Shown piece after piece: positions 1-64,000 of a stretch of 64,000 bases of DNA. Position 1 is the first letter of the stretch; each line of letters begins with the position of its first letter. Origin of the DNA: Mameliella sp. MMSF_3455 (GTDB taxonomy: Bacteria > Pseudomonadota > Alphaproteobacteria > Rhodobacterales > Rhodobacteraceae); contig NZ_JASHJL010000002.1 of assembly GCF_030733205.1 (NCBI RefSeq), forward strand, positions 1 through 64,000. Direction: 5' to 3'. The notes under the pieces were generated by a model. The model saw only the letters and a list, made by a program, of their open reading frames with translations, ran no database searches and was not told where the DNA came from. The position numbers and the translations under genes are program-made.

Positions 1-55
1 GGCGGCGCCGGGGGCTCTGCCCCCGGACCCCCGGAGGTATTTCAGGCCCAAAGAA
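1..55. repeat. Dispersed intergenic hairpin repeat, family A, copy 1
   Basis: The arms CCGGGGG (8-14) and CCCCCGG (20-26) form a hairpin. It is followed by a tail of the type ACCCCCGGAGGTATTT and then an A-rich stretch. The same hairpin-plus-tail layout recurs at 55178-55230 and, in degraded form, at 34864-34910. It lies just past the 3' end of mipZ. Similar elements are common between genes in Rhodobacterales; that statement is from memory. Confidence 0.6.
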
Positions 56-87
56 ACAAAAGTCTATGCGGCTCCCAACGCAGTGGC

Positions 88-897
88 CTAGAAATTGACC
101 GTGACGTCCGGAAGTTTCAGCGACTTTATGAGGTCGCGCACCTCTTGCCGGGCGGCGATGTTCGACAGGCTCAGGCTGCGCACGCCAATGTCCCGCAGGT
201 CGAGCAAGGTCAGGCCGCGCGGGAACAATTCACGGAACACCACCCGTTCCGAAAACCCGGGCGCCACGCGAAAGCCAATGCGTTTCGACAGGGTCGCGAC
301 CGCCTTTTCCATCTTGGCCTTGTTGATCATCTGCTGGGCACCGATCCGGTTGCGCAACACGATCCAGTCCATCGGCTTCAACCCGGCCTGCGCCCGCAGT
401 TGCCGCGCCGACCAGACCATCTCGGCATAGACCGACGGCCCGGCAATGGTTTCGCCATCGCCCTCGATCCGTGCGAGCAGGTCGAAATCCACGAAACTGT
501 CGTTCAGGGGCGTCACCAGCGTATCGGCCAGCGAATGCGCCACCTGCGCCAGCCGTGTGTAAGCGCCGGGACAGTCGATGATGATGAAATCCGACTTGGG
601 CTCCAGCTCGGCCACGGCACGGCTGAGACGGTTGTCGGCGGCCTGTTCACCGGCGGCAAGCGCCGTGGGATCGGCCTCTGGCAAGGCCATGTATCCCGGC
701 ACCGGCAGGTCACGCTCTTCCTTCTTGAGCCAGGCACGGCGGTTGGCCAGGTAGCGCCCCAGGCTTTGCTGCCGCAGGTCCAGGTCCAGCGTCCAGACCC
801 GATGTTCCATGCGCGCCAGCGCCGTCGCGACATGCATCGAGATCGTCGACTTGCCCGCGCCTCCCTTTTCGTTACCCACAACGATGATATGTGCCAC
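88..897 (-). CDS. mipZ: MipZ-type ParA-family ATPase (division-plane positioning)
   Basis: This 269-residue P-loop ATPase belongs to the ParA/MinD superfamily. It has the deviant Walker A motif KGGAGKS at residues 11-17 and a Walker B-like FIIIDCPG near residue 105. The length and the N-terminal VVGNEKGGAGKST motif match alphaproteobacterial MipZ. MipZ forms a gradient from the chromosome poles and inhibits FtsZ assembly there, so the Z-ring forms at midcell. The start codon is GTG at 897. The gene lies downstream of the F0 ATP synthase operon on the same strand but 144 bases away, with a hairpin between them, so it may have its own promoter. A plain ParA partition protein is unlikely because no parB follows. 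Confidence 0.88.
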   Translation of the reverse strand: MAHIIVVGNEKGGAGKSTISMHVATALARMEHRVWTLDLDLRQQSLGRYLANRRAWLKKEERDLPVPGYMALPEADPTALAAGEQAADNRLSRAVAELEPKSDFIIIDCPGAYTRLAQVAHSLADTLVTPLNDSFVDFDLLARIEGDGETIAGPSVYAEMVWSARQLRAQAGLKPMDWIVLRNRIGAQQMINKAKMEKAVATLSKRIGFRVAPGFSERVVFRELFPRGLTLLDLRDIGVRSLSLSNIAARQEVRDLIKSLKLPDVTVNF

Positions 898-995
898 GCC
901 TCAACCTCTGTCCTGGTTCGGCCGCGATTTCTCTCGCGGACCGGTCTTGCCGCCTGTTCCGGCGATTGGGCCCCGACGGGGCCTTCAACGCGCAA

Positions 996-1017
996 GGCCC
1001 GGCACTCTGGCCGGGCC
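996..1017 (-). terminator. GC-rich hairpin after atpF
   Basis: GGCCCGGC (996-1003) and GCCGGGCC (1010-1017) form an 8-bp stem with a 6-base loop, 24 bases past the atpF stop. No T-run follows on the minus strand. It could be a weak terminator or an mRNA 3'-end stabiliser for the F0 operon. Confidence 0.4.
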
Positions 1018-1041
1018 TCGTCACTGTCCCTCGGGACGCGA

Positions 1042-1602
1042 TCAGTGGAGCTTGGCGCTCACGTCTGCGATCGCGTCGTCGATCAGCTTGCCCGCGCTGT
1101 CGGCGGTCATCTGCTCGGCCACCACGTTGCGCGCGGCGGCAACGGCCACGGCAGCGGCACGGTCGCGCACTTCCTTGACGGCAGCCGCCTCGGCCGAGGC
1201 GATCTGGCCTTCGGCAGCCTGCAGACGGCGGGCGATCGAAGCCTGGATGTCGGCCTTGGCCTGCTCGGCGGCCAGTTCGGCCTCCTGCTTGGCATGGGCG
1301 ACGATACGGTCGGCCTGACCCTGCACTTCGCGCTGCTTGCGCTCGTAGCTGGCCAGCAGCGACTGCGCTTCTTCGCGCAGCTTGCGCGCTTCGTCCAGTT
1401 CGTCCTGGATGCCCTCGGCCCGCTTGTCCAGCAGACCCATCAGCAGACCCGGCACCTTGAAATAGACCAGGACAGCGATGAACAGAAGGAAGCCCAGCAG
1501 CACCACGAAATCGGTGTTGCCCAGCGAAAAGAACGGACCCGAAGCAGCGGCAGCCGGTGTCGCGGCCAGTGCGGCGATGGCGGGAAGGATGAGTTTCTTC
1601 AT
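1042..1602 (-). CDS. atpF: ATP synthase F0 subunit b
   Basis: This 186-residue protein is subunit b, part of the peripheral stalk that holds F1 against rotation. An Ala-rich, signal-like N-terminus (1-20) comes before one membrane helix at about 30-52. A long charged coiled coil (about 60-165) follows, rich in Glu, Lys, Arg and Ala. It is the last gene of the F0 operon and starts 4 bases after the b' gene stops. Having separate b and b' genes is typical of phototrophs and many alphaproteobacteria. The F1 genes are not in this window. Confidence 0.93.
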
Positions 1603-1606
1603 GACC

Positions 1607-2158
1607 TTACCCTTTCAACTGCGCGTCGACCGCAGCGGCGATCTTGGCGTCGTCGGCGGATGCCCCCAGGGCCGCCACGATGGCGCCTGCGGTGTCCTTG
1701 GCCACGACTTCGACATTGGCAAGGGCGCTGTCGCGGATCTCGGCGATGGCCTTCTCCGACTCGGCAGCCTTGGCCGCAATTTCCGCGTCGGCCTTTTCCA
1801 TTGCGACGTCGAGGTCGGCCTTGATGTCGTCACGCGCCTTTTGCGCGATGGTCTGGGCCTCGGCCCGTGCATCGGCAAGCGCCTTGTCATAAGCGGCTTC
1901 GGCTTCTTCTGCCTTGCGCTTGAGATCTTCGGCAGCGGCGATGTCGTTGGTGATCGTCCCCTGGCGTTCCGCCAGAACGGCCGCGATCCGCGGCAGGGCG
2001 ATGCGGGCCAGCACAAAGTAGATCACGACCAGCGTGATCACCAGCCAGAAGACCTGGTTGCCGATCCAGTCACCGCAGAGCTGCGGCATCCCGACGGCGC
2101 TGCCGCCGGCGTCAACGCAGGTGCTTGCGGCTTCGGCCCCGTGAGTTTCGGTCGCCAT
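1607..2158 (-). CDS. atpF': ATP synthase F0 subunit b'
   Basis: This 183-residue protein is the second, diverged b-type stalk subunit and pairs with subunit b as a heterodimer. The N-terminus (1-45) is soluble and includes [17 protein letters not shown] single membrane helix spans about 47-67, followed by an Ala/Glu/Lys coiled coil to the C-terminus. It sits between atpE and atpF. The 85 bases separating it from atpE carry a strong hairpin, so its expression may be lower than that of atpE. Confidence 0.92.
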
Positions 2159-2189
2159 GTTGTCCTCCGTCGGAACTTGTCTCTACATC

Positions 2190-2215
2190 GGGCGGTCAGG
2201 CGTGCCTGACCGCCC
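2190..2215 (-). promoter_or_regulatory. Strong intercistronic hairpin between atpE and atpF'
   Basis: GGGCGGTCAG (2190-2199) and CTGACCGCCC (2206-2215) make a perfect 10-bp stem with a 6-base loop; the inverted repeat can extend to 12 bp. There is no T-run, so it is not a typical terminator. I infer an mRNA 3'-end protector that raises atpE message relative to the downstream genes. Confidence 0.55.
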
Positions 2216-2243
2216 GCGCGTAAGGATCGTTAAGTTCCGTGGA

Positions 2244-2465
2244 TCAGACGGCGAACATCAGCAGCAGCGAGACCAGGAACGAGAAGATGCCCAGTGCTTC
2301 TGCGAATGCGATGCCGATGAAGAGGGTGGCGGTCTGCGAAGCAGCTGCCGAAGGGTTGCGCAGGGCGCCTGCCAGGAAGTTGCCGGCAACGTTGCCCACA
2401 CCGATGGCGGCTGCGCCCGAACCGATTGCTGCGAGACCGGCGCCGATGAAGTTGAGACCTTCCAT
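2244..2465 (-). CDS. atpE: ATP synthase F0 subunit c
   Basis: This 73-residue protein is the proteolipid that forms the rotating c-ring. It has two membrane helices joined by a polar loop containing ALRNPSA. The first helix carries the Gly-rich [10 protein letters not shown] packing motif. The ion-binding carboxylate is Glu56 in [11 protein letters not shown] proton-type ring is expected because no sodium-binding signature is obvious. The gene is flanked on both sides by hairpins (2190-2215 and 2512-2535), which could uncouple its mRNA level from its neighbours; the c-ring needs many more copies than the other subunits. Confidence 0.96.
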
Positions 2466-2511
2466 TGTGTATCTCCTTACGATTGGAAGTTTCTGTATCG
2501 AGGTGTTCTTT

Positions 2512-2535
2512 GCGTAGGGCGGGGCTCACCCCGCC
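2512..2535. repeat. Dispersed palindrome, family B, copy 1
   Basis: This 24-base element has the form GCGTAGGG followed by a GGCGGGG/CCCCGCC hairpin. It lies between atpB and atpE. It matches the reverse complement of 29434-29457 at 23 of 24 positions. A shorter relative is at 60731-60749. Confidence 0.6.
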
Positions 2536-2541
2536 GCTGCG

Positions 2542-3300
2542 TCAGTGATGCGGGTGCAATGCGTCCTTGAGGTAGACGCAGGTCAGGATCGTGAAGACAT
2601 AGGCCTGGATGAAGGACACCAGGATCTCCAGCCCGTACATCGCGGTGATCGCGACCACCGACAGCGGGCTGATTGCAGCGATGGCGGCAAAGCCCGCGAA
2701 GACCTTGATCACGGCGTGGCCTGCCATGACGTTGCCCGCAAGACGAATGGAGTGGCTGACCGGACGCACGAAGTACGAGATCAATTCGATCAGGGCCAGG
2801 ACCGGGCGCAGCGCCAGCGGCGCGCTGGACACCCAGAAGAGGCTCAGGAAACCGGCGCCGTTCTTGACGAAGCCCAGCACGGTCACGGTCAGGAAGACCG
2901 AGAGCGCCAGAACGACGGTAACGGCGAAATGCGAGGTGGTGGTGAAGCTCATCGGGATCAGGCCAAGGAAGTTGGCGAAAACGATGAACATGAACAGGGT
3001 CATGATGTAGGGGAAGTACTTCAGCCCGTCCTTGCCGGTCACGTCCTCGACCATCTTGTAGACGAAGCCGTAGGCCAGTTCGGCCACCGACTGCGATCGC
3101 GACGGCACGATCGCGCGCTTGGAGGTGCCGACAACCATCATCAGGACAACGGCGACGATGGCCAGGAACAGCCAGAGCGTCACGTTGGTGATGGTGAACA
3201 TGCCCACTTCGCCGTGGCCGAACAGCGGCTTGACGATGAACTGGTCCATCGGGTGGAACACCAGGCCGCCGTCTGCCGTTTCTGCGCTTTCAGTCGCCAT
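2542..3300 (-). CDS. atpB: ATP synthase F0 subunit a
   Basis: This protein of about 252 residues is the membrane stator that provides the two proton half-channels. Five or six hydrophobic helices are visible. The essential arginine lies in [12 protein letters not shown], the family signature that faces the c-ring carboxylate. I chose ATG 3300 over the upstream ATG at 3315 because AGGGGA sits 7-8 bases before 3300 and family members begin at this point. The gene overlaps the end of atpI by 11 bases, so the two are translationally coupled. Confidence 0.94.
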
Positions 3301-3706
3301 CTCTTTTCCCCTCATCCGCTCCGGTCAACCGGGCGCTGTCGTTCGTGCCCCCGTCGGGGCGGTCCGCCTTGGCCCGCTCGGGGCCTGTTCCGGACTGCGG
3401 TCCGGAACCCTGTTTCGCCTGGACCTCTTTCGCCGTCCGCAGCATCACGTTGATGCCCGCAGCGATGCCCAGCAATGAGAACACCACCATCAGCAACGGC
3501 GTGGTGCCCAGGAGAGCGTCGAGGCCGTATCCGATCCCGAACCCGATCCCCAGACCGGCCACCATTTCCGTCACCATCCGCCAGGCGATATTGGCCTGCG
3601 AGTAGTGTTCCTCCTGATGGGCCTTCTCCACTTTGCGTCCCGCCTTGTAGGCGCTCAGCTTGGCGTCCAGGTCATCCAGCTTACGCTTGGGGTCGGGGTC
3701 GCTCAC
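3290..3706 (-). CDS. atpI: ATP synthase assembly protein AtpI
   Basis: This 138-residue protein is the first gene of the F0 operon. AtpI helps c-ring assembly and is often linked to Mg2+ handling; this is family knowledge. After a charged N-terminus (1-40), two membrane helices run at about 46-66 and 70-92, with the Gly-rich stretch [18 protein letters not shown] hydrophilic tail follows. The start is taken as GTG 3706 (MSDPDPKRK), which fits the family N-terminus. An upstream ATG near 3736 is possible but would add an unconserved leader. Confidence 0.87.
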
Positions 3707-4025
3707 GGTGCAGATGGCTCCGGTCAGGGTTGGCATGGTGCTATGCCGGGACGCGCGTTGAGTCAACATGCATGGCAGAGTGGGCCGACGCGACATAAGC
3801 AGCTGCTTTAAAACATTAAAATTCGACACCCTTGCACGACGGTCATTCCGCCGCAGCCCGTTCCGGCGGCAAACATGCTGCAAATGCAAATTCAACTTTT
3901 CGGTTGAGTTTTCGTCAGGACCCGCCCAAACCGACGCAAACCGCTCAGGACCGCCCCATGTACGCCAATCCCGTCCCTTGCAACAGACAGCCGACCGTGG
4001 CGGCTTTTTTCCGTGCCGGGACAAG
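3707..4025. promoter_or_regulatory. Divergent promoter region, atpI / ArsR gene
   Basis: These 319 bases hold no convincing gene and separate divergent transcription units. The stretch around 3800-3840 is AT-rich compared with its surroundings, with TTTAAAACATTAAAATTC-type sequence, and is the likely atpI promoter. The 12-base palindrome AAGCAGCTGCTT lies at 3797-3808. I could not assign a clear -35/-10 pair. Confidence 0.45.
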
Positions 4026-4367
4026 ATGAGCGACCGGCTTGATACCGTCTTTGCCGCGCTTGCCGATCCGACGCGCCGCCGTATCCTGTCGATGCTGCTG
4101 GAGGACGACATGGCAGTGACCGATGTCGCCCACCCGTTCGAGATGTCACTGGCCGCGATTTCAAAACACCTCGTCATCCTGACCCGCGCCGGCCTCATCA
4201 GCCAGGAAAAGCGGGGACGGGTCAAATGGTGCAAGCTGGAACCGGACGCCCTGCGTGAGGCCAGCATCTGGATGCAGGCCTTCGGCCAGTTCGACCAGTT
4301 CGATCTGGACGGTTTCGAACGGTTCCTGGAACAGGAGTTGGCCCCGGCGCCCGATGGCAAACCCTGA
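4026..4367 (+). CDS. ArsR-family transcriptional regulator
   Basis: This is a 113-residue winged-helix protein. The HTH core is at about 30-60 (VTDVAHPFEMSLAAISKHLV), preceded by the typical LADPTRRRILSML first helix. The start at 4026 removes a long unconserved upstream extension. Only one cysteine (Cys69) is present, so it lacks the two-cysteine persulfide sensor of SqrR/BigR and any obvious metal site. Members of this subgroup often neighbour SRPBCC proteins, but none is present here; the next gene is convergent. Its target is unknown. Confidence 0.85.
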   Translation: MSDRLDTVFAALADPTRRRILSMLLEDDMAVTDVAHPFEMSLAAISKHLVILTRAGLISQEKRGRVKWCKLEPDALREASIWMQAFGQFDQFDLDGFERFLEQELAPAPDGKP

Positions 4368-4388
4368 GGCCATCACAACAGGGGCGCC

Positions 4389-5294
4389 TCAGGCCGCGGT
4401 CGCCTCCTCGGGCTTTTCCTCGTCCTTGAGCAGCAGCAACAGCGAGAAGGCGGTCAGCGCCACGCCCGGCAGGACCATCGCCGTCGGCACGCCCCGCCCC
4501 AGCACCAGTTCCCACAGGATCACGCAGGACGGCACGATATAAGTGTAGGCCATGACCTTGGCCGCCGGCAGCCGCAGGGCCGCGTACCGCAGGATCAGGA
4601 AGGTCACGCCGGTCGCCGCCAGTGCGACGTAGAGGATCGTCCACCACACGATCATCGGCAACGCGCCCCAGTCCATCGCCAGCAGGTCCGGCCCGGCCCA
4701 GATGCACAGGATCACCGACCCGGCGGTCAGGATGCCCGCGTTGAAGGCGATACCGGATTCCCCGCGGCTCAGCTTGCGCAGCATCGGCGCGTAGAGGGCA
4801 TGCGCGACGCAGCCCCAGAAGTAGATCGCCTCGCCCCGCCCGACCTCGAACCGCATCAGGGCCGCCACGTCGGCATCGAAGATCACCCAGAGCGCGCCGA
4901 TCCCGCCGATGACGATGGCCAGCGCCATGCGGGCCGTGGTGATCTGCTGCACGACCAGGTAGCCAAAGATCGCCGTCAGGGCCGGGTTCAGTGTAAAGAC
5001 CGCCGCCATGCTGACCGGGGCCGCCGTCTTGAGACCCTCGAACATGGTCACGAAATAGACGACGAAGAGCCCCGCCAAGACAAAATACCGCCAGGGCGCG
5101 TCAAAGACCGCTCGCGTCACCTTGCCCGTCGCCAGCGCCCATCCCCAGAGCACCGCGCCGGCCAACAGGAACCGCACCGCGTTCAGAACCTCGGGCTCGA
5201 TGAAGGGGGCCGCCATTGCCCCCAGCGAAAACGACCCCGAAACCAGCATGGCAAAGCCCAGCATGGCGAGGTGCCCGCGCCCCGCCTCGCTCAT
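4389..5294 (-). CDS. EamA/DMT-family transporter
   Basis: This is an inner-membrane protein of about 301 residues with ten predicted helices in two EamA repeats. The first repeat includes VRFLLAGAVLWGWA and the second includes ATGVTFLILRYAALRLPAAK. DMT permeases usually export amino acids or other metabolites; the substrate cannot be read from sequence. The start at 5294 overlaps the LysR gene stop in an ATGA, so the two are probably co-transcribed with the regulator first. An upstream in-frame start would lie wholly within the regulator gene. Confidence 0.85.
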   Translation of the reverse strand: MSEAGRGHLAMLGFAMLVSGSFSLGAMAAPFIEPEVLNAVRFLLAGAVLWGWALATGKVTRAVFDAPWRYFVLAGLFVVYFVTMFEGLKTAAPVSMAAVFTLNPALTAIFGYLVVQQITTARMALAIVIGGIGALWVIFDADVAALMRFEVGRGEAIYFWGCVAHALYAPMLRKLSRGESGIAFNAGILTAGSVILCIWAGPDLLAMDWGALPMIVWWTILYVALAATGVTFLILRYAALRLPAAKVMAYTYIVPSCVILWELVLGRGVPTAMVLPGVALTAFSLLLLLKDEEKPEEATAA

Positions 5295-6172
5295 CGGGCC
5301 GATCCCTCTCCGGCGAAGGCCTTGAGATGCGACAGGAAGGCCTGGACCTTGGCGGTCCGGTGGAGATCGACATGCGTCACCAGCCATAGGGGCGAGGCCC
5401 ATTCCTCGCGCGGGGGCATGACCTGCACCAGTTCCGGACGCAGCGCGGCCTCGCGCGTACCCATGAAGCCGATCCCCGCGCCCTCGGCCACCGCGGCCTC
5501 GAGCACACGGGTATCCGTACTGCGGAAGACAACGTTGTCCGCCGGCACATGCCCGCGCAGCCAGCGCGCAAAGGGCGCGCGGCTTTCGGGATCGTCATGG
5601 GAGACGAAGAAATGATCCTTGAGATCGTCTTCGCCCTCGGGCATCCCGTGCCGGTCGATGTAGTCGCGATGCGCGTACAGCGCGATGTCCTGGCGGGCAA
5701 AGCTCTGCACCACGTTGTCGGGCTCCTGCGGCGCGGGACCGGCGCGCAGCGCCACATGCGCCTCGCCGTATTCCAGCCGGAACACCCGGTCGTCGGTCAG
5801 AAAACGCACGATCACATCCGGGTATTGCGCGCGGAAACTGGTCAGCGCCGGGACCAACAGGGGAGCGAAGGCCACCAGCGACGTGACCAGCAGATCGCCC
5901 GCCACCTCGTTGCCGCGCCCCTTGATGCGACCCTCCAGCTGCTGCAACTGGTCGTCGGTGGTCTGCGCCACCCGCATCAGGTCATGGCCTGCCTCGGTCG
6001 CCGTATAGCCGCGCGCATGTCGCTGGAACAGCTTGACACCCAGCCGCCCCTCCAGCGCGTCGATATGGCGGATCACCGTGGCATGGTGCACGCCCAGCAC
6101 CTCTGCGGCGCCGCTGACCGTGCCCAGGCGCGCGACCTGGTAGGCCGTGCGGATCTCATCCCAGTTGTCCAT
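5291..6172 (-). CDS. LysR-family transcriptional regulator
   Basis: This protein of about 293 residues has an N-terminal winged HTH (about 3-62, including GTVSGAAEVLGVHHATVIRH) followed by a LysR effector-binding domain. ATG 6172 is preferred because GAGGTG precedes it at the correct spacing. It is divergent from an azoreductase and leads a two-gene unit with the EamA transporter. By LysR habit it may control both, responding to a quinone or azo-type or other electrophilic compound. That role is inferred from context. Confidence 0.85.
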   Translation of the reverse strand: MDNWDEIRTAYQVARLGTVSGAAEVLGVHHATVIRHIDALEGRLGVKLFQRHARGYTATEAGHDLMRVAQTTDDQLQQLEGRIKGRGNEVAGDLLVTSLVAFAPLLVPALTSFRAQYPDVIVRFLTDDRVFRLEYGEAHVALRAGPAPQEPDNVVQSFARQDIALYAHRDYIDRHGMPEGEDDLKDHFFVSHDDPESRAPFARWLRGHVPADNVVFRSTDTRVLEAAVAEGAGIGFMGTREAALRPELVQVMPPREEWASPLWLVTHVDLHRTAKVQAFLSHLKAFAGEGSAR

Positions 6173-6192
6173 ATGCACCTCGCTTGGCAGAC

Positions 6193-6248
6193 TGCGCATT
6201 TGCGCACATTACTTGCGCTTGATGCGACATTGCGTTCACAAATGCAAT
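6193..6248. promoter_or_regulatory. Candidate LysR operator between lysR and azoreductase
   Basis: ATTGC (6229-6233) and GCAAT (6244-6248) form an interrupted inverted repeat containing the T-N11-A pattern of LysR sites. TGCGCA occurs twice at 6193-6206. The site lies in the 126-base divergent intergenic region. Confidence 0.45.
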
Positions 6249-6298
6249 GGTCAAGTTATCGGTCATCCAATTCAACGCTCCTGGAAAGGACCCGACAC

Positions 6299-6880
6299 AT
6301 GACCGATACCGTTCTCCGCATCGACGCCTCTGCCCGCGTCACGGATTCCGTCAGCCGCCAGTTGGCCGACCAAGTGATCTCGCGCCTGAATCCCGCCACC
6401 GTCGTCTCGCGCGATCTGGTGGAAAACGTACCCCAGATCGACACTGGCTGGCTGGAGGCCAACGGAACCCCTGAGGGCGACCGCACCCCGGACCAGCGCG
6501 CCCGCCTTGCGCTGTCCGACGCGCTGATCGAGGAACTGCGCGCCGCAGACACGCTGGTGATCGCGCTGCCGATCTACAATTTCGGCGTTCCGTCGGGCTT
6601 CAAGGCCTGGTTTGACCAGATCGCCCGGGCCGGCATCACCTTCCGCTATACCGAAGAAGGCCCCGAGGGCCTGATGACCGGCAAGCGCGCCATCATCGCG
6701 GTTGCCTCGGGCGGCACCGAGGTCGATGGGCCGATCGACTTTGCAACCCCGTGGTTGCGTCATGTCCTGGGCTTCATCGGCATCACCGACGTCCAGGTTG
6801 TCCGATCGGACCGCCAGATGATCGACCCAGAGGCATCGAAAGCCCGCGCCGAGGAAGACCTGTCGCGTCTCGCGGCCTGA
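6299..6880 (+). CDS. azoR: FMN-dependent NADH-azoreductase (AzoR family)
   Basis: This 193-residue flavodoxin-fold enzyme reduces azo compounds and quinones with NADH and FMN. The flavin-binding start (VLRIDASARVTDSVSRQLAD) and the LPIYNFGVPSGFKAWFD motif around residue 95 are both typical. The SGG segment near residue 138 also fits. The start at 6299 follows GGAAAGGA. It is divergent from the LysR gene. Physiologically, two-electron quinone reduction in stress defence is more likely than dye degradation. It converges back-to-back with the next gene: the stops at 6878-6880 and 6881-6883 touch. Confidence 0.9.
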   Translation: MTDTVLRIDASARVTDSVSRQLADQVISRLNPATVVSRDLVENVPQIDTGWLEANGTPEGDRTPDQRARLALSDALIEELRAADTLVIALPIYNFGVPSGFKAWFDQIARAGITFRYTEEGPEGLMTGKRAIIAVASGGTEVDGPIDFATPWLRHVLGFIGITDVQVVRSDRQMIDPEASKARAEEDLSRLAA

Positions 6881-7324
6881 TCAGGACGACGCGGCCGTCA
6901 GCGTGCTCCGTCCGAGCAGTCCCTGAACCTCGCGATCCCCCGGATCCAGCTCTGCGTATAGCAGCGCGTCCGTGGGGTCGCGGAACACCTCCAGCGGATA
7001 GGGCCTCTGGGCCTTGACCGCATCCCGGTACAGACGACAGATGCCATAATTCACCTTGCCCGGCGCAAAGATGGAGGTGCGCGCCCGCGGGTCGCGCGCC
7101 TCGTGATAGGCGCTCAGCCGATGCGCCAGCCGCGCGGTCTCGGCGAAAAAGTCATCCGGGAACTGGCAGTCCATGACATCCAGCAACGTATGTTGTCCGC
7201 CGTCGAACAACGGATCCGACCGGTATCGCAGCAAGGTTTCCATGTTCTGATTCACGGTAATCTCTCCCCGGAACAGGACCAGGACGATGTTCAGACGCGG
7301 ATAGACCTGATAAGTGGCGGGCAT
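6881..7324 (-). CDS. Conserved-type protein of unknown function (147 aa)
   Basis: I do not recognise this soluble 147-residue protein with confidence. It has no signal peptide or membrane helix. The N-terminus (YQVYPRLNIVLVLFRGEIT) resembles the opening strands of STAS-like or SpoIIAA-like small domains in roseobacters, but no diagnostic motif is visible. Codon use fits the neighbours. It is divergent from ffh across a 308-base gap. Confidence 0.65.
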   Translation of the reverse strand: MPATYQVYPRLNIVLVLFRGEITVNQNMETLLRYRSDPLFDGGQHTLLDVMDCQFPDDFFAETARLAHRLSAYHEARDPRARTSIFAPGKVNYGICRLYRDAVKAQRPYPLEVFRDPTDALLYAELDPGDREVQGLLGRSTLTAASS

Positions 7325-7632
7325 GTCGAAGCGGCTTTTTTGTGCTGTGGGCGATGTTCCGCGCTCGTTGCCATATTCCCCTCCCTTTCGGCAACGTGAC
7401 CATTTGGCCCTTGATCTGCGGGATATTGACTCACGCCTCCGTCTCCCCTAACAGCGCTCCATCTCCGGGAGTCCTATGGCCTTCCGGTCCCTTGGGGTTT
7501 GCCCGGGATCGCCCTCCGTCAGCGCGTTGCGCCCACGGGGGCTCTCGCGCTTTGACCCATCCGATTGTGATGCACGCCGCGCGCCCTTAACTTGAAAGGC
7601 GCAATACGAAGGAAAAGGAGGCCCTGCGCCCC
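7325..7632 (+). promoter_or_regulatory. Divergent intergenic region with candidate ffh promoter
   Basis: No credible gene lies in these 308 bases. A possible promoter has TTGACT at 7426-7431, a 17-base spacer and TAACAG at 7449-7454; the -10 match is weak. The ffh ribosome binding site AGGAGG is at 7616-7621, 11 bases before ATG 7633. Confidence 0.35.
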
Positions 7633-9135
7633 ATGTTCGAAAATCTCTCCGAACGCCTCGGCGGCGTCTTCGATCGTCTGACCAAGCAGGGCGCCCTCTC
7701 CGAGGATGACGTCCGCACCGCGCTGCGCGAGGTTCGCGTGGCCCTGTTGGAGGCCGACGTTTCGCTGCCCGTGGCGCGCCAGTTCATCAAGGCGGTCGAG
7801 AAGAAGGCCACCGGCGCCGCCGTCACCAAGTCCGTCACACCCGGCCAGCAGGTCGTCAAGATCGTCCATGACGAGCTGATCGCCGTCCTGGCCGGCGAGG
7901 ATGGTGAGCCGGGCAAGCTGCGCATCGACAGCCCGCCCGCGCCGATCCTGATGGTCGGCCTGCAGGGCGGCGGCAAGACGACCACCACCGCCAAGCTCGC
8001 CAAGCGCCTGAAAGAGCGGGACGGCAAGAAGGTCCTGATGGCCTCTCTCGACGTCAACCGCCCGGCGGCGATGGAACAGCTGGCCATTCTTGGCCAGCAG
8101 ATCGGCGTCGACACGCTGCCCATCGTCAAGGGTGAGAATCCGGTCGCCATCGCCAAACGCGCCAAGACGCAGGCGGGCCTTGGTGGCTATGACGTCTACA
8201 TGCTGGACACCGCCGGGCGCCTGTCCATCGACGAAGAGCTGATGGCCCAGGTCGAGGCGGTCCGTGACGTTGCCAACCCGCGTGAAACGATCCTCGTGGT
8301 CGACGGCCTGACCGGTCAGGACGCGGTGCACACGGCGGAAAACTTCGACAACCGCATCGGCATCACCGGTGTCGTCCTGACCCGGATGGACGGCGACGGC
8401 CGCGGCGGCGCCGCCCTGTCGATGCGCGCCGTGACCGGCAAGCCGATCAAGTTCGTCGGCCTTGGCGAAAAGATGGACGCGCTCGAAACCTTCGAGCCGG
8501 ACCGGGTCGCGGGCCGGATCCTGGGCATGGGCGACATCGTCGCGCTGGTCGAAAAAGCGCAACAGACGCTCGAGGCCGAACAGGCCGAGCGCATGATGAA
8601 GCGCTTCCAGAAGGGTCAGTTCAACATGAACGACCTCAAAATGCAGCTGGAACAGATGATCAAGATGGGCGGCATGGAGGGCATGATGTCCATGATGCCC
8701 GGCATGGGCAAGATGGCCAAGCAGATGGACGGCGCGGGCATCGACGACAAGATGCTGCGCCAGCAGATCGCGCTGATCCAGTCGATGACGAAGAAAGAAC
8801 GCGCCAACCCGCAGATCCTGCAGGCCAGCCGCAAGAAACGCATCGCCAAGGGCGCGGGCATGGAGGTTGCCGACCTCAACAAGCTGCTGAAAATGCAGCG
8901 CCAGATGTCCGACATGATGAAGAAGATGGGCAAGATGGGCAAAGGCGGCATGCTGAAACAGGCCATGCGCGGCATGTTCGGCGGCAAGGGCGGCCTGCCG
9001 CCCGAAATGGCCCAGGGCATGGACCCCAAGGCGCTGGAGGCCGCGGCCAAGCAGATGGGCGCCAAGGGCGGTCTGCCCGGTTTTGGAGGTGGGGCGCTGC
9101 CCCCCGGCCTTTCCGGATTGGGCAAGAAGAAATAA
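7633..9135 (+). CDS. ffh: Signal recognition particle protein Ffh (SRP54)
   Basis: This 500-residue GTPase binds 4.5S RNA and the signal sequences of nascent inner-membrane proteins, delivering ribosomes to FtsY. The N domain (1-85) is helical. The G domain has the P-loop GLQGGGKTT at 109-117 and DTAGR near 190. The C-terminal M domain (about 300-480) is extremely Met-rich, with runs such as MEGMMSMMPGMGKMAKQM. The Gly/Met-rich tail ends in GLGKKK and is somewhat long. It heads the translation island; the first GNAT gene begins 3 bases after its stop. Confidence 0.98.
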   Translation: MFENLSERLGGVFDRLTKQGALSEDDVRTALREVRVALLEADVSLPVARQFIKAVEKKATGAAVTKSVTPGQQVVKIVHDELIAVLAGEDGEPGKLRIDSPPAPILMVGLQGGGKTTTTAKLAKRLKERDGKKVLMASLDVNRPAAMEQLAILGQQIGVDTLPIVKGENPVAIAKRAKTQAGLGGYDVYMLDTAGRLSIDEELMAQVEAVRDVANPRETILVVDGLTGQDAVHTAENFDNRIGITGVVLTRMDGDGRGGAALSMRAVTGKPIKFVGLGEKMDALETFEPDRVAGRILGMGDIVALVEKAQQTLEAEQAERMMKRFQKGQFNMNDLKMQLEQMIKMGGMEGMMSMMPGMGKMAKQMDGAGIDDKMLRQQIALIQSMTKKERANPQILQASRKKRIAKGAGMEVADLNKLLKMQRQMSDMMKKMGKMGKGGMLKQAMRGMFGGKGGLPPEMAQGMDPKALEAAAKQMGAKGGLPGFGGGALPPGLSGLGKKK

Positions 9136-9138
9136 GCC

Positions 9139-9672
9139 GTGCCCGCCCCGACCCTGCATACCCCGCGCCTGACGCTGCGCGCCCATACGATGGGCGATCT
9201 CGAACAGCTTTGTGATCTGTTCGGGACCGAGCGCGCGCGGTTCATGGGTGGCCCGATGCCGCGCGTGCAGGCTTGGCGCTGGCTGGCGTCCGAGGTGGCG
9301 ATGTGGGACCTCATGGGGCACGGTGCGTGGGGGATCGAAACCCGGGACGGCCAATTTGTCGGTCAGATCGGGCTGAACAAGCCGCCGCATTTCCCCGAGT
9401 GTGAACTCGGCTGGACCTTGCTGGAGACCGGTGAGGGCAAGGGCTATGCCCAAGAGGCCGCGATGGCCGTGCTGATCTGGGCTTGGGCGCAGGGAATGCG
9501 GACGCTGGTGTCCTATATTGCGCCGGACAACAGCCGCTCGATCGCGCTGGCGCGGCGTCTTGGTGCGACCCACGACCCGGATGCGCCGCTGCCCGCGGGC
9601 GAAACCGCAGAAGACACCATCGTGTACCGCCATGCGCCGGATACGGACGGCAGCCCGGAGGCCTACGCATGA
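9139..9672 (+). CDS. GNAT acetyltransferase 1 of 5 (RimJ/RimL type)
   Basis: This 177-residue protein has the GNAT_3 fold. The N-terminal LHTPRLTLRAHTMGDLEQL strand-helix is typical. The acetyl-CoA loop is GEGKGYAQEAA near residue 100. The GTG start is 3 bases after ffh, so it is probably translated by coupling. All five tandem paralogues share RFMGGP-type and GHGAWG/GYG-type motifs, which marks them as products of local duplication. The substrate is unknown. RimJ/RimL relatives acetylate protein N-termini, but many family members act on small molecules. Confidence 0.88.
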   Translation: MPAPTLHTPRLTLRAHTMGDLEQLCDLFGTERARFMGGPMPRVQAWRWLASEVAMWDLMGHGAWGIETRDGQFVGQIGLNKPPHFPECELGWTLLETGEGKGYAQEAAMAVLIWAWAQGMRTLVSYIAPDNSRSIALARRLGATHDPDAPLPAGETAEDTIVYRHAPDTDGSPEAYA

Positions 9673-10196
9673 GCCTGACCAATGCCCCCCGCCTCGAGAC
9701 AGACCGCCTGATCCTGCGCGGACCGGAAAAACGCGACGCCGAGGCGGTCATCGCCTTCCTGCAGGACCCTGTGCGCGCCGACGGCTTTGGCCACATCCCC
9801 CAGCGCGGCGATGCCTGGCGTTGGTTCACCTTGAACGTCGGCCACTGGCACTGGCACGGCTACGGCTATTTCGTGGTCGAGGTGAAAGAGACCGGCGAAC
9901 CCGCCGGGATCTGCGGCATCTGGAACCCTGAAACCTGGCCCGAACCGGAATTGGGCTGGGTGGTTTTCGACGGATTCGAAGGCAAGGGCATCGCGCGCGA
10001 GGCCGCCGAACGCGCCCGCCGCTGGGCCTACGAGGACCTGGGCTTTACCACGTTGACGTCAAACATCGTTCCCGGCAACACCCGGTCCGCCGCGTTGGCC
10101 ACACGGTTGGGGGCCGTTTACGAACGCACCTACCACAATGAGAACATGGGCGAGGACGACCTCTGGCGCCACCCCGGACCGGAGGCGCTGGCATGA
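9669..10196 (+). CDS. GNAT acetyltransferase 2 of 5
   Basis: This 175-residue GNAT_3 protein has the N-terminal motif LETDRLILRGPEKRDAEAV and the acetyl-CoA loop FEGKGIAREAAERARRWA. Unlike the other four it lacks the exact MGGP motif, with DGFGHIP at that place, so its substrate pocket may differ. An ATGA overlap with GNAT 1 shows translational coupling. Confidence 0.88.
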   Translation: MSLTNAPRLETDRLILRGPEKRDAEAVIAFLQDPVRADGFGHIPQRGDAWRWFTLNVGHWHWHGYGYFVVEVKETGEPAGICGIWNPETWPEPELGWVVFDGFEGKGIAREAAERARRWAYEDLGFTTLTSNIVPGNTRSAALATRLGAVYERTYHNENMGEDDLWRHPGPEALA

Positions 10197-10699
10197 TCCC
10201 GGCCATTTCACTGACAACGGACCGCCTGATCCTGCGCACGCCGCGCGAAGAGGATTTTCCGGTCGTGGCCCGTTTCATGGCCTCCGCGCGCGCCCGTTTC
10301 GTGGGCGGGCCGGTTGCGGACGAATTCGATCAGTGGCGCGGGTTTCTCTCGGGCTTCGGTCACTGGGCACTGCGCGGCTACGGTTTCTTCATGGTCGAGC
10401 ACCAGGGTGAAATGGTCGGTCGCGTCGGCCTCGTCAATCACGTCATGTGGGACGAACCCGAACTGGGCTGGCATGTCTTCGACGGTTTCGAGGGCAGAGG
10501 CTATGCCACGGAAGCCGCGGCATGCGTGCGGGATTGGGCTGCGGCAGAGCGCGGCCTCGGTCCGCTGATTTCCTACATCCACCCCGACAACATGCGCTCG
10601 CGCCGGGTTGCCGAACGGCTTGGTGCGCATAAGGAACGGTTCACCGCACTGCTGGGACATCCGGCCGAAGTCTGGCGCCACACCGGGGGGCAGCCATGA
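10193..10699 (+). CDS. GNAT acetyltransferase 3 of 5
   Basis: This 168-residue GNAT_3 protein, the shortest of the array, has the motifs LTTDRLILRTPREEDFPVV, RFVGGP and FEGRGYATEAAACVRDWA. The PELGWHVFDGFEG stretch closely matches GNAT 2 (PELGWVVFDGFEG), which suggests these two are the most recent duplicates. ATGA overlaps join it to both neighbours. Confidence 0.88.
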   Translation: MIPAISLTTDRLILRTPREEDFPVVARFMASARARFVGGPVADEFDQWRGFLSGFGHWALRGYGFFMVEHQGEMVGRVGLVNHVMWDEPELGWHVFDGFEGRGYATEAAACVRDWAAAERGLGPLISYIHPDNMRSRRVAERLGAHKERFTALLGHPAEVWRHTGGQP

Positions 10700-11265
10700 T
10701 CGCCCCTTGCGAACGCCACATCCCGGGGCCCGGGGCCCGCGTCGCGGCCCGACTGGGTGGTCGGCTGCCGGTGCTCGACACACGGCGCCTGCAATTGCGC
10801 GGTCCGCGGATCTATGACTTCGACGCCTACGCCACGATCCTCTGTTCCGACCGTGCGATCCATATGGGCGGCCCGATGACCCGCGCCAGCGCCTGGGCGG
10901 ATTTTACCAACTATTGCGCCTGCTGGCTGCTGCACGGATTCGGGCTCTGGACCATCGACGCAAACACCACGCCCTCGGCGGGATTTGCGCTGATCGGCTA
11001 TGAATACGAAGACCCCGAGCCCGAGCTGGGCATCTTCCTGACCGCCGAGGCCGAGGGCCACGGCTATGCCACCGAGGCGGTCGCAGCAGTGCGCGCCCAT
11101 GCCTTCGAGGCACTGAATTGGGACAGCATCGTGTCCTATGTCGCCCCCGAAAACGACCGCTGCATCAGCTTGATGACCCGGCTTGCCGCCCGCCGCGACG
11201 CCGAGGCAGAGGCCGCGCTGTCCGACGGTACCCTTGTCTTCCGCCATGACAAGGAGGCCGCCTGA
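10696..11265 (+). CDS. GNAT acetyltransferase 4 of 5
   Basis: This 189-residue GNAT_3 protein has an extra N-terminal segment of about 27 residues (MIAPCERHIPGPGARVAARL and on) before the usual LDTRRLQLRGP strand. The acetyl-CoA loop is AEGHGYATEAVAAVRAHA, and HMGGPMTRASAW is present. The ATGA overlap with GNAT 3 supports the long start, although a downstream start would also leave a complete fold. Confidence 0.86.
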   Translation: MIAPCERHIPGPGARVAARLGGRLPVLDTRRLQLRGPRIYDFDAYATILCSDRAIHMGGPMTRASAWADFTNYCACWLLHGFGLWTIDANTTPSAGFALIGYEYEDPEPELGIFLTAEAEGHGYATEAVAAVRAHAFEALNWDSIVSYVAPENDRCISLMTRLAARRDAEAEAALSDGTLVFRHDKEAA

Positions 11266-11867
11266 TGGGTCATCGCGACATCCCTGTCCTGGAAACCGAA
11301 AGGCTGATCCTGCGCGGGCCGGCGCCCCAGGATTATCCCGACTTCAAGGCCACCTTCGCCTCCTACCGGTCGCGGTTCATGGGCGGGCCACTGAATGCCT
11401 ACGAGACCTGGATGCTCTATGCCGCCGAGATCGGCCATTGGGAAATCCGCGGGTTCGGCATGTGGATGATCCACCTGCGCGAGACATCAGAAACCGTGGG
11501 CATGGCCGGTGGCTGGTTCCCGGCGAAATGGCCAGAGCGCGAGATCGCCTGGATCATCTGGCCCGACAAGGCCGGCAAGGGCTATGCGCTGGAGGCAACC
11601 GACAGGGTGCGGCGGTATTTCTATCATGACCTGGGGTGGGAAAGCGCCGTCAGCTACATCGACCCCAAGAACCTGGACTCGATCCGACTTGCCGAGCGCC
11701 TGGGTTGCAAGAAGGATGCCGACGCCCCTTCGATCGACGGCAACGACGCGGTCTATCGCCACCCTTCGCAGGAGGATCTGCGCGGCCAGATCGGTCATGG
11801 CGTCGCGATGGAAATCGCGCATTACCAGGATCCGCTGTTCAAACCGAAAGGCTGGGCCGTTGACTGA
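11265..11867 (+). CDS. GNAT acetyltransferase 5 of 5
   Basis: This 200-residue GNAT_3 protein is the last member of the array. Its motifs are LETERLILRGPAPQDYPDF, RFMGGPLNAYETW and AGKGYALEATDRVRRYF. It carries a longer C-terminal tail (after YRHPSQEDL) than its paralogues. Its start shares one base with the GNAT 4 stop (TGATG). A 36-base gap separates it from the chorismate mutase gene. Confidence 0.88.
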   Translation: MGHRDIPVLETERLILRGPAPQDYPDFKATFASYRSRFMGGPLNAYETWMLYAAEIGHWEIRGFGMWMIHLRETSETVGMAGGWFPAKWPEREIAWIIWPDKAGKGYALEATDRVRRYFYHDLGWESAVSYIDPKNLDSIRLAERLGCKKDADAPSIDGNDAVYRHPSQEDLRGQIGHGVAMEIAHYQDPLFKPKGWAVD

Positions 11868-11903
11868 CCTGACCTGCCCCGTTTTGCCCGAAAGGACCGC
11901 ACA

Positions 11904-12200
11904 ATGACCGATCCAGTCACCCGCGCAGCGGAATTGCTGAAGGAACATCGCGACAGCATCGACCGGCTCGACGCGATCCTTGTGTTCACGCTGGCCGAAC
12001 GGTTCAAGCACACTCAGGCCGTGGGCGTCCTCAAGGCGCAGCACGAGCTTCCCCCATCCGACCCCGCGCGCGAGGAAAAACAGATCGCGCGGCTTCAGGA
12101 TCTTGCGACCCAGGCCGACCTCGACCCGGAGTTCGCCAAGAAATTCCTGAATTTCGTCATTCAGGAAGTCATCCAGCACCACAAGCAACACCAGACGTAA
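11904..12200 (+). CDS. Chorismate mutase (AroQ type)
   Basis: This 98-residue all-helical protein has the AroQ layout: [20 protein letters not shown], then [19 protein letters not shown], then a C-terminal helix [10 protein letters not shown]. AroQ enzymes convert chorismate to prephenate for Phe and Tyr synthesis. It is monofunctional, with no fused dehydratase or dehydrogenase. AAAGGA precedes the ATG. The position between acetyltransferases and rpsP recurs in related bacteria (recollection) and says nothing about its reaction. Confidence 0.9.
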
Positions 12201-12244
12201 GACGGCCCTGCCCGTCTTCAGCCATTCGACAAAGGAGAAAACAA

Positions 12245-12607
12245 ATGGCAGTCAAGATTCGTCTCGCCCGCGGCGGCTCGAAAAAGCGTCCCTTCTACCG
12301 CATCGTGGCCGCCGACAGCCGCATGCCGCGCGACGGCCGCTTCATCGAGAAGCTGGGCACCTACAACCCGCTCCTGCCCAAGGACAGCGAAGAGCGCGTC
12401 AAGATGGACGTCGAGCGCATCCAGTACTGGCTGGGCGAAGGCGCACAGGCCACCGACCGCGTGTCGCGCTTCCTCGAAGCCGCCGGCGTGATCGAGAAGA
12501 AAGAGCGCAACAACCCCAAGAAGGGCACCCCGGGCAAGAAGGCCCAGGAACGCGCTGAAGAGAAGGCAGAGAAAGCCGCTGCAGCGGCTGGCGCCGACTC
12601 GGAATAA
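12245..12607 (+). CDS. rpsP: 30S ribosomal protein S16
   Basis: This 120-residue protein has the S16 core at 1-82 ([20 protein letters not shown], then [12 protein letters not shown]). The Lys/Glu/Ala-rich C-terminal extension of about 35 residues is usual in alphaproteobacteria. S16 stabilises the 5' domain of 16S rRNA during 30S assembly. The ribosome binding site AAAGGAGA lies 5-6 bases upstream. A hairpin follows the stop. Confidence 0.98.
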
Positions 12608-12620
12608 GTTCCGTTCAGCG

Positions 12621-12654
12621 GGACGGCGGGCCACCCCCGCCGTCCTGCCCCTTT
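12621..12654 (+). terminator. Hairpin with short T-run after rpsP
   Basis: GGACGGCGGG (12621-12630) and CCCGCCGTCC (12636-12645) form a 10-bp stem with a 5-base loop, followed by TGCCCCTTTT. It probably acts as a partial terminator that lowers expression of the downstream rimM unit relative to rpsP. Confidence 0.7.
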
Positions 12655-12658
12655 TCCC

Positions 12659-12802
12659 ATGTTTCGCCTGTTGCGCAGTTTCATCCTGTTGGTGATCGCC
12701 TTCACCGCCGGGTTTCTCTATTCCGAATTGACATGGCATGATCGCTGTGAGGACAAGGGAGGCGAGGCCCGTGATGGCGTCTGTTTCGGAATATCCCAAT
12801 GA
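12659..12802 (+). CDS. Small single-span membrane protein (47 aa)
   Basis: This ORF encodes 47 residues: a hydrophobic helix at about 5-24 ([20 protein letters not shown]) and then a short polar tail with two cysteines in [13 protein letters not shown]. Its TGA overlaps the rimM ATG as ATGA, the coupling arrangement expected of a real gene. The Cys-x3-Gly-Gly-x5-Gly-x-Cys spacing looks like a small periplasmic disulfide loop. I know of no function. The initiation signal is weak and the start lies just behind the rpsP hairpin. Confidence 0.7.
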
Positions 12803-13305
12803 CTGACACGATCTGCGTCGGCGCGATTGCGGGCGCCTTTGGCGTCCAAGGCGAGGTGCGCCTCAAGAGTTTCACCTCGGACCCGCTGGCGGTGGCCGAT
12901 TATTCGCCGCTCAGCACCGAAGATGGCGCGCGCCTCTTCGACATCGAGATCACCCGCGAAATCAAGAACGGCTTTGCCGCTCACCTGTCCGGTGTCCGGA
13001 CCAAGGAAGAGGCCGATGCCCTCAAGGGCACGCGCCTCTATGCGCCGCGCGACCGGCTTCCCAACCTTCCCGACGACGAATATTATCACGCCGACCTGAT
13101 CGGCCTGCCGGTTTTCGACACCGGCGGCGTCGAACTGGGCAAGGTCCGCGCGGTCCAGAACCACGGTGCCACCGATCTGCTGGAACTTCAGGTTCCGGGC
13201 AAGTCCAGTACGGTGCTTCTGCCCTTCACCTTGGCGGCGGTTCCGACGGTCGACCTGACCGCGGGCCGGATCGTGGCCGATCCGCCCGAAGGCCTGTTCG
13301 ACTGA
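12799..13305 (+). CDS. rimM: Ribosome maturation factor RimM
   Basis: This 168-residue protein has the RimM N-terminal barrel ([20 protein letters not shown]) and a C-terminal PRC domain ([16 protein letters not shown] and following). RimM binds the 30S head with S19 and promotes 16S processing. It is coupled to the upstream 47-residue gene by ATGA. In most bacteria trmD follows directly; here about 1.45 kb separates them. Confidence 0.96.
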
Positions 13306-13590
13306 CCACCCGGCCTGCATCGGCTGCGCGTATCGTGCCATAGTTGATGCCGAACGCGCCACGGCAACCTGCATCCGTGACTCGCTTTGGCCCTGTTTAC
13401 AATCGGATTTTGACCGCATCCGCGCCACGCCCGGCAGGATTGCCCACGACTTGAAGACAGCCCGCCAGAATACCCGGTAATGTCGCCGTCCGCCTACGGA
13501 AAGTGGGCGAATTGGGCCGTCGCGCGCCACCTTCAAGCCGCAATTTTCGGCCAATTTTGGCCACATTCGAAATGGATTTGAGGGATTACC

Positions 13591-14682
13591 GTGGACGCAT
13601 TCGTGTATCGACTCGGACTGGCAGGCGTGGCCATCGGACCGGCCTTTCTGGCCACGCTGCTCCCGGCCTCTGCCATCGGCGTACCGATCGGCCTGGCTAT
13701 CGGCGGCGTAGGCAGCCTCTATGCGCTCACGACCTCGTTGCGCGGACGCAAGGCGCGCCCGCGTCCGTCCGGCCCTGTGCTCCTGCGTCGCGCCTCGTTG
13801 CGCAGGTGTTCCGCCAAACTGCCCTCGACAGAGGAGCAACGCCGTGCACTGGCCGATATGCTCGCCGCCGCCGTGGACCTGCGCGCCGAACCCGAGGCCC
13901 CGCCGACCCGCGAAACCGCCATCGCACGTATTCTGGGGCGCATTCTGGACAGTTGGAACGTCACGGACCTTGCCGAGCTTTCGCGCGACATGACAATTGC
14001 ACTGACCCAGCTGGAACGCCTGCTGAAGGCAGACCCCGGCGAGGCCGGTCGCATTGCACAGATGTTCCAGCGTCCCGACGTGGTGCTGAAACTGCGCGAA
14101 GAGATCGAAAGGATCGCCGAGGCCCGCGTCGCCTACGACCGCGCCTATGCCGCCTTTCAGGCCACCGCTCTGATGTTCGCCGCCAGCCCTCGGCCCCGCA
14201 CACTGACAGAAGCGCTGCACAGCCTCGGAACGGTGGACAGGGATCTGTGGCATCGAATCGTGCTGGACCATGATCCGACCGACCCGGCGCAGCGGAGCGC
14301 GGCCCTATGGTGCGTGACCCAGCCCGAATGTGATCGAGCAACGGTCGCGGCCTACCTTGCCCGCCTGCCGGAGGAGGCACAGTTGCAGAACGCCGAAATC
14401 GACGGAGATCTGGACTTTCTGGCACAGGTGCGCTGCATCATCGACAACTGCAACGCCGGAATCTACCGCACACAGGAACTGGCCCATGTTCCAGACAGAG
14501 ACAGTGCCCCCGCCCTTGCGGAGGAACTGGACGGGCTTGCCGTGCTGAATCGCGAAGCCCGCTGGCCGGACCCGCAATGCATCCTTGTCCCGCTCGAAGG
14601 CCGCACCCCTCGACCGCGTCCGGCCTGGGACATCGCCCAGGGCGGCCTTGTCGCCGCGCCGCACCGGGCTGACTATCTCTAA
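13591..14682 (+). CDS. Unknown membrane-anchored helical protein (363 aa)
   Basis: I do not recognise this protein. Two hydrophobic segments at about 9-28 and 30-48 come before a basic stretch (RGRKARPRP). The remaining roughly 300 residues are soluble and helix-rich, with many Ala, Leu, Arg and Glu. Two cysteine-bearing patches occur late (WCVTQPECDR and CIIDNCNAG). No catalytic motif is visible. Codon use resembles the neighbours, but the gene splits rimM from trmD and has a 285-base upstream gap likely to hold its own promoter. It looks like a lineage-specific insertion in the translation island. Confidence 0.7.
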   Translation: MDAFVYRLGLAGVAIGPAFLATLLPASAIGVPIGLAIGGVGSLYALTTSLRGRKARPRPSGPVLLRRASLRRCSAKLPSTEEQRRALADMLAAAVDLRAEPEAPPTRETAIARILGRILDSWNVTDLAELSRDMTIALTQLERLLKADPGEAGRIAQMFQRPDVVLKLREEIERIAEARVAYDRAYAAFQATALMFAASPRPRTLTEALHSLGTVDRDLWHRIVLDHDPTDPAQRSAALWCVTQPECDRATVAAYLARLPEEAQLQNAEIDGDLDFLAQVRCIIDNCNAGIYRTQELAHVPDRDSAPALAEELDGLAVLNREARWPDPQCILVPLEGRTPRPRPAWDIAQGGLVAAPHRADYL

Positions 14683-14754
14683 GAGCAAGCCACATCCTTG
14701 CTCCATGCCCCCGGCTCGGGCTAAAGGGCGCGTCAAAGCAGGACAGCCTTACCC

Positions 14755-15558
14755 ATGACAGACAAGTCCCCCCCGGCCCGATCCCACGGACGCAAGACGA
14801 TCCGCCCCACGCTTAAGCCCCGCGAGCTGATGGACCCGGAGGCAGAGCTGGCCCGCGCATGGCGCGCTCAGGTCATCACCCTGTTTCCCGAGGCCTTTCC
14901 CGGAACGCTTGGCCTGTCCCTGACCGGCAAGGCGCTAAAGGACGGGCTCTGGCAATTGAACACCGTTCCGCTGCGGGCCTTCGGCGAGGGCAAGCACCGC
15001 AACGTCGATGATACGCCCGCCGGCGGTGGGGCTGGCATGGTGCTGCGCCCCGATGTCATGGGCGCCGCGATCGAGACCGCGCGCGCCACCCAGCACGCGG
15101 GGGCGCCGCTGGTCTACCTGTCGCCGCGTGGCCGGCCGTTCACGCAGGGCATGGCGCGCGACCTGGCCACTCGTCCCGGTATCACCATGATCTGCGGCCG
15201 GTTCGAGGGGTTGGACCAGCGCGTGATCGACCATTTCAACATCGCCGAGGTCTCCATCGGCGACTATGTCCTGACCGGCGGCGAGATTGCCGCGCAGGTC
15301 ATGCTGGATGCCATCGTCCGGCTGTTGCCCGGCGTCCTGGGCAATGCCGAGTCCGCCGAGGAGGAAAGCTTTTCCGACGGGTTGCTGGAGCATCCGCAAT
15401 ACACCCGCCCCGCCGAATGGCAGGGCCGGGCGATCCCGCCGGTTCTGCTGTCCGGCAATCACGGCGCGGTCGAGACCTGGCGCCGGGCGGAATCCGAGAA
15501 GTTGACACAGGAACGCCGCCCGGATCTCTGGCAGGCCCATCTTGGAAAAGACGACTGA
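14755..15558 (+). CDS. trmD: tRNA (guanine-N1-)-methyltransferase TrmD
   Basis: This 267-residue SPOUT methyltransferase makes m1G37 in tRNAs, which prevents +1 frameshifting. The trefoil-knot motifs are [20 protein letters not shown] and GDYVLTGGE. About 37 extra N-terminal residues ([20 protein letters not shown] and on) precede the usual start at [13 protein letters not shown]. This basic leader is familiar from related Rhodobacterales, so I kept the long start. The next GNAT gene starts just after the stop. Confidence 0.95.
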
Positions 15559-15562
15559 CCCA

Positions 15563-16015
15563 GTGATCCGCTTTCGCCGCGCCACCGCCGGGGACCTGCC
15601 CGCCATCGTCGCCCTGCTCGCCGACGATGACCTTGGCGCGGGGCGCGAGGACGCTTCTCTGCCGTTGAACCAGGCCTATGTCTCGGCCTTTGCCGGGATC
15701 GACGCGGACCCGAACCAGCTGCTTGCCGTAGCTGTCCGAGACACGGAAATACTGGGCTGCCTTCAGATCACGTTCCTGCCCGGGCTGTCCCGCAAGGGCG
15801 CCTGGCGGGGGCAAATCGAATCCGTGCGCATCGCCCGCGCGGCGCGGGGCGAGGGGCTTGGCCGGCAGATGTTCGACTGGGCAATCGAGACCTGTCGCAC
15901 CCGCGGGTGCGCCCTTGTCCAGTTGACCTCTGACACGGCCCGTCCCGAGGCGCATCGGTTCTATGAAAGCCTTGGCTTCTCGGGCAGCCACACCGGCTTC
16001 AAGCTGGCGCTCTGA
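15563..16015 (+). CDS. GNAT acetyltransferase downstream of trmD
   Basis: This protein of about 150 residues has a classic Acetyltransf_1 fold. The acetyl-CoA loop is ARAARGEGLGRQMFDWAI and the late motif is RPEAHRFYESLGF. The subfamily differs from the tandem array upstream. I chose GTG 15563; a TTG at 15542 inside trmD is also open. It follows trmD by 4 bases and is probably co-transcribed. The substrate is unknown. It is the sixth GNAT in the translation island. Confidence 0.85.
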   Translation: MIRFRRATAGDLPAIVALLADDDLGAGREDASLPLNQAYVSAFAGIDADPNQLLAVAVRDTEILGCLQITFLPGLSRKGAWRGQIESVRIARAARGEGLGRQMFDWAIETCRTRGCALVQLTSDTARPEAHRFYESLGFSGSHTGFKLAL

Positions 16016-16076
16016 ACCGCTTTACAGGTTGGACGACCCGTGCCAGCCTACCCCGGTCCAGTCTCGGAGAGCCGTC

Positions 16077-16412
16077 ATGCGCTTTGCCCCCACCCTTGCC
16101 CTTTGCCTACTCGCTGTGCCGGCCCTTGCCTGGGAGCACTCCGTGGAATGGCGGTTCCAGGGGCCCGAGATTGCGGGCTTTCGGATCACCACCCCGGACT
16201 TCGAAGAGGATCCGGAGTTGCTGGAAGTGTCGCTGTCCCACCAGCACTATGGCGACACCGTCATAACCATCGAGGCCGACAATGGACTGGGCGACTGTGC
16301 CGATACTCTGTCCTATGCGCAGGGCAATCCCTTCGTGGCGGTTGTCCTGACCGCGAACCTGAACGCGCAGACCATGAACGGCACCACGCTGGTGCAATGT
16401 TCGACACGTTGA
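16077..16412 (+). CDS. Small secreted protein of unknown function (111 aa)
   Basis: The start at 16077 gives a clear Sec signal peptide (MRFAPTLALCLLAVPALAWE) with cleavage likely after ALA. The mature part of about 93 residues is acidic and beta-rich, and has two cysteines (GDCADT and VQCSTR) that could form a disulfide. I recognise no family. It is presumably periplasmic. Its place between trmD and rplS is unexpected for the conserved operon. Confidence 0.65.
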   Translation: MRFAPTLALCLLAVPALAWEHSVEWRFQGPEIAGFRITTPDFEEDPELLEVSLSHQHYGDTVITIEADNGLGDCADTLSYAQGNPFVAVVLTANLNAQTMNGTTLVQCSTR

Positions 16413-16883
16413 ACGCCCAAACCCTTGACGCTACGGCAGGTTAATTCGGCATTCACTTTCGGAGGCTTTTGGCTATCTTGCTGAAAACTTGATTGTTTCG
16501 GGTTAGCCATGTCCATGTTTTACCATCGTGGAGGGGATTTCTGCCCCACCCCGTCCCGCCCGGTATTGCCGGGCCGCACTGCCAGACCAGGCCAGCGCAT
16601 GACGCATTCGCCACACAGGGGACCAATGTCCCTGAAGGTGCTGCAACGGCGCCATTGACGCGCCCCACGCGTCGACCCTGAAGACCCCGGACGGCTCCCC
16701 GCACACGCTCGCGTGCCCATCCGTCCCACCCCCTGACAGAACGTCGGCACATCAAACCATCCCCGTGTGAGTCCCGCCTCGCACGTTAGTCAACGACTTG
16801 CAGCGCCTGCCGCGGGCGCCCTGTCGCACGTATCAGACAGGCCTTCGTGCCAAAGAGATTGTACCCAAAAGGAGTGACCTCGA
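16413..16883. other. 471-base gap without a convincing gene
   Basis: I see no supported gene here. A 49-codon ORF at 16509-16658 lacks a ribosome binding site and has an Arg/Pro-rich, shadow-like composition. The final 30 bases carry the AAAGGAG ribosome binding site of the following Hint gene. The promoter for that gene presumably lies here, but I could not place it. Confidence 0.5.
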
Positions 16884-17804
16884 ATGCCCAACTTCCAAGC
16901 GACCGACATGCTGTATTTCCGAGGCTCGGACACCGGTTCGACCCTCACCCCAACCGGGAGTTACTTGCTTTACACCTCGGACACGACCGTGGTGGACGGC
17001 AACAATGACGGCCAGGTCAACATAGGCTTCGACTACCTTCAGTGGGGCAGCAACACGCTCTCCTTCAGCACCTTCACCATCACGATCAACGGCAACGAAT
17101 ATGCCATTTTCCAGGACGACCGGGATTTCTACATTCCCTTCGATTCCAGCATCGATGACCTCTCGTCGCTGCACGGCACCTCCGTCACGCAGCCCATTTC
17201 CTCGCCCACGGCGTCCGCCAGCACGATCAACTGCTTTGCAGCAGGCACCCGGATCGCGACCGCGACCGGCGATTTCGCCGTCGAAACACTGACGGCCGGT
17301 CAGGAGATCCTGCGGGCCGATGGCGGCACCACGCGGGTGCGCTGGGTCGGCCACCAGCCGGTGCGCCCGGCCGATGGTCATCTGGTCGTGATCCACGCCG
17401 GGGCTCTGGGCGGCGGACTGCCCCTGCGCGACCTCGTGGTCACCGGCGACCACGGCATGGTTCTGGACGGGCATGTGGTCAACGCCTCTGCCCTGGTGAA
17501 CGGGCGCGGCATCACCTGGGCCAATCCGGCGGAAATGCCCCATACCGTCACCGTCTACCATGTCGAGACAGAGACCCACGAGGCGCTGCTGGCCGAAGGC
17601 GCCCCGGCAGAAACCTATGTCGATTACGCCGGGCGTAGCGCCTTTGCCAACTACCAGGAATACCTGGAATTGAACGGCGCAGACCGCCTCATCCACGAGA
17701 TGGCCCTGCCCCGGATTTCCAGCCGCCGCTTCCTGCCCGACAGCATCCGCGCCCGACTGGACGGCGCGGCAGCCCACGACGCGGAATTTGCGCAAAGCGC
17801 CTGA
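16884..17804 (+). CDS. Hint (hedgehog/intein-like) domain protein, active-site residues present
   Basis: This 306-residue protein has an N-terminal beta-rich domain (1-112) rich in Thr, Ser, Asn and Asp, with no signal peptide. A Hint domain runs from about 115 to 255. The Hint nucleophile is Cys117 in INCFAAGTRI, and the block-B motif is TGDH at 187-190, so self-cleavage chemistry is possible. ASALVNGRG follows. Such proteins are abundant in Rhodobacteraceae and often secreted by type I systems; that export route is inference here. It lies between trmD and rplS, an insertion in the core operon. Compare the degenerate homologue at 48249-49289. Confidence 0.85.
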   Translation: MPNFQATDMLYFRGSDTGSTLTPTGSYLLYTSDTTVVDGNNDGQVNIGFDYLQWGSNTLSFSTFTITINGNEYAIFQDDRDFYIPFDSSIDDLSSLHGTSVTQPISSPTASASTINCFAAGTRIATATGDFAVETLTAGQEILRADGGTTRVRWVGHQPVRPADGHLVVIHAGALGGGLPLRDLVVTGDHGMVLDGHVVNASALVNGRGITWANPAEMPHTVTVYHVETETHEALLAEGAPAETYVDYAGRSAFANYQEYLELNGADRLIHEMALPRISSRRFLPDSIRARLDGAAAHDAEFAQSA

Positions 17805-17879
17805 ATGCATCGCGTTCTCGGGCTGCGGGTCTTGGTCCTTGATTTAGCTCCCGCACGCATGTAAGGACACGCATCTTTC

Positions 17880-17901
17880 GGTGCCGGGGCGACTCGGCAC
17901 C
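17880..17901 (+). promoter_or_regulatory. Hairpin in the rplS leader
   Basis: GGTGCCG (17880-17886) and CGGCACC (17895-17901) form a 7-bp stem with an 8-base loop. It sits in the 226-base leader before rplS. No T-run follows. It could end the Hint transcript or be part of an L19 leader structure. Confidence 0.4.
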
Positions 17902-18030
17902 GATTGACCTTGTTGTCCGGCGACGGGCAGCCCCGAACAAAGAACAGCTGGTCATCTTTATCCCGTCGGGGAGAAAGCACTGCCCAGACATCTCCGCGGG
18001 AAAACCGCGACGAACATAGGAGAAGGTCAG

Positions 18031-18426
18031 ATGGATCTGATCGCACAGCTCGAGGCGGAACAGATTGCCTCGCTCGGGAAGAGCATTCCCGATTTCAAGC
18101 CCGGCGACACCGTGCGCGTCGGCTACAAGGTGACCGAAGGCACCCGCACCCGTGTGCAGAACTACGAAGGCGTCTGCATCAGCCGCAAGAACGGCAAGGG
18201 CATCGCGGGTTCGTTCACCGTTCGCAAGATCTCTTTCGGTGAAGGCGTGGAACGTGTGTTCCCGCTGTACTCGACCAACATCGAGTCGATCGAAGTCGTC
18301 CGTCGTGGCCGCGTCCGCCGCGCCAAGATGTACTATCTGCGTTCGCGTCGCGGCAAGTCGGCCCGTATCGCAGAGGACACCACCTACAAGCCGCTCAAGA
18401 ACAAGAGCGCCGGCGCTGACGCCTAA
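18031..18426 (+). CDS. rplS: 50S ribosomal protein L19
   Basis: This 131-residue protein has the typical L19 start [15 protein letters not shown] and core motifs [16 protein letters not shown] and [21 protein letters not shown]19 sits at the 30S-50S interface. GGAGAAGG precedes the ATG. A C-terminal extension of about 20 residues ending KNKSAGADA is common in related species. rpmE follows after 12 bases. Confidence 0.98.
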
Positions 18427-18438
18427 GGAGCCCGCGAT

Positions 18439-18660
18439 ATGAAAAAGAACCTGCACCCCGATTATCACCTGATCACCGTCAAGATGACCGACGGGACCGA
18501 GTATCAGACCCGTTCGACCTGGGGCAAAGAGGGCGACACGCTCGTGCTCGACATTGACCCCACCGTGCACCCGGCCTGGACCGGCGGCACGGGCCGCATG
18601 CTCGACCAGGGCGGCCGCGTGTCGAAGTTCAAGAAGAAATACGAAGGCCTCGGCTTCTGA
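18439..18660 (+). CDS. rpmE: 50S ribosomal protein L31
   Basis: This 73-residue protein is of the long alphaproteobacterial L31 type: [20 protein letters not shown] and [19 protein letters not shown]. The four zinc-binding cysteines of the C+ form are absent, so this is a zinc-independent version. It ends the translation island and is followed by a strong terminator. Confidence 0.96.
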
Positions 18661-18683
18661 GCCTTTCGCCTTTCGGAACAGGA

Positions 18684-18708
18684 CGCCGCCCCTCGGGGCG
18701 GCGTTTTT
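18684..18708 (+). terminator. Rho-independent terminator after rpmE
   Basis: CGCCGCCC and GGGCGGCG form an 8-bp GC stem with a 4-base loop, followed by TTTTT at 18704-18708. Confidence 0.92.
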
Positions 18709-18741
18709 CGTTTGGCAGACCGCGAACGGCCGTTCGAGCGA

Positions 18742-18930
18742 TCATTTCTTGACGCTCAGCCCCATGCCGGACACGGTCTTGGGGCCGCTGGGAGCGTGCA
18801 GTTCGTCCGGCACACAGGTTGTCCATTTCGGTTGCCCAGGGCTGACCTTGGGTATGCAGGGCGGGGTGTCCGCCGCGACAGTATTGGCCAGGACAACAAG
18901 GGCTGTCATCGAAAGCAAAGCGATACGCAT
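18742..18930 (-). CDS. Small secreted protein (62 aa)
   Basis: The start at 18930 is preceded by GAGGAG and gives a signal peptide MRIALLSMTALVVLANTVAA. A mature part of about 42 residues follows, with two cysteines (PPCIPKV and TTCVPDEL). An upstream in-frame start would add 51 unconserved residues. The function is unknown; it is likely periplasmic. It converges on the rpmE terminator. Confidence 0.65.
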   Translation of the reverse strand: MRIALLSMTALVVLANTVAADTPPCIPKVSPGQPKWTTCVPDELHAPSGPKTVSGMGLSVKK

Positions 18931-19155
18931 TGTAATCTCCTCAATCAAAATCCGGGACAGGGTTGCCCCGCGGTTCAAAGCTATGCGGGCTTGCCCCGGC
19001 GCGGCAGTCTGATTTCCCCCACCCGGACACGGCAGGTTCTTGCGCATCGGGGACCGTGCGGGTGTCGCGCCCAACGACACCAAGACGAGCCACCCACTGG
19101 ACAGCTATCCCTGCCCCTGCCAATTTGATCAAAACCCGCAGCCGGAGTCGCCGCC

Positions 19156-20505
19156 ATGAAGGACGAGAACTTTCTCAAGGAAAACAACGCCCGCCAGCTC
19201 TGGCACCCGATGGGCGCCCCGGGTGACGCACAGGCCAACCCGCCCAAGATCATCAAGGGAGCCGAGGGCAGCAGCATTACCGACATCGACGGTCATACCG
19301 CGGTGGACGCGGTGGGGGGCCTGTGGTGTGTCAACCTTGGCTATTCCAACGACCGGGTTAAACAGGCCATCGCGGACCAGCTTTATGACCTGCCCTATTA
19401 CTCGGCCTTTGCGGGCACCTCGAACCCGCCTGCGATCGAGGCCGCCTACGCAGTGCAGGAGTTCTTTGCCCCCGACGGGATGGAGCGGGTGTTCTTTACC
19501 TCGGGCGGATCGGATTCCGTGGAAACCTGCCTGCGGCTGGCCCGGCAGTATCACCGCCTGCGCGGGGAACCGACGCGGACCAAGTTCCTCAGCCTGAAGA
19601 AAGGGTATCACGGCACCCATTTCGGCGGCGCGAGCGTCAACGGCAACAACCGCTTCCGCATCAACTACGAGCCGCTCCTGCCCGGCTGTTTCCACCTGCC
19701 GTCACCCTATCCCTATCGCAACCCGTTCAACGAAACAGACCCTGCGAAACTGGCCCAGCTGATCGCGCAGGCGATGGAGGACGAAATCCAGTTCCAGGGC
19801 GCGGACACCATCGCCGCCTTCATCATGGAACCGATCCAGGGCGCCGGCGGCGTGATCGTGCCGGACGCCAGTTTCATGCCGCTGATGCGCGAGGTCTGCG
19901 ACCGCCACGGCATCCTGCTGATCTCGGACGAGGTCATCACCGGCTTTGGCCGCACCGGCGACTGGTCAGGCGCGCGGCACTGGGGAGTGCAGCCCGACAT
20001 GATGAGCACCGCCAAGGGCATCACCTCTGGCTATTTCCCGGTGGGTGCGGCGCTGATGTCGGGAAAGGTGGCAGAGGTCTTTGAAAAAGCGGGCGCCGAT
20101 GGCGGGATCTACCACGGCTACACCTATTCCGCACACCCGGTGGGCGCCGCGGCGGTCACAGCCTGCCTCGAAGAGACCCTGCGTCTGGACACCAAGACCA
20201 ACGCGGCAGCACGTGGCAAGCAACTGTATGACGGTGTGTGCAAACTGGCAGAACGCCATGACATCATCGGCGATGTGCGCGGCGGCCACGGGCTGATGAC
20301 CGGGATCGAGATCGTCAGCGACCGCGCGGCCCAAACGCCGATGGACGGGGAAACGATGAAGCGCATCCACCAGACCGCCTACGAGGCCGGTGCAATGGTT
20401 CGCCTTGGCATGCACAACATCCTGATGTCGCCGCCGCTGACCGTCACCGAAGGTGAAATCGACACCATCCTGACAGCCCTGGACAAGGGGTTCGCCACGG
20501 CGTGA
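19156..20505 (+). CDS. Class III aminotransferase (omega-aminotransferase)
   Basis: This 449-residue PLP enzyme of fold type I has the phosphate-binding SGGSDSVET motif, ISDEVITGFGRTG with the cofactor aspartate, and the Schiff-base Lys287 in STAKGITSG. The N-terminal NARQLWHPM region is seen in taurine:pyruvate and beta-alanine/polyamine:pyruvate aminotransferases. The substrate is therefore probably an omega-amino acid or amine with pyruvate as acceptor. The convergent AGCS amino-acid symporter is its only metabolic neighbour. A shared bidirectional terminator separates them. Confidence 0.88.
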   Translation: MKDENFLKENNARQLWHPMGAPGDAQANPPKIIKGAEGSSITDIDGHTAVDAVGGLWCVNLGYSNDRVKQAIADQLYDLPYYSAFAGTSNPPAIEAAYAVQEFFAPDGMERVFFTSGGSDSVETCLRLARQYHRLRGEPTRTKFLSLKKGYHGTHFGGASVNGNNRFRINYEPLLPGCFHLPSPYPYRNPFNETDPAKLAQLIAQAMEDEIQFQGADTIAAFIMEPIQGAGGVIVPDASFMPLMREVCDRHGILLISDEVITGFGRTGDWSGARHWGVQPDMMSTAKGITSGYFPVGAALMSGKVAEVFEKAGADGGIYHGYTYSAHPVGAAAVTACLEETLRLDTKTNAAARGKQLYDGVCKLAERHDIIGDVRGGHGLMTGIEIVSDRAAQTPMDGETMKRIHQTAYEAGAMVRLGMHNILMSPPLTVTEGEIDTILTALDKGFATA

Positions 20506-20527
20506 AGCGCCCCGTCACCTCCAATGA

Positions 20528-20556
20528 AAAGGGGCCGTCCATCGGGCGGCCCCTTT
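20528..20556. terminator. Bidirectional terminator
   Basis: AAAGGGGCCGTCC (20528-20540) and GGGCGGCCCCTTT (20544-20556) form a long stem with a 3-base loop. The A/T ends on both sides serve both convergent genes. Confidence 0.88.
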
Positions 20557-20574
20557 CCGTTCGTCCGACTAACG

Positions 20575-22128
20575 TCAGTGCTTGAACTTCTTGATCTCAC
20601 CCGTTTTCAGGCGGTCGAGATAGCTGTTCACCTCGCGCTTGACGATCGGCATCAGGAAGTAGAGGCCAATGATGTTGACCACCGCCATCGCAAAGATCGC
20701 CGCATCCGAGAAGTCGATCACCGGGCCAAGGCTGGCCGAGGCGCCGATAATCACGAAGATGCAGAAGATCACCTTGAACACCAGTTCCTTGGTCTTTCCC
20801 TCGCCGAACAGGAAGGTCCAGGCCTTCAGGCCGTAATAGGACCAGCTGATCATGGTCGAGAAGGCAAAGAGGATCACGGCAATCGCCAGGATCGTCGGGA
20901 ACCAGCTGAAGGTGCTGCCAAAGGCCGCCGCCGTCAGACCCACGCCCGAGGTATCGCCGACCGTCTTGATCGCGGTCCCGGCCTCGTTCAGCATGTAATT
21001 GCCCGTCGCCTCGTCGATCATCAACTGCTGGGTGATGATGATCACCAGCGCCGTCATGGTGCAGATCACAACCGTGTCGATGAAAGGTTCCAGCAAGGAC
21101 ACGAAACCCTCGGTGATCGGTTCCTTGGTGCGCACGGCAGAGTGCGCGATGGCCGCCGAGCCGACGCCCGCCTCGTTCGAGAAGGCCGCCCGCTTGAACC
21201 CCTGGATCAGCGCGCCGACCATACCGCCCGCGACGCCCAGCCCGGTAAAGGCACCGGCAAAGATCTGGCCAAAGGCCCAGCCGATCATGTCGGCGTTCAT
21301 GATCAGGATGATCAGCGCCGTGCCGACGTAGATCACCGCCATGAAGGGCACGACCTTTTCCGTCACCGAGGCGATGGACTTCAGCCCGCCGATAATCACG
21401 ACAAAGACGATAGCCGCAAACACCAGACCGGTGATGAAGCCGGGATATTCTCCGACGACGCCCGTGATGGCCTGGTGCGCCTGGTTGGCCTGGAACATGT
21501 TGCCGCCGCCCAGCGACCCCAGGATGCAGAAGATCGAGAAGAGCACCGCAAGGATACCGCCGCCCGGCAGGCCGCGCTCGGCAAAGCCCTTGGTCAGGTA
21601 ATACATCGGGCCGCCCGAAACATGGCCGTCCGCGAACTCGTTTCGGTATTTCACGCCCAGCGTACATTCGGTGAATTTCGACGCCATGCCCATCAGGCCG
21701 GCGAGGATCATCCAGAAGGTTGCCCCCGGGCCGCCGATGCCCACGGCCACCGCGACCCCTGCGATGTTGCCGAGGCCGACCGTGCCGGACAGCGCCGTGG
21801 CCAGCGCCTGGAAGTGGCTGACCTCGCCCGCGTCATCGGGATCGGAATAGTCGCCTTTGACCAGCGCGATGGAATGGGGGAAGGCCCGGAACTGGATGAA
21901 GCCGAAGTAGATGGTGAAAACGGTCGCCGCGATCACCAGCCAGGCGACGATCCAGGGAAAGCTGGTGCCGGGAAAGGGGCTGAAGATAAAGCTCACAAAC
22001 CAGCCGGTAGCGCCGCTGAATATCGCGTTGATTCTTTCGTCGATGGTCTGCTCCTGCGCGGCGGCAGCGCCCGCAAAAAGCAGAAAAGCCGCAGCGGCAA
22101 GCGCCGCACGTTGTGTCAATCTGTTCAT
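20575..22128 (-). CDS. AGCS-family sodium:alanine/glycine symporter
   Basis: This 517-residue membrane protein begins with a cleavable-looking N-terminus (MNRLTQRAALAAAAFLLFAG), followed by about eleven helices. AGCS signatures include the GTVGLGNIAGVAVA motif and GFKRAAFSNEAGVGSAAIAH. It imports small neutral amino acids with Na+. A universal stress protein gene lies 25 bases upstream on the same strand and may be in the same transcript. Confidence 0.93.
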   Translation of the reverse strand: MNRLTQRAALAAAAFLLFAGAAAAQEQTIDERINAIFSGATGWFVSFIFSPFPGTSFPWIVAWLVIAATVFTIYFGFIQFRAFPHSIALVKGDYSDPDDAGEVSHFQALATALSGTVGLGNIAGVAVAVGIGGPGATFWMILAGLMGMASKFTECTLGVKYRNEFADGHVSGGPMYYLTKGFAERGLPGGGILAVLFSIFCILGSLGGGNMFQANQAHQAITGVVGEYPGFITGLVFAAIVFVVIIGGLKSIASVTEKVVPFMAVIYVGTALIILIMNADMIGWAFGQIFAGAFTGLGVAGGMVGALIQGFKRAAFSNEAGVGSAAIAHSAVRTKEPITEGFVSLLEPFIDTVVICTMTALVIIITQQLMIDEATGNYMLNEAGTAIKTVGDTSGVGLTAAAFGSTFSWFPTILAIAVILFAFSTMISWSYYGLKAWTFLFGEGKTKELVFKVIFCIFVIIGASASLGPVIDFSDAAIFAMAVVNIIGLYFLMPIVKREVNSYLDRLKTGEIKKFKH

Positions 22129-22153
22129 GTCGGTTGTCCTGTTCTACGGCGCT

Positions 22154-22588
22154 TCAAGGGACGATGGTGCAGGGCACCGGGGCGGTCTGGACCAGCGATC
22201 CGGCGACGGAACCAAAGACCCGGCTGCCAAAACGGGAATGCCCGTTGCGACCGATGAAGATCTGCGCCGCCTCCATTTTCTCGGCAATCTCGCACAGCGT
22301 GTCGGCGATATGGCCATAGCGCAGAACCGTCTCGACCGGCACGCCCTTGCCCTCGACCGCGGTCTTGGCGGGGGTGATGATCGATTTTTCGGCCCGGTTC
22401 AGTTCTTCCTTGCGGCGCATGTGGCGCTCTTCCAACTCGGTCGGGGTCAGGAAGGAATAGGGCGACCATTCCAGCACATGGGCGATCACAACCATCGCCC
22501 CCTGCGCCGTGGCGCGTTCCATCGCGAAGTCCAGCGCACGCCGCGCCGCCTCGCTGCCGTCATATCCGACGACAAACTTATCGTTCAT
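22154..22588 (-). CDS. Universal stress protein (UspA family)
   Basis: This 144-residue Usp domain begins with FVVGYDGSEAARRALDFA. The ATP-binding signature is GRNGHSRFGSRVFGSVAGSL, matching the G-2x-G-9x-G(S/T) pattern, so it is of the nucleotide-binding type. The start at 22588 removes a long unconserved upstream extension. It sits upstream of the AGCS symporter and divergent from the sulfide oxidoreductase. Confidence 0.9.
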   Translation of the reverse strand: MNDKFVVGYDGSEAARRALDFAMERATAQGAMVVIAHVLEWSPYSFLTPTELEERHMRRKEELNRAEKSIITPAKTAVEGKGVPVETVLRYGHIADTLCEIAEKMEAAQIFIGRNGHSRFGSRVFGSVAGSLVQTAPVPCTIVP

Positions 22589-22791
22589 CTTGAGTGTCCC
22601 TGTTCCGTTTATTCGCCTTATGGCTGAGTAGAGAGTAACAACGGTGTGACAGGGGATTTTCCCGAAAATATGCCAATCGCATGCCGGTTCGACCGAATTT
22701 ACCAATTTTTCGTGCCTTGGGAGAAGCATCTCCCGGTTTTTATGCGGTATGGGGCCGGTTTTCTGCCCTCGGCCTGCGACCGTTTCGCTCA

Positions 22792-22820
22792 TTAAACATT
22801 CTGATAAATGAATGTATAAA
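22792..22820 (+). promoter_or_regulatory. Promoter with SqrR/BigR-type operator (copy 1)
   Basis: TTAAAC (22792-22797) and TATAAA (22815-22820) make a -35/-10 pair with a 17-base spacer. The palindrome ACATTC-N8-GAATGT (22796-22815) fills the spacer, an ideal position for repression. The core ATTC-N8-GAAT matches, from memory, the operator of the sulfide-responsive repressor SqrR. The same core recurs at 24625-24640. Confidence 0.75.
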
Positions 22821-22860
22821 TTTGCATGACCCGATTCCCCGCATGCAGGAGGTGCAAGCC

Positions 22861-24534
22861 TTGGAATTCCGCAAGATCACCGACGACATCACCGTCTCTC
22901 CCCAGATCGCCGCAGTTCACCTGCAAGAGATCGCCGATGCGGGCTATCGCGCCATCATCTGCAACCGCCCGGATGGCGAGGGTGCCGATCAACCGACCTT
23001 TGACGAAATCGCCGACGCGGCAAAGGCCAAGGGGCTGGAGGCTCGCTATCAGCCCGTGACCTCGGGCAAGGTTCGGGACGCGGACGCCAAGGCCTTTGGC
23101 CAGTTGCTGCGCGAGTTGCCCGGCCCGGTCTTTGCCTACTGCCGAACTGGCACGCGGTCAGCGACGCTCTGGTCGCTGAGCCAGGCGAATACGCTGGCCC
23201 CCGCGACGATCCTCGCCGCCACCAAGGGTGCCAGCTATGACATGGCAGGTGTCGTGCGGCGCATCGTGAACGGGGGCAAGACCCCCACGGACACGGGCGG
23301 CGCCAAGTTCGATGTCGTCATCGTGGGCGGCGGCGCGGCCGGGATCGCCGTGGCCTCCAGCCTCAAGGCGCGCAAGCCGGGTCTCGACATCGCCATCCTG
23401 GACCCGGCCGATGTGCACTACTACCAGCCCGGCTGGACGATGGTTGGCGGCGGCGTCTTCGAGGCCGCGACCACGGCCCGCACGATGGGCAGCCTGATCC
23501 CTCAGGGCGTCCACTGGATCAAGTCCGCCGTTGCCGCGTTTGAGCCGGAAAACAACGCCGTGGTGCTCGATGGCTGCCGCGTTGTGAAATATGATAGGCT
23601 GATCGTCTGTCCGGGACTAAAGCTGGACTGGCACGGGGTAGAGGGGCTGGTGGACACGCTGGGCAAGAACGGCGTGACCTCAAACTACCGCTATGACCTG
23701 GCGCCCTACACCTGGGAACTTGTCAGCAAGATGCGAGAAGGGCGTGCGCTCTTCACCCAACCGCCGATGCCGATCAAATGCGCCGGTGCGCCGCAAAAGG
23801 CGATGTATCTTTCCGGCGACCACTGGTTCCGGACCGGGCGGCTGAAGGACATCGACATCCAGTTCATGAACGCGGGCGGAGTGCTGTTTGGGGTCAAGGA
23901 CTATGTTCCGGCGCTGATGGATTACGTCAGGAAGTACGATGCGACGCTGAACTTCTTTCACAACCTGATCGCCGTGGACGGCCCAGCCAAGACGGCGACT
24001 TTCAAGGTGACGAAACCGGACGCAGACCCGACCGAGGTTACGGTCGCGTTCGACATGATGCATGTCTGTCCGCCACAGGTGGCACCGGATTTCATCCGCG
24101 TTTCGCCCTTGGCCGATGCAGCAGGCTGGGTCGATGTCGACCAGGCCACGTTGCGGCACAAGACCTATGACAACATCTGGTCCCTTGGTGACGTCATGAA
24201 TGCCCCCAACGCCAAGACCGCCGCAGCCGCGCGGATGCAGGCGCCCGTGGTGGCCGAGAACATAGTCGCGGACACCCGCGGCCTCAGCCCGCATGCGGTC
24301 TACAATGGCTACGGCTCCTGTCCGTTGACGGTCGAGAAGGGCAAGATCGTTCTGGCCGAGTTCGGCTATGGCGGGGCGCTGCTGCCCTCCTTCCCCAAGT
24401 GGGTGATCGATGGCACCAAGCCGACGCGCGCCGCATGGTTGCTGAAGGAACAGATCCTGCCGCCGGTCTACTGGAAAGCCATGTTGCGCGGGAAAGAGTG
24501 GATGGCCAAGCCGGAAAGCATCTCGGCCGGATAA
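22861..24534 (+). CDS. DUF442 phosphatase-like/sulfurtransferase domain fused to type II sulfide:quinone oxidoreductase
   Basis: This 557-residue fusion starts with a DUF442 domain (1-110; TIGR01244-like) carrying a PTP-like loop with Cys94 in YCRTGTRSA. The FAD-binding domain begins at about 150 with VVIVGGGAAG. SQR type II redox cysteines are Cys307 (IKCAGAPQKAMYL) and Cys487 (GYGSCPLT, before the LAEFGYGG motif). It should oxidise sulfide to persulfide and pass electrons to quinone at the membrane, with the DUF442 domain handling persulfide. The start is TTG 22861: AGGAGGT at 22847-22853 fits it, and an ATG at 22681 would lie upstream of the promoter and operator. ATG 22843 is the alternative. 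Confidence 0.88.
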   Translation: MEFRKITDDITVSPQIAAVHLQEIADAGYRAIICNRPDGEGADQPTFDEIADAAKAKGLEARYQPVTSGKVRDADAKAFGQLLRELPGPVFAYCRTGTRSATLWSLSQANTLAPATILAATKGASYDMAGVVRRIVNGGKTPTDTGGAKFDVVIVGGGAAGIAVASSLKARKPGLDIAILDPADVHYYQPGWTMVGGGVFEAATTARTMGSLIPQGVHWIKSAVAAFEPENNAVVLDGCRVVKYDRLIVCPGLKLDWHGVEGLVDTLGKNGVTSNYRYDLAPYTWELVSKMREGRALFTQPPMPIKCAGAPQKAMYLSGDHWFRTGRLKDIDIQFMNAGGVLFGVKDYVPALMDYVRKYDATLNFFHNLIAVDGPAKTATFKVTKPDADPTEVTVAFDMMHVCPPQVAPDFIRVSPLADAAGWVDVDQATLRHKTYDNIWSLGDVMNAPNAKTAAAARMQAPVVAENIVADTRGLSPHAVYNGYGSCPLTVEKGKIVLAEFGYGGALLPSFPKWVIDGTKPTRAAWLLKEQILPPVYWKAMLRGKEWMAKPESISAG

Positions 24535-24544
24535 GTTCAAGGCT

Positions 24545-24579
24545 GCCATGGGCCGGGGCGAGACGCGACGGCCCATGGC
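24545..24579 (+). terminator. Hairpin between the SQR fusion and sulP
   Basis: GCCATGGGCCG (24545-24555) and CGGCCCATGGC (24569-24579) form a perfect 11-bp stem with a 13-base loop, just after the SQR stop. No T-run follows. It separates two units that each have their own operator. Confidence 0.5.
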
Positions 24580-24618
24580 TCGCTGCCGCACAGCTTGCTG
24601 GCGCACGCGCGCAGCCCC

Positions 24619-24649
24619 TTTTAAATTCTGATTTGTGAATATATATGAT
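24619..24649 (+). promoter_or_regulatory. Promoter with SqrR/BigR-type operator (copy 2)
   Basis: ATTC (24625-24628), TGATTTGT and GAAT (24637-24640) repeat the ATTC-N8-GAAT core found upstream of the SQR fusion. The two copies also share TGAT after ATTC, TGAAT, and a following TATA stretch. A -10 of TATATG (24642-24647) or TATGAT (24644-24649) fits by analogy; the -35 (TTTTAA, 24619-24624) is weak. Confidence 0.65.
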
Positions 24650-24698
24650 TTCCAGACGCGACTCGGGGGATAAACCCGACCCGAAAGCAGGATTCGCC

Positions 24699-26465
24699 AT
24701 GAAGCTCCCACGTCAATTGACCCGCTACCTGCCCATTCTCGACTGGGCGCGGACCTATGATCGCGAAACCGCCTCTGCCGATGGACTGGCGGCGGTGATC
24801 GTGACCATCATGCTGATCCCGCAATCGCTGGCCTATGCCTTGCTCGCGGGCCTGCCTGCCGAGATGGGCCTGTACGCGTCGATCCTGCCGCTGGTGGCCT
24901 ACGCCATCTTCGGCACCAGCCGCGCGCTGGCCGTCGGCCCCGTGGCGGTCGTTTCGCTGATGACCGCCGCCGCCATCGGCAACCTTGGCCTGTCCGACCC
25001 GGTGGACATCGCCTTGGCCGCCGGCACGTTGGCCTTCATCTCTGGCGTGATCCTGTCCTTGCTGGGGCTCTTTCGCCTCGGTTTCCTGGCCAATTTCCTG
25101 TCGCACCCGGTCATCGCCGGGTTCATCACCGCATCGGGTGTCCTGATTGCCGCCTCGCAGCTGAAGCACATCTTCGGCATCGACATGCACGGGCACACCC
25201 TGACCGAGTTGATGCGCACCATGTTCGCGGAACTGGGGAACACAAACGGCTATACCTTCGCCCTGGGGCTGGCGGCGCTGGCCTTCCTGTTCTGGGTCCG
25301 CAAGGGGCTGAAGCCGCTGCTACTGAAGAAGGGCGTTCCGCCAAAACTGGCCGACGTCCTGACCAAGGCCGGGCCGGTGGCTGCCGTTGTCGTCACCACG
25401 CTGGCCACCTGGGTGTTTGGCCTGTCGCATGCCGGTGTCAAAATTGTCGGAGAGATCCCGACGGGCCTGCCGCCGCTGACCGCACCCAGCTTTTCGCCCG
25501 CCCTCTGGAATGAACTCTTCATGTCCGCGCTGCTGATCTCGATCATCGGCTTCGTTGAGTCCGTATCCGTCGCGCAGACGCTGGCCGCCAAGCGTCGCCA
25601 GCGCATCTCGCCCGACCAGGAACTGATCGGCCTCGGCACCTCGAACATCGCCTCGGCGGTCTCGGGCGGGTTTCCGGTAACGGGCGGTTTCTCGCGCTCT
25701 GTGGTGAACTTCGACGCAGGCGCCGCCACGCCAGCGGCAGGCGCCTATACTGCGGTGGGCATCGCCGTTGCGACCCTGCTGCTGACGCCCCTGCTCTTCT
25801 TCCTGCCCAAGGCGACGCTGGCCGCGACGATCATCGTTGCCGTCCTCAGCCTTGTCGATTTCTCGATCCTCAAGAAGGCCTGGGACTATTCCAAGGTCGA
25901 TTTTGCCGCCGTCTTTGCCACCATCGTCCTGACCCTTGGGTTCGGCGTGGAACTGGGCGTTTCAGCCGGTGTGCTGATCTCGATCGGGCTGCATCTGTAC
26001 AAGACATCGCGCCCGCATGTCGCAGAGGTCGGGCTGGTGCCCCAGACCCACCATTTCCGCAATATCAAGCGCCACGAGGTCGAGACCCTGCCGCACCTCG
26101 TGACGCTGCGCGTGGACGAAAGCCTGTATTTCGCCAATGCCCGCTTCCTCGAGGACTACGTTTTGGGCCGCGTCACATGTGACGAGCCGATCGAACATGT
26201 CGTGCTGATGTTCCCGGCGGTCAACGAGGTCGACATGAGCGCGCTGGAAACGCTGGAGGAACTGAATCGGCGCCTGTCGGAAATGGGCATCCAGCTCCAT
26301 CTGTCCGAGGTCAAGGGACCGGTGATGGACCGGCTGAAACGGTCGCATTTCCTGGATGAACTGACCGGCAAGGTGTTTCTGTCGCAATACGATGCCTGGC
26401 TGGCCCTGCAAGAGCCCGCACCCAAACCTGAAAAGGCGTCAGCCGCCGAGGTAGACGCGGCCTGA
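24699..26465 (+). CDS. SulP-family anion permease with STAS domain
   Basis: This 588-residue transporter has a SulP membrane domain (about 20-420, with MLIPQSLAYALLAGLP and GGFPVTGGFSRSVVNFDAGA). A cytoplasmic STAS domain covers about 460-565 (EVDMSALETLEELNRRL). Family members move sulfate, bicarbonate or other anions. The shared operator with the SQR fusion suggests movement of a product of sulfide oxidation such as sulfite or sulfate; that is inference. ATG 24699 is used because 24645 falls in the promoter. The 3' end overlaps the convergent phosphatase by 27 bases. Confidence 0.9.
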   Translation: MKLPRQLTRYLPILDWARTYDRETASADGLAAVIVTIMLIPQSLAYALLAGLPAEMGLYASILPLVAYAIFGTSRALAVGPVAVVSLMTAAAIGNLGLSDPVDIALAAGTLAFISGVILSLLGLFRLGFLANFLSHPVIAGFITASGVLIAASQLKHIFGIDMHGHTLTELMRTMFAELGNTNGYTFALGLAALAFLFWVRKGLKPLLLKKGVPPKLADVLTKAGPVAAVVVTTLATWVFGLSHAGVKIVGEIPTGLPPLTAPSFSPALWNELFMSALLISIIGFVESVSVAQTLAAKRRQRISPDQELIGLGTSNIASAVSGGFPVTGGFSRSVVNFDAGAATPAAGAYTAVGIAVATLLLTPLLFFLPKATLAATIIVAVLSLVDFSILKKAWDYSKVDFAAVFATIVLTLGFGVELGVSAGVLISIGLHLYKTSRPHVAEVGLVPQTHHFRNIKRHEVETLPHLVTLRVDESLYFANARFLEDYVLGRVTCDEPIEHVVLMFPAVNEVDMSALETLEELNRRLSEMGIQLHLSEVKGPVMDRLKRSHFLDELTGKVFLSQYDAWLALQEPAPKPEKASAAEVDAA

Positions 26466-27173
26466 CGCGCCTAGCGCAAAGATCACGCCGCTGTCCTCAA
26501 GGACGGCAACCCCCGGCGGGCGCCCGTAGCCCGCGCCGGTATCCAGGTTCAGCCGGTTGGGCTTCAGCTCGGGCGCATCCACCGGCGTATGCCCGTGCAC
26601 GATCAGCGCCCCGTGGTCGCGCGGATCATCGTGGAACTCCTGCCGGATCCACAACAGGTCTTCCTCGTCCTGCTGATCCAGCGGCACGCCGGGTCGGATG
26701 CCCGCATGGACAAAGACCTTGCCCGCCTCGCGGTGCATCAGCTTCAGCCCCTGCAAGAAGTCCAGATGTTCCGGCGGGACGGCAGCCCGGAACTCGGCGG
26801 CAAGGTCCTTTTGCCGGATCCGCTCGGGCACGTCGACACCGTAGGAATCGGCCGTATCCAGCCCGCCGATCCGCTCATGGAACCAGTCGTAGCCCAGCAG
26901 CAGGTAAGGATCCTGGCGCGGTGCTGGCGGCGCGATGAACCATTCGAACAGCCGGTCATGGTTGCCCTTAAGGCAAACCCAGTTGCGCCCCTGGGCCAGC
27001 CCCCGGCTGAGGCGCTCGATCACCCCGCGCGAATTCGGCCCGCGGTCGACATAGTCGCCTAGGAAGATCACGCGCGCATCCGGCCCGCCGTCCTGCTCGA
27101 TGCGGTCCAGCGCGGTGTCCAGCATGGCCAGCTGGCCGTGAATGTCGCCAATGGCATAAATCGTCTCACCCAT
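26439..27173 (-). CDS. PPP-family serine/threonine (metallo)phosphatase
   Basis: This 244-residue protein shows the full PPP signature: GDIHGQ (9-14), GDYVDRGPNS and GNHD, with later histidines in HAGIRPG and HGHTP. These bind two metal ions in phosphoprotein phosphatases and in related Ap4A hydrolases. The bacterial members resemble PrpA/PrpB or lambda phosphatase. The substrate is unknown. It is a single gene, convergent with and overlapping the SulP gene. Confidence 0.88.
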   Translation of the reverse strand: MGETIYAIGDIHGQLAMLDTALDRIEQDGGPDARVIFLGDYVDRGPNSRGVIERLSRGLAQGRNWVCLKGNHDRLFEWFIAPPAPRQDPYLLLGYDWFHERIGGLDTADSYGVDVPERIRQKDLAAEFRAAVPPEHLDFLQGLKLMHREAGKVFVHAGIRPGVPLDQQDEEDLLWIRQEFHDDPRDHGALIVHGHTPVDAPELKPNRLNLDTGAGYGRPPGVAVLEDSGVIFALGASGRVYLGG

Positions 27174-27280
27174 GTCCGCCGCCTAGCATGTTCCCCGAGG
27201 CCGGACCAGTCGCACCGGATCTCTGGCCGGATCAGCGGGATGCGCCTAGGGTGCCGCCAGGAAACAGCCAAGGAAACGCC

Positions 27281-27736
27281 ATGCCGATGCCTCCCCTGCC
27301 CCTCGACGGGTCCTGCCGTTGTGGCCAGGTCCACATCCGGATCACCAAGCCGCCCCTGATGACTGCCGCCTGCCATTGCCGGGGCTGCCAGAGGATGTCC
27401 TCGAGCGCGTTTTCCCTGACCGTCATGGTCCCAGCGGACGGGCTGGAAGTGACACGGGGCACGCCGGTCGAATGCGGCACCCACGGCCCCGATCAGGACC
27501 ACATGGCCTGTCCGCATTGCATGAGCTGGATGTTCACCCGGATCACCGGGATCGATGCCTTCGTGAACGTCCGCCCGACGATGTTCGACGACACCGGCTG
27601 GTTTTCCCCATTCATCGAGACCATGACCAGCGCCCGGCTGCCCTGGGCCGAGACCCCGGCGCAGCACAGCTACGAGGCATGGCCGCCAATGGACCAGTTC
27701 GAAGAACTGATCGCAGAGTACCGGGCACAGGGCTGA
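27281..27736 (+). CDS. GFA-family (CENP-V-like) zinc protein
   Basis: This 151-residue protein has the Mss4-like GFA fold. The cysteine groups GSCRCGQV, ACHCRGCQRMS and CPHCMSW bind zinc. The family is named for glutathione-dependent formaldehyde-activating enzyme, but most members have no proven activity. AAGGAA precedes ATG 27281. It is divergent from the phosphatase gene, with about 107 bases between. Confidence 0.86.
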   Translation: MPMPPLPLDGSCRCGQVHIRITKPPLMTAACHCRGCQRMSSSAFSLTVMVPADGLEVTRGTPVECGTHGPDQDHMACPHCMSWMFTRITGIDAFVNVRPTMFDDTGWFSPFIETMTSARLPWAETPAQHSYEAWPPMDQFEELIAEYRAQG

Positions 27737-27746
27737 CCCAAGGAAA

Positions 27747-27779
27747 GAAAAACCCTCCCCCGGCGCGCGGGAGAGGGTC
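27747..27779 (-). terminator. Terminator for serA
   Basis: On the minus strand a GC-rich CCCTC...GAGGG stem (27753-27778) is followed by TTTTTCTTT. It lies 26 bases past the serA stop. Confidence 0.82.
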
Positions 27780-27804
27780 AGGACTGTCAGGCCTGGGGCC
27801 GGGA

Positions 27805-29403
27805 TCAGGCCACGTCGAATTCCAGCGGCTTGATCTGGTTGAAAAGGCCGGTTTCCGCCAGTTGCGCGCGGGCTTCTGCCGGTACCTGCTCATCGACATA
27901 GAGCAGCGCGATGGCCTCTCCGCCCGCATCCTTGCGGCCAAGGGTAAAGTTCGCGATGTTCACGCCGTTCTTGCCCATCGTGTGACCCAGCGCACCGATG
28001 ATGCCCGGTTCATCGTTGTTGGTGGTATAGAGCATGTGACGGCCAACCTCGGCGTCGATGTTGATGCCCTTGATCTGGATGAAGCGCGGCTTGCCGTCGC
28101 TGAACACCGTCCCTGCGATCGAGCGTTCGCGCTTTTCGGTCACGACCGTCACCTTGATGTAGCCCTCGAAAGCGCCGGACTGTTCCTGGTTGGTGGTCGA
28201 GATCTTGATGCCACGCTCACGCGCCACCATCGGCGCCGAAACCATGTTCACCTCGGGGTTCACCGATTTCATGATGCCCGCGATCAGCGAACAGTTCAGC
28301 GCCTCCAGGTTCATGGTGGCCGCTTCGCCGTCGTAGAGAATGTTGATCGCCTTGATCGCCTCGTCGGTCATCTGGCCGATGAAGCTGCCCAGGTGATCGG
28401 AAAGCTTGATCCAGGGGCCCATGACCTTGGCTTCTTCGGCGGTGACGCTGGGCATGTTCAGCGCGTTCTGCACCGCGCCGGTCAGCAGGTAGTCCGACAT
28501 CTGCTCCGCCACCTGCAGGGCGACGTTTTCCTGCGCTTCGCTGGTCGAGGCGCCAAGGTGCGGCGTGCAGACGACGTTGGGCAGGTTGAACAGCGGATTT
28601 TCCTTGGCCGGTTCCTCGGCAAAGACGTCAAAGGCCGCGCCGGCCACATGGCCCGACTTGATCAGTTCTGCCAGCGCCGCCTCGTCGACCAGCCCGCCAC
28701 GGGCACAGTTGATGATCCGCACGCCCTTCTTGGTCTTGGCCAGGTTTTCCTTGGACAGGATATTACGGGTCTGGTCGGTCAACGGCACGTGCAGCGTGAT
28801 GAAATCGGCGCGCTTCAACAGGTCGTCGATATCTTCGACCTTTTCCACCTGCATCTTGTCGGCCTTCTCTTCCGACAGGAAGGGATCGTAGGCCACGACC
28901 TTCATCTTCAGGCCACGCGCACGGTCGCAGACGATGCCGCCGATGTTGCCCGCGCCGATCACGCCCAGGGTCTTGCCGGTCAGTTCGACCCCCATGAACT
29001 TGGACTTCTCCCACTTGCCCGCATGGGTCGAGGCGCTGGCCTCGGGGATCTGGCGGGCACAGGCGAACATCATCGCGATGGCGTGTTCGGCGGTGGTGAT
29101 CATGTTGCCAAAGGGCGTGTTCATCACGATCACGCCCTTTTTCGACGCCGCTTCCTTGTCGACGTTATCGGTGCCGATCCCGGCGCGGCCCACCACTTTG
29201 AGCTTGTGGGCATGTTCCAGGATCGAAGGCGTCACCTTGGTGGCCGACCGGATGGCAAGGCCGTCATAGTCACCGATGATCTCGGCCAGCTTTTCCTTGT
29301 CCTTGCCCACGTCGGGCAGGAAATCGACATCGATGCCGCGATCACGAAAGATCTGGACGGCGGTTTCCGAGAGCTTGTCGGAGACGAGAACTTTGGGAGC
29401 CAT
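27805..29403 (-). CDS. serA: D-3-phosphoglycerate dehydrogenase
   Basis: This 532-residue enzyme makes 3-phosphohydroxypyruvate, the first step of serine synthesis. It is the long type: a 2-hydroxyacid dehydrogenase core (1-310, NAD motif GVIGAGNIGG, catalytic Arg/Glu/His with FLGAS-like PHLGAST), an allosteric substrate-binding domain, and a C-terminal ACT domain (about 455-530) ending in NQIKPLEFDVA. It lies downstream of serC with a 106-base spacer carrying a palindromic repeat. Serine feedback through the ACT domain is expected. Confidence 0.96.
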   Translation of the reverse strand: MAPKVLVSDKLSETAVQIFRDRGIDVDFLPDVGKDKEKLAEIIGDYDGLAIRSATKVTPSILEHAHKLKVVGRAGIGTDNVDKEAASKKGVIVMNTPFGNMITTAEHAIAMMFACARQIPEASASTHAGKWEKSKFMGVELTGKTLGVIGAGNIGGIVCDRARGLKMKVVAYDPFLSEEKADKMQVEKVEDIDDLLKRADFITLHVPLTDQTRNILSKENLAKTKKGVRIINCARGGLVDEAALAELIKSGHVAGAAFDVFAEEPAKENPLFNLPNVVCTPHLGASTSEAQENVALQVAEQMSDYLLTGAVQNALNMPSVTAEEAKVMGPWIKLSDHLGSFIGQMTDEAIKAINILYDGEAATMNLEALNCSLIAGIMKSVNPEVNMVSAPMVARERGIKISTTNQEQSGAFEGYIKVTVVTEKRERSIAGTVFSDGKPRFIQIKGINIDAEVGRHMLYTTNNDEPGIIGALGHTMGKNGVNIANFTLGRKDAGGEAIALLYVDEQVPAEARAQLAETGLFNQIKPLEFDVA

Positions 29404-29433
29404 GTGTCTGGTCCTTTTGGATGTGCGGGGAGA

Positions 29434-29457
29434 GGCGGGGTGACCCCCGCCCTACGC
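29434..29457. repeat. Dispersed palindrome, family B, copy 2
   Basis: This inverted copy of 2512-2535 matches at 23 of 24 positions and has a GGCGGGG/CCCCGCC stem. It lies between serC and serA on their transcript, where it could act as a processing or stability hairpin. Confidence 0.6.
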
Positions 29458-29509
29458 GAATTGATAGGTCTGGAGATTTGGCGGGGCGGGGAGTTTCCCG
29501 CCGCACCTG

Positions 29510-30664
29510 TCAAGCGGCTTGCGCTTGCGCCGCGATCTCTGCTTCGAAGGCGTGTTCCAGCCAGGGCATCAGCGCCTCGATATCCGAGGTTTCCACCGTG
29601 GCGCCACACCAGATGCGCAGGCCCGCCGGGGCATCGCGATAGGCGCCTATGTCCAGCGCCACGCCTTCGGCCTCCAGCCGCTTGGCCACGGCCTTGGCAA
29701 AGCTGGCACCGTCCTTGATGCGGTCATCGGTGAACTTCAGGCAGACGCTGGTGTTCGAGCGCGTCGCGGGATCCTCTGCCAGGTTGGCGATCCAGTCATG
29801 CGCATCGCAGAAATCCCAGATCACCTTGGCATTGGCATCCGCACGGGCCATCAGCGCCGACAGGCCGCCGATTTCACGCGCCCAGTCCAGCGCCACCAGG
29901 TAATCCTCGACCGCCAGCATCGACGGGGTATTGATCGTCGCGCCGGTAAAGATGCCGTCGATCAGCTTGCCACCCTTGGTCAGGCGAAAGATCTTGGGCA
30001 GCGGCCACGCCGGCGTATAGCTTTCCAGTCGTTCGACGGCGCGGGGCGACAGGATCAACATGCCGTGCGCGGCCTCGCCGCCCATCACCTTCTGCCAGGA
30101 GAAGGTGGTCACATCCAGCTTGTCCCACGGCAGGTCCTGCGCAAAGGCCGCCGAGGTGGCGTCGCAGATGGTCAGGCCCTGACGGTCTGCCGGGATCACA
30201 TCGCCACTGGGGACACGCACGCCCGAGGTGGTGCCGTTCCAGGTAAAGACAACGTCGGTGTCATAGTCGATCGCCGCCATGTCGACGATCTCGCCATAAC
30301 CGGCTTCCAGCACGTCGGCGTCGATCTTGAGCTGCTTGACCACGTCGGACACCCAGCCGGCGCCAAAGCTTTCCCAGGCCACCATCGTCGCCTTGCGCGC
30401 GCCCAGCATCGACCACATGGCCATTTCAACCGCGCCGGTGTCCGACGCGGGAACGATGCCGATCTTGTAGTCTGCCGGGATGCCCAGAAGCTCGCGCGTG
30501 CCTTCGATGGCCGCTTTCAGCTTGTCCTTGCCAACGGCGGCGCGGTGCGACCGGCCCAGGGCGGCGTCGGACAGCTTGTCGAGCGTGAATGTGGGGATCT
30601 TGGCGCAGGGGCCAGAAGAAAAACGCGGATTAGCCGGCCGCGATGCCGGTGCTTGGGGTGCCAT
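29510..30664 (-). CDS. serC: Phosphoserine aminotransferase
   Basis: This 384-residue PLP aminotransferase converts 3-phosphohydroxypyruvate and glutamate to phosphoserine. It belongs to the alphaproteobacterial SerC class. The start [12 protein letters not shown] is typical and the PLP lysine is in [15 protein letters not shown], near residue 193. It can also serve pyridoxal phosphate synthesis. It is the first gene of a serC-serA unit. The leader upstream contains a hairpin just before the start, consistent with a serC-type leader RNA. Confidence 0.95.
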
Positions 30665-30725
30665 AACTGTGCTAACCTTCCAGATAGATGCCCCTCGTTG
30701 GGGAGGGGTGTCCCACGGACGCGTC
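30665..30725 (-). ncRNA. Candidate serC leader RNA
   Basis: Directly before serC, the minus strand forms a hairpin CCCCTC-N6-GAGGGG (30691-30708), with purine-rich sequence (GGAAGG) between it and the ATG. The serC motif described upstream of alphaproteobacterial serC-serA operons has hairpins whose last stem covers the ribosome binding site (family knowledge). Only position and the hairpin support this call; I could not check the covariance model. Confidence 0.45.
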
Positions 30726-30840
30726 TACGGCAGGGTCAGGGACTCGGCAAGTCGGTTTTTGCACCTGTTGCGTCGGATTTCTGACCCGCAGACCGCCGTC
30801 TTGTCGCCAATCGGAAACTCGACGCCCCTGGCCAAGGACG

Positions 30841-30865
30841 AAAAAAGGCACCCGCAGGCGCCTTT
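30841..30865 (-). terminator. Terminator for the paaK unit
   Basis: On the minus strand AAAGGCGCC and GGTGCCTTT form a 9-bp stem with a 4-base loop, followed by further Ts (a run of A at 30841-30846 on the plus strand). Confidence 0.85.
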
Positions 30866-30927
30866 CGAGGGACGGTGGGCGGGGCGACGTCGGGCCGCAA
30901 GGCCCGGCAAGCGTCGCCCGGCGGCCC

Positions 30928-32232
30928 TCAGGTCTTGGGCCGGTTGTCGACGATCCGCACCGCCTTGCCCTGGCTGCGGGCCACGCCGCCGGGCTCTGCC
31001 ACCTGGACCTTGACGGTGACGCCGACCACCTGCTTGACCTTGGCCGCCAGTTCGCGCGCCGCCTCGGCCCCGCTTTCGACGGAATGCGGCCAGGGTTCTA
31101 CGACAACCTTCATGACGTCCTTGTGGTCGACCCGGTCCAGTTCCAGCTGGAAATGCGGCGCCAGCGCCTTGACCGTCATCAGCTGTTCCTCGATCTGGGT
31201 CGGGAAGACGTTGACGCCGCGCAGGATGATCATGTCATCCGACCGCCCTGTCACCTTTTCCATCCGCCGCATCGAGCGCGCCGTGCCGGGCAACAGGCGC
31301 GTCAGGTCGCGCGTCCGGTAGCGGATCACCGGAAAGGCCTCCTTGGTCAACGAGGTAAAGACCAGCTCGCCCAGCTCGCCGTCCGGCAGCACCTCGCCCG
31401 TCTCCGGGTCGATGATCTCTGGGTAAAAATGATCCTCCCAGATGTGCAGTCCGTCCTTGGTCTCGACGCATTCATTCGCCACGCCCGGCCCCATGACCTC
31501 GGACAGGCCATAGATGTCCACGGCATGCATGTCGAAAGCCTCTTCGATCTCCAGTCGCATGGCGTTGGTCCAGGGCTCGGCGCCAAAGATCCCCACCTTC
31601 AGCGGCGACTTGCGCGGGTCGCGGCCCTGCGCTGCGTATTCGTCGATGATCGACAGCGCGTATGAGGGCGTGACGGTGATCCCCGTGGCTTGGAAATCCT
31701 CGATCAGGCGCACCTGGCGCTGGGTCATGCCGCCGGAAATCGGCACGGTGGACAGGCCCAGCTTGTCGGCGCCCAAGTGAATGCCCAGGCCACCGGTGAA
31801 CAGACCATAGCCATAGGCGTTGTGCAGCACGTCGCCGGGTTTCAGCCCTGCCGCCCGCAGGCTGCGCGCGACCACCGTCCCCCAGGCATCCAGGTCACTT
31901 TCCGTGTAGCCCACCACCGTCGGCTGGCCCGTGGTGCCGGACGAGGCGTGGATGCGCCGCACCTGCTCACGCGGGACCGCGAACATGCCGAAGGGATAGT
32001 TGTCGCGCAGATCGGTCTTCACGGTGAAAGGAAACTTGGCAAGGTCCGCCAGCGAGGTCAGGTCATCCGGATGCACGCCCGCCGCGTCAAAGCTTTGCTT
32101 GTAGAACGGCACGTTGTCGTAGGCATGGCGCAGCGACCACTTCATCCGCTGCAACTGCAGGGCGGCAATCTCATCGCGCGAGGCGATCTCGATCGGGTCA
32201 AGGCTGTCCTTGGACGGGGTGAGGTCTTCCAT
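30928..32232 (-). CDS. paaK: Phenylacetate-CoA ligase
   Basis: This 434-residue adenylate-forming enzyme activates phenylacetate to phenylacetyl-CoA. The AMP-binding motif is HASSGTTGQPTVVGYT near residue 92. YRTRDLTRLLPG and the C-terminal PaaK domain (MILRGVNVFPTQIEEQL) follow. GGAGGAG precedes the ATG. It lies 27 bases after paaI on the same strand. The epoxidase and later paa genes are not in this window. The terminator at 30841-30865 ends the unit. Confidence 0.94.
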   Translation of the reverse strand: MEDLTPSKDSLDPIEIASRDEIAALQLQRMKWSLRHAYDNVPFYKQSFDAAGVHPDDLTSLADLAKFPFTVKTDLRDNYPFGMFAVPREQVRRIHASSGTTGQPTVVGYTESDLDAWGTVVARSLRAAGLKPGDVLHNAYGYGLFTGGLGIHLGADKLGLSTVPISGGMTQRQVRLIEDFQATGITVTPSYALSIIDEYAAQGRDPRKSPLKVGIFGAEPWTNAMRLEIEEAFDMHAVDIYGLSEVMGPGVANECVETKDGLHIWEDHFYPEIIDPETGEVLPDGELGELVFTSLTKEAFPVIRYRTRDLTRLLPGTARSMRRMEKVTGRSDDMIILRGVNVFPTQIEEQLMTVKALAPHFQLELDRVDHKDVMKVVVEPWPHSVESGAEAARELAAKVKQVVGVTVKVQVAEPGGVARSQGKAVRIVDNRPKT

Positions 32233-32259
32233 CTGGTCTCCTCCGGCAGTGCTGGCGCG

Positions 32260-32712
32260 TCAGGCGCGATCTTCCTGGATCAATTCGTCTTCGGGGAAAT
32301 GCTGGCCCTTCACGGTGCGCGACAGGCCACGCATCAGGGCCACCTTGCGGCCGTCGCCGCCGGTCACGGTCACGTCATAGACGCCCGATCGGCCCGCCAA
32401 TGCCTGCTCCGCGGCCGTGGCGGTCAACCGTTCGCCCAACTGGCCGGGGGCCAAAAAGGTGATCTGGTTTTCCTGCGCGACGGTCAGGGTGTTGTAGCTG
32501 TTGCAGGCATAGGCAAAGGCCGTATCGGCCAGGGTAAAGATGATCCCGCCGTGACAGATGCGGTGGCCGTTCAGATGCGCCGGCTGCACCTCCATCGAGA
32601 GCACGGCCCGACCGGGACCCACCGCCTCGATCTGCATCTTCATTTCCTGCGCCGCGGTATCCTTGGCATACATGGCCTCGGCCGCACGCTCGGCACGTTG
32701 CTGCGGTGTCAT
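32260..32712 (-). CDS. paaI: Hydroxyphenylacetyl-CoA thioesterase PaaI
   Basis: This 150-residue HotDog thioesterase has the active-site helix and loop LNGHRICHGGIIFTLADTAF. PaaI frees CoA from stalled aromatic CoA intermediates of phenylacetate degradation. ATG 32712 is preferred because GGAGGAG precedes it; the upstream start at 32739 would add nine residues. It is co-directional with paaK, with a TetR-type palindrome upstream. Confidence 0.9.
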   Translation of the reverse strand: MTPQQRAERAAEAMYAKDTAAQEMKMQIEAVGPGRAVLSMEVQPAHLNGHRICHGGIIFTLADTAFAYACNSYNTLTVAQENQITFLAPGQLGERLTATAAEQALAGRSGVYDVTVTGGDGRKVALMRGLSRTVKGQHFPEDELIQEDRA

Positions 32713-32747
32713 CTCGCTCCTCCCTCGGTGGCGCGACACTGCCCAAA

Positions 32748-32761
32748 ACCGACCAGTCGGT
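32748..32761. promoter_or_regulatory. Candidate PaaR/TetR-type operator
   Basis: ACCGAC-CA-GTCGGT is a perfect palindrome 35 bases upstream of the paaI start, in the divergent space with the DUF2794 gene. TetR-family repressors of CoA-thioester pathways, PaaR among them, use operators of this kind. No regulator gene is in the window. Confidence 0.5.
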
Positions 32762-32826
32762 CAAGTAATTTCTGAGCCTCCATCCACCCCCTTGATTTAT
32801 TGGACGAAGGGCGCAACTCTGAGGGC

Positions 32827-33168
32827 ATGAACAGCTTGACGCCCTTCCCCGGCCAGGGGTCCGCGCATGAGGTGGTCGCCTTTCAGCGGGCCGAGCTCAA
32901 CGTCATCCTATCGCTCTATGGACGCATGGTCGCCGCCGGTGAATGGCGCGACTACGGGATTTCCAGCCTGCGCGAGGTGGCCGTCTTCTCGGTCTTTCGC
33001 CGCACCGCCGAACACCCGCTCTACCGGATCGAGAAACGCCCGAAACTGCGCAACAAACAGGGTGAATACGCGGTCTACGGGATGGAGGGCCAGGTCCTGA
33101 AACGCGGCCACGATCTCAAGACCGTGCTGCGCGTGCTGGAGCGCAAGCTGATCCGCCCGGTCGACTGA
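32827..33168 (+). CDS. DUF2794-family protein (113 aa)
   Basis: This small soluble protein matches my memory of DUF2794, which is restricted to alphaproteobacteria. Its features are the core ELNVILSLYGRMVAAGEWRD, then AVFSVFRRTAEHPLYRIEK and a C-terminal basic helix. The function is unknown. It is divergent from paaI and alone in its unit. Confidence 0.82.
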   Translation: MNSLTPFPGQGSAHEVVAFQRAELNVILSLYGRMVAAGEWRDYGISSLREVAVFSVFRRTAEHPLYRIEKRPKLRNKQGEYAVYGMEGQVLKRGHDLKTVLRVLERKLIRPVD

Positions 33169-33396
33169 TACGGCTGAATTCCAATTCCAGAGCCGAGATC
33201 GGACGCGCGCAGGACCATAAAATGTGGGTGCGTTTGTCGTCGCGGTGATTATCCGAGGTTTTCGCGTTCTCCTGCATCACGATACGGCTCCACGGGCCGA
33301 GCGCAGGACACAACCCCAAATTCATGGTATGGTAGGCTATTGCCAGTGCCGCCCGCCAGACGGGTCCGTTTCATAACATTTTTTTGGGAGGCTTAA

Positions 33397-33855
33397 ATGA
33401 GACCTATTTCCTTGTTGGCCCTGATCGTGGCCGGACTGCCGTTCCAGGCATTCGCAGCATCCCACATGTCGCTACAGGCCACAATCGATGCCCGCGCCGA
33501 CGCGCTGGAAGCGGCCATTGATGCCGGAGACGGGACCGCCGCCGCCGCACTCTATACCGAGGACGCCCTGCTGCTGCCCAACGACATGGATCGGGTCGAG
33601 ACCCGCGCCGGAGCCGAGGCGCTCTGGACCGGTCTCATCGACGCCGGGGTCACCAACCTCCGGCTGACCAGCGTCGCGGTCGAAGAACTCACCGACGACA
33701 TTGCGATGGAAGACGGTGTCTGGACCGCCAAGGCCCCAGACGGAAACGGCGGCATGATCGACATCGGCGGCAAGTACGTCGTGGTCTGGAAAAAGAGCGA
33801 CGACGGCGAATGGTATCTTCACTGGGATATCTGGAACGACAGCCCGATGGAATGA
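33397..33855 (+). CDS. Secreted SnoaL/DUF4440-like protein (152 aa)
   Basis: A signal peptide (MRPISLLALIVAGLPFQAFA) is followed by an NTF2-like fold of about 130 residues. Its parts are IDARADALEAAIDAGDGTAA, LYTEDALLLPND and a closing VVVWKKSDDGEWYLHWDIWN. Such proteins bind small ligands or act as isomerase-like enzymes, and no catalytic pair can be assigned. TTGGGAGG precedes the ATG. It is presumably periplasmic. Confidence 0.75.
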   Translation: MRPISLLALIVAGLPFQAFAASHMSLQATIDARADALEAAIDAGDGTAAAALYTEDALLLPNDMDRVETRAGAEALWTGLIDAGVTNLRLTSVAVEELTDDIAMEDGVWTAKAPDGNGGMIDIGGKYVVVWKKSDDGEWYLHWDIWNDSPME

Positions 33856-33875
33856 CGCCCGAACTGCCCTGACGG

Positions 33876-34835
33876 TCAGTTGCGTCCTGCAGCCATCACA
33901 CAAAGCAGTTCGAACATGATCGACACGCCCAGGAAGGCGGTTCCGCCGGCCTGATCGAAGGGCGGAGAGACCTCGACCAGGTCGGCGCCAACGATGTCCA
34001 GCCCTTCCAGTTCGCGACAGACCTGCAGCGCCTGGTAGCTGTTCGGCCCGCCCACCTCCGGTGTGCCGGTGCCGGGCGCAAATGTCGGATCGACAAAGTC
34101 GATATCATAGCTGACGTAACACGGCGCGCTACCCACGGTGGCCCGCGCCTCTTCCATGACCTCGGCGACGCCCCGGGCAAAGAACTCCTCGATCGGGACG
34201 ATGCGGATGCCGTTGGCGGCGGCGAAATCCCGATCCTCGGTGTCGTACATCGTGCCCCGGATGCCGATCTGGATCACCCGTTTCGGGTCCAGCAACCCCT
34301 CTTCGACCGCGCGGCGGAAGGGCGTTCCGTGCGTGTACATCGTGCCACCGAAATAGCTGTGGAACAGATCCGTGTGGCTGTCGAAATGCACCATGCCCAG
34401 CGGCCCGTCCTTGGCCAGCGCGCGCAGGACCGGCAGCGAGGTCAGGTGATCGCCGCCCGCCGTTAGAGGCCGGATGCCTGCCTGCCGCAGCTGCGCATAA
34501 AAAGCCGTGATCCGCGCCATGCTGTCGGGGATATCCGCCGGGTTCGGCCCGACATCGCCAAGATCGGCGCAATTGGCCACCTCGAACGGGCGCATCCCGT
34601 TCGCCGCGTGCTGGGCGCGGATCATGGTCGAGGCATCGCGCAACTGGCGCGGGCCGTGACGCGGACCGGGGCGGTTGGTGGTGCCGCTGTCCCAGGGCAC
34701 GCCGACAAGGCCGATCTGAACGTCCTTAAACCTTGGATGGTCCGGCGTCAGGTGGGGCAGGCGCATGAAGGTGGGAACACCGGCAAAACGCGGCAGGTCG
34801 AAACCGGAGACGGGGTGAAAGAACGGGTCGGACAT
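33876..34835 (-). CDS. speB: Agmatinase / ureohydrolase family
   Basis: This 319-residue enzyme of the arginase/agmatinase family has the three Mn-binding motifs GGDHLTSLP, HFDSHTDLF and SYDIDFVDPTFAPGTGTPE. It probably hydrolyses agmatine to putrescine and urea. Related guanidine compounds (guanidinobutyrate, guanidinopropionate) are possible, since the family is hard to separate by motif. It is co-directional with the NlpC/P60 gene, with a degraded family A repeat in the 85-base gap between them. Confidence 0.88.
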   Translation of the reverse strand: MSDPFFHPVSGFDLPRFAGVPTFMRLPHLTPDHPRFKDVQIGLVGVPWDSGTTNRPGPRHGPRQLRDASTMIRAQHAANGMRPFEVANCADLGDVGPNPADIPDSMARITAFYAQLRQAGIRPLTAGGDHLTSLPVLRALAKDGPLGMVHFDSHTDLFHSYFGGTMYTHGTPFRRAVEEGLLDPKRVIQIGIRGTMYDTEDRDFAAANGIRIVPIEEFFARGVAEVMEEARATVGSAPCYVSYDIDFVDPTFAPGTGTPEVGGPNSYQALQVCRELEGLDIVGADLVEVSPPFDQAGGTAFLGVSIMFELLCVMAAGRN

Positions 34836-34863
34836 TGCAGGCTCCAGTCGTTGCGGCGGCGAC

Positions 34864-34910
34864 GGGCCAGCCCCTCGCCCTCCACGGGGTATTGTTCACC
34901 GAGAAGAAGA
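34864..34910. repeat. Dispersed repeat, family A, degraded copy 2
   Basis: GGGCCAGCCCCTC, a GGGGTATTGTTCACC segment and GAGAAGAAG line up in order with the copy at 55178-55230 (GGGGCCAGCCCCC, GGAGTATTTTTACA, GAGAAGAAG). The hairpin arm is partly lost. Confidence 0.45.
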
Positions 34911-34920
34911 CAGGAGGCGG

Positions 34921-35777
34921 TCAGTTGGTCAAGCGGGCGTGACGGGTGACAGGACCATCGCCCTGGTGCTGGATGCGAGAGATGGCCGCTGTGATGGGTT
35001 CGTAGGCGACGGCCATGTGAAAGGCATTGGCGTGGACCAGCCTGTCACGATCCGCGACCCAGGCCACATGGCCTTTCCAGAACATCAGGTCGCCGCGTTC
35101 AGGAGGAGTGGCGGAGGGCAGGGCGCGGCCCAGCGCCTCTTGCATGTCGCTGTCCCCGGGACAATCGATGCCGCAGGCGTGCAGCGCGATCTGGACGAGG
35201 CCCGAGCAGTCGATGCCATCGCTGCTGTTGCCCCCCCAGAGGTAGGGCGAGCCCACCAGCCGTTCGGCCACCGCGACGGGATCGGTTTCGGACCTCTCCA
35301 CCGGCGCCAGATGCTGGACCGGCACAAAGAGGTCCTCCGACAGCGGTCCGCGCGACCAGGCGACGCGCGCCCAACCGTCCTGCTCTTCGGTCACTGCAAG
35401 GCGCGCGCCCAGAGACAGCGGCGTGATCGTGCCCATCGTCTTCAAGCCTGGGCTGGACTTGCCATAGCTACGCGCGGCGATCACCCGGTGGGTCGGCGCC
35501 ACGGACGGTGCGCCGGCCAGGTTCATCGGGTCGATCCAGCCGACATATCCATCCTTCTCGGCAAAGCCGAAGGCCCAACTCTCGTGCAGTTCCAGCACCC
35601 GGAACAGGTCGCCGCGCAGAAGCTGCCTGTCCCGCGCTCCGCCAATCCCTGCCAAGAGGTCGGCGACGGGCGTGGTGACCGTTTGCACTTCACCCTCGAC
35701 AAAACGCGGGGCCTCGACTTGCCCCTGCAGCGAGACATGGGCCACCCGGCCATTGCAGGGTGTCAGCCGGCGGTCCA

Positions 35778-35778
<1 letters not shown>
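34921..35778 (-). CDS. NlpC/P60-family cysteine peptidase with SH3-like domains
   Basis: This 285-residue protein carries bacterial SH3-type repeats in its first 150 residues. The C-terminal NlpC/P60 domain (about 168-260) has the catalytic Cys in SSDGIDCSGLVQIAL and a His in WKGHVAWVADRDRLVHAN. The family cleaves gamma-D-Glu-DAP-type peptide links in cell-wall peptides. No signal peptide is seen, so it may act on recycled muropeptides in the cytoplasm. Its start shares one base with the aminopeptidase stop (TGATG), which supports a joint role in peptide recycling. Confidence 0.86.
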
Positions 35779-37169
<1,391 letters not shown>

Positions 37170-37252
37170 GCAGGCTCCTGTAGAAAGATGCCGCCAGCCT
37201 ATTGCCTGCGCCGTCCGCCGCAAGCGGATTTCACGCCACGGGATCGTCCCGT

Positions 37253-37633
37253 TCAGACGGTGAACTCGTTGAGATCCCAGAGTTCGGTCAACGAACGTTC
37301 GCCCACCCGCGCCAGCCGGGCCAATGTCGCCGCCTCGGCCACCGCGTCGCCCAGTTCGATACAGGCCATGACGTCATGGGCCACCTCGCTCAGCGAGCAC
37401 AGGCCGATCTGGTCGGCGATCGCCGCCAGGGCGCGCAGCCCCTTGTGCATGTCCTCGCGCGGCCCTTTCACGGCCTGTGTCTGGATATGGCACATGCGCT
37501 GCGCCAATTCCTCCATCGCACGGCAAACCACGTCCTCGGCCGCCGGTCTGCCAAGATCCGTACACAGCGTTTCGATCTGTGCCGGATCAACGGCGGGCCG
37601 TTCTGCCGGTGCCAGATAGGTAACCTCTTTCAC
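37253..37633 (-). CDS. Unknown helical protein (126 aa)
   Basis: I cannot name this family. It is soluble and almost all helical, with several heptad-like stretches (EELAQRMCHIQTQAVKG, LSEVAHDVMACIELGDAVAE). The four-helix appearance resembles an Hpt or PhoU-like bundle, but no diagnostic phosphorylatable histidine motif stands out. It is divergent from carbonic anhydrase. Confidence 0.6.
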   Translation of the reverse strand: MKEVTYLAPAERPAVDPAQIETLCTDLGRPAAEDVVCRAMEELAQRMCHIQTQAVKGPREDMHKGLRALAAIADQIGLCSLSEVAHDVMACIELGDAVAEAATLARLARVGERSLTELWDLNEFTV

Positions 37634-37779
37634 ATCTCACCCCATTCAAGTGCCCCACGCAGGCGGCAACATGCCCGCAGCGGGGTTCTCAAAAGGTTAT
37701 TCCAGAGATGTGTTTTCGCTCGAATTTCCGCTGAATTCATCGTAGTTGAACTGGACCAATGCGACGACCGGAGGATTTC

Positions 37780-38421
37780 ATGGAATTCGCACGCCCCCTG
37801 CCAGGATTTCTTCTGCAGCGTTATCATGGCTGGAAGGCCACTACGCATGCGGAAAACAGCGCGTGGTACCGCCGACTTGCCGATGAGGGCCAGCGGCCGC
37901 GGGCGATGGTGATTTCCTGCTGCGATTCGCGTGTCCATGTGACGTCGATCTTCGGCGCGGATCAGGGTGAGTTCTTCATTCACCGCAATATCGCCAACCT
38001 GGTGCCCGTTTACGAACCCGACGGCCAGCACCACGGCACCTCGGCGGCGGTGGAATACGCGGTCACGGCGCTGAAGGTCGCGCATCTGATCGTTTTGGGC
38101 CATTCCAACTGTGGCGGCGTGCAGGGCTGCCTGGACATGTGCGAGGGGCGCGCCCCCGAGCTGGAAGAAACCGGCAGCTTCGTCGGCCGCTGGATGGACA
38201 TCCTGCGGCCTGGCTACGAGGCCGTCAAAGGCGATGCGGACATGCCCCACGCCCTCGAACGCGAAGCCGTCTCCGTATCGCTGCGCAACCTGATGACCTT
38301 CCCTTTCGTGCGCGAAGCCGTCGAGGCAGGCAAGCTGGGCCTGCACGGCCTATGGGTCGATATCGGCAGTGGCGAGTTGAAGAACCTGGACGGCCAGTCC
38401 GGTCAATTCGTTCCGGTCTGA
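37780..38421 (+). CDS. Beta-class carbonic anhydrase
   Basis: This 213-residue zinc enzyme interconverts CO2 and bicarbonate. Zinc ligands are Cys47, His108 and Cys111 (SCCDSRV and LGHSNCGG), with the Asp49-Arg51 dyad. The plant-like RNIANLVPVY region is present. ATG 37780 follows GGAGG at correct spacing; an upstream ATG at 37759 is less likely. A terminator follows. Confidence 0.95.
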   Translation: MEFARPLPGFLLQRYHGWKATTHAENSAWYRRLADEGQRPRAMVISCCDSRVHVTSIFGADQGEFFIHRNIANLVPVYEPDGQHHGTSAAVEYAVTALKVAHLIVLGHSNCGGVQGCLDMCEGRAPELEETGSFVGRWMDILRPGYEAVKGDADMPHALEREAVSVSLRNLMTFPFVREAVEAGKLGLHGLWVDIGSGELKNLDGQSGQFVPV

Positions 38422-38447
38422 CCCCATCCCGGGAAACTCTGGCTCAT

Positions 38448-38478
38448 GACCCGGCTGCACACCGCGTCCGGGTCTTTT
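38448..38478 (+). terminator. Terminator for carbonic anhydrase gene
   Basis: GACCCGG (38448-38454) and CCGGGTC (38468-38474) form a 7-bp stem with a 13-base loop, followed by TTTT. Confidence 0.65.
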
Positions 38479-38492
38479 CGTTTCCGCAGACC

Positions 38493-38861
38493 TCAGGTGC
38501 GGGCGGTCCGCGCCGCGACGCGGGGCAGGTCCAACTCTCCGGTGTCTCCGGTGCGATGCGCTCGCACGCAGGGCCGTCCCATCCGGGCCGCAAGCTTGGC
38601 CAGCGGCACACCCAAGTCGGAGCCGGTGCACAACCCCTCGCCCGCGTCGTTCAGGATGACCATGTGACCCTGGCGAAAAGCCAGTCGAAAGCCCTTGCGC
38701 GAAAGCTGTTCCGAAAGGCCCTGCCAGCCCGAAGCCCGTTCGAAGATCGGTGTCAGGAACAATCGCAAGAGTGACAGCGCTTCGCTGTCCAGGGGCCTGG
38801 GCAGGCCAGGTCTGCGGGAAATAATCGGCCAACTGGCCTGGGGAATGGCAGTACGAAACAT
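38493..38861 (-). CDS. Unknown protein (122 aa)
   Basis: I do not recognise this protein. It begins MFRTAIPQASWPIISRRPGL and is rich in Arg and Leu, with no signal peptide or membrane helix. An LSEQLSRKGFRLAFRQGHMV segment is followed by an Arg/Ala tail. The start at 38861 has AAAGG upstream. A longer in-frame start at 38909 would lie on the promoter described separately. Confidence 0.6.
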   Translation of the reverse strand: MFRTAIPQASWPIISRRPGLPRPLDSEALSLLRLFLTPIFERASGWQGLSEQLSRKGFRLAFRQGHMVILNDAGEGLCTGSDLGVPLAKLAARMGRPCVRAHRTGDTGELDLPRVAARTART

Positions 38862-38880
38862 CCTTTCACTCCTTGGCGGT

Positions 38881-38909
38881 GATAAAATCGTGGCGTCGAA
38901 ATATGTCAA
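38881..38909 (-). promoter_or_regulatory. Sigma70-like promoter for the 122-aa gene
   Basis: On the minus strand TTGACA (38904-38909), a 17-base spacer and TTTATC (38881-38886) lie about 20 bases before ATG 38861. Confidence 0.5.
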
Positions 38910-39070
38910 CGGTTGGGCAAAAACGTACCTGAGTCAAGGATTTGCGCGCAACGCAAGCCACAAGATCAGCTCTGCGCACGCCAAGGTTGGATAGGGCAGA
39001 TACTGCAATAACCCTTTGCGTGCACCCGAAGCGATGCAGCGCCACAAGGGCCAACTCATCTGACATAAAA

Positions 39071-39095
39071 AAACCCGCGCAGACCGCGCGGGTTT
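39071..39095 (-). terminator. Strong terminator for asd
   Basis: AAACCCGCGC (39071-39080) and GCGCGGGTTT (39086-39095) form a 10-bp stem. On the minus strand a run of seven Ts follows. Confidence 0.93.
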
Positions 39096-39118
39096 TCAAT
39101 GTCCCCGTATCTCGAGAC

Positions 39119-40141
39119 TCAGCCTTTCTTCAGCGCCTTCTGGCCCAGCACCTCGGCAATCTGTACGGCGTTCAGCGCCGCACCCTTGCGCAGGTTGTCG
39201 CTGACGCACCACAGGTTCAGACCGTTTTCGATGGTCGAGTCCTGGCGGATACGGCTGATGAAGGTGGCAAAGTCGCCGACGCATTCGACCGGCGTGACGT
39301 AACCACCGTCCTCGCGCTTGTCGATCACCATGATGCCGGGCGCCTCGCGCAGGATGTCACGGGCCTCGTCCTCATCAAGGTAGTCCTCGAATTCCAGGTT
39401 GATCGACTCCGCGTGCCCGACAAAGACAGGGACCCGCACGCAGGTGGCCGTGACCTTGATCGACGGATCGACGATCTTCTTGGTCTCGGCGACCATCTTC
39501 CACTCTTCCTTGGTCGACCCGTCTTCCATGAAGACGTCGATATGCGGAATGACGTTGAAGGCGATCTGCTTCTGGAACTTCTTCGGCGCGACCTCGTCGG
39601 TGGGGTTGTAGACCGACTTGGTCTGGTCCCACAGCTCGTCCATGCCTTCCTTGCCGGCACCGGACACCGACTGGTAGGTCGAGACGACGACACGCTTGAT
39701 CTTGGCCCGGTCATGCAGCGGCTTGAGCGCCACGACCATCTGCGCGGTCGAACAATTCGGGTTCGCGATGATGTTCTTCTTGGTATAGCCCATCACGGCG
39801 TCGGCGTTCACCTCTGGCACGATCAGCGGCACGTCCGGGTCGTAGCGGTAGAGCGACGAGTTGTCGATCACGACGCAGCCCGCCGCAGCGGCCTTGGGCG
39901 CGAACTCCTTGGTCGGGCCCGACCCCACGGCAAACAGCGCCATGTCCCAGCCGGTGAAATCGAAGGTGGCAAGGTCCTGGGTCTTGAGGGTCGTGTCGCC
40001 AAAGCTCACCTCTGTGCCCATCGATTTTCGCGACGCAAGCACGGCAATCTCGTCGACGGGGAACGCCCGTTCGGCGAGGATGTTGAGCATCTCGCGGCCC
40101 ACGTTGCCCGTGGCGCCTACGACGACAATACGGTAGCCCAT
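39119..40141 (-). CDS. asd: Aspartate-semialdehyde dehydrogenase
   Basis: This 340-residue enzyme reduces aspartyl phosphate to aspartate semialdehyde for Lys/DAP, Thr and Met synthesis. The NADP motif GATGNVGREML starts at residue 9. The catalytic Cys130 is in ANPNCSTAQM, and the substrate-binding region is STYQSVSGAG. ATG 40141 is preceded by GGAGGG; longer upstream readings lack support. dapD and dapE further right act later in the same pathway. Confidence 0.96.
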   Translation of the reverse strand: MGYRIVVVGATGNVGREMLNILAERAFPVDEIAVLASRKSMGTEVSFGDTTLKTQDLATFDFTGWDMALFAVGSGPTKEFAPKAAAAGCVVIDNSSLYRYDPDVPLIVPEVNADAVMGYTKKNIIANPNCSTAQMVVALKPLHDRAKIKRVVVSTYQSVSGAGKEGMDELWDQTKSVYNPTDEVAPKKFQKQIAFNVIPHIDVFMEDGSTKEEWKMVAETKKIVDPSIKVTATCVRVPVFVGHAESINLEFEDYLDEDEARDILREAPGIMVIDKREDGGYVTPVECVGDFATFISRIRQDSTIENGLNLWCVSDNLRKGAALNAVQIAEVLGQKALKKG

Positions 40142-40505
40142 CTGGCCCTCCTCTGGATCTGCGCCACCGGACACAGGCGGAATGCCCCGCCGGCGGACTG
40201 GCGCGGTATGTATCGCAGGTGCAGCATGGGCGAAAGCCCCCATCGCCGTCACAAACGCTTCAGAACCGCGCAAAGGACCGCCTGAACCGTCGGAATGCGC
40301 CCAAAAATCCGGCACGCGGGACAGGAGATAATCCGCCGGTACTCGCAACTGCAGAAATAAGCAGCTTGCCTGATTGGTGTTCGGTAACCTATGAGTTAAG
40401 AAAACGGAGCACTCGTAACAGGCGAACCCACCCAAATTGACACACGTCTAAATGGATCGCCTCCGGGTATAAGCTTCACAGGCCATCAGCGAGGGACAGA
40501 GCTGA
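40142..40505. promoter_or_regulatory. 364-base divergent region between asd and the dehydratase gene
   Basis: No gene is supported here. The region is less GC-rich than average. TTGACA occurs at 40437-40442, but the only TATAAG nearby (40468) is 25 bases away, so no good promoter can be claimed. The dehydratase gene has GAGGGACAGAG before ATG 40506. Confidence 0.4.
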
Positions 40506-42374
40506 ATGTTCTACAAGATCGTGACGGCATTGTCCCGGGCGCAGAAACAGGCACTCTTCATCCTGATGGACGCGATCGTCGTCCCGCTTGCCTTGTTCGC
40601 GGCGCTTATCCTTTCCGCGTCCGTCACCCCCGACAGCACGACCGTCTCGGACCTCTTGCCGCTGGTGCTGATCCTCAATGTCACGGCGGTGGGCCTGGGC
40701 TGGTGGCTGGGACTGACGCGCATCACCCTCAACGCCTATGAAATGCGCGGCGTGATCCACACCGCGACCTACGCCGGCCTGCTGGCGGCGTTGGGCCTGG
40801 TCCTGAATGCGGCCATGGACGGCGGTCTGGCCCTGGGCACCTTTGTCATCTTCGGGCTGCTGCTCCTGGTCATGTCGGCCACCTGGCGGATCGCCCTGCG
40901 CCAGTTCACGCTGTATGTCTATCGTCACGGCAAGGACCGGATGCGGGTGCTGATCTACGGCGCAGGGCAGACCGGCCAGCAACTGGTCGCGGCGCTCCGC
41001 CACGACGAAGCGATCCTGCCGGTTGCCTTCGTCGACGACAACCCGACCCTGCAAAGCCTCATGGTCTCGGGTCTCCGCGTGCATGCCCCTTCCAGCCTCA
41101 AGAAACTGGTGCTGGACAAGGACATCGACCGGGTCGTCCTGGCCATGCCGTCGATCAGCCAGCCCGCGCTGGCCCGCATCGCACATAAACTGCGCCATAT
41201 CGGCTGCGAGGTGCACGCCCTGCCCTCGTTTGCCGCGATGGTCGGCGAGGGCGAGATCCGCAAGCAGGTCAGCCCCGTCTCGATCCAGGACCTGCTGGGG
41301 CGCAACCGACTGGAAAGCGAATTGCCAGGCGTCAGCCATGTCTATTCCGGCCGCCGCATTCTGGTTTCCGGTGCCGGCGGCTCCATCGGGTCCGAACTCT
41401 GCCGCCAGCTGATCGCCTGCAAACCGGCCTGCGTCGTGCTGGTCGATCACTCGGAACTGGCGCTCTACAACATCGACAAGGAACTGCGCGACATCGGCGA
41501 CGGGCTGCACATCGTGCCCGTTCTGGCCTCTGTGCTGGACGAACAGCTGATGCGCGACGTCCTGATCGAACATGACATCGACGTTGTCCTGCACGCTGCC
41601 GCCTACAAGCACCTGCCACTGGTCGAACGCAACGTCATGACGGGCCTGCGCAACAACGTCCTGGGCACCAAGGTGCTGGCAGAGGCCTCTCGTGCTGCCG
41701 GGGTCGACCGGTTCATCCTGGTCTCGACCGACAAGGCGGTGCGCCCGACAAACGTCATGGGCGCCTCCAAGCGCCTGGCCGAACTTGTCATCCAGGATCT
41801 GGCCGCGCGCACCCCAGGTACCCGTTTCTCGATGGTACGCTTTGGGAACGTTCTGGGGTCATCCGGGTCGGTCATCCCCCTTTTCGAGGAACAGATCGCC
41901 CGCGGCGGCCCCGTGACCCTGACCGATCCGCAGGTGACGCGCTTTTTCATGACGATCTCCGAGGCGGCGCGCCTCGTCCTGCTGGCCGGGTCCTTTGCAC
42001 GTGGCGGCGACGTCTTCGTTCTGGACATGGGAGATCCGGTCCCGATCCGTAAACTGGCCCGCCAGATGATCGAGGGCGCGGGCTTCTCGGTCCGTGACGA
42101 CGACAATCCGGCCGGCGACATCGAAATCAAGATCACCGGCCTGCGCCCGGGTGAGAAACTGCACGAAGAGCTGCTGATCTCGCCCGACATGCTGACCACG
42201 CCGCACACCAAGATCCTGCGCGCGCAGGAGAGCTTCCTCTCGGAGTTCGAAATGGCCACCGTGCTCAAGGATCTGCGCCAGGCGATCGAATCCCAAGACG
42301 AAAACGCCGCACGCGCCGTCATCCTGCGCTGGGTGGAAAAGGCGGACCTGGACGAAGCCGCACAGTCGGTTTGA
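40506..42374 (+). CDS. Membrane-bound UDP-sugar 4,6-dehydratase (WbpM/CapD type)
   Basis: This 622-residue protein has four N-terminal membrane helices (about 15-125). A first Rossmann fold begins at VLIYGAGQTGQQL, and a catalytic SDR domain begins at VSGAGGSIGSELC, near residue 285. The active site has the non-classical Asp-Lys and Met-x3-Lys layout (STDKAVRPTNVMGASKR) of UDP-GlcNAc C6-dehydratases. It makes a keto-sugar for O-antigen, capsule or exopolysaccharide. No other polysaccharide genes are adjacent. Confidence 0.92.
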   Translation: MFYKIVTALSRAQKQALFILMDAIVVPLALFAALILSASVTPDSTTVSDLLPLVLILNVTAVGLGWWLGLTRITLNAYEMRGVIHTATYAGLLAALGLVLNAAMDGGLALGTFVIFGLLLLVMSATWRIALRQFTLYVYRHGKDRMRVLIYGAGQTGQQLVAALRHDEAILPVAFVDDNPTLQSLMVSGLRVHAPSSLKKLVLDKDIDRVVLAMPSISQPALARIAHKLRHIGCEVHALPSFAAMVGEGEIRKQVSPVSIQDLLGRNRLESELPGVSHVYSGRRILVSGAGGSIGSELCRQLIACKPACVVLVDHSELALYNIDKELRDIGDGLHIVPVLASVLDEQLMRDVLIEHDIDVVLHAAAYKHLPLVERNVMTGLRNNVLGTKVLAEASRAAGVDRFILVSTDKAVRPTNVMGASKRLAELVIQDLAARTPGTRFSMVRFGNVLGSSGSVIPLFEEQIARGGPVTLTDPQVTRFFMTISEAARLVLLAGSFARGGDVFVLDMGDPVPIRKLARQMIEGAGFSVRDDDNPAGDIEIKITGLRPGEKLHEELLISPDMLTTPHTKILRAQESFLSEFEMATVLKDLRQAIESQDENAARAVILRWVEKADLDEAAQSV

Positions 42375-42416
42375 CCCGTCCGGAGCGGACCGTCAGGCCC
42401 GCCCCGTCCGCATTCG

Positions 42417-43259
42417 TCAGCGGTCCGGAATGTCCGTCCGCGCGTCCAGCGGCCCCCAGGTTTCGATGATCTCCATCGCCTCGGTCGCATTCTCGACATA
42501 GCGGAACAGGTCCAGGTCTTCGTGGCTGATCGTGCCCGCATCGGCCAGAGCATCCCAGTTGATGATCCGCTCCCAGAACTCGCGCCCGAACAGCAGCATC
42601 GGCACCCGCTGCATCCGACCCGTCTGGATCAGGGTCAGCGTCTCGAACAGTTCGTCCAGCGTGCCGAAGCCGCCGGGAAAGACGCAAATCGCCTTGGCCC
42701 GCATCAGGAAATGCATCTTGCGGATGGCGAAGTAGTGAAAGTTGAAGGCCAGTTCCGGCGTCACATAGGCATTTGGCGCCTGTTCATGCGGCAGCACGAT
42801 GTTCAGGCCGACGGACACGCCGCCCTCTTCATGGGCGCCGAGGTTGCCTGCCTCCATCACGCCCGGGCCACCGCCGGTGCAGACGACATATTCGCGGTTG
42901 CCGGTCTCCTTGGACTTGCGCGTCATCAGCCGGGCAAACTCGCGCGCCTCGTCGTAAAAGCGGGACAGGTCGGCCAGTGTCTGCGTCCGCGCCTTGTCCT
43001 TGTCGGCGGGCGCGGGAATGCGTGCGCCACCGAACAGCACCACGGTCGAGTCGATCTGGTACTGGTCCATCAGCATCTCGAACTTCAGCAGTTCCAGTTG
43101 CAGACGCACCGGGCGCAATTCCTCCTGCCCCATGAAATCCACGTCCGCAAAGGCCAGCCGATAGCTGGGCGATTGCGTCTGTGGGGTCTGCGGAACGTGC
43201 TCGGCCGTGCTGCGGTCGAGGTTGGCGTCGCGCAGCGGGCTGCGGCGGTCTTCTTTCAT
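42417..43259 (-). CDS. LOG-family nucleotide 5'-monophosphate phosphoribohydrolase
   Basis: This 280-residue Rossmann-like protein has the LOG signatures GGGPGVMEAGN and PGGFGTLDELFETLT. Family members release the base from nucleoside monophosphates (cytokinin-activating or PpnN-like); the substrate here is open. About 80 N-terminal residues precede the usual TIGR00730 core. Start 43259 has AGGAG upstream. It is divergent from the next gene. Confidence 0.87.
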   Translation of the reverse strand: MKEDRRSPLRDANLDRSTAEHVPQTPQTQSPSYRLAFADVDFMGQEELRPVRLQLELLKFEMLMDQYQIDSTVVLFGGARIPAPADKDKARTQTLADLSRFYDEAREFARLMTRKSKETGNREYVVCTGGGPGVMEAGNLGAHEEGGVSVGLNIVLPHEQAPNAYVTPELAFNFHYFAIRKMHFLMRAKAICVFPGGFGTLDELFETLTLIQTGRMQRVPMLLFGREFWERIINWDALADAGTISHEDLDLFRYVENATEAMEIIETWGPLDARTDIPDR

Positions 43260-43369
43260 GTCGCGGCTCCTTGTTCGCCTCTTCTCAGAACTATAGCCTG
43301 CCGGTCCGAAGCGCCAGTTGCCGCGTGCCCTCGCGGCCCGGCAGCGCCCACTGCCGGAGGAGACCGCAC

Positions 43370-44287
43370 ATGGACTGGACATCGGAAATCGAAAGCGCCG
43401 CCGGCAGGATCGCAGGCTACACGGTCCGCACCCCGGTCATGCACAGCGACGCCCTGTGGGACCGCGACATTGGCCTGAAACTGGAACAATGCCAGCACAC
43501 CGGCAGTTTCAAGGCGCGCGGCGCCTTCAACACCCTGCGCGCCTCGGATGTGCCACCGGGCGGCGTCGTCGCGGCCTCGGGGGGCAATCACGGCGCGGCA
43601 GTCGCCTTTGCCGCGCAAAGGCTGGGCCACCGGGCGCGCATCTTCGTCCCCGAAATCGCGGGCCCGGCCAAGATCGCCCTGATCGAACGCACCGGGGCCG
43701 AGTTGACCGTGGTGCCCGGTGAATACGCCGACGCGCTGGACATGGCCCGCCGCTACGAAGAGGAACAGGGGGCCATGCAGATCCACGCCTATGACGCGCC
43801 GCTGACCGTGGCGGGACAAGGCACCCTGTTGCGCGAATGGGAGGCGCAGGGACTGGAGGCCGACACGGTTCTGATCGCCGTCGGCGGTGGCGGCCTGATC
43901 GCGGGCGCGCTGGCCTGGGCACAAGGCGCCCGCAAGATCGTTGCCGTCGAACCCGTCCCCTGCAATGCGCTGGAGGCCGCACGGGCGGCAGGCAAACCGG
44001 TGGACGTGGCGGTATCCGGTGTCGCGGCCAACGCGCTGGGGGCGCGGCGCATCGGCGACATCTGTTTCGACCTTGCACAGCAATTCGACACGCCGGTCAT
44101 CACCGTTCCCGATGCCGCGATCCTCGACGCGCAGCGCGCGCTCTGGCAGGCCCACCGCCTGCTGGTGGAACCGGCCGGCGCCACCGCGCTTGCCGCCCTG
44201 CGCTGCGGGGCCTATGCGCCGGAACCGGATGAGCGCGTGGCGGTGCTGGTCTGCGGCGGCAACATCTCCCCCGACCCGCTGGGCTGA
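43370..44287 (+). CDS. PLP-dependent threonine/serine dehydratase-like enzyme
   Basis: This 305-residue protein is of fold type II. The Schiff-base Lys48 is in TGSFKARGA, and the phosphate loop is GGGGLIAGAL, near residue 170. There is no C-terminal regulatory ACT-like domain, so it is of the catabolic or racemase-like short type. Deaminase or serine racemase activity is possible. GGAGGAG precedes ATG 43370. Confidence 0.87.
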   Translation: MDWTSEIESAAGRIAGYTVRTPVMHSDALWDRDIGLKLEQCQHTGSFKARGAFNTLRASDVPPGGVVAASGGNHGAAVAFAAQRLGHRARIFVPEIAGPAKIALIERTGAELTVVPGEYADALDMARRYEEEQGAMQIHAYDAPLTVAGQGTLLREWEAQGLEADTVLIAVGGGGLIAGALAWAQGARKIVAVEPVPCNALEAARAAGKPVDVAVSGVAANALGARRIGDICFDLAQQFDTPVITVPDAAILDAQRALWQAHRLLVEPAGATALAALRCGAYAPEPDERVAVLVCGGNISPDPLG

Positions 44288-44392
44288 CGGCGCTCCGCCC
44301 CTCCCTGCCCTTGCGGCAGCGGTTAGGATTGTCCCACCCGGGCAAGGCCGCTATAGGGCTTCGGAACGATATTTCCGTGGGGAGAGGACCGC

Positions 44393-45220
44393 ATGTCCAA
44401 CGCACAACTTGAAACGGCCATCGAGGCTGCCTGGGAAAACCGCGCCGAGATCACGCCCTCGACCGGCGGCGAAACCCGCGAAGCCATCGAGGACACGCTG
44501 AACGCGCTCGACAGCGGCAAGCTGCGCGTGGCCGAACGCCAGGAGAACGGCGACTGGCACGTCAACCAATGGGCCAAGAAGGCCGTGCTGCTGGGCTTCC
44601 GTCTCAAGGACATGGAACAGCAGGACGGCGGTCCGCAGGGCGGCCACTGGTGGGACAAGGTCGACAGCAAGTTCAAGGGCTGGGGCGACACCGAGTGGAA
44701 AGACGGCGGCTTTCGCGCGGTGCCCAACTGCATCGTCCGCAAATCCGCCTATATCGCGCCCGGCGTGGTGCTGATGCCCTCCTTTGTGAACCTCGGCGCC
44801 TATGTCGACGAGGGCACGATGGTCGACACATGGGCCACCGTCGGCTCCTGTGCGCAGATCGGCAAGAACGTCCACCTGTCGGGCGGCGTCGGCATCGGCG
44901 GCGTGCTGGAACCGATGCAGGCCGGCCCGACAATCATCGAGGACAACTGTTTCATCGGCGCCCGCTCCGAGGTCGTCGAGGGCGTGATCGTGCGCGAAGG
45001 CTCGGTCCTCGGCATGGGCGTCTTCATCGGCCAGTCCACCAAGATCGTCGACCGCGAGACGGGCGAGGTCTTCATGGGTGAGGTGCCGCCCTATTCCGTG
45101 GTGGTTGCGGGCTCGATGCCCACCAAGAACAACCTCAACCTCTACTGCGCCGTGATCGTGAAGCGCGTTGATGAGCGGACCCGCTCCAAGACCGGCATCA
45201 ACGAACTGCTCCGCGACTGA
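44393..45220 (+). CDS. dapD: Tetrahydrodipicolinate N-succinyltransferase
   Basis: This 275-residue acyltransferase transfers succinyl from CoA in the diaminopimelate branch of lysine synthesis. After a helical N-terminus (1-100) comes a left-handed beta-helix of hexapeptide repeats ([30 protein letters not shown]). A C-terminal tail contains [27 protein letters not shown] precedes the ATG. dapE, which acts two steps later, lies 4 kb to the right. Confidence 0.97.
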
Positions 45221-45286
45221 TCGCGGAACCTAAGACAGCCGGGCGGGTTCTAGACGCATGACCAGAACACGCTTCCCCCGCCCGGC

Positions 45287-46318
45287 ATGATCACCAGCCT
45301 CTCGCTCCTGCCGCTTCTGGCGGTCTTTGCCGGTTCGGCGGCGGTGCTCGTGATCACTGCGATCCGCGCCACCGATCTGGCCGACGTTCTGGCCGACCGC
45401 ACCCGCATGGGCGAGGCCCTGGTCGGCGCGGTCCTCTTGGGTGCGGCGACATCGCTGGCGGGCACCATCGTCTCGATCAATGCGGCCGCTTCGGGCGATG
45501 CCTCCTTTGCCTTTTCAAACGCCGTGGGCGGGATCGCGGCCCAGACATTGTTTCTTGCGCTGGCGGACCTGACCTATCGCAAGGCCAATCTCGAACATGC
45601 CGCTGCCGAACCCGCCAACCTGTTCCAGTCTGTTCTGCTGATCCTGCTGCTCTGCCTGCCGCTGGCCGCCATCGCCGGGCCGGACATCGCGTTCTGGGGC
45701 ATTCACCCGGCGTCGCCCCTGCTGGTCATGGTCTACCTCGGCGGGCTGCACCTGACGGCCAAGCTGCGCGAACGGCCCATGTGGAAGCCGGTCCAGACGC
45801 CGGAAACCCGCAACGACACGCCCGAGGACAGCAGCGAACCGCAACGGTCAGCGCTGAAACCGGCACTGGGATTTGCCGCGCTGGTGGCGGTCATGGGCCT
45901 CTGCGGCTGGATCATCAGCCAGGTCGGCGGAACGCTGATTTCGCGTTTCGGCCTAGGTTCGACGCTTGTGGGCGCGCTGGTCACCGCCGTCGTCACCTCG
46001 ATGCCCGAACTGGTGACAACGCTGGCCGCCACCCGGCGCGGGGCGCTGCAACTGGCGCTTGGCGGGATCATCGGCGGCAATACCTTCGACACGCTTTTCC
46101 TGGTCTTCGCCGATACGGCCTACCGCGAGGGATCGCTCTATCACGCGGTAGGCACGCAGGACCTTTACTGGCTGGTGACGGGTCAGATGATGACCGCCGT
46201 CCTACTGGCCGGATTGATCCTGCGACAACGCCACGGCCCGGCGCAGATCGGGCTGGAAAGCCTGCTTCTGATCCTGATCTACGGCGGGGCGGTCGCCCTG
46301 GCCGTGGTCGGCGGCTGA
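45287..46318 (+). CDS. CaCA-family cation:proton/sodium antiporter-like protein
   Basis: This 343-residue membrane protein has two Na/Ca-exchanger domains of about five helices each, joined by a charged loop (about 165-188). The second alpha repeat is intact (VTSMPELVTTLAATRRG, GGIIGGNTFDTLFLVF). The first (AATSLAGTIVSINAAASG) lacks the usual Pro-Glu, with Ala-Gly in its place. The transported ion is uncertain, and asymmetry between repeats may alter ion choice. Confidence 0.83.
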   Translation: MITSLSLLPLLAVFAGSAAVLVITAIRATDLADVLADRTRMGEALVGAVLLGAATSLAGTIVSINAAASGDASFAFSNAVGGIAAQTLFLALADLTYRKANLEHAAAEPANLFQSVLLILLLCLPLAAIAGPDIAFWGIHPASPLLVMVYLGGLHLTAKLRERPMWKPVQTPETRNDTPEDSSEPQRSALKPALGFAALVAVMGLCGWIISQVGGTLISRFGLGSTLVGALVTAVVTSMPELVTTLAATRRGALQLALGGIIGGNTFDTLFLVFADTAYREGSLYHAVGTQDLYWLVTGQMMTAVLLAGLILRQRHGPAQIGLESLLLILIYGGAVALAVVGG

Positions 46319-46394
46319 GACGTCATTTCCGGGCGGCGGCCCATGGCGTTGGCGCCGCTGGCTTGCGCGTCCCATCTCCACCGCGCCCCTGACC

Positions 46395-47633
46395 TCATTC
46401 CGCGGCCACCGCCTCGGCCCCGGGCAGCAGCCCCTCTGCCGTCGAGGCCGCCACCGGGTCCTGCGCATGGCGCAACAACCATCCCTGCAGCGCCGCCGGT
46501 GTCACCCGGCGCGTGCCCAGCGCCTCGGCGAACCGCTCTGCCAGAGTGTCTTCCCCGGGGAAGAACCGGCGGAACAGATCCGCCGCGACCGAGGCCGGAA
46601 CCGGGCCCAGTTCAAGGTGCACGTCCGCACGCCCCGGCCGGATCAGCGCCGGGTCCAGACGCTCGGGGTGGTTGGTGGTCATGACCAGCACCCGCCCTTC
46701 CTGTGCCGCCACCCCGTCGATGGCATTGAGCAGCCCGGAAAAGCTGATGCCCGACCGAGCCTCGCCCTGTCCACGCCCGGCAAAGCTGGCGTCGATGTCC
46801 TCCAGCACCAGGAAGGCGCCCTTGGGGGCCGAAGCCATGCCGCTGCGCAGATCCTCGTCCGTCAGACCGGGGCTTGCCAGGCTGACGCTGGCCAGGTCCT
46901 TGCCCAGGTCGCTGGCCAGGGCGCGGATCACGCTCGACTTGCCGGTGCCCGGCGGCCCGAACAGCAGGTAGCCCCGCCGCCAGGGCACACCCCGCGCCCG
47001 GTACCATTGCTCGTTGCCGTAGAACCAGGCCATGTCGTCGCGCAGTCGCTCGATCCGGTCGTCCTCGGCCAGGATCGTGTCCAGCGCGCGGCGCGGCATC
47101 TCGCAGACATGGTCCCACCAGTCGCCCCGCAGGACATGCAGGATCGGCGCGCGCTCTTCCTCGGCGGCGCAGATCGCGGCGCCTTCGTCGATCCAACCGC
47201 GCAGCACCTCGGACCGGCCGAACAGCATGGTCACGGTCAGCACCTCCATCGGGCCGCCATCGCCGCCGACACGGGTCTGTTCCCGCAGCGCACGTTCAAA
47301 GGAACACAGCCGCCCACCGTGCAGGAACCAGTGCCGCCCTTCGACGGGAGCAAAGATCTCGGCCCTGCCCGCCCGGACACCTGTGGCCTGCACCTGCCGG
47401 ATGCCCCGCAGCACGCCCTTGCGGTCCAGCCAGACATAGAGATGCCGGTAGGCCTCGGACCGGTTGTCGACGGTCAGCGACACCGCCCAGCGGCGCCGCG
47501 CCTGCGCGCGCGCCATGCCATAGACCATGCGCAGGATGCCGATCGCGGCCCCGAAGGCGCCCAGCGCCAGGCCACCGGCAAAGAAATCGCTGCCCACCGC
47601 CCGGGTGAGCATATCTGTCAGGAAACTGTCCAT
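46395..47633 (-). CDS. BCS1-like AAA ATPase with N-terminal membrane anchor
   Basis: This 412-residue protein has one membrane helix (about 16-40) and a BCS1-N-like domain (about 50-190). An AAA core follows with Walker A FGPPGTGKSS, Walker B FLVLEDIDASF and the sensor/arginine-finger region MTTNHPERLDPALIRPGR. This layout mirrors mitochondrial BCS1, which moves the folded Rieske protein across the membrane. A bacterial role in protein remodelling or translocation is inference. The start lacks a clear Shine-Dalgarno, and a 14-codon ORF with a perfect one lies 64 bases upstream. Confidence 0.85.
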   Translation of the reverse strand: MDSFLTDMLTRAVGSDFFAGGLALGAFGAAIGILRMVYGMARAQARRRWAVSLTVDNRSEAYRHLYVWLDRKGVLRGIRQVQATGVRAGRAEIFAPVEGRHWFLHGGRLCSFERALREQTRVGGDGGPMEVLTVTMLFGRSEVLRGWIDEGAAICAAEEERAPILHVLRGDWWDHVCEMPRRALDTILAEDDRIERLRDDMAWFYGNEQWYRARGVPWRRGYLLFGPPGTGKSSVIRALASDLGKDLASVSLASPGLTDEDLRSGMASAPKGAFLVLEDIDASFAGRGQGEARSGISFSGLLNAIDGVAAQEGRVLVMTTNHPERLDPALIRPGRADVHLELGPVPASVAADLFRRFFPGEDTLAERFAEALGTRRVTPAALQGWLLRHAQDPVAASTAEGLLPGAEAVAAE

Positions 47634-47696
47634 GAAACCATCGGCGCATGACGCGCCGCTCTTGGGAAATCAGCCCCGCGCTGGGGCGTTCGGGTC

Positions 47697-47741
47697 TTAA
47701 AGGATGTGGCCCGCGAGGGCGTCTGGCATGTCGATCATCAT
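47697..47741 (-). CDS. Possible 14-residue upstream ORF (leader peptide)
   Basis: ATG 47741 is preceded by a perfect AGGAGG at 6-base spacing and encodes MMIDMPDALAGHIL before TAA. It ends 63 bases before the BCS1-like start, which itself lacks a ribosome binding site. It could be a translated leader. Confidence 0.35.
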   Translation of the reverse strand: MMIDMPDALAGHIL

Positions 47742-47924
47742 GGGCGCCCTCCTTTCCGTCGAGGTGTTTCGGATGCGCCCTGATACCGCCGCCCCGCGAT
47801 TCGGACCAAGTGAGGATTTCCTGACGTCTCACGCACCCGTGGCCGGAATGCCACAGGCCCTGTCTTGACAGCCCGCCCGCAAAGGCACATCCCACGGCGC
47901 GTGACGGCACGAAGGAGCACGGAA

Positions 47925-48245
47925 ATGGCGGGCAAGAAACCGCAACAGGTCTACACCCTGCTGGTCGAGGTCGGCCGCAAGTCCGGCGACGGGCTGCCCG
48001 ACAAGGCGACCGGCGCGGGGCTGATGTGCTATGCCTCCGGCGTGGACGAGGCAGAGGCCGTGCGCGAAACCGTCGCGATCCTGAAACAGGCCGACATGGC
48101 ACCCTTGGATGTCACCGGCTACGGCACCCGCGAAGAACGCGAGGCGCAAGGCCACGAGATCGACGACGACGAAGCGGCGCTGATGGATCGCGCCCTGGCG
48201 GAAAACGCCGTCATCGTGGCGCAGGTCTCTCCCTTCTTCGACTGA
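47925..48245 (+). CDS. Unknown small protein (106 aa)
   Basis: This soluble, acidic 106-residue protein is of a family I cannot name. It has an N-terminal strand pattern QQVYTLLVEVGRKSGDGLP, a helix EAEAVRETVAILKQAD and an acidic EIDDDEAALMDRA region. The alternating strands and helices suggest a small ferredoxin-like fold. AAGGAG precedes the ATG. It converges with the Hint gene, 3 bases apart. Confidence 0.7.
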   Translation: MAGKKPQQVYTLLVEVGRKSGDGLPDKATGAGLMCYASGVDEAEAVRETVAILKQADMAPLDVTGYGTREEREAQGHEIDDDEAALMDRALAENAVIVAQVSPFFD

Positions 48246-48248
48246 TCT

Positions 48249-49289
48249 TCAGGCGGCGCGGGCCTCGGCCAGCGTGATCGCCTCGTAGGGCGCCAGCACC
48301 TTCAGCGCCCGGCCGCCATGTTCCGGCATCATTCCCGGCGGCACCTCCGCCAGCAGGGTTTCGCGCAGCACCTCGCGCCGGCGGCGCAGACGCCCGACAT
48401 AGAGGCTCTCGATCCCGGCGCCTTCGGACAGCAGCGCCTCGTGCCCCGGCAACAGCAGCTGGTGCCATGTCACCACCGGCCCGGTGTCCTCGAAGACCGC
48501 CGTCCGCCCGTTCACGAGGGCCGAGGCGGGCACCAGCACCGCCTCGCAGCCAAAAAGATAGGCAACATCCGTCCCCGAGACGACCAGGCTTTGCCCCGGT
48601 GCAACGACAAAATCCGCGCGCAGCCCGAAAAAGGGCGATCGCAGGCGCACCGGGCGGAACGATCCGCGCGACGGAACGCTGCGCTCTAGCCGGGCCAGGA
48701 CCGGCAGGGCCTCTCCGCTCCGCGTCAGGACCGTGTCGGCGCGGTCCAATGCGTCCACTGGCCGCGCGCCCTGCGGCGTCTCGACCCGGGTCGTCGCGGC
48801 CAGCGTTGGCACGGGCCCCAGCGGTTCGACCGCCTCGCTGAGCGCACAGAGCGCCAGCCCCCCGCCATTCAGCCCCTGCGCATCCGCCGCCAGCATCGGC
48901 GGGGGCGCCTCGACCTCGCGCAGCGCCAATACCGTCCCATCGGTGCGTTCCGCCGCGAACCGCCCGCGCCGCGCCGGACTGTCCCAGGCATAGGTGATCC
49001 GCAAGCTGTCCTCGCGCCCGTCGAGATCCAGCGGCAGCACCGCCTGAATCAGCTGAGCACCCTGCGTCACCACCAGCGCCAGCCCCTCGCCCGGCAGTGC
49101 CGTCAGCGACAGGCTTCCCGGCCAAGGGCTCTCACGCTCCAGCGACAATATCCGCTCGGGCCGCGGGGTACGCGTGACCGGTGTCTCGACCATCAGCGTG
49201 CCGCGGGGCAGAAGGCGCTCTGGCGCGCTGTCCTTCCAGTCCGGCCGAAGCCAGCGCCCGCCTGCGTCCGCCACTGCAATCCAGCCCAT
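48249..49289 (-). CDS. Hint-domain protein with lost catalytic residues
   Basis: This 346-residue protein has an unknown N-terminal region (1-155) and then a Hint-like domain of about 150 residues. It aligns with the protein at 16884-17804 through ETPQGARPVDAL, ASALVNGR and LLPGHEALLSEGAGIESLYVG. The Hint nucleophile Cys is replaced by Thr162 (PTLAATTRV), and the TGDH block is replaced by APGQ (230-233). Self-splicing or cleavage is therefore unlikely. A structural or binding role is inferred. No signal peptide is seen. Confidence 0.8.
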   Translation of the reverse strand: MGWIAVADAGGRWLRPDWKDSAPERLLPRGTLMVETPVTRTPRPERILSLERESPWPGSLSLTALPGEGLALVVTQGAQLIQAVLPLDLDGREDSLRITYAWDSPARRGRFAAERTDGTVLALREVEAPPPMLAADAQGLNGGGLALCALSEAVEPLGPVPTLAATTRVETPQGARPVDALDRADTVLTRSGEALPVLARLERSVPSRGSFRPVRLRSPFFGLRADFVVAPGQSLVVSGTDVAYLFGCEAVLVPASALVNGRTAVFEDTGPVVTWHQLLLPGHEALLSEGAGIESLYVGRLRRRREVLRETLLAEVPPGMMPEHGGRALKVLAPYEAITLAEARAA

Positions 49290-49405
49290 GCCGCCCCTTT
49301 CTTGCCTGCGTGAAACAGGCCTAGCACACCGCCCTGCCTCACGCCATTTGCCAAGCGCGGCAGGGCGCGGTAGCCCTGTGCCACGTCACACCCAAGGAGC
49401 CGCCG

Positions 49406-50548
49406 ATGACCACCGATCCGGTCGATCTTACCGCCCGCCTCGTGCAATGCCCCTCTGTCACGCCGGAAGAGGGCGGTGCCCTTGTCCTCTTGCAGGACCT
49501 TCTGGAAGGGGCGGGCTTTGCCTGTACCCGTGTCGATCGAGGCGGCGTGTCCAATCTCTTTGCCCGCTGGGGCGACAAGGGCCATGCCCGCAGCTTCGGC
49601 TTCAACGGGCATACCGACGTGGTGCCCATCGGCAACCCCGACGACTGGAGCCACGCCCCTTTCGGCGCCGAGATCGAGGACGGGTTCCTCTACGGCCGCG
49701 GTGCCACCGACATGAAATCCGGCGTCGCCGCCTTTGCCGCCGCCGCCGTGGATTTCGTGCGTGACACGCCCCCGGACGGCGCCCTGATCCTGGCCATCAC
49801 CGGCGATGAGGAAGGCGAGTCCGTCGATGGCACCACCGCCCTGCTCGACTGGATGTCCGAGCACGACGAAAAGATGAGCGTCTGCATCGTCGGCGAACCC
49901 ACCTGCCCCGACCACATGGGCCAGATGATGAAGATCGGGCGGCGCGGCTCGATGAATGCCCATTTCACCGTCACCGGCAAACAGGGCCATTCCGCCTATC
50001 CGCACCGCGCGGTGAACCCGATGCACGCGATGGCGCGGCTGATGGACCGGCTGGCCTCGCATGAACTGGACCGGGGCACGGATCATTTCGACCCCTCCAC
50101 CCTGGCCGTCGTCACAATCGACACCGGCAACCCGGCGACCAACGTGATCCCGGCGCAGACGCGCGGCACGGTGAACATCCGGTTCAACGACACCCATACC
50201 GGCGCCGGCCTGTCCGATTGGCTGCGCCAGGAGGCGGCGAAGGTGGACGCCGAATTCGGCACCACCACCGAGGTGCAGATCAAGATCTCGGGCGAGAGTT
50301 TCCTGACCCCGCCGGGCCCGCTGTCCGAGCTTGTCTCGCGTGCCGTCGCGATCGAGACCAACATCACGCCGGAATTGTCCACCACCGGCGGCACCTCGGA
50401 CGCGCGTTTCGTCAAGGATCACTGCCCGGTCGTGGAATTCGGCCTCGTGGGCAAGACCATGCACGCAGTCGACGAACGGGTCGAGATCGCGCATGTGCAT
50501 CAGCTCAAGGCGATCTACACCCGGATGCTGCGCGACTACTTCGCCTGA
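49406..50548 (+). CDS. dapE: Succinyl-diaminopimelate desuccinylase
   Basis: This 380-residue M20-family di-zinc hydrolase frees L,L-diaminopimelate from its N-succinyl form. Metal and catalytic motifs are [21 protein letters not shown] and TGDEEGES, and the dimerisation domain lies at about 180-290. AAGGAG precedes the ATG. The DUF2064 gene follows in the same direction. Confidence 0.96.
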
Positions 50549-50599
50549 CCGAAACATCGCCCCGGACCCGACCCGGGGCCACTTGCCGGGACACCTACG

Positions 50600-51181
50600 A
50601 TGCAACGCACCCTGATCGTCATGGTCAAGGAACCGCGCCCGGGACGGGTCAAGACCCGGCTGGCGCGCGACATCGGCACCGTGGCCGCCGCCTGGTGGTT
50701 CCGGCACCAATGCGCGCGCCTGTTGCGCCGCCTGCGCGATCCGCGCTGGCGGATCGTTCTGGCGGTATCCCCTGACCGCGATGGCATGGCCTCGCGCTGC
50801 TGGCCCGAGGACCTCGCCCGCCTGCCGCAGGGCCGCGGCGATCTGGGGGCGCGCATGGCACGGGCCATGCGGACGGCGCCCCCCGGTCCGGTCTGCGTGA
50901 TCGGCGCCGACATTCCCGGCATCACCCCTGCCGCGATCTGGCGCGCCTTCCGCGCCCTGGGCGGGGCAGAGGTGGTCTTTGGCCCGGCAGAGGACGGCGG
51001 TTACTGGCTGGTTGGGGTGAAAAACGCGGGGCAGTTTCCGCAAGGACTGTTCCGAGGCGTCCGCTGGTCCACGGAGCACGCTCTAGCCGACACGCGGGCC
51101 TCGGTCGCCGGTCGCAAGGTCGCGCTTGTGGACATGTTGCGGGACGTCGACACCGCCCGGGACCTGCAAGGGGCCAAGTGA
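50600..51181 (+). CDS. DUF2064 / TIGR04282-type glycosyltransferase
   Basis: This 193-residue protein has a GT-A-like fold. The N-terminal VKEPRPGRVKTRLARDIG resembles nucleotide-sugar binding in this family. CVIGADIPGI carries the metal-binding region, and FGPAEDGGYWLVGV follows. Some members are linked to arsenosugar synthesis, but no arsenic genes are near. It probably shares a transcript with dapE, from which it is separated by 51 bases. Confidence 0.85.
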   Translation: MQRTLIVMVKEPRPGRVKTRLARDIGTVAAAWWFRHQCARLLRRLRDPRWRIVLAVSPDRDGMASRCWPEDLARLPQGRGDLGARMARAMRTAPPGPVCVIGADIPGITPAAIWRAFRALGGAEVVFGPAEDGGYWLVGVKNAGQFPQGLFRGVRWSTEHALADTRASVAGRKVALVDMLRDVDTARDLQGAK

Positions 51182-51245
51182 ACGGACGGCCCTGTGCCAC
51201 CGCTTTCGACATGACGCCGCCCCGCGCCCATGATACGCCAACCCC

Positions 51246-53546
51246 ATGAGCAAGCTGCCCACCAAGGCGGATGTCCTCGACTGGATCTCCGCCAACCCGA
51301 CCCTCACCTCGAAACGCGACATTGCCAAGGCCTTTGGCATCAAGGGGGCTGACCGGATCGACCTCAAGCGCATCCTGCGCGAGCTGGAGGACGAAGGGCA
51401 CCTTGAGAAACGCCACAAGACCTATCGCGACCCCGATCGCCTGCCGCCCGTCAGCGTGCTGCAGGTCAAGGCGCCCGACGAAAACGGCGATCTCTTTGCC
51501 CGCCCGCTGGAATGGCACGGTGAAGGGGTCGAACCCACGGTGCTGATCATCGCCCGCGCCAATGACCCGGCCCTGGGCGAAGGCGACCGCATCCTGGCCC
51601 GTCTGCAGGTGGTGCACCACGCCGATCACAACTACGAGGCCCGCCTGATCCGCCGCATCGGCACCTCGCCCCGCAAGGTGGTGGGGATCTTCCGCAAGGG
51701 CGCCGAGGGCGGGCGCATCCTGCCCATCGACAAGGGGTCTGACAAGGAATGGTCGGTCCTGCCCGATGCCACCGGCGGCGCCCAGGACGGCGAGCTGGTC
51801 GAGGCGGAACAGGCCGGGCCAAAGGGCCGCATGGGCCTGCCCAAGGCGCGCATCGTGCTGCGGCTGGGCGATCCCACCGCACCCCGCGCCGTATCCCTGA
51901 TCGCGATCCACCAGCACGGCATCCCGGACGATTTCCCGGAAAAGGTCGTGGCCGAAGCCGACAGCATGAAGCCCGCCGGCCTCAAGGGCCGCACCGACCT
52001 GCGCGACCTGCCATTGATCACCATCGACCCGTCCGATGCCCGCGACCATGACGACGCGGTCTTTGCCGAACCGGACGAGGACCCGCAGAACGAGGGCGGG
52101 CACGTTCTCTGGGTCGCCATCGCCGACGTGGCCCATTACGTCACCCCCGGCTCTGCGCTCGACCGCGAGGCCAAGATGCGCGGGAACTCCTCGTATTTTC
52201 CCGACCGGGTGGTGCCGATGCTGCCCGACCGGCTGTCCGGCGATCTCTGTTCACTGCACGAAGGCGTGCCGCGCGCCTGTATCGCGGCGCGCATCCGCAT
52301 CGACGCCGAGGGCAACAAGCTGGGGCAAAAATTCTACCGCGCGCTGATGCGCTCGCCCGCCTCGCTCAGCTACCAGGAGGTGCAGGCCGCCATCGACGGT
52401 GAGCCCAACGACAAGTGCGGCCCGCTGCTCGAACCGGTCCTGAAACCGCTCTACGCCGCCTATGCCGCGCTGAAGTCGGCACGCGAACGCCGCCAGCCGC
52501 TGGACCTCGACCTGCCGGAACGCAAGATCGCGCTGGACGATGACGGCAAGGTGACATCCGTCGATTTCGCCGACCGGCTGGACGCGCACAAGCTGATCGA
52601 GGAATTCATGGTGCTGGCCAATGTCGCCGCCGCCGACACCCTGATCGCCAAGGACACGCCGCTGCTGTTTCGGGTGCACGAGGAACCGCCGCAGGACAAG
52701 CTGGAATCTCTCCGCGACACGGCACAGGCCGCCGGCCTGACCATGGCCAAGGGGCAGGTGCTGAAGACGCGCCACCTCAACCAGCTTCTGCACCAGGCAG
52801 CCAAGACCGGCGAGGCGGAACTGATCAACCTCGCCACCTTGCGGTCCATGACGCAGGCCTATTACAGCCCCAAGAACTTCGGGCACTTCGGCCTTGCGCT
52901 GCAGAACTACGCGCATTTCACCTCGCCGATCCGGCGCTACTCCGACCTGATCGTGCACCGCGCCCTGATCACGGCCCACAAGTGGGACGACGACGGACTC
53001 AGCCAGGAGGATATCGAGCGGCTGGATGCCACAGCGCAGCACATCTCCGACACCGAGCGCCGGTCGATGATGGCAGAGCGCGACACGACTGACCGCTACC
53101 TGGCGGCCTATCTTTCCGACCGGCTCGGCGCCGAATTCACTGGCCGCGTGTCCGGCATCGCCAAGTTCGGCATCTTCGTGAAACTTGACGAGACCGGCGC
53201 CGACGGGCTGGTGCCCATCGGCACGCTGGGCAACGAGTATTTCCATTTCGACCGCGACGCCGGCACCCTGATGGGGGGCGACACGGGCCGGGTCATCGGG
53301 CTGGGAATGCGCGCACGGGTGAAACTGGTCGAGGCGGCGCCTGTCACCGGCGGCATCGCCTTCGAACTTCTGGAGTTGGACGACGAGGAATACGAAAGCC
53401 GCCAAGGCGGACGTTTCTCGCGCGGCAAGGGCCGCCCCCGTGGCAAGAAACCCGGCACCTCGCCCCGCCGCAAACAGGCCAAGGCCAAGGCCAAGGACGC
53501 CAAGACCAAGCGCAAGGTGACCCGGAAACGCCGCTCGAAAGGGTGA
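51246..53546 (+). CDS. rnr: Ribonuclease R
   Basis: This 766-residue 3'-5' exoribonuclease degrades structured RNA. It has an N-terminal winged helix (1-65) and cold-shock domains to about 240. The RNB catalytic domain carries TIDPSDARDHDDAVF with the metal-binding aspartates (near 260), followed by an S1 domain (about 620-705). A very basic Lys/Arg tail rich in Lys-Ala-Lys typifies RNase R rather than RNase II. Confidence 0.96.
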   Translation: MSKLPTKADVLDWISANPTLTSKRDIAKAFGIKGADRIDLKRILRELEDEGHLEKRHKTYRDPDRLPPVSVLQVKAPDENGDLFARPLEWHGEGVEPTVLIIARANDPALGEGDRILARLQVVHHADHNYEARLIRRIGTSPRKVVGIFRKGAEGGRILPIDKGSDKEWSVLPDATGGAQDGELVEAEQAGPKGRMGLPKARIVLRLGDPTAPRAVSLIAIHQHGIPDDFPEKVVAEADSMKPAGLKGRTDLRDLPLITIDPSDARDHDDAVFAEPDEDPQNEGGHVLWVAIADVAHYVTPGSALDREAKMRGNSSYFPDRVVPMLPDRLSGDLCSLHEGVPRACIAARIRIDAEGNKLGQKFYRALMRSPASLSYQEVQAAIDGEPNDKCGPLLEPVLKPLYAAYAALKSARERRQPLDLDLPERKIALDDDGKVTSVDFADRLDAHKLIEEFMVLANVAAADTLIAKDTPLLFRVHEEPPQDKLESLRDTAQAAGLTMAKGQVLKTRHLNQLLHQAAKTGEAELINLATLRSMTQAYYSPKNFGHFGLALQNYAHFTSPIRRYSDLIVHRALITAHKWDDDGLSQEDIERLDATAQHISDTERRSMMAERDTTDRYLAAYLSDRLGAEFTGRVSGIAKFGIFVKLDETGADGLVPIGTLGNEYFHFDRDAGTLMGGDTGRVIGLGMRARVKLVEAAPVTGGIAFELLELDDEEYESRQGGRFSRGKGRPRGKKPGTSPRRKQAKAKAKDAKTKRKVTRKRRSKG

Positions 53547-53671
53547 CAGCCGGCAGGCACATGTATCAGGCCGGAGCGGCAGGATTTTGCATGCCCTGTC
53601 GCGGATGGCTTCGCATTCGCGCCCGGGCACGCTAATCTCATGGAAAACCAGAGAGCAGCAGGATCCGATCC

Positions 53672-55141
53672 ATGATGTGGCGCGCAACAACCGGGCTGAT
53701 CGCCTTGACCCTCTCGGCCCCACTGGTGGCAGCAGAGGCGGTCGATGTATCGTTGCGCCCCGTGGCCCGCGGCGAGCTTGAGGCCCGCACGACAGACCGC
53801 TCCACTCCCGCCTCTCCCAGGCCTGTTGGGCGCGGCGAGGCGCCCGAGGTGGAAGACCGCCCGCTGATCGTCAACGGCGTGCCGGAGGATGAGCTTGAGG
53901 TGGTCAGCCGCGCCGCCACGCTGCCCGCCAGCCTGCTGGCGCCTTCCGGGTCTCTGCGCCCGATGCTGCGCCCTACCGCTCTGGAAACACTGGCCGCCCA
54001 TTCCGCCCGGATCACCGGCACGCAGGCCGGGTTTCGCGCCTGGGTCCGCGAGTTTCGCCCCCGTGCACTGGAACAGGGAATCGAGCCGGCGGTCTTCGAC
54101 GCCGCCTTCAAGGGGGCAAAGTTCGACCGCAAGGTGGTGGAACGTGACCGCAACCAGTCCGAGTTTACCAAGACGATCTGGGACTACCTCGACAGCGCCG
54201 CCTCGGCGACGCGCATCCGCAACGGCAAGGCGGCGCTGAAAAAGCACCGCGCATTGCTGGAAAAGATCGAAGCCGACTACGGCGTTCAGAAAGAGATCGT
54301 GGTGGCGATCTGGGGCCTCGAATCCGCCTATGGCACCTTTCGCGGCAGCACCCCGGTGATCGAGGCGATGGCCAGCCTGGCCTATGACGCCCGCCGCGCC
54401 GAGTTCTTCGAGGGAGAGCTGATCGACGCACTGAAGATCCTGCAGGACGGGCACACGACACAAGCCAACCTGCGCGGGTCCTGGGCCGGGGCGATGGGGC
54501 ATACCCAGTTCATGCCCGGCTCTTTCCAGCGGCTCTCGGTGGATCACGACGGCGACGGCAGGCGCAATATCTGGGGCGACGACCCCTCTGATGCGCTGGC
54601 CTCGACCGCCAACTACCTGAAATCAAATGGCTGGAAGACCGGCGTACCCTGGGGCGTCGAGGTCAGGCTGCCCCAGGGATTCGACTATCTCGAGGCCAAG
54701 CGCGAGGTCACACGCCTGCCCTCGGAGTGGGCAGAGCTGGGGGTCACGGGCACCGATGGCAAGCCGGTCGAGGATTTCGGCCCCGCCTCCGTGTTGCTGC
54801 CTGCCGGACATACCGGCGCGGCCTTTCTCGTCTTCGACAATTTCGAGGTGATCGAGACCTACAACACCGCCGATGCCTACGTCATCGGCGTCGGCCACCT
54901 GGCCGATCGCATCGCCGGCGGCAAAGCGATCCAGGGCAAATGGCCCCGGGGCGACCGTGCGCTGACCTTCGAAGAACGCATCGAGCTGCAACAGCGCCTG
55001 ACAGCCGCCGGATTCGACACCGAGGGCATCGACGCCAAGATCGGCCCACTGACGGTCGAGGCCGTGCGGCAGTACCAGAAATCCCAGGGGCTGGTGCCGG
55101 ACGGCTATGCCTCGCTCTCGGTACTGAAGCGGCTGCGGTGA
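53672..55141 (+). CDS. Lytic murein transglycosylase (MltB family) with peptidoglycan-binding domain
   Basis: This 489-residue secreted enzyme has a signal peptide (1-20, TGLIALTLSAPLVAAEAV) and a Pro/Arg-rich linker to about 105. A MltB-type SLT_2 domain holds the catalytic Glu217 in AIWGLESAYGTF. A C-terminal PG_binding_1 domain (about 430-489, VRQYQKSQGLVPDGYASLSV) follows. It cleaves glycan strands to 1,6-anhydro products in the periplasm. Confidence 0.93.
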   Translation: MMWRATTGLIALTLSAPLVAAEAVDVSLRPVARGELEARTTDRSTPASPRPVGRGEAPEVEDRPLIVNGVPEDELEVVSRAATLPASLLAPSGSLRPMLRPTALETLAAHSARITGTQAGFRAWVREFRPRALEQGIEPAVFDAAFKGAKFDRKVVERDRNQSEFTKTIWDYLDSAASATRIRNGKAALKKHRALLEKIEADYGVQKEIVVAIWGLESAYGTFRGSTPVIEAMASLAYDARRAEFFEGELIDALKILQDGHTTQANLRGSWAGAMGHTQFMPGSFQRLSVDHDGDGRRNIWGDDPSDALASTANYLKSNGWKTGVPWGVEVRLPQGFDYLEAKREVTRLPSEWAELGVTGTDGKPVEDFGPASVLLPAGHTGAAFLVFDNFEVIETYNTADAYVIGVGHLADRIAGGKAIQGKWPRGDRALTFEERIELQQRLTAAGFDTEGIDAKIGPLTVEAVRQYQKSQGLVPDGYASLSVLKRLR

Positions 55142-55177
55142 GGTTTCTGTTTTCGCCCGGCCTCGGGCCAGGCGACC

Positions 55178-55230
55178 CGCTGGGGGGCCAGCCCCCCAGA
55201 CCCCCCGGAGTATTTTTACAGAGAAGAAGC
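55178..55230. repeat. Dispersed intergenic hairpin repeat, family A, copy 3
   Basis: CTGGGGGGC (55180-55188) and GCCCCCCAG (55191-55199) form a hairpin. ACCCCCCGGAGTATTTTT and GAGAAGAAG follow. The T-run and position between convergent genes make it a likely terminator for the transglycosylase gene. It is homologous to 1-55 and 34864-34910. Confidence 0.7.
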
Positions 55231-55243
55231 AAGGGCGTGGGGA

Positions 55244-55732
55244 TCAGAACCCGCGGTCCTCGCAGGGGCCACCGGCAAAACAGCTGTGGACCCGGTCCAG
55301 GTCACGCCGGTGCGGGTTCGGGTACAGCCAACTGCCGCAAGGGTCCGCCTGCAGCACGCGCTTGCCGTTTTCGTGCCTGATGAAGGCCAGGTAGCGTGCG
55401 CCGCTCTTGGGTTGCGCGCACCAGGGGCCCAAGCAGAACACCCGCAGGGTCACATTCGCCTGGAACACGGTGTCAAAACCCTCCATGTCCAAGGAATGAC
55501 CGATGAACTGGGCGCGCAGATCGGTTTCTGGCGGCACCCGGTCCTGGCGCGCCCAGTCGACCTTGGGCAGGCGCCCCTCGTCGAAATCGAGCCGCCCGAC
55601 GGCGACGCCCCAGCGGTCACCGGACTCTTCGGCCGCCTTGAAATCCCGCACCGGGTCCACCGGACGACAGGACAGCGCCATCGCAGGGGAGGTCGCCAGC
55701 AGCGACAGGACCAAGCCGAGCCAGCGCATCAC
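55244..55732 (-). CDS. Secreted protein of unknown function (162 aa)
   Basis: A signal peptide ([19 protein letters not shown]) ends before a conserved-looking Cys (LSCRPVDP). The mature domain has five cysteines, including [10 protein letters not shown] and [10 protein letters not shown], which suggests disulfides. A beta-rich core ([17 protein letters not shown]) fits a small periplasmic domain. I recognise no family. Its ATG overlaps the rppH stop (ATGA), so the two are coupled. Confidence 0.72.
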
Positions 55733-56232
55733 AGATGGGCCCGGAATGCATCGACGACCTGCGCGTAGACCGGGCGTTTGAACGGCACGATCTGATCCAC
55801 GACCTCATCGGCGGGCAGCCAACGCCATTCCGAGAACTCCTGGTGGTCGTCCGCATCCAGCCGCACCTGGTCGTCGGTGCCGTGGAACCGCAGCAAAAAC
55901 CATTTCTGCTCCTGCCCCTTGTAGCGGCCCTTCCAGATCTTCGGCACGATGTCATGCGGCAGGTCATAGGCGATCCAGCCCTCGGTTTCGGCCTCGACGG
56001 TCACAAGATCACGGGTGACGCCGGTTTCCTCTTCCAGTTCGCGGAGCGCCGCCTCGCGCGGGTCCTCGCCCTTGTCGATGCCGCCCTGGGGCATCTGCCA
56101 GGCGGGCACCTCGCTGTCGATGCGCTGGCCGACAAAGGCATGGCCCTGCGCGTTGACCAGCATCACGCCGACATTGCGACGATAGGGAAGGGCGGCGATG
56201 TCTTCGGGGGTCATTGTCTTTCGCTTGGTCAT
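55729..56232 (-). CDS. rppH: RNA pyrophosphohydrolase
   Basis: This 167-residue Nudix hydrolase removes pyrophosphate from the 5' triphosphate of mRNA and so triggers decay; it may also act on Ap5A. The Nudix box [20 protein letters not shown] starts near residue 51. The preceding [21 protein letters not shown] is the family start. It is coupled to the downstream secreted-protein gene. Confidence 0.94.
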
Positions 56233-56656
56233 GGCAGATCCTCCGTTGCCGCGATTTAGCCGCGCTTGAGAAGCGGGGGCAAGTCACGTGCCAAATTGCG
56301 GGCATATTCCGGTTCGCTCAGCCGGCAGGCCGCCGCCTTGAACGCAAGCGCCGCGGCGCTGGATCGCAGCTTGTCCGTGCAGGCGGTTTAGTCGAAGTAC
56401 GGCAGGTCGACCCGGGCCCCGTCCGAGGCCGGCAAGGGCAACGCCAAGATGAATCCGGCATCCAATAGCGGCCCGCGCAACCGATCCGGCCAAGCCAGCT
56501 GTTCCGGGCTGCGGATCATTGCCTTGAACGCGAACTGTTTGAGCCCGCGCGTGGCCAGCACAGTACGCGGGTGTAGTGCCCTACCCCAAAGGCCGGAAAA
56601 GAAAAGATCCGGCAGCCCCAAGGCCGCCGGATCCGGATACCCCGAGGCGTTCAATC
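56233..56656. other. 424-base gap with the ctpA terminator and an 88-codon minus ORF
   Basis: An open frame on the minus strand (56388-56654) encodes 88 residues ending ILALPLPASDGARVDLPYFD. It begins inside the ctpA terminator and has no ribosome binding site. The C-terminal part looks protein-like, so a gene remnant is possible, but I cannot assign it. Nothing else is seen. Confidence 0.35.
56598..56633 (-). terminator. Terminator for ctpA
   Basis: On the minus strand GATCCGGC and GCCGGATC (56606-56613 and 56626-56633) form an 8-bp stem with an inner GG/CC pairing. TTTTCTTTTCC follows. It lies 24 bases past the ctpA stop. Confidence 0.85.
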
Positions 56657-57997
56657 TCAGTCGTTCGGACCCAGTGCCGACAGCCCCTTGAGGATGTCGA
56701 TGGCATAGGCCAGCTGGTAGTCCTCTTCGCGCAGGCGGGCAGCGGCCTCGGCCTTGGCCCGGTCGAGTTCGATCTGCTCGATTTCCTCGGGCGTCAACGA
56801 ATCGTTGTCGAGACGGCCGCGCAGGTCCGCCTCGGACCGGGTGAAGGGGTTGGCCGCCGGTTCCTCGTCGGGTTCGGCGTTCGGATCGCGGCGCGGCTGG
56901 GCGACCACGATGTCGGGCGAAACACCCAGCGCCTGGATCGACCGGCCCGACGGCGTGTAGTAGCGCGACGTGGTCAGGCGCATCGCACCGTTGCCCCGCA
57001 GCGGCATGACGGTCTGTACCGACCCCTTGCCAAAGCTCTTGGTGCCAACGACGATGGCGCGGCGGTGATCCTGCAGCGCCCCCGCCACGATTTCCGAGGC
57101 AGAAGCGGACCCTCCGTTGATCAGCACGACCAGCGGCTTGCCCTCGGTGAGGTCGCCGGGCTGGGCATTGTAGCGGTCGCCATCCGCCGGGTCGCGCCCC
57201 CGGGTCGAGACGATCTCTCCCTTGTCGAGGAAGGCATCGGCCACCATGATCGCCTGGTTCAGCAAGCCGCCGGGGTTGTTGCGCAGATCGACGACGAACC
57301 CGTTGACCTTGTCGATGCCGCCCGCCTCTTCGACCTGCTTGGCAATGCCGTCGGCGAGGTTGGGGAAGGTCTGATCGTTGAAGGTGGTGATCCGCAGCAC
57401 GACGGTCTCACCCTCGGTACGCGAACGGACCGCGGTCAGCTTGATGGTGTCGCGGATGATCGACACGTCGAAAGGTTCCTCGACGCCCTCCCGGACCACG
57501 GTGATCACGATCTCGGAGCCGACCGGCCCGCGCATCATGTCCACCGCCTCGTCCAGGGTCAGGCCCAGCACGCTTTCACCGTCGACATGGGTGATGAAGT
57601 CGCCGGCCTCGATACCGGCCTCCATCGCCGGGGTGCCATCGATGGGAGAGACCACCTTGACGAAGCCGTCTTCCTGCGTGACCTCGATCCCGAGGCCGCC
57701 GAATTCACCGCGCGTCTGCACGCGCATGTCGGCGGCATCGTCGGGGGCAAGGTAGCTGGAGTGCGGGTCGAGCGAGGTCAGCATGCCGTTGATGGCGGCC
57801 TCGATCAGTTCCTTTTCGTCGACCTCCTCGACGTATTGCGCGCGGATGCGTTCAAAGATGTCACCGAACAGGTCGAGCTGCTCATAGACGCTTTCCGGAC
57901 GGCTGCCCTCCTGCGCCAGCAGCGGACCCACCAATTGGGTCGTCGCCACGATGGACGCCAGGGTGCCGCCGACGGCGGCCATCACGAATTTCCTCAT
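56657..57997 (-). CDS. ctpA: C-terminal processing peptidase (S41 family)
   Basis: This 446-residue periplasmic protease is of the CtpA/Prc type. An N-terminal signal/anchor (MRKFVMAAVGGTLASIVATT) precedes a PDZ domain (about 85-165) and a catalytic core. The nucleophile Ser is in GGSASASEIVAGAL and the general-base Lys in TKSFGKGSVQTVM. Such proteases control murein hydrolases. It lies 7 bases after the EnvC-like gene, in a gpmI-envC-ctpA run. Confidence 0.94.
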   Translation of the reverse strand: MRKFVMAAVGGTLASIVATTQLVGPLLAQEGSRPESVYEQLDLFGDIFERIRAQYVEEVDEKELIEAAINGMLTSLDPHSSYLAPDDAADMRVQTRGEFGGLGIEVTQEDGFVKVVSPIDGTPAMEAGIEAGDFITHVDGESVLGLTLDEAVDMMRGPVGSEIVITVVREGVEEPFDVSIIRDTIKLTAVRSRTEGETVVLRITTFNDQTFPNLADGIAKQVEEAGGIDKVNGFVVDLRNNPGGLLNQAIMVADAFLDKGEIVSTRGRDPADGDRYNAQPGDLTEGKPLVVLINGGSASASEIVAGALQDHRRAIVVGTKSFGKGSVQTVMPLRGNGAMRLTTSRYYTPSGRSIQALGVSPDIVVAQPRRDPNAEPDEEPAANPFTRSEADLRGRLDNDSLTPEEIEQIELDRAKAEAAARLREEDYQLAYAIDILKGLSALGPND

Positions 57998-58004
57998 ACC
58001 TCAA

Positions 58005-59117
58005 TCATCCCTTGTCGGTTGTGAACCACCGCAGTGGGTCCTCGGGCACGTCGCCCTCTCTGACCTCTATATAGAGCGTTTCCGAACGGGCTCCGCCAGC
58101 CCCCTCACCCGAAGGTGACATATTATCGCCGGCAGGCCCACCCATCAGCCCGACAGGCGCGCCCGCGGCAAGAACCTGCCCCGTTTCGCCGAACACCGTG
58201 TCCATTCCGGCAAGCACGAACATCAGGTCCGCCTGTGGCTCGAGGATGACGACCAGCCCGTAGTCCAGCAGCGGCCCGGCATAGCGGATCGTGGCGGCGG
58301 TCGGCGTGGTCACCAGCGCGCCGGGACGGGTGGCAATGACGACACCGGGGCGGGAAACCCCAGCCGCGTCACGATCCCCGGCCCCGTGCAGGACAACCCC
58401 GCGCACGGGCAACGGCAGGCTGCCCTTGCGGTCCGCAATCGGCGGCAGAGGCGGGCCGGTCTCGTCCTCGGTGATCTTTGCGAGACCCGAGGCAAACCCT
58501 TGCAACGTCTCGGTCGAGGCGATCAGGAGTTCGGTCCGGATCGGGTCCTCGGTAAAGCGGCGCGGCAGGTCCGTGCGGTCGGCGATCGCCTGGCTGAGCG
58601 CGGTGCGCGCGGCCTGCACGCCGCTCAGCCCCTCCTGCAGGGTGTCCGCAGCGTTCTGTTGCAGGGCACGCAGCGCCGTGACCTCTTCGAGATCGGCGCG
58701 CAGTTCCGCCGCCTGCTCGGCAAGGCCGGGCGTCAGCGCCGCCACCAGCATCCCCGACCGGGCCGCGTCCAGCGGACCGCCCGGATGCACCAGCGTGCGC
58801 GGCGCGGCACGGTCCCCCACCGCCATGAGCGCGCCAAGAAGACGCGCCACCTCGGCCTCCTGCGAGGCCAGCTTGCGGCTGAGTTCCGTCTCTCGGATGG
58901 TCGCGGCGCGCAGCCCCTCGCGCATGGCGGTCAGCCCGTCCTCGTAGGCGCGCACCGTATCGGTCAGAGCCGCCACACGGTCCTGCGCCTCGTCGGCGGT
59001 GTCCAGCAAGACAGAAGCCGCCTCCAGCGCCTCGGCGGCGGCACGCGCCTTGTCCCCCGCGTCCTGCGCGGCCAGCGGCCCGGCCAGAAGGCAGAGGATC
59101 AGCGCCAGCGGTTTCAC
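58005..59117 (-). CDS. EnvC-like murein hydrolase activator with degenerate LytM domain
   Basis: This 370-residue secreted protein has a signal peptide (MKPLALILCLLAGPLAAQDA), a long coiled coil (about 22-215) and a C-terminal LytM/M23 domain. The domain lacks the metal-binding His/Asp set: ATIRYAGPLLDYGLVVILEP and LYIEVREG replace the usual HxH region. This is typical of EnvC, which activates amidases rather than cutting the wall itself. The start is GTG 59117, overlapping the gpmI stop as GTGA. Confidence 0.88.
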   Translation of the reverse strand: MKPLALILCLLAGPLAAQDAGDKARAAAEALEAASVLLDTADEAQDRVAALTDTVRAYEDGLTAMREGLRAATIRETELSRKLASQEAEVARLLGALMAVGDRAAPRTLVHPGGPLDAARSGMLVAALTPGLAEQAAELRADLEEVTALRALQQNAADTLQEGLSGVQAARTALSQAIADRTDLPRRFTEDPIRTELLIASTETLQGFASGLAKITEDETGPPLPPIADRKGSLPLPVRGVVLHGAGDRDAAGVSRPGVVIATRPGALVTTPTAATIRYAGPLLDYGLVVILEPQADLMFVLAGMDTVFGETGQVLAAGAPVGLMGGPAGDNMSPSGEGAGGARSETLYIEVREGDVPEDPLRWFTTDKG

Positions 59118-60619
59118 GCGATCAGGCTTTCCCCGGTCATTTCCTCGGGCTGCGGCAGGTCCATCAACTGCAGCAGGGTCGGCGCCACGTCGGCCAATCG
59201 CCCATCGCGCAGCTTTTCCACGTCGGGCGCACCGTAAAGGACCACCGGCACCAGATTCGTCGTATGCGCCGTATGCGGCCCGCCGGTTTCAGGATCGACC
59301 ATCGTTTCGCAATTGCCGTGGTCGGCGATCACCAGCAACGCGCCGCCGGTCTGTTCCAGCCTGTCGACCACCTGCCCCAGCCCCGCGTCGACCGCCTCGC
59401 AGGCCTTCATTGCCGCCTGCAGGTCCCCGGTATGGCCGACCATGTCGGGGTTGGCGTAGTTCACCACGATCAGGTCATAACCGCTGTCGATCGCGCCGAG
59501 GAATTTCTCCGTCACCTCGCCCGCGGACATCTCGGGCTGCAGGTCGTAGGTCGCCACCTTGGGCGACTTGGGCATGAACCGATCCTCGTGCAGTTCCGGC
59601 ACTTCCTTGCCACCGTTCAGGAAGAAGGTCACATGCGGGTATTTCTCGGTTTCCGCCAGACGGAACTGGGTCTTGCCCTGCTTGGCCACCCATTCGCCCA
59701 GCGTGTTGACGATTTTGCGCTTGGGAAAGGCGGTGGTCATGTACTCGTTGTGCCGGTCGGAATATTCGACCATGCCCAGCATGGCGGAAAGATCGGGTTT
59801 CGTGCGCTCGAACCCATCGAAATCCGGGTCGCCAATCGCAGACAGGATCTCGCGCGCGCGGTCCCCGCGGAAGTTGACGAAGAACAGCCCGTCGCCGGGC
59901 TTCATGCCCTCGTAGCCTTCGATAATGAAGGGCTCGATAAACTCGTCCATCTGGTCGAGATCGTAGCGGACCGCGATGCCCTCGGACGGATCTTCCAAGG
60001 CGTCCGCCTTGGCATCGACCACGGCGCGATAGGCCTTTTCCACCCGCTCCCAGCGATTGTCGCGGTCCATTGCGTAGTAGCGCCCTGATACGGTGGCGAT
60101 GCGCGCGCCTTCCGGCAGGGCAAGGGCAAAGGCTTGCACTTGGTTATGTGCCGAGGTCGGCGCGACGTCGCGCCCGTCGGTGATGACGTGGACGAGGACA
60201 TCCAGCCCCTGATCGGTCAGCACCTTGGCCGCTGCGAGCAGGTGGTCGGTATGGGCATGCACGCCGCCATCCGAGGTCAGCCCCATGATATGCGCCCGGC
60301 CACCCGCAGACTTCACGTTGTCGGCAAACTCCAGGATGGCCTCGTTGTCAAAGAAACTGCCATCCTCGATGGCCAGGTCGATCTGGCCCAGGTCCATGGC
60401 CACCACGCGGCCCGCTCCGATATTGGTATGCCCCACCTCCGAGTTACCCATCTGCCCGGTCGGCAGGCCGACGTCGGGGCCGTGGGTGATCAGCGTCGCA
60501 TGGGGACAGGTGGCCATCAGCCGGTCCATCGTGGGGGTGTTGGCCAGCTTTGGGGCGTTGTTCGCCTCCTCCTCGCGCAGGCCCCAACCGTCGAGGATCG
60601 TGAGAATGACGGGTTTCAT
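59114..60619 (-). CDS. gpmI: 2,3-bisphosphoglycerate-independent phosphoglycerate mutase
   Basis: This 501-residue Mn-dependent enzyme interconverts 3- and 2-phosphoglycerate. The phosphatase-like domain begins with VILTILDGWG. The phosphorylated Ser60 is in TGQMGNSEVGHTNIGAG. Late metal ligands lie in VNYANPDMVGHTG and VIADHGNCE. ATG 60619 has GGAGGG upstream; a TTG at 60625 is less likely. It heads the gpmI-envC-ctpA run. Confidence 0.96.
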   Translation of the reverse strand: MKPVILTILDGWGLREEEANNAPKLANTPTMDRLMATCPHATLITHGPDVGLPTGQMGNSEVGHTNIGAGRVVAMDLGQIDLAIEDGSFFDNEAILEFADNVKSAGGRAHIMGLTSDGGVHAHTDHLLAAAKVLTDQGLDVLVHVITDGRDVAPTSAHNQVQAFALALPEGARIATVSGRYYAMDRDNRWERVEKAYRAVVDAKADALEDPSEGIAVRYDLDQMDEFIEPFIIEGYEGMKPGDGLFFVNFRGDRAREILSAIGDPDFDGFERTKPDLSAMLGMVEYSDRHNEYMTTAFPKRKIVNTLGEWVAKQGKTQFRLAETEKYPHVTFFLNGGKEVPELHEDRFMPKSPKVATYDLQPEMSAGEVTEKFLGAIDSGYDLIVVNYANPDMVGHTGDLQAAMKACEAVDAGLGQVVDRLEQTGGALLVIADHGNCETMVDPETGGPHTAHTTNLVPVVLYGAPDVEKLRDGRLADVAPTLLQLMDLPQPEEMTGESLIA

Positions 60620-60730
60620 CGGCAATGCCCTCCGAGGATCGTTTGCGAGCGGTTTAGCAGGGGCGGAAGGGGATGTGGAGGGGGTATGCCCGCGGCAATC
60701 GTTCGCCTGGCCGCACCGGAAGACGCGGAT

Positions 60731-60794
60731 CGCGGGGTGGCCCCTACGGTTAGTGCCCGATGTTGGTAGGGCGCGCCTTACCAGCGCACCCTAC
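60731..60794. repeat. Composite intergenic palindromes, family B relative
   Basis: CGCGGGGTGGCCCCTACGG (60731-60749) resembles the family B element in inverted orientation. Next to it, GTAGGGCGCGC (60766-60776) and GCGCACCCTAC (60784-60794) form an 11-bp stem (one G-T pair) with a 7-base loop. The 401-base region between gpmI and carB (60626-61026) otherwise shows only a weak 27-codon ORF. Confidence 0.55.
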
Positions 60795-60883
60795 GTTGCG
60801 ATGAGATATTGCGGTAAGCGCGATGGGGTTGCACCGGGACGCGAATTTTACCCGGTGAACCCGTCCACGGAATGCATCTGCAA

Positions 60884-60967
60884 TCAAACCCGAGAACGTC
60901 GCACAAGAGTGCCGAAAAAGCCAAAGGCAAACCCGACCAATAGCCGGATCGTTCCCTTGTCGATCAC
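60884..60967 (-). CDS. Possible 27-residue membrane peptide
   Basis: A GTG-started frame encodes 27 residues with a hydrophobic middle (IRLLVGFAFGFFGTLVRR) and positively charged ends. It lies 59 bases past carB on the same strand. The ribosome binding site is weak. It may be chance. Confidence 0.2.
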   Translation of the reverse strand: MIDKGTIRLLVGFAFGFFGTLVRRSRV

Positions 60968-61026
60968 TTCACCAGTGTTGCCTGCCCGCCCAAGGAATTG
61001 CCCATCGCCTTGGTATTAGCTTGTCC

Positions 61027-64000
<2,974 letters not shown>

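Follow-up and report, generated by a model that had tools for sequence, protein, structure and literature searches.

Two ATTC-N8-GAAT sites upstream of DUF442-SQR fusion and SulP genes in Mameliella: probable operators of a persulfide-responsive ArsR repressor, with a TsoY-family gene as a probable member of the same regulon

In a 64,000-nucleotide stretch of the Mameliella sp. MMSF_3455 genome (hereafter the window), an earlier note had picked out by eye two palindromes of the form ATTC-N8-GAAT, one before a gene fusing a DUF442 domain to a sulfide:quinone oxidoreductase (SQR) and one before a SulP-family transporter gene. Do these palindromes belong to a persulfide-responsive repressor of the SqrR type, and if so, to which one and together with which other genes? 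ATTC-N8-GAAT is indeed the site deduced for SqrR of Rhodobacter capsulatus, as the available text of PMC9774250 states, and the sequence evidence favours reading the pair as operators of the SqrR type, one preceding a gene for sulfide oxidation and the other a gene for an anion transporter. We consider it very probable that both serve as operators for a dithiol ArsR repressor from the SqrR/SoxR/BigR group, which would release the fusion and SulP genes on sulfide, and that a TsoY-family gene belongs to the same regulon.

An exact search found the two sites where the note had placed them, and they are the only two in the window (Table 1). Each fills the gap between a −35-like and a −10-like hexamer, before the fusion and before SulP. 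The position described for copy 1, between TTAAAC and TATAAA with a 17-base spacer, is correct as read in the sequence, and copy 2 has the same layout (TTTTAA, site, TATATG). A generic promoter scan called only a variant of copy 2, with TATGAT two bases further on, and nothing at copy 1. GC content is 28% around copy 1 and 25% around copy 2, against 65% in the window.

Table 1. Features of the fusion-SulP locus (positions in the window).
Feature	Position	Strand	Basis
−35-like hexamer TTAAAC, promoter 1	22792..22797	+	read in sequence
Operator 1, ATTC-TGATAAAT-GAAT, full site ATTCTGATAAATGAAT	22798..22813	+	exact match
−10-like hexamer TATAAA, promoter 1	22815..22820	+	read in sequence
Ribosome-binding site GGAGGT	22848..22853	+	read in sequence; kept in Mameliella alba
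DUF442 (TIGR01244) domain fused to type II-like sulfide:quinone oxidoreductase, 557 aa, TTG start	22861..24534	+	profile and structure-relative searches
9-bp perfect inverted repeat CCATGGGCC-N15-GGCCCATGG, fusion-SulP gap	24546..24578	+	read in sequence
−35-like hexamer TTTTAA, promoter 2	24619..24624	+	read in sequence
Operator 2, ATTC-TGATTTGT-GAAT, full site ATTCTGATTTGTGAAT	24625..24640	+	exact match
−10-like hexamer TATATG, promoter 2	24642..24647	+	read in sequence
SulP-family anion transporter with STAS domain, start ATG 24699	24699..26465	+	profile searches

The fusion gene most likely starts at the TTG behind GGAGGT: the matches of relatives begin at its residue, and two near relatives have ATG there. 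An upstream ATG proposed by the mechanical ORF list was rejected because the promoter would then fall inside the gene. The product scored 117.7 bits with TIGR01244 (cut-off 85.85) and also matched BLH_phosphatase; for its SQR half, human SQOR is the best solved relative both by sequence (323 bits) and by fold. The AlphaFold model has a mean pLDDT of 77.5, with residues 185-208, 341-349 and most of 488-547 below 50, and its best fold matches are SQR structures. The SulP product reached 442.8 bits with TIGR00815 (cut-off 380.45) and matched Sulfate_transp and STAS, the latter at 57.2 bits; these searches were run on the frame from 24645, the start being taken as 24699. It probably moves an oxidised sulfur anion, and export as the direction is a guess. 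The inverted repeat between the two genes is at most a possible transcription end; it has no T-run and was not called by a terminator scan. Divergent from the fusion, on the minus strand, lies a universal stress protein gene (22154-22600), followed by a sodium:alanine symporter gene (20575-22128) on the same strand.

Taken as a bare count, two sites in the window are near chance: dinucleotide shuffles of the window gave a mean of 0.51 sites, and 10 of 100 shuffles reached two or more. The whole-genome motif search that the earlier note had proposed gave 32 exact sites in 5.71 Mb, where the shuffle expectation of the window, scaled to the genome, is about 45; there is no overall enrichment, and crude gene calling places 18 of the 30 sites outside the window within an ORF. 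What sets the two copies apart from other genome sites is the sequence RTATA directly after GAAT, found at three places in this genome, namely at both copies and at one site before the TsoY-family gene on contig C30.

It is the comparison of relatives, not the count, that settles the sites as real, since the palindrome is kept while its spacer drifts. The fusion was searched in 295 genomes of the family, giving 121 matches at threshold, many of them via the SQR half alone, and for the 40 best relatives the neighbouring sequence was taken, oriented to the fusion strand. Of these, 12 had an exact site ahead of the fusion at a distance of at most 330 bp, and 8 had one in the gap between fusion and SulP. 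The inner eight bases change between genomes, ATTC and GAAT are constant, and TATA-like bases follow in most of these 20 sites. The 28 close orthologues without an exact fusion operator count against the operator reading. In a named set, made of the best 80 of 585 loci and overlapping with the 40 relatives, 22 loci carried the upstream site, 17 of which also had a gap site before SulP. In Mameliella alba, the nearest named relative (fusion protein 96% identical), both sites persist, their inner bases are altered and TTAAAC is absent. For the shared ATTC-TGAT-N4-GAAT that the earlier note had described, ATTC and GAAT are thus upheld, and TGAT was rejected as an operator part because the inner eight bases differ between relatives; the layout of promoter 1 stands as described for this genome, TTAAAC being lost in M. 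alba. At spacing 8, ATTC leads the 256 possible half-sites upstream of the fusion; when the spacing is left free, GTGG-N4 is as frequent as ATTC-N8 (12 each). In the fusion-SulP gap several half-sites are commoner than ATTC, an excess that is probably due to shared coding sequence in that stretch.

The loci of the 40 relatives, whose upstream genes were assigned by homology search, fell into two ARRANGEMENTS: 12 have the fusion operator, 23 an upstream dioxygenase gene, five neither and none both (Fisher p 1e-6). The dioxygenase gene, found in 23 of the 28 operator-less loci, encodes a metallo-beta-lactamase that resembles the dioxygenase half of Blh most closely; the gene ends at most 1.4 kb upstream and runs in the same direction as the fusion. 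YeeE-type and DUF6691 genes lie upstream in 16 of these 28 loci, and a Crp/Fnr-type gene, also in the same direction, in 14. None of the four genes (dioxygenase, YeeE-type, DUF6691, Crp/Fnr-type) was found upstream in the 12 operator-bearing loci. Two of the five loci with neither operator nor dioxygenase carry ATTG-N8-GAAT before the fusion. Operator and upstream dioxygenase gene look like two alternative controls rather than a chance distribution, one enzyme gene standing in two mutually excluding arrangements among close relatives. A frequent alternative order is Crp/Fnr-type regulator, YeeE-type, DUF6691, metallo-beta-lactamase dioxygenase, fusion and SulP (L086, L083, L072 and others), genes which would form one operon. 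The own genome has a dioxygenase homologue (65% identical) at C58:13378-14241, beside distant YeeE/DUF6691 genes; contig C58 carries no exact operator, and immediately before this homologue there are two overlapping sites with one mismatch each (L225, around 2766-2787).

Across the 295 genomes, the extended pattern ATTC-N8-GAAT-RTATA occurred at 89 places in 67 genomes, and a reversed control pattern, which does not keep dinucleotide content, 6 times. The neighbourhoods of 69 places were read as DNA, and the coordinates of the remaining 20 matched them to TsoY, fusion or SulP genes already located, gene calling being crude. Sulfur genes adjoin 55 of the 89 places: SulP (17), TsoY (15), the fusion (5), rhodanese (5), YeeE (5), SoxB (3), SQR/flavocytochrome-like (3) and dioxygenase (2). 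Three further places adjoin thioredoxin 2 genes and three uvrA alone; 28 are without assignment, among them places at peroxiredoxin, HlyD and copper-ATPase-like genes (the last by sequence reading). A single-domain rhodanese gene with the operator-promoter form is present in L115, L131, L322, L331 and L343, with uvrA divergent in four of the five; SqrR is known to control a rhodanese gene, according to the available text of PMC9995734. In 12 genomes with a SulP site of the pattern no full-length fusion was found, so that SulP seems to be a target independently of the fusion. Of the 15 TsoY places, 8 have RTATA at the gene-distal end of the site, which counts against the operator reading. The two-promoter sulfide regulon of the earlier note is therefore borne out as to SqrR-type operators before both genes and too narrow in its limit to two promoters, since the TsoY-family gene, and perhaps sox genes, have to be added.

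At TsoY genes the contrast with controls is strong. The C30 gene product falls in the TsoY family (NF047644, 507.5 bits, cut-off 150), and two exact operators 25 bp apart (C30:75841-75881) stand directly before its gene (C30:75940-77076). TsoY was found in 83 of the 295 genomes; with the fragmentary genes of G147 and G216 left out, 81 usable genes remained, the own one included. Of the 81, 53 carry an exact operator no further than about 100 bp from the estimated start, 7 a one-mismatch site within the stretch read and 21 neither. By comparison, no more than 3 of the 81 had ATTC at any one other spacing from 4 to 13, permuted half-sites never gave more than 1, and the remaining pairings of half-site and spacing did not go beyond 20. 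Two or more sites precede 23 of the genes (the own and those of 22 of 80 relatives), 24-26 bp apart in 22 of the 23. Among 385 genomes of the class, TsoY occurred in two outside the family, one with an exact site before it and the other with a one-mismatch site only. The own protein has a single cysteine, Cys336, which lies within CPFV and is conserved in all 31 aligned proteins; a selenoprotein form of TsoY with a UxxV motif is listed in the available part of PMC13188914, and CPFV would fit this motif. Pfam and PDB searches with TsoY gave nothing useful, and we found no assigned function for it; the regulon supplies a testable role for this (seleno)protein family. The short operator spotted by eye would mark a real sulfur regulon, recurring across many genera of one alphaproteobacterial family.

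Which repressor reads these sites? A BigR-model search of the own genome gave five ArsR-like matches, none on the window's contig and none over the cut-off. The search for an SqrR/BigR homologue that had been suggested yielded two good candidates with both cysteines, the C101 protein and SoxR of the sox cluster; neither is encoded on the window's contig, in agreement with the placing of the repressor outside the window. The nearest solved relative of the C101 protein is R. capsulatus SqrR (64.5% identical), and its Cys38 and Cys104 align with the SqrR sensor cysteines C41 and C107 (numbering from the available text of PMC9995734). It is a winged-helix protein of the ArsR kind, with 38.4 bits for HTH_5 (cut-off 22) and HTH_metalloreg over its cut-off. 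SoxR is 61.1% identical to SqrR and also has both sensor cysteines. With the BigR equivalog NF040642 (cut-off 155 bits) the C101 protein scored 108.1 and SoxR 94.3, both below the cut-off. Exact sites lie before soxX and soxC (C11:141563 and C11:145740; L021), in the cluster that also encodes SoxR. In a quick tree of 84 rows, built on few columns and with long branches and many open forks, the C101 protein fell in a set of 36 (support 81) and SqrR on the SoxR side (support 88).

For the distribution among genomes, a repressor was classed as C101 type at 68% identity or more and 136 bits or more, our own cut, which omits borderline proteins (e.g. G125, G222, G292). The C101 type occurs in 11 of the 12 relatives with the fusion operator vs 6 of the 28 without (Fisher p 5e-5). 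On the fusion tree this comes down to one independent pair on supported branches (sign test p 1), so the co-occurrence is an association and not a test. At TsoY, the C101 type was present in 20 and absent in 2 genomes with two or more sites, vs 15 and 43 with fewer (p 1e-7, uncorrected for kinship). Counting against C101, 20 genomes carry a single TsoY site but lack the C101 type. The 16 kb surrounding the gene of the C101 repressor contain no site with at most one mismatch, hence no sign of autoregulation. The simplest reading is that both repressor types may recognise the same kind of operator; granted a dithiol ArsR repressor, we think it rather likely that the C101 protein is the one acting here.

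The sites with their conservation and layout, the repressor genes with their cysteines and the recurrence before sulfur genes can be seen in the sequences. The transport direction is inferred, and binding, repression and release by persulfide are taken over by analogy from SqrR, SoxR and BigR. By this analogy, the reduced dimer would sit between the −35 and −10 elements when sulfide is absent and block RNA polymerase at both promoters. Once sulfide enters, persulfides would bridge the two sensor cysteines and the repressor would leave. The DUF442-SQR fusion and SulP would then be made, the former oxidising sulfide to sulfane sulfur and the latter probably moving the oxidised anion. The gene of the TsoY-family membrane protein would respond as part of the same regulon, and SoxR of the sox cluster may be able to read the same kind of site.

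The closest competitor keeps the operators and changes their owner: SoxR, not the C101-type protein, would repress the two promoters, which would then belong to a sox regulon for thiosulfate and sulfide. In its favour, the gene for SoxR lies next to sox genes with two exact sites before soxX and soxC, the identity of SoxR to SqrR is close to that of C101, and SqrR itself lies on its side of the tree; several of the 20 genomes with single TsoY operators and no C101 type have a SoxR-type protein as their sole match (G007, G126, G142, G229). Yet the two sox sites of the own genome have no RTATA after them, and a SoxR-side protein is mostly present where the fusion operator is missing too (10 of 11 relatives by SoxR search, 10 of 17 others by tree), whereas nearly all operator-bearing relatives hold the C101 type. 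Moreover, G098 has both operators with only the C101 type shown (genome 84% complete), and G076, 100% complete, has tandem TsoY operators with only the C101 type. We regard control by SoxR instead of C101 as possible but doubtful.

Two more distant explanations give up the persulfide repressor, and each appears very improbable to us. One takes the sites for chance AT-rich palindromes or core promoter, the genes being under some other control, such as that of a Crp/Fnr-type regulator, which may apply to the larger clusters of relatives. The shuffles, the unenriched genome count and the co-directional Crp/Fnr-type gene of 14 operator-less loci are in its favour; although the bare window count allows a chance origin, we rejected it on conservation together with the spacing and permutation controls, the same palindrome with a varying spacer being found at the same place in many genera, with strong contrasts at TsoY genes and no relative combining operator and upstream dioxygenase gene. 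The other assigns the sites to a dyad-binding regulator with an ATTC-N8-GAAT preference but unrelated to persulfide sensing, as the unassigned places and those at copper-ATPase-like, peroxiredoxin or HlyD genes might suggest; against it stand the sulfur genes at most pattern places and the finding that each of the 80 TsoY genomes searched yielded one or more matches to the C101 repressor at E 1e-15 or better, although some were weak.

With human SQOR residue numbers taken from the available text of PMC12589024 and placed on the alignment by us, human Cys201 corresponds to Cys307 of the fusion, and the second catalytic cysteine, Cys379, to Val445. The SQR half therefore has one of the two catalytic cysteines of a type II SQR, and in 80 of 80 named relatives the position of the second reads Val or Ala by motif. 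The same source describes the trisulfide between Cys201 and Cys379 as essential in the human enzyme. This SQR subfamily is unlikely to follow the human two-cysteine cycle. Cys94 (in the DUF442 domain), Cys239, Cys307 and Cys487 are shared by all 41 fusion sequences. The DUF442 half has the marks of a sulfurtransferase, a score over the cut-off and the conserved Cys94 in a CRTGTR loop, and the DUF442 domain of Blh is a demonstrated sulfurtransferase in the available text of PMC5823870. From Val445, the invariant cysteines and this activity of Blh, it is therefore plausible that Cys94 stands in as sulfur acceptor for the missing SQR cysteine. A tentative joint reading, which we put forward as a speculation, goes further: TsoY would be a core persulfide-response protein in this bacterial family, the paired operators of many of its genes would be read cooperatively by a separate C101-type clade, Cys336, at a seeming selenocysteine place, would handle sulfane sulfur at the membrane, and Cys94 would take sulfur straight from Cys307, hence the loss of the SQR cysteine. 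If this held, sulfide would be turned into carried persulfide within one protein, the fusion.

As for known systems, the nearest is the SqrR regulon of R. capsulatus, where, in the available texts of PMC9995734 and PMC9774250, an ArsR dithiol repressor controls sqr and a rhodanese gene. Repressor type and site are the same here, and rhodanese genes with the site occur in five relatives. In contrast, the SQR is fused to DUF442 and has no second catalytic cysteine, SulP and TsoY are added, and the favoured repressor (C101) stands apart from SqrR in a weakly supported tree. In Hyphomicrobium denitrificans, SoxR and sHdrR are two related sulfane-sulfur-responsive ArsR repressors that share at least one binding region and control sulfur oxidation genes (available parts of PMC10451225 and PMC12423496). 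Two related candidate repressors are likewise found in one genome here; the second one, however, is of the C101 type, a class made by sequence that does not imply identity with sHdrR. BigR operons, described in the accessible portions of PMC5823870 (Xylella/Agrobacterium) and PMC7315123 (Acinetobacter), also have a dithiol ArsR repressor, and the Acinetobacter operon comprises YeeE/YedE transporters and a persulfide dioxygenase. They share with our locus the repressor type and the DUF442 domain, whose sulfurtransferase activity was shown in Blh, but Blh joins DUF442 to a dioxygenase and the present fusion joins it to an SQR, and both own repressors score below the BigR cut-off. The own C30 member of the TsoY (seleno)protein family differs in being a cysteine form, not a selenoprotein, and is here linked to a persulfide-type operator. 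We did not find this gene set described in the literature covered, which leaves out most subscription journals. The regulation is of a known kind, and what is new, as far as our searches went, lies in the members of the regulon, above all TsoY, in the mutually excluding arrangements and in the altered SQR site.
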